The notes beneath the pieces are model-generated. The model was not told where the DNA came from, searched no databases, and saw nothing but the letters and a program-made list of their open reading frames with translations. A stretch of DNA of 64,000 bases from contig CM034607.1 of NCBI GenBank assembly GCA_020091685.1, forward strand, positions 11,027,548 to 11,091,547. The letters are read 5' to 3'. Position numbers and translations under genes: made by a program. Every line of letters begins with the position of its first letter. The first letter of the stretch is position 1. This stretch comes from Lutjanus erythropterus. Its lineage: Eukaryota > Chordata > Actinopteri > Lutjaniformes > Lutjanidae. Shown piece after piece: positions 1 to 64,000 of the stretch.

Positions 1-175
1 TGGAGTCGTTTGTCTCCGGAAAAAAAATATGTGAATGTTCCTTACGCCACCTGCTGGTCCAAAGCGGGTTCATGCAACCTGGGATCTAAACTGAACTGAT
101 TTGCTGAACAGGGTGAGGTTTTACAGTAGAGGACTTGTATAACCAACATGGTGAGAGACTAACACTTCTTTTCAG

Positions 176-303
176 CAGTGATTGCGGTGGAGAGACTGTT
201 CAGAGACTTGATCAGAAGACTGAAGGCTGATGTGCAATGTGAAAAACAGCCATACAGAATTATATCAGCTTTAAGGGATGATTACAGTGTTGATGGTAGT
301 TAG
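176..303 (+). CDS. Putative terminal coding exon of an unidentified gene (partial)
   Basis: A pyrimidine-rich acceptor (cttcttttcag) is followed by an open frame ending in TAG at 301-303. The frame covers about 41 codons. The peptide is helical and charged, with VERLFRDLIRRLKAD near its start and YRIISALRDDYSVDGS at its end. An AATAAA lies 310 bases after the stop. Acceptor, open frame, stop and poly(A) signal together suggest the last exon of a plus-strand gene whose other exons lie before the window. I do not recognise the protein and assign no function. The acceptor could also be placed three bases later, after the second CAG. It could be a chance frame. Confidence 0.4.
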
Positions 304-635
304 GAGAAAGCTCTTACTTTTATCGCGAAATTGGCTATCGTTGTTTGTTAAACAATCATGTGTCCTCGACCAAATAGTCTAACGTGAAATAGTCTGACTT
401 TGTTAATCACGTGGCCATTCAGAGCCACAGTAATGTGATTGTGTAGTTTAGTGGTGAAATTTAAGTAGGCCAAAACGTATCTAATGATGATTCATGCTCT
501 CTCTAAGGAGTGCCATAATATGCTGCTATGTCATAGACTGGAAAGTTTTTCTTATAACCTTTGAACCTTTGTTCATTGTACGTTCTATTTGTACTGTAAT
601 GAATTGCACAACAATAAATGTTTTTGTCTTGTCTC
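304..635 (+). other. Probable 3' UTR and poly(A) site of the upstream gene
   Basis: The sequence after the TAG stop is AT-rich and non-coding. AATAAA at 613-618 is followed directly by a T/G-rich stretch (tgtttttgtcttgtct), the normal arrangement of a vertebrate cleavage and polyadenylation site. Transcription of the upstream gene would end about 1.6 kb before the txnl4a promoter. Confidence 0.45.
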
Positions 636-1810
636 TTTACTGCATACTGATTTATTAAATATTACTACTATTATATATGTTTATGCACAGTAAAAATATG
701 TGCAGGAATTTAGTGGTAAACTAATATTCTCTCATTAACTTAACATAAATATTCAAGTTTTATTTATTCAAGTTAATTTATTTTCAGAACACTTATAGAC
801 TCATAAACATGAGTTCTTCTAACTTGAAGTCAGAGATTAATCGACTCATTAAATTAAGTTTCTAAAGAAACATGTTAAGACTTCCCAGGATGCATTTGAG
901 AGTCAAAACTCTCTTAAGACCCTCGTTTTTTTTATAGTTTGAAGGAAACATATGATGAAAACTTGCTGTGTGTCACTAGTACACTATAAGATATAAAATT
1001 ATAAAGACAGCTTGGATGTGAAACTTCCCAAAAAGGCACATGAGATTGGCATCATCAATCAAAGAATTTCCACTATTACAATCCAAAAACATGACAGCTG
1101 ATTTCCTTAAGTCGTACCAGCCAAAAGAAGGCAGTGAAGTAATTTCTCCATGGAAGTGGGCATGCAGGAACATGGGTCAAGTGTTTTTTCTGTTTGTTGC
1201 AAAACGAGCAGCCTGAGGAAACGTCAGCTTTCAGTGATTTCTCTGACTATATTTGGTAATAAAAATGTATGAGTGTCTTAGATGACACCTTTCCTAATAG
1301 CAAATGGGAGAAAAGAAAGAAAAGATCAGCATTCGATGACAGAAAATAGAGAACAAAAGAAAGATACATGAAGTATTTGAAGAAAAGATAACATCTGATG
1401 AACAACTTTAATTATCTTGAAGTACCTCCTTCCTTCATAATTTCATTACTGCCTGTTCTATCTAGATTGGGACCACACCAGTCACAGAGTCAGAGAGGTA
1501 TAAAAGACAGGTGTAAAAGTGTTGGAAGCTTATAAGTCAAAAACTAAAGAGTCCATCTTCATACCAGTCTACTCTAAAGACAGCCTTAGTTTGTGAGGCA
1601 TATTTTGATTGTTTCATATAAGTTTATAGTTTGATTCTTGTAAATCCAAGATTCTTCTCCATTCCTTTAAGTATGGGGAATAAAGAATCCACAGCATCTT
1701 TCCCACTTAGCAATAAAATAATAAAATTAATTTAGTATATAATGTTGTTTGCGCTAATTTAATCAATCTGTGATTTCTGATTGATTAAGTTTTTGAAGTA
1801 TCGCCAAACT
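636..1810. other. Intergenic, AT-rich, no gene seen
   Basis: Nothing in either strand resembles a known protein. A TATAAAAG occurs at 1499-1506 but no exon with a good donor follows it. The short minus-strand frame near 976-1173 has no recognisable content. Confidence 0.5.
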
Positions 1811-2090
1811 CAGGGGTTTTTCAAACTTTTTCATGTCAAGGACCCCCACAATAGTTGCATATGGGATTACTGGCCCAACCGGAGAGGATTTTGTCTTTTG
1901 GTTTGAAGATAATAAAGTCATTATAGTTGATCAATAAGGATTGGTATAAATTACAATCAATCAAAATGGCCAACTTTATTTCTTCCAAAAATTGTGATCA
2001 AAAAAGTTCTATTCTTCTTTTTGCAGAGGACCCACTATAAGCCTCTCAATGACCACTGTTGGCGCTCGACCCTAGTTTAAAAACCACTTA
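1811..2090. mobile_element. hAT-like MITE fragment
   Basis: The left end reads CAGGGGTTTTTCAAACT and the right end, reverse-complemented, reads TAAGTGGTTTTTAAACTA, so the two ends form an imperfect terminal inverted repeat. The ends resemble the 'cagtggttctcaaac' type of teleost hAT non-autonomous elements (family knowledge). There is no coding capacity and I could not define a clean 8-bp target duplication. Confidence 0.5.
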
Positions 2091-2194
2091 AATGATAAGA
2101 TGATAATGATGTATGTAATTGTGTATTTTGAAATATTTCAAATATTTCTCTCTCTATATATATTTCATATATATATATCAAATAAAGGATACAT

Positions 2195-2403
2195 TAAAAA
2201 CACGTGATGTTAACGTCACTTCCGCACCGTAGCTGTTTTGACGACGTCTTACGTACAGCAACGTAACATAAACGAAAAGGTAACATTAGCAGCAGCATTC
2301 AACGGGGTTCCAGTTTACATTTGTTTACGTTAAAATTACCGCTAAGTTTTTACAGAGCTGAATATTACCTCGTTATAAAATACGCATCCCCTTATATTTT
2401 ACG
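2195..2403 (+). promoter_or_regulatory. txnl4a: txnl4a promoter and non-coding exon 1
   Basis: After a (TA)-rich stretch, a compact TATA-less block carries an E-box CACGTG (2201-2206), a CRE half-site in TAACGTCAC, an ETS-type CACTTCCGC (2217-2225) and several ACGT-containing words, as expected for a housekeeping promoter. A strong donor, ACG|GTAAGTG, follows at 2403/2404, and a matching acceptor lies at 2643/2644 (tgttttttag). I infer a non-coding first exon ending at 2403; its start is not resolvable, probably 2220-2300. Confidence 0.55.
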
Positions 2404-2670
2404 GTAAGTGTTGGTGCACTTTGTATTTTAATTCTTCTCTTTTAAGGTTTCATTCTTTCTCCTTCAAGACTTTTCCTTGGCTAACTTAGCTATAGCTAGC
2501 GTTAGCTAACGTCAAACCAAGCTAACTTTACATTTCTACCCAAACTATGAACATACATTTTGACGTTGCTGGGTGTTAACTAAACTTTACTATCACCGGC
2601 TGTCGAGTTATGTGAAATCTAAGACAAACTTGTTGTTTTTTAGTTTGGGACTCGACAACTTAGCATCAAG

Positions 2671-5600
2671 ATGTCGTACATGCTGCCACATCTCCACAAC
2701 GGCTGGCAGGTCGATCAAGCCATCCTGTCTGAGGAGGACCGAGTGCTCGTCATCCGCTTCGGACACGACTGGGACCCGACATGTATGAAGATGGACGAAG
2801 TTCTCTACAGCATCGCTGAAAAGGTGGTTATTTGTGCCTCATACAGCCTATAAAACGTGTGTTGTTGTTACATTAGCGTTATTAGCTTCCATCTGCTATC
2901 TAAACATGCTCAATAGTATTGCCTGCTGGTCTGCTGTGACAAATGCATCGCTGATTACCCTCGACTGTTGTGTTTGTAAATATGAGACTGAAGTTCATAC
3001 TGCGAGCTTGTCTTTTTGGGGTTAACATTAATTAACAGTTTGTAAAAAAACTCAAAACCCATATTTCATTGAATCACTGTAATCTTTAAACTGCACAGGC
3101 TTACAATTTTGATGATTTCCCAAGCTGGATGGACCTGAGAATAACATATTATTTTCATCTTCAGCCAATAATCTTGTTTCACATCAGTGGGGATGGGAAA
3201 TTAATAAGATGATGATCATAAGCTGTAGTAATCATAGAAGTTACTTTATGTTCATGAAGCTGCTGACCAGAGGAGCCGAAGTATACACATTTTGTACTAA
3301 TGCAGAACTACAGATACTTGTGTTAAAAAGGTTCTGGTTAGATTCAACTTCTTTTTTTGAAGTAAAAGTGAAAAAGTACAGTCTCTTACTGTAAAAGTTG
3401 CAAGTAGCTCTCTGAGGGACATTTTTAACAGCTATTCTTGTGCAAAGCTAACTGAACCTCACCTTTAATTAAGAAATCAACTATTTTCTTGATTAGTAGT
3501 TTGGTTTTTAAAAAGTCAGAAAATGGTGAAACGTGTTAAGTATTTCCCTAAGCCAAGATGACGTCCTCAAATGTCTTGTTTTATTCACAGTCCAAGATGT
3601 TCAGTATACTGTCAAAGAGCAGTTAAGAACCCAGATGATATTCACATTCAGGAAGCTGAAATAAGAGAATTTAATATTATAAAAATATGAGTCAATTATC
3701 AGAATAGTTGGCAACAAATGTAGTAATTGATTGCAGATATAGTAGAAAGTATATTTGTGTTAAAATGTAAGAAGTAAAAGTAAAAAGTTAACAGATAAAT
3801 AAATATTTAAGTAATGTACAGATACCTGAAAACTATTCTTCAGTAAATTAACAAAGTATTTGTACCTCATTACTGTCCACATCTGGTGTTCAAACAAATT
3901 ACCTCCTTGATGTTCAGACTGTCTGAAATATTACAAACACCTGCACTATTAAAACTCCTCAGGGATTTATACATTATCAATAAGCTTGATTGTCCTTTGT
4001 TAGCTGAGGTGAATGTTACCACAGTGACTGATTCCCATCAGTTGCATTCAATGTTTAATGCTAAGCAGTAGTTACTCACAAATTACTGTGACAACACTCC
4101 GTAGTTACAGTATTAATAAACTTTTAAAAATGTTTCCCTGTTAGGACCAACAGGAGGATTACAGTTAATAGTTTGACTTTACCTGCAAAATAATATGGAT
4201 TTTGCATGCTAGAAAAACATGCAATGGTCCTTTTCTGGGATGCTGTAGTTTCTAGTGCAGACTTCTCCTTCCTGCTAAACAGATGTCAAGATTCATCATT
4301 GTGTTCACTGCTTTTGACAGTTTATTGCTGATTTTACTACCAACGTTTCCAATACAGTATGTTATGTTTGGGTGTCTTACACTCAGTTAGCAATTTGTCA
4401 ATTGTTTTCAGGACATGTTGCCCAGAGCTATTAAGGCTGTGAAGCAGCTGAAGCATTGCAATAATTTCTTAAACATGTGACTTGAAGCTAGTTTAAGCAT
4501 GCCCATGTTTTAAAGCAGTCCATTAAAAAAGTTGAGGTATTGCAGGTAAGGCAACAGAGGTTTGTGGTAGTCCATGAACAGTATGTTTAGCACCTGCTGT
4601 ATTGTATATTTAACTGTAAATGTAGGTTATCAGACAGATAGCTAGAACCCAATTCATTATATGCATGCTAGTGTTAAATGGCACTGCAGGTACTAGTGTG
4701 ATTAAAATCTAGATTTTTTTTAATACAAGTTGATTCTGAAAATTTTGAAAATAGACCAACATTTTCCACAATTCTGATACACTGGTTCAAGCTGTATTTT
4801 TGTACTCTCTCGTCTGTCCTACAGCGAGGTGGCACACTCACCGCTTACAGTAGCTTCTTATCCCTACTTCCTGTCACTCACTCACAGTGCAGTCTGCTTC
4901 TCGTCACTTGTCTCATTTGCTCCTTTTGAATAGAACAGCTTACGACAGGCCTTGGTATATGGCAGGTTTTGTTGTTGGCTCATGAAACGGTGGCAAGTAC
5001 AGAGCCTCTGAAAACAGCAGAAAACAGCAGGAGTGCAGTTTGAGGTAAATGAACCTGGGTAGGTGAAGGATATGAGGAAACCCACATGCACCCGATGCTA
5101 CAGAGCTAACACAAAGATGCTGACACAACAAATTTATTAAAGCACCTGAAGAATTGACTAACTCACCCCTATAAAGACTTTCCAAAGGTTGATGCCAGCT
5201 CCCATTTTAACATCACAAGTGTGCTGTACTGTTGTCGGCCTGACCGCTATTTATAATTCTCAAATAATCCCATTTGATAGGAAAATACTTTGATCATGGT
5301 CAGAAGTAAATTCACTTAGATGCTGTTGTGCTTAACACACATTAACTTAATTTCAAAGATTTGTTTATTTAGGCATTTTAAAGGACTAATATAAAAGAAA
5401 AAAAATATCTTTTTATAAGTGGTAGGTTAGGTCATAGCCTTGTTATATGTATATTTTGATTTTAAAAAAAATTGTCTTCAGTGTTATGTTAATTTTCCCC
5501 GCTTGGTATTGAATATTGATATTTTTAAGGTATTAAATCAAAACACACAAACATTGTGAAAACACAATTATTTTACCAATGTAAAAAAAAGTGGAGTAGT

Positions 5601-6219
5601 CCAAGAAAATTTTTATTTAATCCAGAAAGTGACTTTCTCCTGTCGCGTTGGTCCGTCTGTAATCTTGAATGCTTTGTTGTTTATAATGAGATGTTGATGC
5701 TTTACTCTGGTACTGATATTCCACTCTGTGTCCTCACAGGTGAAGAATTTTGCCGTCATCTACCTGGTGGACATCACAGAAGTGCCCGACTTCAACAAGA
5801 TGTACGAGTTATACGACCCCTGCACTGTCATGTTCTTTTTCAGGTGAGCCACCCAAGGTCTAGACTTCAAAATATCAATATAGATTTTACACAAATAATG
5901 ATTATTGTAATTCGATTTAAATTTCAACATTACTTCATGACTCAATTGCTGTATGAAGACCTCCTCATATAAATCATTGCTGTCTGTCACCAATGAGGAA
6001 TTACTGTACAACTTCAGAACTTCATATTGTTGTTGGTGTTTTTTCAGGAACAAACACATCATGATTGATTTGGGAACTGGTAACAACAACAAGATCAACT
6101 GGACGATGGAGGACAAGCAGGAGATGATAGACATTGTTGAAACTGTTTACCGAGGAGCAAGAAAAGGAAGAGGTCTGGTGGTGTCTCCAAAGGATTATTC
6201 TACAAAATACAGATATTGA
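2671..6219 (+). CDS. txnl4a: Thioredoxin-like protein 4A, U5 snRNP 15 kDa protein (DIM1 family)
   Basis: Core component of the U5 snRNP and the U4/U6.U5 tri-snRNP, needed for pre-mRNA splicing in the nucleus. The coding exons are 2671-2823, 5740-5843 and 6048-6219; lengths 153, 104 and 172 sum to 429, exactly 142 codons plus TGA, the usual length of this very conserved protein. The product starts MSYMLPHLHNGWQVDQAI and ends GLVVSPKDYSTKYRY. It has the thioredoxin-like fold but, as usual in DIM1 proteins, no CxxC redox pair: the equivalent region reads GHDWDPTCMKMDE. The junction in the middle of FFFRNKHIM splits the Arg codon (AG|G). Acceptors are cctcacag|GTG and tttttcag|G; the second donor is CAG|gtgagc. 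The first donor, AAG|gtggtt, is weak. The start is certain from homology; the ATG lies 27 bases into its exon (acceptor at 2643). It is the best-supported gene here. Confidence 0.97.
2824..5739. other. txnl4a intron after coding exon 1
   Basis: A 2.9-kb intron without supported coding content. It holds one copy of a dispersed teleost repeat at 3471-3730. The short frames inside it have no recognisable protein. The final intron (5844-6047) is short and plain. Confidence 0.8.
3471..3730 (+). repeat. Dispersed teleost repeat, 'GGGCTGCAACTAA' family, copy 1
   Basis: Contains the recurring words 'gtcagaaaatggtgaaa', 'aagatgacgtcctcaaatgt' and 'atcagaatagttggc'. The same words return at 16893-17070 and 40831-41050, so this is one interspersed family with three copies here. 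Copies elsewhere in teleosts usually begin with GGGCTGCAACTAA (knowledge, not a search). The ends of this copy are degraded. Confidence 0.65.
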
Positions 6220-6515
6220 TTTTTTTTTTTCTCCAGCAGTTCTTTTTTCCTGATACTTTGTGACCTAAAACAGGGACTACGAGTTACAGAAGTCGAGGAA
6301 GATCTTTTTTTTAGCATTTTTATTTTTGCCATCAAAACCGGACAATATTCTTTTCAGTGGTTGTGTTACTTTGTGCCATTTGTGATTTTTGTGTGTAGAG
6401 TGACATTTTGTTCTGTTTCCTCAACAAGTTGATTTCTTTCTAGAAACCAGCCACAGAAAATCAAATAAAAATCATCATATTTAAATGTTTTAATAAACAT
6501 GGATGGATATTTACA
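6220..6515 (+). other. txnl4a: txnl4a 3' UTR with two poly(A) signals
   Basis: Short 3' UTR after the TGA. AATAAA occurs at 6464-6469 and again at 6492-6497. Transcript ends at about 6485-6515 are expected. Confidence 0.7.
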
Positions 6516-8204
6516 TTTGAAAGTTTTTCACAGTATGGTGGCTTCTAATGGCAAAATGTGGTGTTTGTATTACGGTACTTTATTGAAGTCGCATTTGTTT
6601 TGTGGGAGGATATAGATGAGACAAACGAGATAACAAGACGACAGCTAAACTTTTCACGATCTAGCCTCCCAGACAGAATGCATATAGTGGTTGTTGGTCT
6701 GCCAGTACAGTCATGTAGTTTGTTACACAATTTACAGACACACTTGTGAATGCAGCCGCCCACAAAAAGTACTTGAGAGAAACTTTCTGCCTGCAGTGGT
6801 GGAGTAATATGAAACACCTTAAAAACTCTCTCTAAAAGCAGACAAAGCTCATAATGTTTTTTTGCTGGAGTGTCAGAGATTCAACTTGGTCATGTTGGAG
6901 AGCTTTTTGTTGTATGTTTGTTGAAGTTGTTAACTTTGGCACCCAGACTTGAGAAAGATCAGGAACTTCAAAAAACACTTCAGAACATTTCTTTAGCTGA
7001 CTAGCAAAAGCTGCAAACTTCATACTGACTGAAAATAACTAAGAGAAGTGTCAGAACGCGTTTATATTTAGAGGGTGAATTTCCATTTGTTCACTTAATT
7101 ATATAGCAGCCATTATACACACATGCAGCCCAAAGTGTGATACACAGCAAAACTGAAACAACACTGACAAAAATAAAAACAATAAATAAATACAATTTTT
7201 CAAGATTAAAAACTGCAACAATAAAATGTTAATACATCAATTAAGAAAAGTCAGAATAAAATGAACATCAGGGGAAAATTAAAAAAACATAAAGCAAAGA
7301 CTAAAACTTAAAAACTCAGTTCCTCAGTTCAGGGACAGTTAAAAAACAGAAGGCAATTTACTCGATACTTTCATGGGACAGAGAACTGTTCAAAGAAAAG
7401 CATGAGAGACCTTAGTGATCTGGCTGGAACATAAATTGAGGGGAAATCTGATGTATGGTGGAAGTAAGGTCATTTAAAGCTTTATTTAAAGGAACTTTAA
7501 AATCAGTAGAGGTTGCCAGTGCAGTGTCTTAAGCAGTGGGGTTTCCGTGAATCATTACCTTTTTTTTTGTTGATATTCTGGCCCAAATGTTCTGAATTCA
7601 CTGCAGTTTTACTTAGTTAATCCAGTAAAAAGGAAATTACAAAGGTTCAATACAGCTAGTGATAAAACTGTGACTATTTCAGCATCTTTTTAATGCTTTA
7701 AAGAGATTACCTTCCTTTTTAATCAGGAGAGAAGTCCAATAGCACAAGCAAAATAGCTTAAGAAACTAGATCAACCTTTTAATTTGGTGGTGCAGTTAAG
7801 CGAGAACCTGACAATGTCAACGCCTGAAGCCAAAGAGTGCATTTCCCAAGATTTTCCAGCAGGTGGAGCCAGAGATATTCAGCAGGTGTCACAGTCTGCT
7901 GATTACACTGATGTAATACTGAAGATTCAGATTGCTTATTTACTACTGTTTACATTAGTTTAGTTTAATGAATTTATTTGTCTGTGACTATGTACAAAAA
8001 CATTAAACTAATTTCAATCTGCAGCCCCTAGGAATGCAGACACAAACACTTAGTAATAATGCAATTAATACAAGTTGAAAATACAATAAATACTAAACAC
8101 AATCAAACATCCAAACATACATACACATTTCAGTTATTACACCCCTCCCTATGCAATGATCATACCCACTTAGTTCCCCTCTCCTGGCAGCACTAGCCAG
8201 CAAA
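6516..8204. other. Intergenic, no gene seen
   Basis: No recognisable exon on either strand. The stretch 7080-7560 is A-rich with words such as 'gccagtgcagtgtcttaag', which resemble a degraded interspersed repeat; I could not set its ends or family. Confidence 0.5.
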
Positions 8205-8730
8205 TCAGAATCAGTCAAGAAGCGAGTGTATTGGCCACTTCTGTGAGGCAAAAACCCTACAGATGGATTTTAAACATGTAAACGCACCGATTGTACAATA
8301 AATAAACACAGAGAGTAAAATAAAATAGAAATTAGTTGAAGTAATGGTGTCAAACAGTAAACAGATGATTAAATCGATATGATGGGGTTGCGTTTGTTCG
8401 CTGTATGTGTCAAAAATGAAAGGATGAATAGTAATACAAAGAACACTGGAATAAATACTGTATGAATTTAAAGTGGTAGAGCCAATTAAATAGAAAGGCG
8501 GCTGTATGCGCAGAACGGTATATAAATACCCTATATACAATATATGCACAGCTATAGCGTTAGTAATTGCTAGGTATTGTAGAGAGACTGTAGGGAGACA
8601 TTCACACAGCTGAGTTAACTGTTTATGAGTGTGATGTCCTGTGGGAAGAAACAGTTCTAGTGTCTGCTTGCTTTGGCCCACAGTGGCCTGCACTGCGTGC
8701 CAGAGGGGGGAAATGCACATACGTTTTTGG
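8205..8730. repeat. Interspersed repeat of the 'cagaatcag...tattggcc' type
   Basis: Begins 'aaatcagaatcagtcaagaagcg' and 'tattggcc', and ends with 'gatgtcctgtgggaagaaac', 'cacagtgg' and 'tgccagaggggg'. This layout matches a very common teleost repeat in which a start like 'cagaatcagctttattggcc' is followed later by 'gggaagaaactgttcctgtg' (family knowledge). The 169-residue minus-strand open frame at 8211-8720 is a by-product of this repeat and is not a gene. Confidence 0.55.
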
Positions 8731-8955
8731 CCGGGGTGTGAAGTGTCTGTGATGAACAGTGGACATTAACTAATGGAGTATTTTTTTTTCCTGACATATG
8801 TGTTCAGTTGTCCGTTGGACTCTGTGGATCTCACAGCTACGTATTTTTTGGGGATACATGCTCTGTCTTCATCGTATAGAAAATGGGCTTACCTCTTTTG
8901 AGATTTCAACATGATTTAAATATCGTTGCTCTCATAAATTTAGAACTTAACTTAT

Positions 8956-9574
8956 AAAACCCAGTTCTAAAAAAAAGTTAGGAGACCGTGCAAAACCTGA
9001 GATATTTAATGTTCAAACTGTTAAGCTTTTTGTAAATATGCACTCATTCTGAATTTGATGCCTACAACACATTCCAAAAAAAAGTTAGCAGGGGCATGTT
9101 TTGTGTTACATCACCTTTTCTTTTAACAACTCAGTAAGCATTTGGGAAGTGGAGACACTAATAGTTGAGGCGTTGAAAGTGAAATTTTCATTCTTGCCTG
9201 AAATACGTCTTCATTTGCTCAACAGTCTGGGGTCCCTGTCGTTGTATTTTGCGCTGGATGTTGTTGATATATGGCTTTCGCTTTGCATGGCAGAGTCTTA
9301 ACTTGAATTTTAGATGCTGTGATGAACTGTGTTTACAGACTGGTTTTCTTAAAAGTTCCTGAGCCAGTATAATATCTTTTATTGTAGTGCTGCCTGAGAT
9401 TGAAGGTCAAAGGCATTCAATGTTGGTTTTTGGCCTTGCCCTTTACATGAAGGTGTATTTACAAAAAAACACAAACAATATTGTCACTGTACTGTAGTCA
9501 GTTGAATATAGGTCGAAAAGGATTTGCAAAAGATTTTTTACACAACATCCCAACTTTTTTGGAATTGTGGTTTA
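8956..9574. mobile_element. Non-autonomous DNA transposon (MITE-like), about 0.6 kb
   Basis: The left end reads 'aaaacccagttctaaaaaaa' with 'agttagga' after it, and the right end reads 'catcccaacttttttggaat' followed by 'tgtggttta'. Together they form an imperfect terminal inverted repeat of the type 'aaccccaattccaaaaaagt'. Internal words 'tctgaatttgatgcctacaa' and 'caatgttggtttttggcctt' are shared with a widespread teleost family. The family name is not certain. No transposase is present; the 66-residue frame at 9101-9301 lies inside it. Confidence 0.65.
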
Positions 9575-10392
9575 TTAAATGTGTCCATCAGAATTACTCA
9601 ATTTTAATCCTACCATAGAAACTTTTAATGCCTGGATGAGCAACCATGTGACTCCATAAGAAGTCGTGCCAAGTCATGAGACGTTCTCTGTCCACAGTAT
9701 TTACACACTGCTAAAACGGGAAGAATCCAGTGTAGCTAAAAAGAACAAAGAATGATAATTAATACAGGCCGCGATTCTCCCACTTTGTCTTCGGTTTCGT
9801 CGCAGGTTTCATCATTAACTCCCGACCCTGACAGTAGTTATCCATCAGTGAGAGAAAGACAGAAACACTGAGAGAAATGAACATAGCGAAGAAAAGACGA
9901 GCAAGAAAATAGAGGGCGAAGGAGTTGGAGCAAGCGAGAGAAATATCAGCAGATGAGACTCATTAGTATCGGTTAGCTGTCAGCTCCATCTCTTACAGCT
10001 CCTTATAACCAGACGCCACACACTGCACGGGAGACAGAGTCCAATTTGTTGAGTGATAGATGAGGTGAAAGGGGACAAATTCTGTCTCTCTCTGTCTATT
10101 TCACTTTGTGTGTGTGTGTGCGTGGACCAAAGACAGACAAGGATCCTCTCCAGAGTAAATAGCCCGACCTCTTCACCTCTCCTGAGTGAGACAAGTTGCG
10201 AGTCACTTGGGATCAGACCTCCAACAGCAGAGCCAGTGTCTGTGTGTGTGTGTGTTCTCTTGGTCCATTTAGATCCACTGTACTGTAGAGACCACTTTTC
10301 TATTGGTAAATATTATGCCATTTATGGGGGGATGGAGCTTAAGTGGAGGTAAAAAAAATATGGAGGTAAAGTCCCTCCGTTTCCAGGGTTAC
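9575..10392. other. Intergenic, no gene seen
   Basis: Contains a purine-rich stretch (about 9840-9960) and short (TG)n runs near 10100 and 10240. No exon or recognisable protein. Confidence 0.5.
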
Positions 10393-10856
10393 TTCAGAAA
10401 AAATATGAATGGTAGTAAATGGGGAGAGACAAATTTAGTCCCATTTGAATTGTGCAAAGAATTACACATATGATCTTTGTCAATTTAAAAGATAATGTTA
10501 CAAGACAAGAATGTTGAAATTTGTTACAGGCGTGTTGTAGTTAAGTTGAAACTGCTCAGTGAACAACATCTCTTGTCTTGCATCAAAACCAGTGTCGCTA
10601 TCTCTTGTGACATTATCTTACTTAAAGTGTTTTATCCGCTTCAGCGGCTAACATTAGCTTTTGGAGGGAGAAAGTCACGTATGCAATCACTGAAGGTAAA
10701 TTCTTTCAATGATGTATCTTTACAGTCTTAAAATTTAACAGTTTTACATCAAACTGACTTTCTTGCCTTGTAAGATTCTCTTTTAAATTGACAAACATCA
10801 TATGTGTAATTCAAAAGATTATTTGTCTGTCACCATTGACTATTTTTTCTGACAGT
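10393..10856. mobile_element. Palindromic (foldback-like) MITE
   Basis: Two long arms are reverse complements of each other: 10393-10510 and about 10760-10856. Shared words are 'cagaaaaaata', 'gaattacacatatgat', 'tttgtcaatttaaaaga' and 'cttgtaa'-type ends. The arms are clearly alike but diverged. The central 250 bases show no coding content. Outer limits are uncertain and the element may reach about 10370 and 10885. Confidence 0.6.
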
Positions 10857-13800
10857 CCCATGATGGTCCGCCAGAGGGGAAGGGATTTTGGTTCTCTATT
10901 CTCTAAACAGTTTGGCTAACAATAGCTAGCATGTTTTGTTGGCTAGTTTCTTAACAATGGCTGAAGAAAATATGAGTTCTTCTGAATATATGTGTCACTC
11001 ACTCTCCAGACCCACATGTGTTACTTGAAAAAGTTCATATTAACCAAAGGAACCATAGTGGTCAACTCGCACATATTGACTCAATGGATGGATCTTTCTA
11101 TAATTGCCACTGGGTTGGGCGTTTGCACAACTATATCAGCTATCGACAAGTGTCCATCACCAGCTGTTTTCTGGGGGGGTGATTTTTGTCATTATATTTT
11201 GCAGTCAACAGCACAGTACACACCTACTGAGCTGAAGGATGAGTAAGAAGTAAAGAGCCTGCATCTCATAAAGAAAATTAAAGCTACTACAAGGAGTTTT
11301 TAAGTGCTAATGAAACAGTCTTGGCTTATTACTGACACCTCTAAATGACCTACATAAGCAAACAGGACCATCAGTGAACAGATTTCTTTTATAGTATTGT
11401 TAATGGCTGCCACCAGGTCAGATTATCCCTGAAATCAGATGAAATAAGACTAAATTTACATTTTCACAAGTTACAGTGAAAAGAAAAATTTTGTGCGTGA
11501 GAAAAAATTTCCTCCTGCTTCTCAAAAAGAAGCAGGACATTTTTACTTTGATAATTTAGTTTATGATGTTATACTTTGTGATTATTATGGTGGAAAAGCT
11601 ACCGCTTGTGTCCACAGGGAGCTGAGTTTTAATTTTGTTTCTGTCTGTTAGTTAAGAAGGTGATCAGCATATTTTTCTGTTTAATGAGGAAATTAGGTCT
11701 GAGAATATTTACTTTCCTGACATTTTGTCAGTTCATTTTGTTTATTTTGTCTCCCAGCTTTCGTCTTATCACTTTTAACCATAGTTTGCTTCAGTTTTCG
11801 TTTGACTGGCAGCGGCAGCTTGTATGAGATAAAATTTAAATTTTGAGCCATCACTGCTTCAATTCTGGCACCCAACAACACAGCAAGATGAGGTTTTTGC
11901 TTGGTTATGTGGTCTACTTAAGTGATCTGTTTACTTCCAGTTTTCCCTTTATTTTACCTCCAGCTAACACTGTGACGTAATCTCGACATAGGCACTGAAG
12001 GGGTCTATATCTCAGGTGCTGAAGTGCCCCCCCAAGCTCATTTGACCCCCAAACCCAGCTCCCATCTGACCACCGTCTGGTTGTGATCGCCCCAGAGCTC
12101 TGACCAGAGAGGGAAATGGAGGGGAAGAGGAGAATGGCTTAACAACAGCTGGCCATCGAAAGGAAGAGAGAGGAGGCCAGTAACTGCTGCGGCTGCTGCA
12201 AAAACAAAACACTCTGACCACACTTGGCTGCTCTTGAGCAGAAACCACATAATCTTTAAAATATCAACTTTTCAGGAACCAGAAAATGCTGTGTTTTTAG
12301 GTTGAGTGCCATCCATTTTCTGTGCATAACAATATGGTGATCTCATTGTATTAATGTGTGTACACTGGCAGGCACGAGTATATTTACCGTTCAAAATAAA
12401 CTGATTTCCTCATCTCTATGCGTGGACCATGTTGAGGACCTACATACACCCCCTCCAGGCCTCCCATGTCCTTTCCACTTACATTAACCTACAGTCTGGC
12501 GTGCTTTTGTCTTTGTCTGGCCTGTCCCTGCAGGGCTCATGTATACCACTACTGTGCCACTGCCCTCATATGGAGCACGGGGGCCAAAGGCCGCCTCCAT
12601 TGGTCCATTATAATTCACATTATCATGCATTGTTGTTCCCTATTACTGTTAATCAGCTCAGCCTCAGGGGGAAAGGAGAGGTCTGGACGACTAAGGGTTA
12701 CTGGGAAACTTTCAGTCTAGACACATACGGAGACATGGTGGGACGCACGCTACAGCGTGTGTCAGTGTGTAAGGAAAGAAAGAAGGAGGTGGAGTTCTTT
12801 ATCCTATACACTATATAGAGAATATGCACGCTCACCCCTAAAGCTGCGGTAATCCAGGATCTGTTTTCAACTGATAGTGTTTAAATGGATCTGCACAAAG
12901 AGGGTGCAGCGGGAAGGCCGTGAGGATCATCTGGGTGCCAAGGGGAAGACACTCTGGCATCTCTCCATCTTCTCTATCTGGCTCTCCTCCCTCCTCCTCC
13001 TCTTCTAGTCTGTCACTGTCCATGTGGATGCCCGACATGGGGGGGAAGGGTGAGGGGCAATTGCCAATTTTCTGGGACACCCCGCCCCCACCCCTACAGC
13101 TACCCTATATTGGCAGTGACGCAGACGCGCACACATACACAAATAATAGGTTAACCCCTTCCCTTTACCCAGCAACTGTGGTCGCTGTGCCTCATCCAAC
13201 TGTATGTCACGTCTCATTTTGAGCCAAGGGCTTCTCAGCCCGGATCATCACCACGAGTGAGACACATGTGGAAGTGAAGTAAGACATATTTTTGAAGCAG
13301 CAAGAAGAGAAATCAGTGTTGCCATACAGTACTGCAGTGTTTCCTAAACTTTTTGACTTGTGACCTCAAAACAAAGCTTTGGTCTCCTTGTCACAGATCG
13401 TGTCTCTACAGATGGTGGGCACTTAAACCAAAAAATTCTGATTGTTCTTTTAGGGGCCTCAAGATGTGAAATCGTCCAGTAAGTCAAAGAGAGATATAAA
13501 AAGTGTTGTGAGATAACTTCTGTTATCAATTCATTTGACTTTACCAACTGAGTTGTCATTACTTGATATAGTAGTATGGGGTAGTCTTGGTAGGTGTCCA
13601 GAGAGTGTTGCATTGTGGGTATGAGGATGGCTATGTTGTTGCTAGTGATATTTTTTCACTCTCTCCAGTGATCAAATAAAATTATCTACAATACTGAGCT
13701 TGGACATTTTGAGTGTCAACACTTCATTTTCTTCATTCTGATATGAATGATGGAGTTTTCATCATGTGTAGGCAACATTACCTTAAAGTTCCCATGAAGT

Positions 13801-15426
13801 CAAAATGTTTTGTTTTTATCACATATCACACTATACATTTCTTCTCCCGAACATCTATAGCAAGAGTTTGATCTGATCGTTTGAAGTTAGTCCGTGTTAG
13901 ATGTGATAGACAGATGGTTCATCCAATCACCTGCCATGTGTCTTTTTTGAAAGTGCCTGCCCTTTTCCAGACAGTTTCTAAGGACAAATTCGCAGATGGT
14001 TTTGTGTGGCGTGTCAGATTAAGTCTTTACCGGAGGCATCGTTGATTTGGCTTCTAGCAGTACTTCAAAATAAAAGACTTGTACCACTTTCATGTTGTAA
14101 TTGAGGGGGGGAGGTGTCCCCTGGCAGCCCCCACGAAACCCAGGCTTATGTCCAGTAAGTCATTTTATTGACACTTTTTAATAAATAGTAACACTCCAAT
14201 TGCCTGTAGTCTAAACCTTTATCAGAAAGATTTGAGAAAAGTCTGTCAAAATCTAAAAATATTTTTATGTAGCAGAAGCGTATTGTTTTTCTGCTATTCT
14301 GTAGTTTGGTAAATGATGTTAATGATGTTTTATTGCACCATAATATTAACTCTGGTCACTTTCACATAAATAGAACCTTTTGTGGTTATATCCACATTTT
14401 CAGTCATCCTGTCAGCAAATCTCTGTCAGTGTAAATCTGTGACCTTGTTCTTTCACGTCCTTCAATCTACTCACCCCATAAACTCCATCTCTCCTCCTGG
14501 GTTATATCACAGCCTCTTTACATAACCGACACACCAGGGAGAGCTATCAAGACTCATCTCTCTCTCAACTGTTTTCACTCCCTAATTCCCTCAAAGGGAA
14601 TGCCAATTGAAAGGCATGATGGAGAGATAGGGGGAGATAGTTCACCGTTATATATTCTGAGAAAAGGCTTATCTCCAAAACTCCCTCTGAATCAAGATCC
14701 TATGTATTCATCTGATCTATTTTCTTCCAAGATCTACTCAACTGCGTGGGCTTCAGGGTGGGTTTGAGTTTTGTCCCTGTGGGGGAATTACTCAGAACAA
14801 ATCAAATGTTGCCTACAGGTTGGTAAAGATTAACAAGAGCAGATGTTTCATACAGATAATATGCCGAAACAAACACACACAAACCCTGCACCATGATCGA
14901 CCCCCCGCCTGCCTCCTTTCGTAGATGCTGACACACTTAGCAGCCTCGTGTTATATTGGTTTAATTCCCTTCTCTTCCCCTCCTTCGTCTGCCTTTTACT
15001 CCACTTAGGGACCTGTGACTAAATGGATTTGCATCTCACGGCTCGTATCGTTTCCCAGAGGGGTGTCATCCCTCCATCTGCGACAAAATGAAAGGTCTAT
15101 TTAACTTAACTGAGACAGATACAGTACACAGCGAGGAGGTGTGTTTATGCAGTCTGTGGTACCGCTGACGCTGATGTACCGAACGCACGCTGAGCAAACA
15201 CACATGGATCACATGAGGCCCTCTCGCTCTTTATGCTTTCGCTTCCATTCATGGCAGACGCCTCCATTCAGAAGCTTCAGGCCCAATTAGCACCTGCCCA
15301 GTCCTCACAGGCAGAGCAGGCCTCCTGCTACACAGGAGGTGTGACGCCGAGAAAAGCTCCAGCTGAACCAATAGAACCAGCACACGCACGCACACACATG
15401 CACACACACACACACAAACACCAGGC
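10857..15426. other. Intergenic, no gene seen
   Basis: The open frames at 12429-12818, 12012-12250 (minus) and 12838-13222 are low-complexity and overlap in several frames, so they are not genes. 'ttcctaaactttttgactt' near 13340 looks like one end of a hAT-like fragment without a clear partner. A (CA)-rich run lies near 15390-15420. Confidence 0.5.
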
Positions 15427-15689
15427 TTTAAAGGTCCGGTGTCTAAGACTTATGGAGATTTATTTGCAGAATATGGCAGGAATGGAATATTCACAAGCAT
15501 GTTCTTATTAGTGTACGATCACCTGAGGATAAGAATCGTGTTTTAGAATAAGCCATTTATCTCCACAGAGGGCGCAGGTTCTCTTTCATGAAGGCCGCCA
15601 TGTTGAACTTCCATGTTTGTACAGTAACCCAGAACGGTCAAGCCAAACGCAAGTTTCATGATGTCACTAAATCCTACACACGGTTCCTT
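15427..15689. mobile_element. MITE, 'aaaggtccggtgt' family, copy 1
   Basis: Left end TAAAGGTCCGGTGTCTAAG; the right end reverse-complemented reads TAAGGAACCGTGTGTAGGAT, so terminal inverted repeats are present. Internal words include 'cacctgaggataagaatcgt', 'agggcgcaggttctctttc', 'gccgccatgttg' and 'cagtaacccagaacggtcaa'. The same words in the same order occur at 39815-40087. Confidence 0.75.
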
Positions 15690-15766
15690 AGTTATCTGCT
15701 AGTTATCAGTACTTGATATCTTTAGGGTATTGATCAAAATAACCCAGTACCAAGTAGGGCTGCAAC

Positions 15767-16892
15767 TAGGGATGCACTGATACCACTTTTTTTCAGACTG
15801 AGTACAAGTACAAGTACAAGTACTTACATTTGGGTACTTGCTAGTACTTGCAAGTACCGATACAAGTACTTAATAATGCCATTAAAGTTCTTACAATAAC
15901 TTTTAAAACATGTTTTATTTTCATTAGATGGTCACTTTCTAGATGTAACAAATCATTGTTGCTATTTGATGCTAAGTGTAACCATAGTTACTGTACACAT
16001 TACAGTTTTAGGTCATTTGTAGTAAGTTACTTTACTGATTTTGTGTTCTTTATTAAGCTGTGCAGTTTATACTGTGTATGTGATATATTTCAGTATAATA
16101 ATTTCATTATTATGGACTTGCAGAATTAAGTTTACTATTATAATTAGTGCTCTATATGATAATTATTTCATTATCATTTACAGCATTTTACCTAGTATTT
16201 TAATGTATTTTTAAAATATATTTTATGTGTAGTATTTAAGTTTCTTCTTCGTGTCTCTCTTGTCTGAGAGCTAATTAGTTCCTACCTGCCGTTGTTTAGG
16301 GGGGACAGGTATGAGTGTGGTGCCATGTGTGCAACAGTTTTGTTGACCCTGCTGTGAACCTGAAGAGTGAAGTTGCTGTTCTGTGCTGTCAGGATGTTTT
16401 GGTGAAGATTAACTACACAAAGAGAAGTTGTAGCAGTTTGTTACGAAGAAAAGAGGGTAAAAGACTGGTGGCGGTGTTTTTTCTTCGTTTTCGGATTAAT
16501 TTGCCGAGACATTCAACTAGTTAACACCCGTCATGACCTATTGGACAGCGGCTGTCTGCGGTCTACAGGTGCTCTCTGTGCATTTATTTCAGTTTTTAAT
16601 GGACTTGCATGGGATTTTATGGACATTTTCCAAAGTCGCCGCGGTCATTAATGGATGACGTTGAGGACAGCGAGGGACGGTGGATGATGACGACGCGACC
16701 AAGAGGGTAAGCATCAGCAAACACCTTGAACTCTGCATCATGGCGGTTCTTTAAATGTTTACTTGTATCGAGCGACTACTTTTGGTGACGTGGTAACGGT
16801 TGTGGGGTATCGGAGTAGTTTTATGAGTACGAGTACGTGAGGACATTATCGGACCGATACCCGATGCTAGTATTGGTATCTGTACATCCTTA
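15767..16892. mobile_element. hAT-like non-autonomous element with 8-bp target duplication
   Basis: The left terminus is TAGGGATGCACTGATACC and the right terminus is GGTATCTGTACATCCTTA, near-perfect inverted repeats. GCTGCAAC at 15759-15766 and again at 16893-16900 is an exact 8-bp target-site duplication, the hallmark of the hAT superfamily. The 1126-bp element carries subterminal 'acaagtacaagta' words and no transposase; the 93- and 69-residue frames inside have no recognisable content. It sits inside another repeat whose two halves flank it. Confidence 0.85.
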
Positions 16893-17070
16893 GCTGCAAC
16901 TAACATTATTTTCATAATAGATTATTTTTTCGATTAATTCATGAATGGTTGTTTGTTTTAAATTGTCAGAAAATGGTGAAAAATGTCAATCAGTGTTTTC
17001 CAAAGTCTAAGATGACGTCCTTACATGTCCTGATACTCAGATGGATCAATCGATTATCAAAATAGTTGGC
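16893..17070 (+). repeat. Dispersed 'GGGCTGCAACTAA' family, copy 2 (host of the hAT insertion)
   Basis: Sequence right of the hAT element reads 'gctgcaactaacattatttt', 'cagaaaatggtgaaaaatgt' and 'aagatgacgtccttacatgt', matching copies 1 and 3. Its first bases, GGGCTGCAAC, lie left of the insertion at 15757-15766, so the host was split at its very start. Confidence 0.75.
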
Positions 17071-17226
17071 CATGTAGTTCCACTATATTCAAGAGAGGGC
17101 AGACACCTCAGTGGCTGATATCTTCAAAACTCAACTTCACACCAAAACAGTTTAAATGAAAAAATAGCACTACAGGTAAGAGGGAAAATATTTATTTTGT
17201 TGTTTTTGGTTGAACTGTCCCTTTAA
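17071..17226 (-). mobile_element. Short MITE copy, 'aaagggacagttcacc' family
   Basis: Ends in 'gttgaactgtccctttaa', the reverse of the family's start. Also contains 'aaacagtttaaatgaaaaaa', 'agcactacaggtaagag' and 'gatatcttcaaaactcaact', the reversed counterparts of words in the larger copy at 17812-18763. It is internally shortened. Confidence 0.6.
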
Positions 17227-17811
17227 TTAATCTTAGTGAAATACAAATATAATATAAAATGCTGGTGTACTTAAAACTTAAAAGTTTCTAATCAATATTG
17301 GCCTTTTATGAGAAATTGCATATTGACCAGTCATTTTTCCATTTCTGATTTTAATGGATACAAAACATTTTGTTTGTATAATTGATCAATATGTTATTGA
17401 TGCTGAGCGAAGCAGTGCTTAACCTGCATTGATTGTAAAGTGACATGTGTTGATCCACTGCAGGAATATATTTATGTGAATATGACAATTAGACTGTAGC
17501 TTCAGTATAGGTGCAGATAGAGTTTCTGAGCACTGCACAAGCCAATATATTTTTCTATTTTGGATGCTATTCTATTTCAGATGACTTTCTGACATGACCT
17601 TTGGGGATAATAAATATCTGCCACTGGGACGAAACTTTCCTGCAGTTTGGAGTTTTATCACGAACAAAGAGGTAAATGTTAAAAAGGTAGTATGCACAGT
17701 CTGGACGGATACACTGCATTAATAAACATGATTGATGCATACATTCACATAATGTTATGAATGGTTAATTTAACAAGGACTAAGATGTTTAGTCTGCATT
17801 AGTCAAGAAAT

Positions 17812-18763
17812 TAAAGGGACCGTTCACCCCAAAATCAAAAATCTATATCTTTCCTCTTACCTGTGGTGCTATTTATCTAGGCTGTTTTGGTGTGAGCTAC
17901 CAAGTTTTGGAGATATCGGCCGTAGATGTCTAACTTCTGTCAAATATAATGTTAGATGGCACTAGTATGCCAGAAATACCAGTACATCCTGCTGTTTCCT
18001 GTCACATTTTGCAGTATGCAAGCCAATATGCTTTTCCGGCTTTTCTGACTCAGTCCTCTGCTCAGCAATTTTATGACAAATAGTACGTCCAAAATGTATG
18101 CATGCCGCATGCAACAGCATTGTATTTGTAAGGGCAGCTGCAGTACACTCTAAAAGTAAAAAGATAACGTATATGTAATATGTTGACCTGGATACTCAAG
18201 ATAAACCACAGACCTTGTTGTGAGCAGTTTCATGTTGGAACTACTCAAACAAAACCTGCCAACTGTATCCGCTCAGTGGTGCTAAATCTATAGCTCAGCC
18301 AAGGAGGACACTGACACTGTTGATATCCTGCACTGTCACAAGCACAAGCCTCTTGTCCATGAGTAGATGCACGCTCATTCCTATAAAAAACAGCTCACCA
18401 CAAGGTCTGTGGATTATCTTAAGTAATTGGGTCATGATTTCTCGAAAGAGACACTGCTGTTGAGTTTTTCTTTTTTTTAAATATTTTCTTGGGACTTTTA
18501 TGCCTTGAATTAATACGACAGATGAAGCAAAGGCAGGAAATGGGGAGAGAGAGTTGGGGAATGATATGCAACAAAGGGCCACAGGCAAGTCAAGCCCCTG
18601 CAGAAGACTTACAGCCTTGGTAGATGGGGTGTACGCTCTACCAACTGAGCAAGTGTTGTTTTGGCAGCTGAGTGCTATCTAGTCCCATTACATTCAGCAG
18701 ATCACCAAAACAATCTCAATGGACAAATGTGTACTTCTGATTTTGGGGTGAACTGTCCCTTTA
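17812..18763. mobile_element. Palindromic MITE, 'aaagggaccgttcacccc' family, long copy
   Basis: Begins TAAAGGGACCGTTCACCCCA and ends TGGGGTGAACTGTCCCTTTA, a long terminal inverted repeat. The inner parts are also mirrored: 'ccacagaccttgttgtgagc' on the left and 'ctcaccacaaggtctgtgg' on the right. A tRNA-derived SINE (18490-18655) interrupts the right arm. There is no coding content. Confidence 0.75.
18490..18655 (-). mobile_element. tRNA-derived SINE copy (degraded), inside a MITE
   Basis: Contains 'ggcaggaaatggggagagag', 'caacaaagggccacagg' and 'cgctctaccaactgagcaag', in the order shown by the better copy at 40655-40830. In reverse complement this order gives a tRNA-like head (a CTCAGTTGGTAGAGC-like A-box) followed by a GGTTCGA-like B-box. 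The B-box is decayed here. It has no tRNA function. Confidence 0.55.
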
Positions 18764-21700
18764 CAGTGCTTGGTACTGTTCGGTATAATTCAGTTGGAAA
18801 TATTCTTATTGTAGGTTTAGGAGGTAAGATTCGGTTTATCATGGTCTGAAAACTGTTTTACAGTATTTTGCTGTTTTTATCATTCACAAATATTCAATAT
18901 TCAAACAAAATATAAGTGGTTTCTCATCCAATTAACTTTGGTTTTGGTGGATAATGTCTCACTGTCTAAACTGTGTTTATCTGTAGGTTTTTCTATCCTG
19001 CATTGAAGGCAGATCTTGAAATAGCTTTTGCATGAGACTGAAAATTGATCGACACGAAATATGTGCTACTGACCGCCTCTGTAGAAAAGAAATGTTGCTA
19101 TTTGCTTTCAGAGCTTCAGCTGAAGTCTACTTCTTATCACAAAATCCCCATCACCATCTTTCCCTGGTCATCTTCATCCCTCCTCCTCCTCCCCTTTCAC
19201 TATTTCCTAATCTCTGCTCCTCTGCCGCTACATCATCTCTCCTCTCTCCTCCTGTTCCAGCCACTGTCCCCCTACCTGCCTGCCTGCGCTGGTACAGCCC
19301 CCTCTCTCTGCCTCTGTCAATGCATTTTGCCCTTATAAGGAGAGAGCACAGGCAGACTGTACTAACCGCGAGAGCTCGGCGGGGGTGTTGCAGGGGCAGG
19401 GAGACCACAGCGACTGAAACGGCAGGGCGAGACGGGAGGAGGATGGAGGAGGAGAGTGGATGGAGGGGTGGCGGTGGAGGTGCGGGGGGGGGATGTCGAG
19501 CTACCACACTTCTGTCAATGACTCCAAATAAGACGACAGAAATAGGCACAGGGGAGGAAGAGGTGGGGCTGGAGATGGGAGAGAGGATGGAGAGGAGAGG
19601 CAGGTGGATGTGTCTGTGAGTGGGGATGCTTGCTTGATGTCAGGTTGAGGTAATGTTAGAGAGACAGAGTAACATTTACTGTCCATGTCAAAAGCCAAAG
19701 TTGGTGCTCACTGATAATATACATTTACAAAAGCTTTCATTTTCTCCATTCTGACGCTGTGAGCGGTGTCTGCAGGATGCCAGCTCACCAGCTGCCCACA
19801 TACTCATCGATATAGAAGTCTAACATTTAGCTGGTGAGAGTCATGGAGGGAGAGTGTGGGCTCCAGTATGGACGTCTGTAGTGCAACGTGACTGGTCCAG
19901 GCTTCAGATGTTCAGTGCTTTGACGAGAGGGAAAAAGACGCCCTTTGACTGGGTGCATCTAGTCATACAAGATGATTGATTGCAGATTATTGAGCATTTT
20001 CACCCTGATTCAGAGAGTACTGATTTAGTATTGTACTCTTGTAACACTGTCAGACTCATGAAGGACAGCTATCAGAAATTCTTATCAAAAACAATTATTC
20101 AAAAGTAATTAGGTATCATCTTTTTTGTTCCACACATTCCTACTTACATAATCCACTATACAGCTTAACTGCAGACAGTTTGGTTGGAGCATTGACATAA
20201 GATGAACAACATGACAGCTCCCAAAACATCTCGATCGCTCCCCTGGAAGCTGGCTGTAGTATATGTTATAAACTCCTCTTCAGACCCAGCTGACTAACAG
20301 GCTGCCACTGACGGGCTCAGGTTGTTATTCTAAGTGTCTGACAACACTATGGAAAGGCTCACTACAGAGATAGACCTTTTTTTTATAGAGTACCATATGT
20401 TTTTTTTTTTAAACCAGAAACAGCTGTTTCAGTCCACCAAACTCATTAGACTTCCTTGAGAAAAACAGTTTGGTTGAAAAAAGAGTTAGATGTGAGAACA
20501 TCACCGGGAGAGGAGCGAGAGGGAGGAGAGACAAGCAGCAGGGAGAAACATGTACATCAAGAACTGTCTACCACAGTGAATTAAAGGTTTATTTCAACCA
20601 AACCATCAGAGCTGGTGGTTGCTGGAACAGTGGAAAGGTGAGCGAAGAATTTTATTTTGTTTGTTGAATTTGAATGAAGTGTGTTTTTACATTGATAAAA
20701 TTACTTTTTCTGTGAAGGGAGTCCGGTGGATTTAGCAAGAGCGACAAAATGTCCTTTTCTGGTTAAACAAAGACAGTCAGACTCTAAAGAAAATTCTATT
20801 TCTATAGTGATCCTTTTAATAAAAAAACAAAAACACCCACTTAAGTGGATGCATTTTGACAATGCACAATAAGATTACAATGCAGCCAGGCTGGAGCACT
20901 GTCCCTCAATACTGGACGAGTTTAAAAAATTGTTGGTCCTATTTGTCACATAGACACAAAAACATGGAAAAAATATGGTCCACTTGAAAAAACACAGACA
21001 CATTTCCTCACATATGGAAGTTTAACCTACTCGCCAAAACCTGAAAACAAACTTCAGTGGAGTCTCCCTTTAATGAAGTAAGATTAACACAGTAAACTCA
21101 GACATTTATTTTGAATATCTTTGTGGCATGTGAACAACGTGGCAGGAATTCTTTTGGTTTGAACAGCTCGACTGTGGACGTCAAAGGTCACCAGGCCGGA
21201 CTGTGACTGCTGCCTGTAACATGTGTTCCTGTAGACATGAAGAATGAATATTAAATCAGTTAAAGTTAGACGGTGTAACTTTCCAGAGAAGAAATAGCAA
21301 CTCTTTTTCCACTTACACATGGAAAGTACAAACAATAAAACGCAATAAAGCGCATCCTTCTTCAATTTGATTCATTAGAGGTTTTGCTGATACAAGCTTT
21401 CTTACTTTGGCATGACCACTGGCGTATGGTGGCTAATCTTAGCAACATTTAGGCAGGTTTTGCGGACTCTTCTCATGCTTCTCTTGCTGCTGTTACACTG
21501 TGTTCTGGCATTTACAAATCTCACAGTTATCACTTTTGACCACAGTGATTGGTGTTCAGCAAAGGCTACGTAGCATCACTTTAATGAACCCCACTCAGTA
21601 AAGAAATCCTGTTCCATTAGACAGTCGACTGTAGTAATCGAAATATTCCTCAAAAATGATCACACAGAGAGTCAAGTCTTCTTTATTCAAGACCCACCCT

Positions 21701-24124
21701 TGATTTTTCATTTTCCTTTGGCTCTAAACTACGACATTTCTGTATAAAACCCTCCAGAAATAGGTGTCCTCAGCTTTGATTTTCTCACCCCAACTTGCTC
21801 TTTCACTCCGTTTCATTTCACCCAAATTGCACTAGTGCACTTTACTTCTGCTCATAATTCATAAAACATGCCTTCATAGAGACTAAACCCATCTAAGGAC
21901 AGGCTCACACACACCACAGGCAGTCTCTACCATTCATGCAATGGCAAGCTGGATGGGACAACTGACCTAAAAAATAATAGACACTATATAAATAATCCAA
22001 GGTTCTCCACCTTATGCCGGTTGGCAATAATGCGTGGGTATTAATATTTCAGATAAAAAGACCTCCATACTTCTTGTGCACTTTCCTATATTGTAGGCTG
22101 GGTCTTTAAAATAGGGCTTGTCCTCTTTTTTTTGTCTTAAAATCAATACGGACAATCAAGCTTTCAGTTTCACAGCTAATATGATGTTAAAAGAGAATTT
22201 ATTGTTATATTAGCTATATCAGACAAAGAGCACAAAACAGAGACCTCAATTAAAGTTAATGAAGGGCTTAGCAATTATTAATTCATATTTATGTACTGAG
22301 GGAGTGTGTACAGTAGGTTTCACTGGAGGCAAACTTTCTCTAGAAGCTTATGCAAATTGACTTACTCACCATCCTCCCTCAGTATCCTTGGATACCAGTT
22401 ATTTATTCATCTTGGTCTCCTTCACTGCGAATCCGCCGCCGTCGTTCAGAGAAACTCAGCCAGATCAGGTGATGATCATGTGTCTCAGCCGGGGTCCGCA
22501 ATATCTGCTGTTCAATCTGACACACAAACGCACGCAGAGGGACGCTGGTGTGAATTTCACGGTGTGGCGAGATGAGAACAATTTATCTGCTGGCCAGAGT
22601 TCAGATGGTCAGGAGGGTTGAATACAAGGCCTCACATCAAAGGTGATGTTTGTTCACACACAACAGGCAAAACTCAGCGTCCTCTCTCTTGTTTCAAAGA
22701 GAACATCTGCTCCCGTGCATATTTGAGTCATTAGGGGTGGTGAGGCTTGCTACAACTGTGAAACTGGAGGATATCATTGTTTGAAAGCCTTCCAGTTCCG
22801 ATGCACCGAGTTAATAAATGATGTCAGTCTACGTTGGAGTCGAATTCAAAAGGAGAAATTAGAACAGCAACACGGATCGTATTGGTACGACAGTGAGTCA
22901 GTGTGGTCGCACAGTCCTGAGTGAAACGCCTTTCAGAAAGCTCAGGCCATCACCAAGACCGACAGATGCCACCATTTGTGTGCTGCCGGAGCCTCAAATT
23001 TCAAGATATAGTATCCTGAGGACCTGCAGCAGCAGCACCTGTTCACAGATGGGTTGACAGATGGGTACAAACCTACTCAGTATTTTTCATTCATCATTTT
23101 AGTTCTTCTCTTTAAAAGAAAATGGTTAAATCCACTATATGGGCCATTCTACAGGACTGGTCAAGAGTCAGTTGGAAGTATCTCGAAATAAAATTTTTAA
23201 AAAAAATAGAATTTTTGTATGCAAACTATATAATATCCAAGGAACACATTTCTGGTAATTGTATAGTTAATTCTCATTTTGTATTTTCAGAGAATTTGGA
23301 CTATTGTTTCTCTTCCAAAATGTGTCAGTAGTGAAGTAATACGTAACATAACAAGAAGGCTTATTGACTTATTATGATTTTACTATCTACTTCTTTATTT
23401 AAGTTTTAATAAAAACTAATAAAGTTAATTAATACAGATGATAATTTTAACATTGGTTTAAAGAATAATCTATGGGATTCATCCTATTTTTCTTTGTAAA
23501 GTACATGATGTTGATCATACTAGTTTCAAAGTTCATTAGTTTTAATATACATTGAATCAAACACTATCATAACATCTTAGATGATAATTCCATATACTTT
23601 TTTTTTGACAAAACAACAACATATAATGTTAGTGTTAGGAGTTATATTTCAGTTTGTATTCAAACAATGTGACATTGCAGGATGTTAAATGACATGGAGT
23701 TTACACTCAAATACTTTTGATTTATATATAAATGTCCCCCAAAATAAAGGATTACATTTTCCCTTCTGTCACCACTGACTGTGACTGTTTCAGTAGTGAC
23801 AATTTCAGATAAATTTTAGCTAATCTCAAAGATGCTGGTTCACAGTTCTGAACACTGAACACATAAAAACTTGAGAAGTTTTCAGCAATAACAACTAAAA
23901 AGTTTCCTAAATTGCAAATAATAGGCCTTTGGTAGTGATGTTCCTGAAAGTTACAACCTAATTTCAAAGTTTTGAACAGATTCACTTTAAAATAATGGGA
24001 CCTTTCTCCTCACCATGCAGCCGGAGAGAAGAACGCAGATATTAAAACTTACGCCGTTTCAGTAATGATATGAAAATGTGGGACAAAATGGCAAAAAATA
24101 TTTTAGTATCATTTTCATAAGTTG
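18764..24124. other. No gene seen; GC-rich purine/pyrimidine block at 19150-19620
   Basis: A pyrimidine-rich stretch (19150-19330) followed by a purine-rich one (19380-19620) makes overlapping open frames on both strands; none resembles a known protein. 20340-21075 has the feel of another degraded MITE (ends with 'gagtctccctttaatgaag') but no pairing left end could be set. The remaining sequence is plain AT-rich DNA. Confidence 0.45.
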
Positions 24125-24515
24125 AAATTTAGGGGTTAGGGTTAAGGACAGCTGGGCAGGTTAGGACGGTCTGAGTTCGAATCCCCGAGTCGTCTGGGGG
24201 GCTGGGGAGTTTGAGACTGGGACGGGACCTCTCTGTGCAGACTTTGCATGTTCTCCTCGTGTCTGCGTGGGTCCTCTGCGGGTACTGTGGTTTCCTCCCA
24301 CAGTCCAAACACATGCAGCATAATAGCTTCAGTGATACCTCTGAATTGCCCTTAGGTGTGAACGTGACTGTGAGTGTTTGTCTGTCTGTTTATGTCAGCC
24401 CTGATGGTGACTTGTCCATTGTGTACCCCACCTTTCGCCCAGTGTCAGCTGGGATAGGCTCCGGCCCCTTCGCAGCCCATCAGGGATAAATGGTTACAGA
24501 CAATGGATGGATGAG
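24125..24515 (+). mobile_element. Retroposon (SINE-like, or 3' end of a LINE)
   Basis: GAGTTCGAATCC at 24173-24184 matches a tRNA-type B-box. The words 'tgcatgttctcctcgtgtct', 'ggtttcctcccacagtccaa', 'gcccagtgtcagctggga' and 'aggctccggcc' follow in the order of a very common teleost retroposon, which ends in a short 'atggatggatg' tail, seen here near 24500-24513. The 92-residue open frame through it is not a gene. Confidence 0.65.
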
Positions 24516-26385
24516 GTCGGGACAACTACCTCCCAATTTAGTAGAATTTAAGTACCCTACAATACTTAAGCTTCCCACTATATCTAATACTATTTTGGAT
24601 TTCAACAGATAAAAGGGGGATCTTAGTTAACATCTAACATTCGAACATTTAAATGCTTTTTAAAATAGTTTTTTAGTTATGAGAGAGCAGTGTGCACCAG
24701 TTTGGTAATACTGGCTTATATAACTCTGCTTTCAAGAGATGCTATTTAACATTTTCTGTCTGATTTGAAACATTTGTTTACCTGACTGAGGTGGAAGCTC
24801 ATTATGATACAGTAACTACACATCATAACATGCATCATTATAGTGAGTCTCACACCAGGTTTATAATAACCTCCCACTTGGTGAGCTGCAGTGACTTATG
24901 AAAAACTCCCTGACGCCGCTTCTCCTCCGTTCTTCGGCCTCATCTGACACCCTTCTGGACACAAAGTCTCACCCCAGAATGTGTCAAATAAAAAACTACA
25001 GAAGAAAGTGTTTGCTTCTGTTTATTCTACCTTTCCCTTCATTGTCCTTTAGCTCCCTTTCATCTTTTCTCAGCTAACAGAAGGGTGTCAACCACCGCAG
25101 CACCGCTTCCATGTTTCTGTGCGTCGCTTCCTCTGTGACGGACTACAAAGCGCACAGGTGCATTCTGGTATATGGAGTCATGCACGTGCCAATAAACCAT
25201 TTCTCTTTTACTCTTAGTCTCTCCTGATTGAAATATGTCTGCATGCAGTGGCTGAAATATATTGTGCCTATATGTATTTGTCTCACTATTACATGTTTTA
25301 GGCCATATTTAATTAATTCCATTTACTTTTCCAACTTGAATTACACATTTACAGTCATATCAGTCGTGTTAATACTAATTCTAATTTTATCACAAAGGGG
25401 AAGTTGAGGTGATTTTTTCATGTGATTACAAGCTGCCCATATGAATAGTGTTTAGCAATGTGGGCAATGTTTGGCGATGTGAAAGTAGCCGTCACAAGAG
25501 TCACTTCTCAGACGCTACCACGGAAACAGGAAGAGCCGCATTTATTGTCAGACATTAAACTCTTTCTCTACTTTCATTTAGGTTTACGTAGAAGTATCAA
25601 GCCTGTGTGTAGCCGTTGTTTCTGATGATCAACAATTCTCTGTTACATCAGAAGTGAAATAACTGACAAATCAACTTTTTAAAAAATAAATAGGGATGTA
25701 ACAATATATTTAGTATTGCAGTATTGCAATAAAAACAACATCTGTGACAATATCTAGGGTGATATTACATGGTTAATTATTTTATTTTATGATTTAGATT
25801 TTATTTTATAACATGGCTGCTACTGACTGCTGCATTGGTTTTGTTTTACAGTCATGCAGTTAAGTTAGAGGAACAGCAAACTTTATATGACCAAAACTGT
25901 TGTACAAATCAGATTAACGAATAAAGAACATTTTTTTCAAGTCATCATTTTACCGTGATTCATCATGATGAATATCATATCGTGAACTTTTTGTTGTGGT
26001 ATAATTAATAGCTTGAGTTTTTGGTATTTCAAAAAGGAATATGACATTAAAGTTGAAATAGACAACTTTTTTGCTTTAACTAATCACTATAAAGTAAATG
26101 TTGATTACACAGTGTAATGGCTTTAGAATAATGGCACCATCTGTGTTTAGCCAGGTTCCCCATAAGCCTCACTGTCAATATGCAATTCTGTCTGCCACCG
26201 GTCATGATACTTCCTGTCCCCATTATAGACTACATGAATGAATCATTCAGCAGTAGCTTGTGATATTCAGGCGACATGTGTCTTCTTGTGCTCATTTGAC
26301 CCAACAACCTGTTCAAATATTAATAATGGTCCCAGTGGGGAGAGTTTATCAACTGGACTCCTCTCACTGTCCCCAAATACACTGA
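24516..26385. other. Intergenic, no gene seen
   Basis: Mostly AT-rich. At about 25692-26010 'agggatgtaacaatatattt' and 'catgatgaatatcatatcgt' look like the ends of another degraded MITE of the 'gggatgtaacgatt' type; this is tentative. Confidence 0.45.
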
Positions 26386-26661
26386 CAGTGGTTCTCAAAC
26401 TGTGGGGCATAGAGCTACTGCGGGGGGTTGCCGGGGATAACCAGGGGGGAAATATGGAGTGAAACTAAGTTGAATGAATGTGCTTTTATGCCTTTAATTC
26501 ATAGGACAGCTGAAGATATGACAGAAAAGAGTGGGTGAGGAGTTGAACCCATGGCTGCTGCATTGGAATCATTGTTGATTACTGATTAAAAAAAAAATTG
26601 TGGCATGACATTGTTTCTGCTTCTGAATTGGGCCATGCCACAAAAAGTTTGACAACCGCTT
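26386..26661. mobile_element. hAT-like MITE with an internal SINE fragment
   Basis: Left end CAGTGGTTCTCAAACTGT; right end, reverse-complemented, AAGCGGTTGTCAAACTTT. These are imperfect terminal inverted repeats of the common hAT type. Between them, 26462-26585 carries SINE-like words ('gacagctgaagatatgacag', 'gaggagttgaacccatggc'). No matching 8-bp flanks could be found. Confidence 0.55.
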
Positions 26662-26844
26662 TGCTAGACTCACCTGATTCTGCCCTAAATGTGGCTGTTG
26701 TGGTTGAGTTTTGCACGGCAGGATTTGGTCCTCAGGGCCTGTATTTCAGAAGCAACTTGCAGATCCTATCTTAACCGTTTGGTAACCATGGTAATAAAAG
26801 TTAGTACCTGATTTAGGGAAAAGGCCATTACAGACGACCAGTTC

Positions 26845-26965
26845 AATGTTCAGTTGGTAGAGCATACGCCCCACATACTGAGGCTGTGGCCCTTTGCTGC
26901 ACGTCAGGGCCCCACTCTCTCTCCCCCTTTCTAAAGCTGTCCCATAAATTAAAGGCACAAAAGCC
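26845..26965 (+). mobile_element. tRNA-derived SINE fragment, plus orientation
   Basis: Starts 'tcagttggtagagcatacgc' (A-box-like), then 'tgtggccctttgctgcacgt' and 'ccactctctctccccctttc'. This is the reverse complement of the layout at 40655-40830, so it belongs to the same SINE family. Confidence 0.55.
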
Positions 26966-28420
26966 CCCAAAACTTTTTTTTACATCAGGAAAAAGTTTAT
27001 TATACAATCATCCTAACTTCCTGCAATCTTAAATAAACTCTTCTAACTTTAGAATTACTGTTAAGCTGTCCTAAATTTCCACTGGTAGTAGTAGCAGTAG
27101 CTAACTTACTAAGTAGTTCATGGTAGTTTTTGCTAACACTAGCTAACAGTAGTGTTCGCTAACCGTAGTGTTTGCTAACATTAGCTAACAGTAGTTTTTG
27201 CTAACATTAGCTAACAGTAGTTTTTGCTAACATTAGCAAATGGCAGTGTTTTTTAACAGTAGCTCACAGCAATGTTCCCAGTAGCCAACGATAATGTTCA
27301 GTAACAATAGCTAATTGTTGTGTAACGTCACAATAGCTAGCAGTAATGTTTGTTAATGGAAATGTTTGCTATCACTGTGTCAGCTATCTTAGACCACTCT
27401 CTTTCTTCTATCTACCAAGTTAGCATTGTTGTAAATTTCCCAAAGAGAATATCTTTGGATTTATCAACAGATGTTGCCAAAACCTCTGTCTTGAAGTTTA
27501 CTCAGGTTTTTGTTTTATGTTTGAGTATGTTTCAATGACTGAAAAAAAGTTATAAAGTTGTTGTTCGGTAAGATGAGAAAAGTTGTGTTGGTTGCTAGGT
27601 AACAGACATAAATATTGATAAGTGATGTTGGATTTAATATTTAGGATTTTCTAACCTGAGATAAAATAATATGACATAAAATAGGATTCCTAATGTTAGA
27701 ATTTGTTTCTGTAATTCCAAATTGGGAGTTAGACTCTTCCTATCTTAACTTAAGACTTGTGATAGGATGTTTCTGCAATATGGCTGCAGCTCTTTTACTC
27801 TGTTCCTGTCCCATGGGTGGGCTGCCATAGGCACTGGTCTGGGTACAAGACCACCACACAATAGACATTCTGTCCCCCCAGCACACACACAAACGTACAG
27901 AGTGACAATTTAGCCACGGCTCATTTAACCGAGGCCTTTCGTCCGGGCTGCGACCCTGAAGTAAGGGTCCTAACCGGAGTTTTCACCACACCAAACTCTC
28001 GCTGAATGACAAGGACACACACAAACAGTTACTAACTCATAAATGTCAGCTCATACAGTAAAATATAAACAGCCTCACACTTGCGCTGCTTATAACCACA
28101 AATAATGTGAATAATTTCCTTCCCCTCTGCAGCAGCACGGTAGCAAACGATGCTCAGCAGTCACCCACACAGTTTGCAAAAATACCCTGCTGCACATCCT
28201 CGCTCACCATGATTCACTTTCACACCATGTGGACAGAAAAGTCACTGTGCTGCTGAAACAATGTCAAACACAATACAACTCTGCACCACACACACACACA
28301 ACACAACACAACACACACAACAAAACACACACACAGCAGTGCCCCCTCCTCTTATTGCCAGCAGGCTAGTGGGAGATGTTAGTCAAAGGGGGGGAGGGGG
28401 TGTTGTGAGGACATGCCGAA
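26966..28420. other. No gene seen; contains a 26-bp minisatellite
   Basis: The minisatellite at 27081-27345 is described separately. A (CA)n/(ACACA)n run lies at about 28283-28340. The rest shows no exon. Confidence 0.5.
27081..27345. repeat. Minisatellite, 26-bp core unit
   Basis: The unit CTAACAGTAGTTTTTGCTAA plus CATTAG occurs twice in perfect tandem starting at 27185. Diverged versions extend on both sides ('ctaacactagctaacagtag', 'aacagtagctcacagcaatg', 'caatagctagcagtaatgtt'). Confidence 0.75.
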
Positions 28421-28421
28421 T

Positions 28422-28877
28422 GCGTGTGTGTGTGTGTGTGTGTGTGTGAGTCTGTGTGGTGGGGGTCTTTGTGAGCGAGCGAGGTAGGAGGAGAAGGGGA
28501 GAAGGCGGGGGGACAGAGCGTTCTATTTCTCATAGACCAACAGCTGCTGTCTTTAGTGCGGAGACAGAGTGAAGAGAGGAAGAGGGAGGGCTGTGTGGCG
28601 TGAGGCAGTGCGTGTGCTCAGTGTTTAGGTGAATCCACAGCCCTCTGGCTCACAAGGATAAAGGAGGCTCTCCGAGGAAGACTGAGACGGGCAAGACAAG
28701 GACTTTTTCCCTCTTTTTTTAGGCTGTCCTCTGTCGTTTTTTCTTCTTTGGTGCCTGCCTTCAGTCTCTTTCTGCCCTTCTTCTTTTGTTCCCTGCATCC
28801 ATCTGTGTGTTGGTCCAGAGAGAAGGAAGGAAGAGCAGAGTCAGAGGCATCATCCTCCCCTCCTGCAAGCCCAGCCG
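28422..28877 (+). promoter_or_regulatory. Candidate promoter and non-coding first exon of the CYRI-family gene
   Basis: After a (GT)n run (28422-28448) comes a GC-richer, purine-rich block without TATA, then a likely transcribed stretch that ends in a good donor, AGCCG|GTAAGC, at 28877/28878. CYRI genes usually have non-coding 5' exons far upstream, and both coding first exons in this window carry splice acceptors, so such exons must exist. Assignment to the CYRI gene is inference from strand, donor and position; it could serve another transcript. Confidence 0.35.
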
Positions 28878-30043
28878 GTAAGCTGAGCCCAACACTCCCC
28901 CCCGTTTTCATTTTCCGGTCCATCCGTTTTAGCTCCGATCACACAGTCCCACCCTGCACCTAAAGGAGAGGCTGCGAGCTGGAGGAAGAGGCTGAAGCTT
29001 GAGGATGGATGTGGGTTAGACTGTAGATGGAGGCTGGTGGATGACTGGTGCTAGTGCTTGTGGGTAGACTGGACATATAGCGTAGGTGAGGATTCTGGGA
29101 GCTAGGGGAGGGAGCGTTGAATTTACCCCCCGACCACATTGAACCCCGTGGGGCTGGTCATAACTGGGGCTTGTCCTCTTTCACTGCAGTGCTTAACCAG
29201 AGCGGCACGGTCACTGCCACAGCCACAGTCACTGTCACACACACACGCGCACACACACACACTCCAGCAAAGATCTCTGTGCATTGTAGCAGGAAAATGT
29301 GGAGTAATATGCTCGTGTGTGTGTTTTTGTGTGTATTTTCAGTGAAGGATGACAGTTTAGTCACAGGACAGACATTATGTGACCTAGAACCATCACACTA
29401 CATGCATCATATATCACCTCGATGTGAACAATGTGGCTAAATTGCATGTCAAGCTCCATTATCACACATGCATTATAACATCAGGAATTGCTGGCATCAC
29501 TACAAAAGGCAGTTTTACACAGTGGTGTTTGAGGTGTGTGTGTGCGCCTGCTAAAAACAATAGCCCCAGATTGCACTGCTGATCAGAAGGGGTGGGTGCA
29601 TGCGACTGGAGTGGAAAACAGGGGAGGAGGGAATGAAGGAAGGAGGAAAAATCTGAATGGAGGGATGAATGAATGAGGGCGAAGGCTTTTCAAGAGTGTT
29701 TCGTTCTTTTAAATGTGACGGAATTCGGGTGGAGGGGTTTGGTGTTAAAGGGTGAAGCTACCCACGGTGCTACTGTGTGACTCTGCAGGTCTTCTTTGTG
29801 TGTGCAGGAGGGAGAGCGGTGGTGCTATGGATGGAGGGATGGATGGAGAAATAGTAAGGTAGAAAGAGAAAGCATGATGAAGTGCTGTGTGTGTTTGAGT
29901 GTGTATGGGCGGGTGGAGAGGAGAGGTGTGTAATTGAAAGATCTGGGCCCCGTCTATCCCTCTGTAATCTACTGACTCTGGTTATAATCCATATGAGTAG
30001 ATTAAATGATGATTTACTGCCATGTTGACTTTCATGACACACA

Positions 30044-30077
<34 letters not shown>

Positions 30078-30599
30078 AATTTAGTGTCCAAGGAGGTCAT
30101 GTTGCACTGTCAGTGTATTATGTTACAATATAAATCACACACAATATACAGGTATGTCTTATCCTCTCTTTTTGTACAATGTAGCTGTAGGCATACTTGA
30201 TAATACAGACACATAATCATAATAACTATATTATCACATATCTATAAAAAAAATAAAAACGCAAATCACCAAATTCGTCTTTAGTTTTGTTTATTGTGCG
30301 TTTTGTCTCTTTTTTGACAGATGAATAACACTAAGAATACAAGTGTGTGGAGGTTGAGGGAGAGTCACCAGCCATAACTGTACAAAAACGTACAAAAAGT
30401 GCACTTATACTTAATGGATATTAAAGAGGCAACCAGATGAATTAATGAACTGAACCAACAGAAAGAAATGGAAAATATTTAAGAGCATTCAGTATATTTA
30501 AGAGGCCCTGCAGTATTTACATAAAATGATCATATCTGTAATAAAAAACGTGATGTCAATATTCTATTTTTTAAATCACAATTATCGTGAATACCGGTA
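28878..30599. other. Probable intron, no coding exon seen
   Basis: CA/GT-rich stretches produce several overlapping short open frames near 29117-29440 and 29770-30072; these are low complexity. A (CA)n run of about 15 units lies at 30046-30075. Confidence 0.45.
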
Positions 30600-31960
30600 C
30601 ATCATGACACTCCTAATACATACATATATATTGCATTTATCAATACACAATTGCCAAATTTTCAACATGTGTAAATATCTGTATATAAATATGTTATATA
30701 TAAACCTACTGTATATACATATACTAATGTATATACATATACATGTACATATACAGGTAAATTCTGTGTACACAACCATCTAAGATTATATATAGTACTG
30801 AATAGCAGACGTCTGTATGCATATATACATCTATAAATAGAGGAAATGTATGTTTGATGCATATTACTGTAATTACAAACGTGCTTACAGTGAGTGATAT
30901 ATTGATTTTCAACATATGTATTGAAATATTTGTGAATAAACATACTGTAAATATATTTTATGACCTGATGGATACTGGATTTTTGGGACTGATACCAATA
31001 CTGATATTATGGAGTAAAAAAATCCAGATATCAATCCGCCGATATTCTTTATCTAGAATATAATATACAGAATATAGAATATATACATATACAAAGAGAT
31101 GTAATGGCAGGATATTATACAGTTTAACAGTATACGTCATTATTGAAATGATATCAGGGCACTGAAACAGTAAACTTTCACCAGTATTTTTAGTCATACT
31201 AAATTAAAAAGCACAAATATAGAAAAATATATGTATATATAAAACCCGAATTAAGAATAAGGATAAAAAATATATACAAAATGTTGTCTGTAAAGCTAAC
31301 ATGTAGAAACATTATATATAGCATTGTGTTCTGTTTTAAAAAAAAGGGTTTAATATGGGATATATTTGTCCGTTAGGCATCAGACAACATATGTGCCAAT
31401 ACTAATTTAGACTGATATAGCTGCAATAGGCAAATATCGGACTGATAATATCAGTTGACTGATATTGATACTTCAGATACATCCTTGTGTATATACATAC
31501 ATATATCAATACATTGTATATATGCATATACACAGTACATATATACATTCATCAATACACATGGGAAAATATGCTGTATTGCCACCATATGTATTGAAAT
31601 ATGTGTGTATATATACTGGTACTTTGTATGTGCAAAACCATCTAAAATTACACATAGTACTGAATATCACACAGCTTGTCATAATGTCTTACTGCCATTT
31701 GAAACATACTTACAGTGAGTGATATATAGATAGATATACAGATGTTCAACATGTGTATTGAAATATATGAACATAAACATACTGTATATACATTAACTTA
31801 TTTATATACAGATGTTGCACATATATAATATATGTTTGATGCTTGTGATGATTTATTACTGTCATATGAAACAGGCCACATACAATGAGTGATATATAGG
31901 TTTTGCTGTACAGTCATGAATCAAAATATGCAGATCATAACCCATTTACATGTATGAATA
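30600..31960. repeat. AT-rich long tandem repeat interrupted by a MITE-like block
   Basis: Words recur in order: 'cagtgagtgatatat', 'aacatatgtattgaaatat' and 'ataaacatactgta' at 30886-30955, again at 31712-31795 and partly at 31875-31945; 'ccatctaa(g/a)att' with 'atagtactgaata' at 30776-30805 and 31638-31667. Between the first two units lies a block (about 30961-31487) with 'gggactgataccaatactga' and 'cagatacatcctt', resembling a 'cgataccaatatcgg' MITE. The peptides read from this region are low-complexity artefacts. Confidence 0.6.
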
Positions 31961-32012
31961 AACAGCGAACATGTGTGTGCTCTGAGAACACGAGTATGTT
32001 AATCAATGTGTG

Positions 32013-32016
<4 letters not shown>

Positions 32017-32063
<47 letters not shown>
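32017..32063. repeat. (TG)n microsatellite
   Basis: About 23 uninterrupted TG units. Other dinucleotide runs lie at 28422-28448, 30046-30075, 41527-41566, 43487-43536 and 58219-58252. Confidence 0.95.
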
Positions 32064-32065
<2 letters not shown>

Positions 32066-34639
32066 CGGTATAAGATGGAATGGTGGCTGCTATGGTATTT
32101 ACTCCGCTGTTGCTAGGACACTCCCTTTGAACATTTTAACCGAGCCTTTTCATTGGCCTGCCACGATGATGCAAGATTCCCTCACCCCAAATCTTTCCTG
32201 AGCGCCCATAGAAACATGCCCGTCTGCATTTCCTTCTCTCTCCTCGCTCCTTCTGTCACTCTTTGTCTCGCACCCCCCCCTTTTCTTCCCTTCTCTCTTT
32301 TTCTGTCTCTCTCCTCGTGCGTTCCCTCTATTCATCTCTCGCGCTCCGTCATTAACTCATTAATTCATCCCTTGTCTTAATATTTCTTTCCTTCTAAGCC
32401 CCTCCCATCAGTCTTCATCACCTCGGTACATTCTGTCACTTCCCTCACTCTCATCTATTCAAAATGCTCACTGCAAAATGGTGTTGACAGCATGTGGCGG
32501 TGTCTTCCAGCGCTGCACAATCATTCTGTCCTGCTGTCTTGCAGGGGATTAGCGTATTCTGTGTGTCTCTCAATGTCCCATTTCCTCTGTCCATATGAGG
32601 TGCAGTATCTTACTGGGTTGCCTTAGCGTGTGTCAGGATTATCAGGTTTGACAAGGCAGAAGACAGGATTGGGGGTTGGGGCGTCACGGTGGAGGAGGCT
32701 CTCTTTGTATTTCTCTAAATGTACATCTCCTTATGTATTTCAACCTTTTCTCCTCAGTTGTTTGAGCTACACATTCATGCTATCACTGCAATTACCCCAA
32801 GTTCACAGCTTCGCAGCATTTCCCATGATGACATGTATTTCACACTACAGACGTGTGTAATCTTAAGGCTCCAGCATGTCATTTATTACATGTTAAGGGA
32901 CTGGGAATAGAGGAAGGGGTATGTAAGGATACAATGTGTGAATAAAGGTGGAAAAAGGAAAAGAAGATGGGTAATGTTTGTCTTTTTTTCCGCTTCTCTC
33001 ATTATTTATCACCACCGAAGCACTGTCAACACAGCTCATCAGGTGTAATGGTGTGTAATGATCTCCTCCAGCTTTCACTGAACTAGACATGGCTGAGGTC
33101 GCAGCGCAACCCCAGCTGACAGTCTATGAAGTAGGCAGATGAGTGACACGTACAATGACACGGAAATGTGTGCAGCTCCTCCAAAGTGTCATGGTTCACG
33201 CCTGAAAAAGTGCTTTGTCAAAACATTTTGACACTGAAGAGATGCTAATGGGACAGCCTGAAAGAGCATTTTAAAGGCTGCAATAAAGCATCAAAAAAGT
33301 TAGAAAGCTGAAAGTTATAGGAGAAATATGCAATGTATTTACTATATAAAATCATAAAATGACCATGATATGCTGACTGTAGCTTCTCTGACGATAATGG
33401 TACAACCAGCACAGGAACAACCATTTTTTGGTTTCCTGTTTCATGTTATTTAGAGTTACTATAATTAAATTAATGCTGAATGTTTGCCGAATGAGTAAGT
33501 GTCTGTTTATGAGTTGTGAGAAATCATTAATAACCTTGTAGAAGGAGTAGATGTTTCTAACATTTAAACTGAGCATTTTGTTAATGGAGTTTGGCAGGCA
33601 GTAAGGCAGGCAGTCACTGAACTTAGCCATTATTATCGTTTATAACGTTTCACAGCAATTACATTCTAATGCACAAATAAACATGCCGACACCTCCACAA
33701 AAAGGCTGCACTTTGTGTGAAAACAGCCAAAGTGATCATCAGTCCGCTCTGCCTGTGTGTGTATGTGTGTATATGTCTTTATGCAGCTCTCACAGACAGA
33801 GAGCAGAGGAGGGAGATGGAGAGTGCAGTTGGTCACCATATATTATAAAGTCCCAACCTTACAACCTGCAGTCTGTGCACTGTATTGGCTGGGGCTACAC
33901 AATATAACAAGCTGCCCAGAAATGCCTCTGAACCCAAACCTTCCTTGAAAATCCAGCACTTGCCCTCATCAAAAGAGCAACAATGATCCAAAGGTGGATT
34001 ATTGCTCTTTTTCTTTACTTAGAAAAGCTTATCCAACAGACTTCCAGTGATAAATCATGATGCAAGAAACAAGTGGATGGACAGCCATGTTGCATTCAAT
34101 CCTTTGATTAAAATACAACATCATCCATATGTTTGTCCATGTGGTCCAACTGGATTCCACCAAAATGCCTGACAATCCATGTTTTATCTAAACGCTCCTA
34201 ATCTTGTTGACTGGCCGACCCATCTGTCCTGCAGCAACATCTGCCATTCAAACATCTGTCACTTGAGCTTTCATGCTTTCCGTTGATGTTCCTTTTGTTT
34301 TCGTTGAGAGTTCAGAGGTTGGATCAGACGGGCGTTGAAGCCAGGGCTGAGATAATTTCCGAATTTGAGATGTGATCCGTCTCCACCTGGTAATCTTGCA
34401 GTTTTTAAGCCAGTGTTGCCAGGAGTCAGGGATTACTCCCGCAGATCAGGGATGATCCTGTTAAAGGGCGACGGGGTGGGGTAACGGATGGTGACAGAGG
34501 GTCCAGATATGGCATGCAGAAGGTTACATCAATGCAAGAAGTATATTCAGTACAAACAGCTTTGGGTCAAAGAGCTGAGAACAAAAGAGAAACTGGAGAC
34601 GCTGCCCAGGCAGAAATTCAGTCTTATAATCTTAAGTTT
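32064..34639. other. Probable intron or intergenic sequence, no gene seen
   Basis: Contains a pyrimidine-rich stretch (about 32225-32480). No open frame resembles a known protein. Confidence 0.45.
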
Positions 34640-34854
34640 CTTATTCCAGCAGTGCGACATTTTTGAGAAATGTGCTTATTTGCCTTGTTGTTTGGAGTTA
34701 GATGAAAAGATAATTTCTACTCTCATGTCTATTTGTTAAATATAAAGCTACAGACTATAGCAAGTTAGCTTAGCTTTGCATAAAGACAGAAATGGGGAAA
34801 CTGCTTGTCTGACTCTGTCCAAACATGACAGAACCCTCCTACCAACACCTCTAA

Positions 34855-35220
34855 GGGCCTGTGTCCATATACCATTTTTTTTTCCTGGTAGAAAACTACT
34901 GGCCAGTCACTGGGAAGCACTGGGATGAAGCTAATTTAATGCTATACTAACAGAAAGTTGACTACATAGCTTTACAATGTGCAGATAAAGGCACAACACT
35001 CACCAGCAACATTCAGTATCTGAGTGATGAACCCCCACAAATGAGCTTTTCTGTTTCTGTTATGAGTTTCTGTCTGACATAAAACAGAACAAGCTCCGCC
35101 TCCATCCTTTTTGTTACCAGGGTGATGAGTCCCATCTAAGGCAGACACTCCTTCCTCATTTAGAGCGACAAAAAGGGATGCTGACGCTCAGAAAAAAAAA
35201 CAGTATGTGGACACGAGCCG
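34855..35220. mobile_element. Harbinger-like MITE A, TAA target duplication
   Basis: Begins GGGCCTGTGTCCATATAC; its right end reverse-complemented begins CGGCTCGTGTCCACATAC. It is flanked by TAA at 34852-34854 and 35221-35223. Three-base TAA/TTA duplications are typical of PIF/Harbinger elements. The 366-bp element has no coding content. Confidence 0.65.
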
Positions 35221-35223
35221 TAA

Positions 35224-35323
35224 GCCCACATTTAGACAGAATCAGGTGATGTGACGATTAGCTGCAGGGTTTATGGCGGTGTTAGGGGTTTTCTTTTGTG
35301 TCTGATTCTGCCTGAATGTGGCC
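35224..35323. mobile_element. Harbinger-like MITE B, TAA target duplication
   Basis: Left end GCCCACATTTAGACAGAATC; right end reverse-complemented GGCCACATTCAGGCAGAATC. Flanked by TAA at 35221-35223 and 35324-35326. Only 100 bp long. It lies directly beside element A and shares a TAA with it. Confidence 0.65.
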
Positions 35324-35582
35324 TAAAGCTCACTAATTAACAACTTTAAACCTCATTTGTTTAATCTGTCCAAAAAAAGTAAATGCAAAAATAAAGTAGT
35401 GTTTTCAGAGCAGACTTATGAGCCAAAGTATTTCTTGGCCCAGGAACAATAACTTCCTGAAGTCTTCGCTGGTTGCCTGGCAACCTCATGGCGATGGCGA
35501 GACTTTTTACACTTTTTTTTTTTACACGGAATAAACAAACAAGATATAAAGTGTTAATTAGTGAGCTTTTGAGGTGCCGGTT

Positions 35583-38500
35583 GACTGATTCATCCTCAGA
35601 GTGCGGACATGAGAGTGGCATCAATCTTCTCACCTAACTCAAGCAAATAAGTGTGTTCCCAAAAGCTATTCCTTTTAGACAAATTAAAAATTCTGATCGT
35701 AAGGTTATGTCATTTCACAGCACGGTCACCGGTTTCAGGATTTCAAGTGTCAGTATCTTGAAACAGAGAGGAGCAAGGATCTTCTAAAGTTGAGAATGAA
35801 ACACTTCAGTCAAGAAAAGGTGATTTAACAGAAACTGAAATTCTTGTTTTGAAAGAAATTAGACTTGGGAAGACTTGATTAAAAAAAACTTGCCGAACAA
35901 GCTTTGAATTGAGGGACCATTTAATTGAGCACATATCTATGAAGTAATCCACTGAGTCAGTGGAAATAGTTTTAGGACACAGTGAGATTTAATTCACCGT
36001 GACAAGGGAGCCAAGATCTGATAACTCTTAGATCATATTACTTAACTCTTGATGCTGGATGACACTTGTGGAGACTTCTGAAAAGTCTTATTAAACTCTG
36101 TTATCGTCCTTGTTACGAGTGTCCTGTTGAAACTCTTTGAAATGTGTGATATTACATCCAGTAAGACATAGAGCGAATCCTCTCCAGCCTCTGCGAGTCT
36201 ACTTCTAACCGGACATGACTTAATTGGCTTTTCTAACTCTCTATATGGCAATGAAAGAGGAGATGGTGAGTTTCTGGGTGTAATCTGATTACTTCAGATC
36301 TGCTCTCTGAGGACTTCCTATCATGGCCTGTTGTGCGTCGATCAGATCAATTTTTGTCCACTAATGTCAATGAACAGCCCAAATGCCCGCCCTCTGGTCA
36401 TATTTAAGATCAATATCCCCAATTCAATGGGAAGGTGAAGCCAATTCAGGCCGATGGAGGGCTAAAAAGAGCAGAGCTGGAGAAGAGGAAACGAGACAGT
36501 ATTGCAATTAGTGTGTAATAAGTGAGAGGCAAATTATCTACTTAGCGATGGTATCTCAATCGCAGCTCCAACTCTCTTAATAAGTTCTGCTGGATCATTT
36601 AACCAAGTGTTTGGTTACTGATGCTCTAGGTAAATACACCTCGATGGCAGAGGAACACTTTGACTACCTGAGATGAAGTGTCATAACAGTGGGAAAATTG
36701 GTAAAAATTAGGGTAATTTTTGATGACTTCAGTGATGTCGTGAGGAGACAAGCCAAGTTTGGGCAGTTTTTGATTGTTATTGCTATAATAGCCTGCTGAA
36801 TAACCTGCAGGTCTGGTGCACCTTGTTTTTTTTTTGTGTTTATTTTTTGATAGTCAAGCCTACCAAGAAAACAGAATGATAATACTGGTATAATTGGGTC
36901 AGTGAGAAAGGCTCCAACTGAAATCTACCAGCAAACACTGATCCAGCAAATTCTCACCAGAAATGAAAATACAGTATGTATGTGGTACAGCATGTGGAAA
37001 GCAAACAGAACAGCTTGCTAACATAACAACCCCGAGTTGTCAACTGTAATGTGGATAGCCGAAAGAATCTTAAAGCTCATAAAGACAGAAAATCCTTGTC
37101 TGCACAGAGTGTAACTGTATTAGTAAAAGAAATTGATTAAGAAGTGGTCTGGTCAAGTCTGGAGTGCTGCTGATCATGGTCTCTGTTAAATCTCTATCTC
37201 CTCTCTGCAGTTCATCATTCGTTAAGAGCCTGAACAACCTTAGTAACCCCAAACAGGCACAGCAGGTCTATCAAGCCAGTAAGAATGGTACTTGGAATCC
37301 AAAGTTTGGAGGATGGTGTCATTTTTCTAAATCTTTTACAGCCAAAAAACACAAGAGTAAAAGTGTAGGAAATGGGTTTTTATCTATTCTAACAATAGCT
37401 GTAAACTTTGGCATGTCTGGCTAACTAGCATATTCCAGCTTACTATGTACAGTTATAGTGCTAACGTGGCACTTCTTGCACAGCCAGAATCAGTAACAAA
37501 CATTATTTCGTGGGGTTCCAGGTTATGTTAGACCTCAGTTGTGTATTACCTTCAGTGGGAGTTTTTATCAGTTAAGCTCAAAACATCTTACCAAAGGACC
37601 GCAGCTGAAAATTAGCCAGTTAGCTAAGAGTAAAGATACACTTGCTTTTAACTACCTGTTTGCAGACTTGTCCATATGGCTACTACACGTAGCTGCCTCC
37701 ATTTTGAGTGATGGTTGTGTGCATTTAAACAGCGTGTTTAAACAGCAAACATCTCCAGCGTAACACTGTCACATTTAAATGTTGATTAATGTGTGTATTT
37801 TCTTATAAATAAAAAAGAGTCCTGAATGATGCTGTGAGTTTAGGCTAACATTAGCGGCTCTGTCCTGCTCTTTATTTGATTTGGGGAAGCAACCCTAGCC
37901 AACATCACCAAAGATAACCAAGCATTACATTTGCCTAAGACATCGATTAATCCTCATCCTCAAAGCCTTTGGTTTTAATGTTAAAAGTGACACATTTAGC
38001 ATTAATGTATCCACCATAACCTGTAACTCGTCCAAGTATAGGCACATTTTTATGTAAGCTAAACAAGGTTATGACAGAGCGAAATATATTCTTAAAAATA
38101 CTCTACTACTGTATGTAATACTAGGGTTAATTAACTCTACCTTGCAGTACAAAAACAATGACAATGGATGAGTTTTTGGTGGGAACCTATAACTGATCTT
38201 TTAGCTTGACATCATGTAGACCTATGTGGCAATCAAGTGCCCATTTACAACCTTTTTATTTCTAGTCACACTAAGTCTGAGTTTTCAATCAATCCATGAC
38301 ACCTACAGTAATTAGCAAGTCAGCTATGTTAAGACAACGGTAACAGCAATTGTTCTTTAGCTCAATTTGAGAGGCTTACTTTTGTCGAAGACTCATTATT
38401 TCAAAAATTACAAAAGATTTCAAGTGATAGGCAACCATTATGACTGTAAACCACAGAACGGAAAGCTTGACAGATGCAGCAGCAGCAGCAGCAGCAACCA

Positions 38501-39814
38501 ATCCTAATTTCAGTATCATCATTGTATGTCTTTGTATGTTGCTATCTGTTTGTGTGTGTTTCTTCATATGTGTGTTTGCCAGATCTGCCGTGGGCACACT
38601 GTGATGCTGGCAAACATGCTTGTGTTCAGTGTTTGATCAGGCTTGTGAGAATATTCACATAGATTCTCTCCCTTTTTCCATTTCTGCGCACATGGACACA
38701 CTCACATGCTCACTAATTAGTTCAGCTTGACTCAGTGAGGATTTAACTACTGTATATATCATTTGTTTTTTTCCATCGAACAGCAAAGAAAGAAAATGAA
38801 TGTAACTCAAAAATAAATCACTGGACAGAAATAAACCGCAACAACAGCCAAGATCTCAAACTTTCACACCAGGGATCCACCAACACGTCCCAAATCACAT
38901 CCTTTTTAGTCCCTTCTCATCCTGTTCCATCAATTATTTTTTTTCTCTGCATCAGCCTGAGCCCATACCTGACATCGCAGCCAATTTCCCATATTTCAGA
39001 GCTGCTGCTGCTATCCTGCCCCTCCCAGTGGGACAGGGAATAGTGTAACACTGCATCCTCTGCCATGTGAGACACACTGCAGCACAGTGTGATGGAGCAT
39101 CGCCTCCGTCAAGGACACGCCGGCTCTTCCCGGTATGTAGAGGGTGGATGACTTCGACACACACGGCTGAATATAGATTCTAGGTCACACTGGGTCAGAG
39201 GTCACCCCATTCATTCATTCTCCGTAGTCATGTGTTGCGGCCAAGGGATAGAGATTCATGCTGTGTCCCAGTTCCACGCTAGAATCATAGTATGCAGTAT
39301 GCACCAGATACAAATTATGAAAGGAGAAATGAATGTAGTAGTGCTGTTAATATACAAACTGATAACATTACCTTAGCCTACTGTAGGCCTGAGCAGTGAG
39401 TGACGTATCCATCATGAAAGCATTATTTTCAGTCATGGATGGGAGCCTGGAGCAGTTATCTAAAAACGATGATCTTTAAACATCTTTTTCAAGAGTTGCT
39501 GTTCTTATAAGTCGACTTACCATAACCTGTCCGGCTGTACTGACCTCGTCCACGCACATTGCCATATAACTGTCACCATTTTCACAGTGCATTCTCATTC
39601 CCAACTCGTCAAATGTCGCTGTTTTGTCTCAACCATTGTGGACTCATACAGACATCCACAGTGCCCATTAGCGTCTGAAAGAGACGCACCATGCTTTTGA
39701 CATAGTATAAAGATTGAGAAAGTCCATGTCTATAGTAGGTGGGGTGGATGGATGGCTCAAACAAACAGGACTTTCACAAAGGAGACCAGGGTTTGTGCCC
39801 CATGTGAAAATGAA
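35583..39814. other. Probable intron or intergenic sequence, no gene seen
   Basis: AT-rich sequence with a (CAG)7 run at about 38477-38497. No exon could be supported on either strand. Confidence 0.45.
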
Positions 39815-40087
39815 AAGTTCATAATTATATTTTCATTGATGTATAATCACTTGAAAATAAGAATGATTGTGTTTTCATTTCCTCAGAATGAGGGAGTGGG
39901 TCCTTTTCCACACAGGGCACCATGTTGCACCACTGACTTTCTGCAGTAGTCCAGAAAGGCCAAACCAAACACTGCCTCTAAAAAGGGTCTTTCCTGTTTT
40001 CCAAGGCCACTGTAGGCTCTTCTACACATTTGGAAGGGGTGGGTGAGGCACATTGGTTGCAGTTACACTAAATACAGATCCATTAAG
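39815..40087. mobile_element. MITE, 'aaaggtccggtgt' family, copy 2
   Basis: Shares 'gtataatcacttgaaaataa', 'gggagtgggtccttttcc', 'caccatgttgcaccactgac' and 'gtccagaaaggccaaaccaa' with copy 1 at 15427-15689. It is longer on the right ('ccactgtaggctcttctaca', 'tttggaaggggtgggtgagg'), a segment missing from copy 1. Confidence 0.7.
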
Positions 40088-40654
40088 GTACATAACATTA
40101 CGTGCTTCATGTGACTTCCTTGCAAGTCGCTTCAGTGATTTCACAACACTGACCACATGTTAAGAGAGGCTTTCTAGCAGCACCTCACACAACCACTGAA
40201 GGGTACCTTGTGCATCAGTACGAAATGCCGGGGGGCATTACATAGCAGTGTTGGTAATGAATGAGAATGGAATGAGAATTGTTTGGATGTTCACAGCATC
40301 CTATACCACTGCAAATGGGTTAATAGTGGAGTGAATGGACTAGCGCATCTCATACCGATGTTGAAGGGTACTTTGAGGGCCCATATGAGACATCGAGGGG
40401 CGTTGATATTACATTGGTATTTAGCAAGTTGGCATGAGAACGGGTTGATTTTTCTGGCTCTGGCACCATCTCTGATTGGCTCAGATGTTTTTCCAACCAG
40501 GGAAACAGCTGTTAATGAGCACAACACCAAACCTATTGGAACTGTTGAAATATCTGAGACAAGAAATGTTGTGAAAATGTTTTTTTTTTTTTTTACAAAG
40601 ATTTGATATCACTCTGGGTTTGTTTTCTTTTACTATTTTTCCTATTCTCTATTT

Positions 40655-40830
40655 CCACTTTATTGACAGGACAGCATTAGATAGACAGGAAATGGGAGAG
40701 AGAGAGTAGGGGGAACGCATACAGCAAATGGCCACAGGCAGGAATCAAACCCATGGCCGCTGCTAAGGACGGATAGCTGCTGTACACCGGCTGAATGCTC
40801 TCTACCAACTCAGCCACCTGAACGCCCGAT
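40655..40830 (-). mobile_element. tRNA-derived SINE, best copy in the window
   Basis: Reads 'gacaggaaatgggagagaga', 'acagcaaatggccacaggc', 'ggaatcaaacccatggccgc' and 'ctctaccaactcagccacct'. In reverse complement this is an A-box-like 'ggctgagttggtagagagc' followed by a B-box-like 'GGTTTGATTCC'. The tRNA-like head and poor coding capacity fit a SINE. Confidence 0.7.
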
Positions 40831-41050
40831 CTGTTGATTATTGTCTTGATTATTCAATTAGTTGTTTGGTCCATAAAATGTCAGAAAAAGAGGAAAAAGG
40901 TTGATCCCTCTTCTCAGAGCTCAGGATGACATCATCAAATGTCCTGTTTTGAGAAATTGGACATTTTTTTCTTAAAGACTCAAAACTCAGTGGTTGCTGA
41001 TTACTTTAGTAGTTAATTAATGATGAATTAATTGATTGTTGCAGCTCTAA
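40831..41050. repeat. Dispersed 'GGGCTGCAACTAA' family, copy 3
   Basis: Contains 'ggtccataaaatgtcagaaa', 'caggatgacatcatcaaatg' and ends with 'ttgattgttgcagctctaa', the inverted form of the family's GGGCTGCAAC start. It follows the SINE directly. Confidence 0.65.
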
Positions 41051-41522
41051 TCTCTATTTTTTGATAAAATAGTGTGCAACAGCACCACAAGCATTTAATT
41101 CAATTTGTCATTTTCCAGTCTCTACACACTACTGTCTAAAACCCTGCTAAGAATTTAATGAAGGTTGGCCTGGTACTTTAGACACATACCACAATGTTCC
41201 TGGTTCTGTCCTAGCTGAGCACCTCTGCTGCACGTCCTGCTCTCCTCTCTTTTGTCTGTACTGTCAGCAACTGTCCAGTAAGATGACACAACATATGATT
41301 GTGTTGAAGAGGAGAACAGTGGCTGATGTGCATGCAGACAAACACACAGGCAGGGAAGTAGACAGACAAAAAGACAACCAGATGGATGGACAATGAATGG
41401 ACTTAAAGAGTGAAGGAGAGTTGAAGGAGAGAGGACAATCACAAGACAGCGAGACGCTCGGGAGCTGAGTTTAAAATGCCTTTATGTACTGTTTTATAGT
41501 AGTCCTTGTCTCTCACCGTCTG

Positions 41523-41560
<38 letters not shown>

Positions 41561-42374
41561 ACACACGTTTAGTTCAGTTTAAAGCAGCTCAATGCAAATC
41601 AGATTAATTCAGTTCAGTTTCAGGTGAATATCCACACACACACAAACACACTGTACACACAGGCATCTGCATATCACACACAAACACAATAAAATTCAAC
41701 TCCATTCAAATCAATTCAACCCAATTACATTTTATTTTCATTGCAATGAAATTAACTTCACATGTAAACACACACACACTGCCCTGACTGATATAATGTG
41801 GGGTGTAAGCAGTCCGTCAGGCACAAAGAGTGGCTGGCTGTACAGGCGTATCGCTCCTCTCTTTGTTTACAGTTAGCAGGGGGTCAGACAAGGACAAGGA
41901 AAGAGGGGGGCACAACAACAGTCGCACAAAAACAGTAACACACACACATGCACATACACACACATCACGCGCCCCCATGCCAGTGCGTGGACCCCTAAAA
42001 GCCTACAGCGCTCTCTTTGATAGCAGCTAATTGGCGTCCCACATCACAAACAAAGATAACAAGAGCTTCCTTTAACTGTACACCCGTCCATCCTCTGACA
42101 GCCAGAGCTCAGAGAGGAAACAGCTCTTAAAATAAAAAATTCAAGGCTGTAATTTTTCCAACTCTGCTTTTTTTAAGCCCCAAAACGCCCCTGAGCCAAA
42201 TTATGGTGCTCAAATATTAATGGCTACATTAAATATAAGGAATATATTCATCTCTGTGGTGAAGAAAAGAAAGAAAACACAGCACCGAAACTGAATTATG
42301 TTACCAAGAATCTCTCATGTGAGACACTTCTGACAAATAGACAGATACTGTGCACTGTGCACAAATAATGGGTC
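41051..42374. other. No gene seen; CA-rich
   Basis: (CA)n at 41527-41566, with more CA-rich stretches near 41630-41680 and 41930-41965. No exon supported. Confidence 0.5.
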
Positions 42375-42900
42375 AAACAAGGTTCTCCCTAAAGGGCTGA
42401 GGTTCTATCCAGAGCCATTTCCCGCTAAAGAACCCTTTTTGAAGTAAGGGTTTGTTGTAAGTCCTTTGTAAGACTAAGATTCCACTAAGAACCGTTTTCA
42501 TCTAAAGAATTATTGAAATCCTTGACGAACTCAAGGGTTCTTTGGAACATAATGTAAAAGGGTTCTTGGTAGAACCCCCTGTGTGTGTTCTAGGTAAAAC
42601 CCTTGGAATATAAAAGGGTTCTCGGTACAACCACCTGGGTAGGTTCTGGTTAAAAGCTTTGGGATATGAAAGGGATCTTGGTAGAACCCCTTGGCTGGGT
42701 TCTTGTTAGCAACCTTAGAAAGAGGGTTCTGGGTGGAATCATTAGACCATGCAAGGGTTCTCTGTAGAATAACTAACGGGTGAAACCTTTCACAGATGCT
42801 TCAATAGCCCTAATGCTGGGTTCTAGATGGAACTCGACTCTTGTAAAAGCTTCTGCCAGGAACCAAAATGGGTTTTCCTATGGGAACAAGCCAAAGAACC
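42375..42900. repeat. Degenerate minisatellite of palindromic 'agggttct...agaaccc' units
   Basis: At least seven diverged units with the core AAAGGGTTCTTGGTAGAACC, such as 'aaaagggttcttggtagaac', 'aaaagggttctcggtacaac', 'gaaagggatcttggtagaac' and 'gcaagggttctctgtagaat'. Each unit is itself an imperfect palindrome. Confidence 0.75.
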
Positions 42901-43149
42901 ATTTGGCCTGTTTCTAATTATCACCTTTATTTCTAAGAGCGTGTAAGACAGATGCAGATGCATTAAAAAGCTCCAGTAATGTCTCCACAATAGAGACATT
43001 AGAGCTCGGGTTTTATCCACCTCTGAGCAAATAAGCCATGAAATCCCTCAGTCGCTGCCCCAGTTCTTCATTTCAATCGACAAAATGATCACACTGAACA
43101 TGTCACACAATGAAAATGGATTCAAGTGCAGCTTAAACATGATGCCATA

Positions 43150-43482
43150 CGCCCTCTCTCTGTCATTTTTTCTGTCTCTCACTCTGTCCTCCCCTTTCCT
43201 TTGTCAGCCTCACACCACAGAATCACAATGCTCATTTGCAATCGCCCTTTCATGAGGCACCGTGTGCCGCGCTGGACTCACACTCAGCCAGTGTGTCTGT
43301 GTGTATTAGGAGGAGAAGGGGGAGGGGTGACGCTGAGGAATCGTAACCTCCTCCTTCCATTTCCATCTCTCTTTTTTGCTCTCTGGCGCTCCATCCTTCA
43401 CCATTCTCACGCTCAGCTCTCCCCTTCCATTCTCCTTCCCTCCTCACCTCAGCGAGGGACGGCTGTATCTATAATTGTGTAT

Positions 43483-43522
<40 letters not shown>

Positions 43523-44160
43523 TGTGTGTGTGTGTGCTGAAGAGAAGGCAACTGTCCTCCCCCGTCTCTCTGGCCCTTCTTTCATCTCCTCCTTCACTTG
43601 TCTTCCCCTCCGTCCCCTCCACCCTCACTCTAAACCCCTCATTCTGCACTTTTATTCACTCCTCCTCCTTTAACTGCTCTTCATCCTGCTCTTAATTCTA
43701 CTGCTTCATCTTTTCTATAATGTACAAAGCACCTCCTCTCCTCTCCTCTCCTCTCCTCTCCTCTCCTCTCCTCTCCTCTCCTATTCCTTATCTTATTCCT
43801 TTTCCTTTTCTCTCCTCTACTTTCTCATCCTTGTCTCTCCTGTCTTCCCTCAGCATCTTCTTTCCTTTCCTTTCCCTGCACTTCTCATTCCCCTTCATTT
43901 CCTTTCGTATTTTCTTCTCCTCTCTATACCCTCTCCTTTCTTTTCCTCCTTTCATCTTCTTTCCTCTTCTAGCCTCTTCTTTCTTCTATAGCGCTTTCAT
44001 TTCCTTTCCATTCCTCTTCTCTCCTTCTTTCTTCTCTTCTCTCTCCTCCTCTCCTAGCATCCTCTTTCTTTTACTTTCATCTACTTTCCCTCTGTGCCTC
44101 TCTCCATTCCCACTTTTTTAAACTTTTCTTTCCTCTTCTTCTCATTTCTCTCATCTCCTA
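43150..44160. repeat. Long polypyrimidine tract with (CTCTC)n and (GT)n
   Basis: From about 43560 to 44160 the plus strand is almost all C and T. A (CTCCT)n pentamer run covers 43732-43782, and (GT)n lies at 43487-43536. The 189- and 133-residue open frames here encode only Ser/Leu/Phe/Pro-rich low-complexity peptides and are not genes. Confidence 0.85.
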
Positions 44161-47100
44161 CAAAACTGATCTCCATATGCGATCATCAGCACACCAGCAT
44201 CAGCACAATATGATTTACAGCAATGTACAGTCTATTAACAATGTACATTATATTAATTATGTCAGCCTTAAAAAGTGGTTAAACACATTTTCTCTGAACA
44301 AAACAGTGGATTAACTGAGTTTATGTGGGTGTTTAGTTCACTCTACATCTTTTCCCTTCTTTCTCTCAAAACGCACACATGAGCTGGTGTTTTAGCTGCA
44401 GCCTCCTGCACTCGTCTCTACCTTTAGGGAGAATACGCTGAGAACAAAAAAGGGAATGAGAGAGGGAGGATATAAAAGACACACAAACAGAGGAAGAGGT
44501 CAGAAGGGTGTGCGGTGAGAAGATGAGTGAATGAACAGCTGCATAAAAGAGGGTCTTGGAGTGAACAGGGAGTGGAGAGAGGGGTGTGGGAGAGCGGGCG
44601 AAAGGTTGAGAAAGAGTGGAAGAGAGGGAGCGAGAAGAGGAATGATCGCCATGATCTTTTTTTAAAAGAAGGACCTGTTCAGTGAGCAGAACTAACGTGA
44701 GCTAAGTAGCGCAGCCTCTCAACAAAACAGACAGATGTCTGAGTACAATGACTTTGTGATCGCCCTTTCCCCCCCTCAGCCTCTCTCACCAACTGGTTCT
44801 GAAATACTTATCGGCTCTGAAGTTGCTGAAAAAGCAACTATATTTAAAGACTGTCCCTCCCTCCCTCCCGATTGGCTAGACCTCTGTTTCAGTGTCTGCT
44901 CTCTGGAGACTGCAGAGTAGTCCAATATTTGATTACTGTGACACTGATTCATGATGGGGCTCCTTAAGTGGCACTGCCAATATCAAAGTGAAGTCTTCCT
45001 GGAATCTGAGTGATAAGTTTTGACTTTAAATTCTTCATCCACAAAATATTAACACTATTCACACAAAATGGTGAGAAATTCAAGGAAAAAACTGACTAAA
45101 TTTGAAGAAAAACAACAAAAAAGTGTTTTTATATGCTACACATCATCACCTATACTTTTTAGTATACTATTAGTATCTGGCCCAGCAATAAGAAAAATAT
45201 CGTATTGCAGGTATTCCTGGGTCTTTTAAAGGTGTTTCAGAGTTTGTCGTTTCCTGGAAAACAATTACAAATGCAGGGATGTTACTAAATTTGCAATTTC
45301 CAGTGAAACACTTTCTCGCTTATGATGCCAATGGAGCATGGAGGGAGAATACATCTGTCCTCCGGAGAGAACTGCAGTGTTTGTTGGGGCTGAGCCTGAC
45401 TTTACAAAAGCACAACTCTGTAACTTTATTCAGTGACTTGTGTGAAGCTGGAGCATATTTTTCAAAAAACCTTCCTGATGGAGAGATTTCTTAAGCTTAC
45501 TTGTTGCAAAAGTAGCAACCATAACTGTTAGCTGCTGTTAGCAGCAACAGAACTGGGCTCAGCAGCTGGGACAAACACAGCAAACGGAGATTACAATACT
45601 GGGGTTGTTTACTGAGTCTCCTGGTGGAAGGATGGCTTCATTTGCTGACAAAATAAGTTAGCTAACCACTAACTGCAGTTAGCTCAGTTAGCTATGACTC
45701 AGCCCCAGCTCTCCCATGGCATTACATCTATGGAACGCAATAACTTATGATTTTCCCCAGTGTGAGATTGAGGTTTTTTTTTTTTTATTAATGTCAGGGG
45801 GGCATAAGTCACAGCTCTATTGGCTACCGTAAACACCAACTCTGCTAGCCATATCATGGGAACTTTAAAAGCAACCCCCCCCACCCTGCTGAATCAGCAC
45901 CATGGACAGGGCCAGAAGTCATTGAACTAACTGCAGAGAAAGTGTGTGTTTTTGCAGCAATGGGCATTTATTTTCAGGATAATGGGCTGTTGGACAAGGC
46001 TTTCAGTCCAATTTGACATTTTTTTCCCAAACTATTATGGTTTCGCAATAATGGGCCATCAGAACAATGCCTAATCCCCCTTAATCTGGAGCTTTGTGGC
46101 AGACTAGATGGGCAGTAGAGATGATGCACCAAGGTCCCAGGCTGAATTCAGACCCCCCCCCACTGAGACTTTATTTTTTGTTTCCTTTCATTTATCAAAT
46201 AAAATTATTTTGCACCTACTATTTTATTAAGCAACTTGTTTTGATGGGACTGTATAAAGTTTCAATGCGACCAAGATGAAGTGAAGCTGATCAAAGTGTG
46301 TGCAGTTGCGTCACATGCTGTGCAGGAAGTAGAAAGATGGAAAATTAAGTTTGCGTATGGATCAGATGAAGCAGTGCTGAGAATGCAACCAGGTGGCATG
46401 GAGCTTAAAAGGCAAACTAAAGCACTCAACTAATTAGCAGAAGAGAAAACAGTAATCCATCAAAATGCGTAGTCAGGGCCCTGAAGCTGGAGTAAAATAA
46501 TGTGTCTGCTCTCAATTTCTGATCTGATAAATCCATTAATAGTTGACAACAGCTGCACAGAGCTGGTTTTTCATTAATGATACACTGTGCCTCAAACAAA
46601 ACACGTCTCTGTGATTCCAAACATGAGAAAAGTCAGACCCAGATAGAAAAATAACTCTGTCTACAAGTACTAACCTCAATGTCTTAGTTCAAGTTGTCAC
46701 CTCTTTTGACCTCAGCATCCGGGGCAAGACTTGACCCTTTGACCTTTCACTGAGAGGAAAGATCAATAAGCATTAGGCAATTTACTTGAAGGGAACACAC
46801 AGTCAAAATAAAGTAGAGAACATGTAATTCCAGAAGTGGATGGTGTAGTTTACGACCCCCGTAAGTAGGGAAGGCAATGCTTTGGTGTCCCACACATTCT
46901 GGAGATTAAACAGAGAATAGTCTATCCATCCATTCAATCCACCTGATTGATAACGCCGAACAGCACCCGACTGTGTGTTGCCATGAGAATAAGAGGCTGT
47001 GTTTCCCTGGCAACTATTCTTCAAAGGCCCCCGCCTCTCTCCTGTCTGCACTCTCTTGATGAGATTCACTGATGCAAGGGCAGCAGCAGTAGTGTTAATA

Positions 47101-47371
47101 GTTACACCAGTCAGCGGGTAAGACAGCGCTGGAGTTGTGACAGACGCACAATGAGATTAGCTTAACATGCTTAGTCCTTTATCGAAATGTAAAGATGGGA
47201 AAGAAAGAATCGCCTGCAAGGCTCTCGGATTAGACTGGTTCAGGTTTTGTAAGGGTAATATGGATAATTTTGGCTTGAAGCTATACCTACATCTTTTGTT
47301 TCTCACTGTGACTCATAGGCACTTATAACTGTTGTGTAGAACCATTATAGTTCACATGGTACCAAAAAGAG
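44161..47371. other. Probable intron, no coding exon seen
   Basis: A TATAAAAG (44471-44478) lies in a purine-rich block; no exon with a convincing donor follows. Around 45140-45900 'gttagct'-rich sequence resembles degraded repeat DNA. Confidence 0.4.
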
Positions 47372-47711
47372 GGTTGGGCTGCCATTGTCCATTGCGATGG
47401 CTGACAGTCTTCTGCCATTTTAACATTGTGGTTTAAAAAAGACGTCTGTATTTCAGGTAGTGTGTCCTCTTAGAGTTGGCATAAAATTGTTGACTAAGTT
47501 CTGTTTTTGACATGTGGGCAACAAAAAAAGTTGCTGTACTGCTGTTCATTGCACTACATCTCTATTATTTTATTATACTTTTTAAACAGTTAAATTACAG
47601 ACGTGGTGCAGAGGCAAAGACCGTTTTAGATCCAGTAACAATGTCATCGTCCATTGTGATATTTCACTGTGGAAACCGTGATATGGAAATTTAGTAGATA
47701 TCGCCCAACCT
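47372..47711. mobile_element. Small MITE with GGTTGGGC ends
   Basis: Starts GGTTGGGC and ends GCCCAACCT, with AAAGAG on both sides (47366-47371 and 47712-47717). 'gtccattgcgatggctg' on the left and 'cgtccattgtgatatttcac' on the right are partly similar inside. No coding content; family not identified. Confidence 0.5.
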
Positions 47712-47744
47712 AAAGAGCATCATAGAACATTTAAAGCGGATAAT

Positions 47745-48415
47745 TATTTTTTTTAATAACAACATTTGATTAAATGACTACAACTTGAAAGGAACTCTCA
47801 GCGCTGTTAGCTTTTTAGCTTTTATCAGCTCACTGCTTTAGTTTTACGGCCACCAAAGAAAAAACTGCTGTTTTGGTTCATTTTTTAAATCTTTCGTTCA
47901 CTCTTACCACTCTCTTAGTGTAGTTTACAGCAATAGATGGCAGTTATTTTCAATGCAAAAGCCCTAAAGAATTGTATGCAACCTCCCCAGCAGCAAATAC
48001 CAGACAGACAAAGTTAACAGCTAGCTAGTGAGCATAGTAGAGCATGTAGCAGCTGAAGAGCCAGATCTTAAAGAAAGATGGCTCTGGAAAGAACTCAACA
48101 ATGTCTTTAAATAAAAACAATAGATCAAATGACTACATATAACATGAGGTTAATCACTTGTAGTGACAAAAAAGAATTAGTACCACTCAGCACTGTTTAC
48201 TTTATAGCGTATTTTTGTGGCTACTAAAATGACTAAGCTGCTGTTGGTTTGGTTTTTATGGTTTTGTTCACTCTTACCACTCTCTGCAGCTGACAACACT
48301 TTAAAGAAATGTATGTCACCTACCCAGCTTTAAAAAGCAGATAGACAAAGTTAGCAGTTAGATAGTAAACAGAGTGGAGCATTTAGCTGCTGAAGAACCA
48401 ACTCTTAAAGATCCC
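47745..48415. repeat. Diverged tandem duplication, unit about 0.33 kb
   Basis: Unit 1 (about 47750-48090) and unit 2 (about 48100-48415) share in order 'caaatgactaca', 'ttgttcactcttaccactct', 'ctaaagaattgtatg'/'ttaaagaaatgtatg', 'cagacaaagtta'/'agacaaagtta', 'gagca' and 'agctgctgaaga(g/a)cca'. Confidence 0.65.
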
Positions 48416-50377
48416 ATCCATTCAAAAATGTGTTTTTGTTATGTGTATGTTCCCTAAGACTGGTATCTGGTCAGGTTTTTCACTAGAGTGATGTTTTCAC
48501 ATTCCTCTGATGGGGAAATTCAAACATACCCAGGAAAGCTGGATTTGATACATAACAAATTCGAAAGCCAGGCACTGTCTAATTTGCTTTATGTAGGAAA
48601 AGAAAACAGGAACTTCCAGCTCAGTACACTTGTCAGTACAGAGAGTTAGCAGGAGCCAGAGTTAGCATTACCTGTCTCAGCCCCTGCTAATTACAAGCTA
48701 ACAAACAGCTAAACAAATAAAAGATGCTAACTGCACTTACTATTCTGATAAGTTTGCTAGTTTGCAGACTCTTCATCTGAGTCTGAAACTGACCGAGGCA
48801 CAAACATGAATCTCTCTATGTTTCCTCAACACTAATGGTAGCCATCTTTATGTGCACTGCTCTTTAAATGCTCAAGCTAGCACAAGCAGCACCTGGTGGG
48901 CCCAGCAAAAACCATGCTAAATAAAGTATTAATCATAGCAGAGTATTTTTACAAAACATGTCTGGAGGGGAATTTTAATCTCAGGAGTTGGTGGAGACCA
49001 AAACAGAGCTAAAAGGAGACAGAATGTTGGATTTACATTCTTTGGATGGACATTTCAAATAACTTTTAATGTTTCTCTTTATCTGCTCGGTGTGTAATTA
49101 GGCAATGAATGCTAACATGTTCAACTGACTTGATGATATGCTAATGTTTAGCATAGCAGGTTTGAACTATGTACGAGTAACATGTTTAGACGTAGTAGCA
49201 GGATACATGTGGGTGTATCAAGTTTCATTGTGAAGCCAGCTAGGTTAAATCATATCCTCATCTAAAAGGCTAATGAAAGCAAACTAGCACATCAGCCCCA
49301 TTACTCAATTACTGTTTTATTTTTTGCTCATATGTGTATTTGCCCTTTACGGTTCTTTCTTTGTCCATGCTTTTATTTGCCCTTGTCGACTCAGTGCATG
49401 TTAAAGACAAAATCAAGGCTTCTGCGTTCATCCTTTCCCCGATGCTGTAGCTGCTGCATGTGATGTTGATTTTTATGCTAATTTCTCTTTCTCTCTGTCT
49501 GTCCGTCTGTCTCTTTGTCAGGTGGTGGGTGCTGATGCTGTAACCACTGTGTGGAGCTGACAAGCCCTGGTTGATGCAGTGAAGTGTTCCAGAGGGATAA
49601 ACACAAGCGAAGGTAGGAATGAAAACTTGGGAGTGGAGAAAAAAAAAGAAAGAAAGAAAGACAGAAAGAAAAAAGAACAGCAGCTGAAAAACAAGGAGAT
49701 GGCAGAGAAACACCATATGGGCGAATCGGAGAGGGGGGGAGATGGATGGACACTTCAAGGATAAGGGAGCGGAGATGGGTAGAGCTGTGAGAGTACAGTC
49801 GCTGCATCCGTTGCATACAGTACAGCTGCTGAATGGGTTTGATTCACAGGCCACTGAATACCCAGTCAGCCAGTGTGCGACAGAAAGAGAGATCATTGTG
49901 GTTAGACAGAAAGAGACACAGATGGAGAAAGGGAGTTCAGATGGTATTATTGGTGAATTAATAGAGGTTAGACTTGGCAAAGACGAGCATCTCCGCTTCT
50001 GTGCTCAGTAAATCCACACTGACGAAGCTCCTGGTGTGTAACAGGAGGAATCTTTCAGTACAAGCTGAAAAGGAAGCCGGGAGGCCTCGCTCTGCTGCTT
50101 GGCTTCCAGTCTGGACCAGGTTTGCTTTTGAGACGCCATGTGGGAGCCGAGCCGTGTCTTTATTAAGACTCGAGGAGCCCCCTCGGTTTGGTTTCTCCTG
50201 CCGGACTACAGATGAGAGCAGTGTGTGCTGTGCAGTTGCATAAGAGAAGCACTTTGCTCCACTTTCACGCTGGCTGACTGCAAACACTGTGTGTATGTGT
50301 GTGTGTGTGTTTGCATGTAAGAGAAACTGCAACCAGTTGCAGCCAAACACACTTCCTAATTCATAGAATGCCATGTC
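48416..50377. other. Probable intron, no coding exon seen
   Basis: 48416-49060 looks like degraded repeat DNA rich in 'gttagc' words. A purine-rich (GAAA)n stretch lies at about 49638-49677. Open frames on both strands at 49300-50400 are unrecognised and overlap each other. Confidence 0.4.
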
Positions 50378-51221
50378 TAAAAGGGATAGTTTGGATTATT
50401 TGTTGATTATAAGTGGGGCTGTATGAGGTCTGTAGTAGATGTGGCCAACATGGCCCCGGTTTGGAGAAGCAGAGAGGAGTACAAGCATGGAAGCTGTACA
50501 GAGTCAGCAACAAAACGTACTTTAGCCACCAAAAAAAAAGGCCCACCTAAAAAGAAACAATATAGATTCAAGTGTACACTATATTTAGATTTAGATGTAT
50601 TTGTTTGTGTGACTGTGTGACTTTTGTGAATCCACCAAACCTCTTAAAACAGAGTCACACACTCACAGAAACAAACTAATTGACCGAGTTAACGGTAGAC
50701 CAGCAACTCTCATGTTCTGGGAGGTAAAATGAGTGATTTTGACAATAGAGCCTGTCTGGTTTGGAGAGAATGATATTTGGCTTATTGACCCAGTGGCCAG
50801 TTGCGTTATTGCAGCAAAAAATCCCCTGCTGCCCAAATAATGTCTCTATCTATTATGAATTTTTGACCCACTGAATTTTTATATTTGAAAAACTTTCCAT
50901 GAGCCAAGAAAAGAGATTCAAAAACCAATGTCATCATCATGTCAATGTTGCCATGTAAAGTTTATGTGCCATGGTTTATGCGCCAGGCAAGCAATTCTCA
51001 TTGGACTGAATGGGCGCCGTCTTTTGGTACTGTATCTTATTCTTTACAATACATCTATAGTGGTGACACCATGTTTGCAGCAGTATATTGCTTAGCTTCC
51101 TTTACCAGTACTCCTGCTGCTTCTCCAAACTGGAGACATGACAATCACTGTCTATAATACAGAGACAATTGGTAAGTATCTCATACAACCCCCTTCAAAT
51201 AATCCAAACTATCCCTTTAAG
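50378..51221. mobile_element. MITE, 'aaagggatagtttggatt' family, copy 1
   Basis: Left end AAAGGGATAGTTTGGATTAT and right end ATAATCCAAACTATCCCTTT are perfect inverted repeats of about 20 bp. Inner words 'aagtggggctgtatgaggt' on the left and 'agtatctcatacaaccccct' on the right are also mirrored. About 0.84 kb, no coding content. Confidence 0.8.
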
Positions 51222-51729
51222 CAGTGTGACTGTGATTCATCCAGCGGCTTTTACGTAATGTACATTATGGAGTAGCCAGTTTAAAAGGAGACGTGTGTTT
51301 GCGCAGCCCGATCGCCATTCCCATTCTGCCACTTAGATTTGTTTGCACCTAAGGGCCACCATTGAGACTGAATGGCACCCTGACAGAGATGTGCTGTGAC
51401 AAGACAGGGCCAGAGGAGCCGGGAGAGTGCTGCTGAGTGGTGAAATAGAGAAGTGAGGCAGAGAGGAGCACTAGAAGGGGATATTTTTGAGGAACCCGTT
51501 CTGACGTCAGAAACGGAAGAGAGAGAAGGAGTTTTCTCTGTTTGCGTATGAATCGAAAAGATGAGTTCACAGGATGATAGAGAAGACAGAAATTTAAATC
51601 ACATGAACATATCCTCTTTCTACCAACAACACGCAGCAGAAGAGTATCCTGTTCTACAAACGGCTTGAAAAAAAAAAGAACACAAAGCAGCATCTAGCAG
51701 CACACAGACCAAATAGAGCAAACCACAGG

Positions 51730-52004
51730 CCTTTAAATAGATGGCAGAAAAAGAGAAGTGTGAAGTGGACAGAGATACACAGAGGGAGAAAGAGCGAGAG
51801 CAGAAGTTTACATCAGTCTCTAAGAAAAGCAGAGTGGCAACCGGTGCCGCTGCCGTCGCCGCTGCGGGACTGCAGTCATTACTTTAACCTGGGATTTACT
51901 CACAGCAACGATTTCACGAAGCAGGGAGGACAAAGACAGGACGGGGGAGAAGAAACTGAGGGATAAAGATAAAGGAAGAGGCAACTCAGTCATAGAATAA
52001 GAGG
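51730..52004 (+). promoter_or_regulatory. Candidate second non-coding 5' exon of the CYRI-family gene
   Basis: A perfect CRE palindrome TGACGTCA lies at 51502-51509 and a TTTAAATA at 51732-51739. A GC-richer stretch follows ('ggtgccgctgccgtcgccgc') and ends in a good donor, AGAGG|GTAAGAAG, at 52004/52005, 3.7 kb before the first coding exon. This is consistent with an alternative promoter and leader exon, but no single feature is decisive. Confidence 0.25.
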
Positions 52005-54000
52005 GTAAGAAGACAGAAATGTGAGAGGCTGCTTGATTTCCTGTTTTTTAAAGCTTGGTGTGGCTGTTTGTGCTCTGCAATTAATACAAAGACTGATTGC
52101 TCTTCAGGTAGTAAAGATTGCTGCATCAGATCACTGTTGTAAGCAACTGACCCAGTGTGTGAGCAAACTGGATGCTTTTTTTTTTTTCCTCCACATCTTC
52201 TGCTGAGACGAGCAGACGATATCACCAGGCCAACAGTATCCTGGCAACCATCAGCCGAGCTCTGCTCTCGGGATGGACCACATGCTGCTCCAGACTTGGT
52301 GTATGTGTGTTAATGTGTGTGTGTGTGTGTTTGAGTGAGTGAGTGTATGTGTGTGTGTGTGTGGACGGTGTGCGGCTACCTCCACTACACACACTCACCT
52401 ATTCACACGTCAAAAAAGCTTTCTTTGCTTTCTATGAGGCTCGATCTGAATCTCAGCTTGACTTCGCCTTTGCAATCACCTTGTCAGGCTGAAGATGTGA
52501 ATCTGTTATTCATTTATTCATAGCGTCCTGCTATCTTGGAGCAGGTGGTCTAAAAGTCAGGAGGAAGAGACGGGGTGTTTTTACATGTTTGGCCCGATGC
52601 TCACAGGTTACAGCAGTGACTCAGCACATAGCTCTCTTTCTCTGCCTAGAAATTGATTTTGTAGATTGAGTAAATAAATAAAAAGCAGGGACAAAAGTTT
52701 AACTTTTTAAAATTTCCCTCTTTGAGGAGGGATGCTTCAAGGACACGTAAAAGCAACATATTTTCGAATCTCGAATAAGCTAATGCTAAACACTAGCTAT
52801 CTAATCAACATAAATCACTAGTTAGCTAGACACCTAGCATCCTGCTAACATTAGCTAGCTAGTTAGCTAGTTTTTTGATAACATTAACTACTAAAGTGTG
52901 GCTTTATATGTAGATTTTGTAGGTAAAAGAGAAAGTTGACAGAGCTACCAAGTTTGCTCAACTGTTATTGCAGAACACAGAGCAAAAAGTTGCTCCTTAG
53001 TACATAATCACCTCTTACAGACAGCATACACATCTGGACTATTGAGACAGATGTTCTTCCTCACCCTAACTCTGGACTTTTCCTGCAAATAAAATGAGCA
53101 AATAAATATATCTTCAATAACAGCAAGGCGAAAGTAACACCATGTCCCTCAGCTGTCTCCGTCAGCTTTACCCCTGGCTAGCACCAAACTTAGGCTAGCA
53201 TGATAAATTATACCTTCACCAGTAATTAGCCCACTGATAGTTCTAACAGACGATACACATTTCGATCTTCAACAAAAAAACATTATCTTAAAAACAGGAA
53301 ACACTTCCCTGTTTTATTTTTTTTACTTTTGAAGAGAGAAATTAGTTTTACTACAGTAACTCTGGCAAAAGGGAGCTGATGGGGCTGGTTTTTTCATGTA
53401 GATTCAATGATTGAGTAGCTGGTTGCATAGACTTCACGGCATGTTCATGCCTCCTATGTTGCAAGAGAGAATGTCTGTGTTGCAACCGTCCCTGGTATGT
53501 TTTTGTCCCAGCTCTCCCCTACAGTAGATGAAGTACTCACCTAAAAAGTTGCCACTTTGCAAGCTGTCTGAGCGACTGGACAGTGTAACTCCATCCTGTA
53601 CCTCAGTGCTGCATTGCAACAGCCGTTCTTGCTGAGTAACGGAGAAAAGACGGGGCTTTTTTTGCACGACGGTGGCATCTCATAAACATGCTAATGCTGG
53701 CCATAACTCAGTCTTGCAGGGGGGGAAACTGATAGGCCTCCGCTGTGTGCTAACATAGCACATAAACACAGAGGGTACAGCAGAGGAAGTGAAACTTGGC
53801 AGCTGCTTACCTTCTGCTCTATGGTCGAGAAGAGAGGCTTTCATACTCGCACAGCTGAGAGTCATTTCTGAATATTGGATTCCACTCGGTTTTGTGTTTA
53901 TTGTGTGTTTTTTATGCAACATACACACAGGTCCACATGTGGCCTCACAATCCTGTCCCTCTCTGATCCCTTTACACCCATTTTCCTCAAATTTCATCCT
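52005..54000. other. Probable intron, no coding exon seen
   Basis: Contains (TG)n-rich sequence at 52310-52365 and a TAGC-rich, repeat-like stretch at 52780-52880. No supported exon. Confidence 0.45.
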
Positions 54001-54250
54001 TAAAGGGACAGTTCACCCCAAAATCAAAAATACATATATTTCCTCTGGTCTGTAGTGCTGGATAGTCATCTAGATAGTTTTGGTATGACTTGCCTCAGAG
54101 ATGTCTGCCTTCTCTTGAACATAGTGGAACTAGTGGGCACTCGGCTTGTGGGAACTGTGCATCTATTCTATCTGTTCTATCTGCAACATTAATGACATCA
54201 TCCACGACTGAGCTGTAGCGTTAGCACCACAGCTAGCCAGCATGGTGAAA
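54001..54250 (+). mobile_element. MITE, 'aaagggacagttcacccc' family, truncated copy
   Basis: Begins TAAAGGGACAGTTCACCCCA followed by 'aatcaaaaatacatatattt', 'tctgtagtgctgga' and 'gagatgtctgccttctcttg', the same order as at 17812. The right end is missing and another element appears to follow. Confidence 0.65.
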
Positions 54251-54259
54251 TGGTTGGCA

Positions 54260-54810
54260 GGTGTAGTTTGGTAGAAAGCTGGGGTAGGCAGTTTATTTTT
54301 GGCATTACTGAGCAAAAAAATTCCATAATAACCTTTAAGCGCAATGTAATTGAAGTGGTCTGAGCGAAAACTAGACTTCTGCCCCATTCTTGGCTTTGCT
54401 TTTAAGCCATTCTGGAGAAAGACAGTTGATTCAAAGAAATATGTTTGGATGGGAGCGCCTCTTGGGCTCAGGATGCATTTGTTTGAGGTGCTGTTTGGAT
54501 AGGGACAGATGTGTACACAAAGATTACAAGAAAACCTCAAACTCTGACACACGTGATGCAGTAACACATCAGAGTTTGCTTGTTTTGAGGTCTAACATGA
54601 CCATGCCATGACACTAAAAGCATTTTAATTGTTTTAAAGAAGAGTGCCTTGGAGGTTTTTGTCTATTTTTTAGTAAAATTCATTGTTTGTTGAGTCTCAT
54701 TCACCTCGGGTTGGCACTTCAAACCCCAAAGCGTTGGCATTTGACAACCCGAGAATGAGACTCAACAATCAACTATCTTTCTCCAGAATTGTTTACTGCA
54801 CATTTAAAAT
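54260..54810. repeat. Repeat element ending in a strong hairpin
   Basis: The block 'aagcgcaatgtaattgaagt', 'gtctgagcgaaaactagac', and later 'actgcacatttaaa' reads like one dispersed teleost element. It contains the hairpin at 54683-54772. Ends are approximate and the family is not named. Confidence 0.45.
54683..54772. repeat. Inverted repeat hairpin, about 28-bp stem
   Basis: Left arm GTTGAGTCTCATTC then a 3-base bulge then TCGGGTTG; right arm CAACCCGA then GAATGAGACTCAAC. The two arms are exact reverse complements except for the bulge and one outer mismatch. The loop is about 31 bases. 'gttggca' occurs in both the left arm and the loop. Confidence 0.85.
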
Positions 54811-55705
54811 GCGTGTGATTAAGTAATAAGAGGACAGCAAAAATAAAGAAATATTTGGCAATTTATTTGGTGGTAATAAAAATGTGTAAATCGTGACACA
54901 TGGCTCTCCCACACATGACAAGCTGTTCTGGCCTTGGTGTAGTTCTTGGTATTGGATTGAAACCAGATTTTGAGGCATGTCCCACCTCTAATTTTGAACA
55001 ATATTTTGCTCCGCAGCATGAGTTTAAACTGGCCGGCCTGAGCGGGATTGAAGAGGTTGAAATCGGGGACAACTGTCATGGTCTTAAATCACCTGACATA
55101 CGCTGTTTTGTCTGCTTGTATACGAATATACAAGCCTGTAGACTTGTATATCCTGCAAGCCTGACCTGCAGTATAATCTGATAAAGCCTGCATCATTGGT
55201 TTCATAAAGTGCCGGCATCTGGCCTTTGGGTATGAAGTATAAAGAGCCTGTCATAAAGTATCCATAGCCTGCTGTACATGAAGGGCATTAGGAGAGAGTA
55301 GCCCATACATAGCATGCTTTTATTAGGTTACTATAGTAATGTAAATGGATTTAAACCACTGCTCAGCTCTACTGACTCCCAATGAGTGAGCTAAATGATT
55401 CACTACTGGATTTCGCCTCCCCTCTAATTGAATATGTGTATGGGATGCAAACTGTGATCAGTGTCATTTCTGACTGGGATGTCTGACTTGGCTCTGGACA
55501 TATTGCTTAGACAGAAGGATGGAGGAGGAGAGGAAGAGAAGGGATAATTAGAAAAGTGCAGATGGGTAAAAAAATAAAATAAAATAAAATAAACCAGTCC
55601 CAACCTGCTGTGTTCTCCATGTGCATGTTGTGTATTTTCCTGCGCGTTGCCAGGTTCTGCGTACTGTATGCATTTTGTTGTTTCCTCCCGTCCAGGTCGC
55701 CAGCC

Positions 55706-55775
55706 ATGGGGAACCTCATTAAGGTCCTTGGCAAGGATTTAGAGAACTGTCCACATTTTTTCCTGGACTTTGAAA
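55706..55775 (+). CDS. cyria/cyrib: CYRI family (FAM49) alternative first coding exon 1a, CYRIA-like N-terminus
   Basis: CYRI proteins bind active RAC1 and locally oppose the WAVE/SCAR complex, limiting Arp2/3-driven protrusions at the plasma membrane. The exon begins after acceptor 'cccgtccag' (ends 55695), has a strong start context (GCCAGCCATGG), and ends at donor A|gtaagtg in phase 1. It encodes 23 residues, MGNLIKVLGKDLEN at the start and CPHFFLDFE at the end. Gly2 is the residue myristoylated in CYRI-B. Length and ENxPHFF resemble mammalian CYRIA. Joined to 62642-62763 it reads on as DFE-NAQPTEAE. The rest of the gene (RAC1-binding CYRIA/CYRIB domain, formerly DUF1394) is beyond the window. 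The shared exon does not separate CYRIA from CYRIB, so the paralogue is unresolved. Confidence 0.92.
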
Positions 55776-57659
55776 GTAAGTGAGCGCCGGGGTGTGTGCA
55801 CGTGTCTGTGTGCTTGAGATGCGAGAGCACATGTGTGCAGCGGAGGTGTGCAGTGGGAGGTCGCTGGGTGGGGTCAGGGGAGGTGCATTTGGATGCGAGC
55901 TGCTGAGTTGTTGATGGTGTGATGGAGTGGTGTTGTGGGTGTGGTTTGTCATTATCAGATGCTCTCTAGTCCCACTCTCACTGCTCTCTGTTGCTAAAAG
56001 CCCTTCTATCCAATGATAGTGTAAAGACATGATGTGTAGGTATAAATAAAATGGTGTGTAGGCAATTACTGTGAGGCAAACAAGCATCAGCACAGATCAA
56101 ATCCAGGTACACTTTCAGAGAAGAGTTTATTTATGCTGTTACCTTTTAAACAACACTATCCTCAAATAATTTTCCTGACTTATACATAAGTCAGTCGTTA
56201 TAATAATAAACTTTTTTATGTTATAATGTGATACTGATTTTCCTTTTTCTGGTTTGGCAGCAATACGCTGTCATACACAAATGTGTGCTACTGGATTGTG
56301 TTTTGTAAGGGAGAACAGCATAAATAAATGTTATAAAGTGAAGCGTGTATTATTATAACAGGATGTTTTTCATGTTATAACAGTTCTACATTTAGCAGTA
56401 AGATAGTTTCACATTATTATGTCATACAAAGTTATGACAAACTTTTTACTTGTTATACAGCAAAATGTTTGATATGCTAACTTATTACTGTAACAACAAA
56501 AATATTTCATGTCATCATGTAATTGTCTAATTTACATCGTTATAACATTACAAAAAGAAATGTTCTTAATAATATACTGTTTATCTTGTTATAATGTGAA
56601 ATGTTTCATGTTATAATGTGATTACTTATATTGTTATAATATGACATTATACAAATATAAGTTATTGTGTTATAACTATTTAAGTTATCACGCAATGAAG
56701 ACTTATAACAAGATAAATATTATATATTTATGTTGTAATAACATGAAAATATCTTGTTATAACTTGAAAATTATGTTGTTATAATAAATAAATGTTTCAT
56801 GTTGTAACATGATACTGATGTGTTTTTCCTCGTCTGGTGTGGCAGCAACATTCTGCTGTACAAGTGTTCCCTTTTCTAGAAAATAATATTATGGGGTTGA
56901 GTTCATTTCAGTATCATTCAACAAAATCTCCCAAGAATTAAAAAGAGATACATAAAATGAGAATGGCTGCAGGAATGTCATGAAAACCCCACTGTTCTTC
57001 ACTTTCACTGCTCCAGTTACACTTCTGACAGAACAATCATTACAAGGTTAACATCTGCCTACAAATAAGGGCATTGTAGTTCTCTGAGAAATTTTAATGT
57101 AGTTTTTGCTTTTGAGGATTTTTGCTTAAAATTGTGTTTATTCTCTCTCATGTTAATTTTTCTGTATTTGATCCTGGAGAAGAAAGACTCTCTTACAATA
57201 GTGTTTTTTGTTTGTTTGTTTGTTTTACATAGACTTATTTTTTTAGTGTTTTTCTTCAATTGTTTTCTCTCTCAATTATTATTATTATGATTCTGTTAAT
57301 ATTAAAGATTTGTGCCAGAAAATGAGAATTAGGTTAACTGTAACTGTAAGATTTGACCTTTGCCATCCTGAGTGACACCAAATGACTTTTTCCTCTTTAA
57401 GTCAAGCTATACTTACTATCATACGAGTGGGATTAAAGAAGCTCTGTGTCCATGTTGCCATGCTTCACCCAGGACATACTTCCACCGCCATTCCAACAAC
57501 CCCCCTCTCATCCAGTCCCCCACCCCGACACCTTCACCTCTCACACACCACACACACGTACAACTCACTCACACACACAGACACAAACACGCGCACAACC
57601 CCGACACCCATCCCCTCATCACCCACAGACTTCTCCCCTCTCTCTGTTCCAGGGGGCTC
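55776..57659. other. Intron between the two alternative CYRI first exons
   Basis: Contains a GT-rich stretch just after the donor and an AT-rich array of 'gttataa' words (56190-56830). The stretch before exon 1b (57500-57652) is C-rich and CA-rich and ends in a good pyrimidine tract. Confidence 0.7.
56190..56830. repeat. Array of 'gttataac/gttataat' words
   Basis: More than ten 'ttataa' words, mostly as 'gttataa' with 'catg' or 'tgtg' beside them. A longer word pair, 'atgttataatgtgatactga' (from 56218) and 'atgttgtaacatgatactga' (from 56798), both followed by 'ttttcc', 'ctggt' and 'ggcagcaa', marks the ends of the array. Confidence 0.65.
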
Positions 57660-57732
57660 ATGGGAAACCTCCTGAAAGTGCTGGCTTGCGCCGAACTTGA
57701 GCATGGCCCAATAGTTTTCCTTGACTTTGAAC
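57660..57732 (+). CDS. cyria/cyrib: CYRI family (FAM49) alternative first coding exon 1b, CYRIB-like N-terminus
   Basis: Second first exon of the same gene. It starts after acceptor 'ctctgttccag' (ends 57652), with seven bases before the ATG, and ends in donor C|gtgaga in phase 1. It encodes 24 residues, MGNLLKVLACAELEHGP then IVFLDFE, the length and 'LE(H/Q)GP' pattern of mammalian CYRIB. Gly2 is kept. Joined to 62642-62763 the junction codon becomes CAT, giving DFE-HAQPTEAE rather than DFE-NAQPTE. The start context (ctcATGG) is weaker than that of exon 1a. The IV before FLDFE differs from the usual NF/HF. Probably functional, given frame, length and splice sites, but I cannot exclude decay. 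Confidence 0.85.
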
Positions 57733-58216
57733 GTGAGACCATCCGCTTCTTATTTTTTTGAGTTCTCCCTTTCTCTTTGTTGCCTTTGCTTTGTTTTCCT
57801 CATTCCACTGATCTTAGCTGACCATTGTGTCATCTTTACGTCCTTATTTACTCCGTTCTCCCACCTCAGCTCTCCTCCTCCTCCTCACCCTCTCCTTTAT
57901 CTTTTGATTTCTGCTCTAGGGACTGGCATTTGAAAGTCATTTGGCTTCTTTCTAAAGGGTCTTATTCACACACGCCACATCTTATTAGACGCAGACAGAT
58001 GCACAATGGCATGGTGACGCTATTGCAAAATGACAACAATAATGCTTTGATCACAGCTCCTAAGCTACAAAAACTGAGGAGAAATGAAGCGAATGCCAGT
58101 CCTGTGTGGGTTTCTGTTGCTCGGGGATGATGATGGCTAAAAAAAAGTCTATCGTCATCCCTCCACCTCCTCATCTCCTCATCCCCTATTGTGTGACCTA
58201 TTGTATGTCTGACCTA

Positions 58217-58254
<38 letters not shown>

Positions 58255-58443
58255 TGCATTACACTGAATAATGTGTGTGTAAGAGAGTGAGACTGATAAA
58301 GAAAGCCTGAAAGCAAGATTGTGAAAGAGGTTGGTAAATAAAACCACCTCTAACCCTTGTTTTCTCATTTTCCCAGTCAGTGAATTCTAAACTTTGCAGT
58401 GTGAAAATGTCCATCTTAACAAGTCATTTCAGTTTGGTGCTCA

Positions 58444-59006
58444 GTGGGATACTTTGAATTATTTAAAGTGGGGCTATATGAGGTACTTATCAATGGTCAG
58501 TTCCACCAAACTCAATTCACAAAATCAGTACTTTTACCTGGCAGAACATAGAAGTTGCTCATCTACTGTTGTCTTGATCTGTTAGTTTGTTTGTGTTATT
58601 GTGTGACTTTGGTAATTTAAAGGGTTAGGTTGGATTCACTAAAGTTGCACAATAACACATGCAAACTAACAGACTGAGGCAGTGGTAGACCAGCAGTTCC
58701 TGTGGTCTGTGAGGTAAAATTCCTGATTTTGCAAATGGACTTTGGTTGGTTTGGAGACAGAGGGATATTTGGCTTATAAAATGTGAGTTTCCCATCAGAA
58801 AAAGCTGTCTGACAGAAAGGTAAAGCCATGAAAATATTTTAATTTAGCGTACAACATACTTTTACGTACATACCTTTTGTTGCTGACCCTGTCCACAGCA
58901 ATACATTACTTAGCTTGCTTAGCCTGCTTCTCCTAAGTGAGCACACTGACTGTCGATAAGTAACTCATACATCCCTGCTTCAAAAAAAATCTATACTATC
59001 CCTTTA
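58444..59006. mobile_element. MITE, 'aaagggatagtttggatt' family, copy 2
   Basis: Left end 'gtgggatactttgaattatt' then 'aagtggggctatatgaggta'; right end 'agtaactcatacatccctgc' then 'tctatactatcccttta'. Same word order and orientation as copy 1 at 50378-51221, but shorter (about 0.56 kb) and more diverged. Confidence 0.7.
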
Positions 59007-60884
59007 ACAAGAGTCTACATCAGTCGACATCAGCTAGCTAGCAATGCTAGAATACAGCGACAAAGCTAAAATGCTGATGTTTAGCAGCAAATGTTTACCG
59101 TGTTTACCTTCTTTCATATGCTTCCAAATTTTAGCAAGAATGTTAGCATATTTGCAACATTTGCTAATTAGCACTAAGCACAAAGCCATGCTGCTAGCTA
59201 AAAATCCAGTCCAAAATGTTCAACGGTTTTCTAGAATCAATTAATATCCTCAAGACCAAAATGATTTTGCTTCTTTTGCACTATTTTTTACTGTGGGCTG
59301 TACCTGCCACCAATGCTGACTTCTGGGTAGATAACTGGCAGTTAATTTGAATCTCAGAGATATATAAAATCAGCATATTCAGGTGTACCTGTAAAAGATT
59401 GAGAAATATAGTTAAACACAGTCTGACCTGTCTGACATTTCTGCTGTGCTTACTTTATGTGGGCTATTATGTTGCTTTGCTAACGTCTTTAAATCACCCA
59501 GCAGCAACATCTCACCACTGGTTGGACTAAATGCTCATCTTGGTTAAACCAAAGCTGTCATTTTCTTTAGTCTGCAGTCCAACAAGTAAATTAGGTCTTC
59601 AGCCTAACATTGGTGAAAGCATAAAACATGCGTTTTGTGCACACTTTGAAATAACATCATAAAAGAAGAAGAACAAGAAGAAGATTTAAGACTGATTACG
59701 AGACTGAATGAATTGTTAAGATGAAAATACTTTGCAGTGTATCCCAACATATTCTGCCCCTCCTCAACCGCTTTCCCCCCTTTAACAGCTGACTTCCTCC
59801 TCCTCCTTCACCGACTGTATGTTACAGTGGGAGTGGGAGAGCTCACTGCTGGCAAGAGACGTCAGCTGTCAAAGAGGCTGAATTTACCCTTCATTTAATA
59901 TGCCTGTGATTCACTTTACTTCAAAAGCAAGTGGAATGAGTCAGACTCAGGCATGGCAGCTTTAGACACGTCCCCCCTCCTCCCAGCCACCCCTGTGCCA
60001 TCTGTGAGCTCTCCTTCTGAACCCAGAGACACAGTCACCTCTGTCACACAGCTCAAAGTTTGGTTTAAACTCGATACTGAGTTCTAGTGATGGCTGAATG
60101 CTAATCGCTGTACTGTGTTAAAGCCTTTCGAAGGATCAGGAGCAAATCTGATGACAAAAGAGAAACATTTCTCAAAAGGATAAGTTCCCATCTCACACAT
60201 TAAATCAGAATGCTTGGTTATACAAATAATTTCGCTCTGTACTCCAGTGATACTTAAGCAGGCTTGTTACCTCGGTCAACTTTTTGTATTTAAATAGGCC
60301 ACTGCGTGATGACGTATGTTTGTAGGCCAACCTGGAAGCATTGCTCTGGTTACCTCCATAAAAAGCCAATGGGATGTTTCTGCTGCATGTGTGGAAAATA
60401 AAATCTGTGGTGAACAAAAGTTTATGATACTTAGACATTTTTGTTTAACAAGATAATCTTTACATCCCACATTCATGATAAATGCAATTGGCAGACGTAA
60501 GCTAACATTACATGATAAACAAACTACACCATGGTCACATGACTCAATGTCAACCCCACTAGCGCTTGGCATGATGACGTTTAATGTCCATGACAACCAC
60601 CATAGTTTAATTTGGATACTTTTTGGTGATCACCTTTTGTAAGACACGTAAAATTTTAAAATTCACTAGTGGGATATTTATGTGTTTTATGTCGTATAAC
60701 AAAACTTGAAAACCTCTTAAGCTGACTTCGACAACCACTATCAACCAGTAGCTAGCTAACTAGAGTTTTGCTAACAGTAGCTCACTAGTTTGCCAGCATT
60801 TTGCTTACATTGGCTAACTTAAGATGTGGCCATATATGTCACTATTAGTATTAACAGACAGCAAAAAGAAGCTTAGAAAGGGTC

Positions 60885-61300
60885 AATTGGGGAAGTGTGC
60901 TTATTTGCTTTATTTTATAGTCTACTTTTTAAAGTTTAAATTTTGAGGCTACAGGCAGGAGGCAGGATGATTAGCATAGTTTAAATTAGCTTAGCATAAT
61001 TACTGGAAATTGCTAACCTGGCTCTGCCCAAAGGTAAAATATCCCACCTTCCAGTACCTGTAAAGCTCACTATACATGTTATATCTCTTTTATTTAATTC
61101 ATCCAAAAAACTCCCATTAAAACCTCTCAGGCATCCTGAGTAATGAAAAGTCTTTGCAAAGAGCCAGTCCAGCTCCTTCCCCCTGCTCCTTATCTTTATG
61201 CTATGCTAAGTGAACCATGCCTTAACTCCAAGTTCATATTTAGCATACAGGTATAAGAGTGGTATGGATCTTCTCTACTAACTTCTCTAAGTACTCTTTA
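60885..61300. mobile_element. MITE of the 'cttatttgc...ttagcttagc' family, copy 2
   Basis: Reads 'ggaagtgtgcttatttgctt', 'aaattagcttagcataatta', 'cctggctctgcccaaaggta' and 'cagtacctgtaaagctcact', the same order as the host element at 34640-35582, here without nested insertions. Confidence 0.65.
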
Positions 61301-62641
61301 AAGCTATGCTCATGTAATTATTAGCCTACTGTACCTAGTAAACAAAATGTGTTGCTGTTTACCAGAGAATTGCAGGAGCACATTAGTGAGAAGTCATCAC
61401 TAAAATAGCAGTGCTTGCTGTGCTTATTACTGCAGCCTGTGTGCACGTAGGATAGCAAATATTCCATGATTACTATTTCTCTGCAGGGAGGCAATGCCTC
61501 AGGGTGCAAAAATAATCAGCGGTGCTGCCGCATGTAGAGAGCTGCCTGGGCAAACTCCCACTCTTACTTTATACCTGAGTCACACATCGAGACGGATAGC
61601 TTGAAGAAAAGAAAAACCAAACACAACAATGACTCAAGAGGACACGTCCTAAATTGTGTCCCTCCAACACTTAATCCCTCCTGTATGCGTGCAGCACGTC
61701 ACATGGGCAAACAAAGCAGAACTGTGACTGGGAGGTGCCCTGCGGCAAAAACACTGAGTTTACAGTATGTGTGCTGCTGCTCGGTGCGTATGTGTGAAAC
61801 AGAGAAAGAGAAAGAGCAAGCATGCCCAGAGGTTGTCCTCCCTGCTGCTTGTTTGTTTTAACATTTCTCACAATTAAACCTCAAGGGCAGAAAAAAAAAA
61901 TGTCTCGACCCATTCACAGACGTGGAGGAGGGAGAATAGAAAGTGAGAAAAAGATGGATAAGACTATTACATCAATCTGATGGCACAATTACACCTATCC
62001 AGGACTGTATAAATCTCTTCTGAATGGACAGTTCAGATGATTACAGTTCAGGAGTCAGACACACTGTCCAAATGGTGCTTTTACGGCACCTGAAAACCAT
62101 CAGAATGTTAAAGTATTAGCTGTAACATCATCATCCTAATAGTTCCCTGAAGTGAAACTGACTTGTCATCGCCTGGTCCTTATTGGATGACCACGCAATG
62201 AAATCAAACCTCACTGTGTGACAGAGCGTGGCTCGCAGGTCTCCTCTTATAATTCTGTGGTGGGTAAATTGGATCATCCATTTACTGGCCAGATTTTGAC
62301 CTTAGATGTGAACGACTGCAATGTCTGCTAACACGATGAAATGCAATAATTTTCACTTTCACTTTTATTGCAGTCATGTAGCAAGTAATTAGTTATCTCA
62401 GGCTTTTATCTGGCCTTCTAGATATCATCTTTTCAGCTCTTCCTTCATCGCTAACCTCCCTCTCTCCTTAAATCTCTCCCTTTTTCTCTCCGTCCTCCCC
62501 TCCATCTTCCTTCTTTTCTGCCACCTCCTCTTGATATTTTCATCCCTTTACCCGTACCTTACGTCACACTTTCACTTCCCGCTCTCTCTCTTCCTCTTTC
62601 CCTCCTTCCCTCTGTACTTTCCTTCCTTCCTCTCCTCCCAG

Positions 62642-62763
62642 ATGCCCAGCCCACGGAGGCAGAGACAGCCGTGTGGAACCAGGTCAGCGCTGTGCTGGAG
62701 GAGGCTCATGGGATCCTAGCCGAGCTGCAGTCCTATAATGGCGCGGGCCAGGAGATACGAGAA
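62642..62763 (+). CDS. cyria/cyrib: CYRI family (FAM49) shared second coding exon
   Basis: Follows a long pyrimidine tract and acceptor 'ctcccag'. Enters in phase 1 and leaves in phase 0 at GAA|gtgagc, with 122 bases. It encodes (N/H)[13 protein letters not shown], then [17 protein letters not shown], then [10 protein letters not shown], the conserved segment that follows the N-terminus in CYRIA and CYRIB. By eye it matches the human paralogues about equally (roughly 26-27 of 41 positions each), so the paralogue cannot be named from this exon. The next exon, expected to begin with AIQNP/AIQHP, is not found before 64000. Confidence 0.95.
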
Positions 62764-63399
62764 GTGAGCACTGAGTAGTCGATAAGGGCTGAACATCCAT
62801 AAACTGTGGGAAAAATAAAACTCTGGTGTCTGCCAGGGTGAAAGTCTGTCATGAGGTGTAGCACGCAGTAAATATAGGCAGAGACAGAAATGTGTGAAAG
62901 TACTTTTTCAAACATGCAATATGTTGTTTTTGGTAGAAATATGAAGGTATCATCTGTCAGAAAGCTGGACTGCTGGTCTTGATCAACACCAGCTTTAGTG
63001 TGTTCAGATTTTAGCTTTTGCTCAGCAACACATTACAGCAAACCGGTCCCCTCTGCAGCATGAATGATTGCTGCTGATTGCTCAGCTGCTGGCATTGCTC
63101 TACTTGTTAACAAATAGTGCTGAATCGTTTCCTCTCCTCACTTCCTCACCTTGAGGACTTGGAAATAAGTCCTCAATAATTAAGAACAGACACACAGGTA
63201 GACTCTGTTTCTATAAGCAATCATTCACTAAGCTCAATCACCTTTTTTCTTTTAACCTGCGCACCTGCAGGGGATTCCTGAAGTGAGCGTGGCTGTAGGG
63301 CTGGGACACCACTGCTGACATTTAGGAATATTTTCTGTTTACCTAACTAATCTCACCAAGGAGAAAAAATAATTCTGTATCTTTCTTACGACAGATGCT
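62764..63399. other. Start of the next CYRI intron
   Basis: No coding content. 'ctgcag' before 'gggattcctgaag' near 63270 looks like a small exon boundary but does not encode the expected AIQNP sequence. Confidence 0.7.
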
Positions 63400-64000
63400 A
63401 TTAGCACCCATGTGTCACTAGCAAACGTTGCTATTTGCACTTTTTATTTTTAACCTTTATTTAGCCAGGGAAACCCACTGAGACCGAGGTCTCATTTTCG
63501 ATGGTGCCCTGGTTACAGACAATACATTTAAAATCATAGACAATACAAAACAATAAAATATCAAAACAAAAATGGCCACCATCGATAGCAGCATATCAAT
63601 CAATAATTCCAATTAAAAGATGTGTCTTAAAGGAGAGTAACTAAGAGTCGAATAGCCAGACTATTTACACTCTATTTATTTAGCCTGTCGTTTCAGAAAA
63701 AAAGCACCCAGGTGACCACAGCCAGCAATGCTATTTGCACCTGGGGTGTACATAGTCTGTCATGGCAGAAAGAAGAACCCAGATGTCTGTAGCAAGCAAT
63801 GCTATTTGCACTGAGCTGTTAACAGCCAATGTGGCTACTTACATCTGGGTGTATATCACTGACCATGGCAGAGACAAGCACCCCGGTGTCCATAGCCAGC
63901 AATGCTATTTGCACTTGGGGTGTAAATCGCATAGGTGTACATAGCCTATTATACAGAAACAAGCGCACAGATGTCTGTAGCAGGCAAGTTAGCAATGCTA
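63400..64000. repeat. Minisatellite with 'agcaatgctatttgcac' units, runs off the window end
   Basis: 'gctatttgcac' recurs at 63430-63440, 63730-63740, 63801-63811 and 63904-63914, each preceded by 'gtcc/gtct(g/a)tagc(a/c)agcaat' or similar; a further unit starts at 63985. Spacing is roughly 70-95 bp. A separate element (63441-63680) interrupts the first unit. Confidence 0.75.
63441..63680. mobile_element. Dispersed repeat 'aacctttatttagccaggg' inside the minisatellite
   Basis: Begins 'tttttaacctttatttagcc' and 'agggaaacccactgagacc', continuing with 'aggtctcattttc' and an A-rich segment. This layout matches a frequent teleost repeat ('tttaaccaggaaa...cattgagat'). It interrupts the minisatellite between its first and second units. 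Confidence 0.55.

Follow-up and report, generated by a model that had tools for sequence, protein, structure and literature searches.

Two putatively alternative first coding exons in a teleost fam49al gene, with both exon types present in all three vertebrate CYRI paralogs

Results

A CYRI gene with two N-termini

CYRI proteins hold back the actin protrusion that Rac1 drives, and it is their first 25 residues that face the membrane. In a stretch of 64,000 nucleotides from the fish Lutjanus erythropterus, here called the window, one CYRI gene carries two exons, A and B, that each encode a complete N-terminus and that each fit the same following exon. By sequence comparison, this gene is the 5' part of teleost fam49al (“CYRIA-like”, CYRI-C), a third vertebrate paralog distinct from CYRIA and CYRIB. 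We consider it probable that 5' UTR exons join A or B, each of which then joins the same Rac1-binding body, that the pair goes back to a duplicated exon in a gene ancestral to CYRIA, CYRIB and CYRI-C and was kept in all three, and that the outcome is a swap of membrane anchor. Confidence in this explanation is lowered by the evidence on the order of origin of the two exons, and by gene models that mix both. Published work already describes paired CYRI N-termini for human FAM49B, and the pair described here is conserved and ordinary in kind; the value of the finding lies in the pair's shared ancestry and in the caution it brings to comparisons of CYRI-A with CYRI-B. Features of the gene are collected in Table 1.

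Table 1. Features of the fam49al gene in the window (a slash marks a splice junction)
Feature	Position	Strand	Details
U1, 5' UTR exon		28400..28877	+	donor CCG/GTAAGC places the 3' boundary; 28400 is the start of the stretch read, not a 5' end
U2, 5' UTR exon	49522..49612	+	91 nt; acceptor gtcag/GTGG, donor GAAG/GTAGGA
U3, possible further 5' UTR exon or proximal start (tentative)	51741..52004 (approximate)	+	similar to upstream parts of models P0021 (turbot, A form) and P0054 (Pogonophryne, B form)
Exon A	55696..55775	+	80 nt, phase 1; acceptor ...cctcccgtccag/GTCGCC; 10 nt of 5' UTR; ATG 55706; A-type N-terminus MGNLIKVLGKDLENCPHFFLDFE, 23 aa; donor GAAA/GTAAGT after 55775
Exon B	57653..57732	+	80 nt, phase 1; acceptor ...ctctctgttccag/GGGGCTC; 7 nt of 5' UTR; ATG 57660; B-type N-terminus MGNLLKVLACAELEHGPIVFLDFE, 24 aa; donor GAAC/GTGAGA after 57732
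First common coding exon	62642..62763	+	start of the CYRIA/CYRIB Rac1-binding domain (PF07159)

The original prediction of two exons, each with a full CYRI N-terminus ending in phase 1 and joining the exon at 62642, is borne out, with start codons and donors as in Table 1 and splice sites intact. Exons A and B lie 1,877 bases apart; both have a pyrimidine tract and AG on the 5' side and a GT donor on the 3' side, both have the same length from acceptor to donor, and the frame of both fits the common exon. Their coding DNA is identical at 46 of 69 bases. Joined to the common exon, A gives 64 residues and B gives 65, with a junction codon for Asn (A+AT) after A and for His (C+AT) after B. Among the 69 database B-forms of fam49al the junction residue is His in 34, Asn in 34 and Arg in one, in agreement with the position of the exon B donor. 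Pfam model PF07159 matches the joined A form at 55.1 bits and the joined B form at 52.7 (cut-off 23.1), the window holding only the first 48 of the 301 profile positions. The Arg pair that binds active Rac1 (160/161 in CYRI-B) belongs to exons beyond the end of the window. Both products start with MGN, that is, with the N-terminal Met-Gly of a predicted myristoylation site, which agrees with the earlier view that these exons encode the membrane-facing end of the protein.

Either exon alone is in frame with the common exon. The two together, through these plain sites, are out of frame: when B follows A, the reading frame changes and ends at a stop codon seven residues beyond exon A. A second GT lies four bases past the exon A donor (GAAAGTAA/GTGAGC, window 55776-55785); its use would bring A and B into a common frame joined by SKGLM, the linker of Dissostichus model P0001, which is probably a forced prediction.

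Protein searches, each placing one N-terminus on a CYRI-length query, returned 230 and 171 matches at E <= 0.001, and the best 120 of each were used. Among the matches listed, the A form with the common exon is 100% identical over 64 residues to annotated teleost fam49al proteins, and the B form is 100% identical over 65 residues to entries from Esox, Amphiprion ocellaris, Scophthalmus, Cyclopterus and Solea. Full-identity rows (64/64 or 65/65) from other teleosts have E values of about 1e-33 to 3e-37, which excludes chance, and on this identity the window gene is assigned to fam49al. Teleost fam49al differs from it in species only; the same gene in teleosts, frogs, reptiles, birds and the wombat has its A and B forms annotated as separate isoform models. 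Among the matches listed, fam49al ranges over fish, frogs, reptiles, birds and a wombat, which agrees with the account of FAM49C that introduces PMC8872254, so fam49al is probably FAM49C.

5' UTR exons and the choice between A and B

The 5' UTR exons were located through the upstream sequence of other species' models, read as protein. U1 is matched by Scomber model P0075 (AQP/VVGADAVTT) and by Solea model P0073 (AQP/VEGADAVTT), both of which continue into U2. Across the junction of U2 with exon A the window encodes GINTSEGRQPWGTSLR, which Solea P0073 shares, and Oryzias P0077 has STSEEGRQPWGTSLR; U2 joined to exon B in the window would give RRGLMGNLL. The arrangement we favor would run from the fam49al 5' UTR exons to A or to B, and from either to the one Rac1-binding body.

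Alternatively, the gene might have two promoters, with B starting inside the A-B intron and reading straight into its ATG, so that the choice is made by transcription rather than by splicing of one 5' UTR. Myripristis P0074 is colinear with the window through the region upstream of B, the acceptor included (57492-57659, 70%), as is Denticeps P0076 (57519-57659, 51%), and bird models P0081 and P0090 give MLFSSCFFSCRFHMGNLL, which resembles a pyrimidine tract that has been read through. Such read-through models, however, may reflect annotation choices. The 3' splice site of exon B is still a good one; Scomber P0075 and Pogonophryne P0054 are spliced to B from upstream 5' UTR sequence, and Oryzias P0077 reaches B by way of part of exon A. 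Two promoters are a possible but less likely alternative.

Whichever way the choice is made, use of A and B may not be exclusive, as suggested by four models that hold both. Ostrich P0119 and Anolis P0121 place exon A, translated in a different frame, directly before exon B; this fit covers 22 of 22 positions, compared with at most 14 in 200 shuffles of 26 longer extensions. In Solea P0073 and Oryzias P0077, part of exon A precedes B. One transcript can thus be modelled with both exons, and translation of that transcript from the start codon of A would lose the frame.

Both exon types in all three paralogs

The pair is not confined to this fish. The isoforms compared here for all three paralogs come from gene annotations, in which models with A only and models with B only both exist. 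Among 134 proteins (from the best 120 of 230 and the best 120 of 171 matches), nine gene models carry A and B in tandem: five of fam49al (P0001-P0004, P0025), two of CYRIA (P0053, and P0072, which is marked low quality and whose B lacks MG), and two of CYRIB, both from birds (P0056, P0079). A precedes B in every one of them. These tandem models are probably forced predictions, yet they indicate that both exons are present in the locus of each paralog. Likely pairs of A and B forms from one locus are P0034 and P0089 in Nipponia and P0035 and P0095 in Chlamydotis, the two members of each pair coming from contigs of equal listed length; in Ascaphus, the A form P0036 and the B forms P0061 and P0063 share one locus tag.

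A census of 135 proteins (the 134 plus lamprey P0196), sorted by body motif, yielded 144 N-termini: 54 A and 69 B for fam49al, seven A and three B for CYRIA, and two A and seven B for CYRIB, with the lamprey (A) and P0131 (B) unclassified by paralog. Of the 54 fam49al rows with an A-type N-terminus (P0001-P0052, P0055 and P0065), which range from fish to frogs and birds, 53 have the identical end, and the B-type end differs between fish and tetrapods.

The prediction had read the two ends as 23 and 24 residues long with ENxPHFF and LExGP patterns, respectively, which holds; its assignment of these patterns to CYRIA and CYRIB does not, as both types are found in all three paralogs. The window gene was considered as a mix of two genes, a CYRIA-like exon with a CYRIB-like exon, and this candidate was rejected because each paralog has both types. 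On the sequences compared, A and B are exon types, and the labels CYRIA-like and CYRIB-like mislead.

The tandem bird models of CYRIB are consistent with our assumption that isoform 3 of human FAM49B has an A-type end. In CYRI-B structures, too, the deposited sequences carry the two exon types, A-type in 6YJJ (whale shark) and B-type in 7AJK (mammalian); both belong to the same protein family as the window gene but to the CYRIB paralog. As described in PMC7955166, the 7AJK construct is without N-terminal residues 1-25. In PMC7543656, on the whale-shark CYRI-B structure, most of the whale-shark/human substitutions that alter the properties or kind of a residue fall at residues 10-18; we read this contrast as one between different exon types, not simply as divergence. 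According to a passage in PMC8872254, isoforms 1 and 3 of human FAM49B/CYRIB are both 324 residues long and differ only in the first 25, and isoform 3 starts on exon 12, upstream of exon 14. This human case resembles the window gene in having two N-termini from one gene (PMC8872254), but it concerns another paralog. Together with bird CYRIB models, CYRIA models P0053 and P0072, and the 6YJJ and 7AJK sequences, it leaves unsupported the idea that the two versions belong mainly to separate genes. Among the literature matches listed, considered by title and start of abstract, none was found on paired exons across the CYRI paralogs.

In its broadest form, the proposal would make the A/B pair an ancestral vertebrate anchor switch, present in all three paralogs since before their split, such that part of the mammalian contrast between CYRI-A and CYRI-B comes from exon type (an A-type end on CYRI-A, a B-type end on CYRI-B), with each gene able to make both. 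We put this forward tentatively. If every vertebrate CYRI gene can exchange its N-terminus, then knockouts, tagged constructs, and comparisons of CYRI-A with CYRI-B must state which end is meant. The practical side is illustrated by work reported in PMC8872254: isoform 3 was found in HEK293T cells by RT-PCR and cloning, and the guide used against exon 14 targeted isoform 1 but left isoform 3 expressed.

Age and origin of the exon pair

A tree of the protein body (46 hand-picked rows, 300 columns) resolves CYRIB (99/95), CYRIA (100/99) and fam49al (100/99) as clades, with A, B and AB rows inside each; the window gene is not among the rows, as too little of its body lies in the window. The rows from lamprey, amphioxus, Nematostella, a brittle star and two insects lie outside the three clades; their label A denotes only the lack of the B motif. 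For lamprey the tree has a single isoform, whose row adjoins CYRIA plus fam49al (91/71, not starred), so the split of the paralogs may predate the lamprey lineage.

The N-termini make a much shorter alignment (25 N-termini, 25 columns). In the tree of these ends the B rows group together (82/95, not starred). Forcing the A and B ends of fam49al into one clade is rejected (p-AU 0.006), while the same constraint on CYRIB is not (p-AU 0.07); a tree of the first exons, as had been suggested for this gene, thus speaks against an origin of the pair within fam49al alone and is less decisive for CYRIB. Ends of the same type from different paralogs have a mean identity of 0.78 (73 pairs, down to 0.60), compared with 0.66 for different types within one paralog (31 pairs, up to 0.78). 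The B-type end of Menidia CYRIA is one residue away from that of mammalian and bird CYRIB.

These observations bear on whether exon B instead arose separately, in parallel, in each paralog, with the likeness among B ends due to convergence or gene conversion. The shortness of the N-terminal alignment, the p-AU of 0.07 for CYRIB, and the overlap of the two identity ranges leave some room for this, but the higher mean identity within types, the near match between Menidia CYRIA and CYRIB of mammals and birds, the rejection of a fam49al clade, and the A-then-B order of all nine tandem models argue against it, and we regard separate origins as unlikely. The A/B pair, then, most likely predates the split of CYRIA, CYRIB and fam49al, one of the two options first proposed, given its presence in all three clades. 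It can serve as a test case for duplication of an exon ahead of the duplications that produced a paralog family.

Which exon came first is less clear. The stretch L-E-x-G-P occurs in none of 64 further proteins (one of them from lamprey) from a search of non-vertebrates, which used one fly-like query against a database clustered at 90%, where B-type isoforms could be hidden. Most of these 64 have a basic-acidic pair after residue 9, the exceptions being P0189 and P0193-P0195. Raw identity to A versus B is 0.58 versus 0.57 for amphioxus, 0.48 versus 0.51 for Nematostella, 0.53 versus 0.55 for the brittle star, and 0.76 versus 0.69 for lamprey. By identity, then, the non-vertebrates do not favor A over B, and the case for A as the older exon is weak. 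The likelier order would have B as the newer copy, probably arisen in the vertebrate stem by a duplication that preceded the separation of the three paralogs, each of which retained the pair.

The membrane anchor

On sequence grounds, the A/B pair most likely serves, by alternative splicing or alternative start, to swap the myristoylated anchoring helix of a Rac1 inhibitor. Regulated use of the two exons, the order of their origin, their effect at the membrane, and a functional switch are what we infer from the comparisons above. PMC7955166 assigns membrane binding to residues 1-25 and Rac1 binding to residues 26-215, so exon choice would alter the anchor and should spare the Rac1 site. For CYRI-A, an amphipathic N-terminal helix with Gly2 has been predicted, as described in PMC8236918.

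The choice of exon would exchange the first 23 or 24 residues, keeping the Gly2 myristoylation site and the first helix (MGNL-I/L-KVL) and changing residues 9-18. There the A-type end has a basic-acidic pair (K10-D11 in this fish), and the fish B-type end has Cys10 and the stretch ELEHGP. The A and B proteins would be expected to bind Rac1 alike and to differ in the tightness and place of their membrane attachment, the fish A form possibly through myristate plus a basic residue and the fish B form through myristate plus a possible palmitoyl cysteine; a cell could thereby place the Rac1/WAVE brake differently.

Fam49b appears in ten of 18 mammalian palmitoyl-proteomes as tabulated in PMC5468251, where the entry gives no site. 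A Cys at residues 9-12 is found in B rows of CYRIA (3/3), CYRIB (7/7) and fam49al (27/69), and in none of the 63 A rows of the three paralogs. The remaining 42 fam49al B rows, from tetrapods, have Tyr10 instead, and Cys15 is present in all 54 fam49al A rows; a cysteine switch was therefore rejected as a general rule. A contrast of myristate plus palmitate in B with myristate plus a basic residue in A may apply as a partial idea, allowed by the sequences in fish and not in tetrapod fam49al. AlphaFold models of one bird A form (P0035) and one bird B form (P0095) have a mean pLDDT below 55 over residues 1-20 and do not tell these two ends apart.

That one exon is a decaying relic no longer used in this fish seems very improbable: exon B does carry IVF where other B types show NFF and has the weaker start context (C at -3, compared with G for A), but frames and splice sites of both exons are intact, and B with the common exon matches several teleosts, for example Esox and Solea, at every one of 65 residues.

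Other features of the window

Exons of txnl4a (DIM1/TXNL4A, PF02966) lie upstream on the same strand, at window 2671-2826, 5698-5844 and 6040-6171 (+). Scomber (mackerel) model P0075 fuses txnl4a with fam49al, which is probably an annotation error. No Rfam family matches the window at gathering score. Three segments that are single-copy in the window (14728-14817, 36251-36435 and 52123-52290) resemble upstream parts of other fishes' fused or extended models; the latter two contain in-frame stops, and all three are possibly conserved non-coding or UTR sequence. Within the A-B intron, self-comparison reveals degenerate AT-rich repeats, some of them inverted, at 56328-56813.
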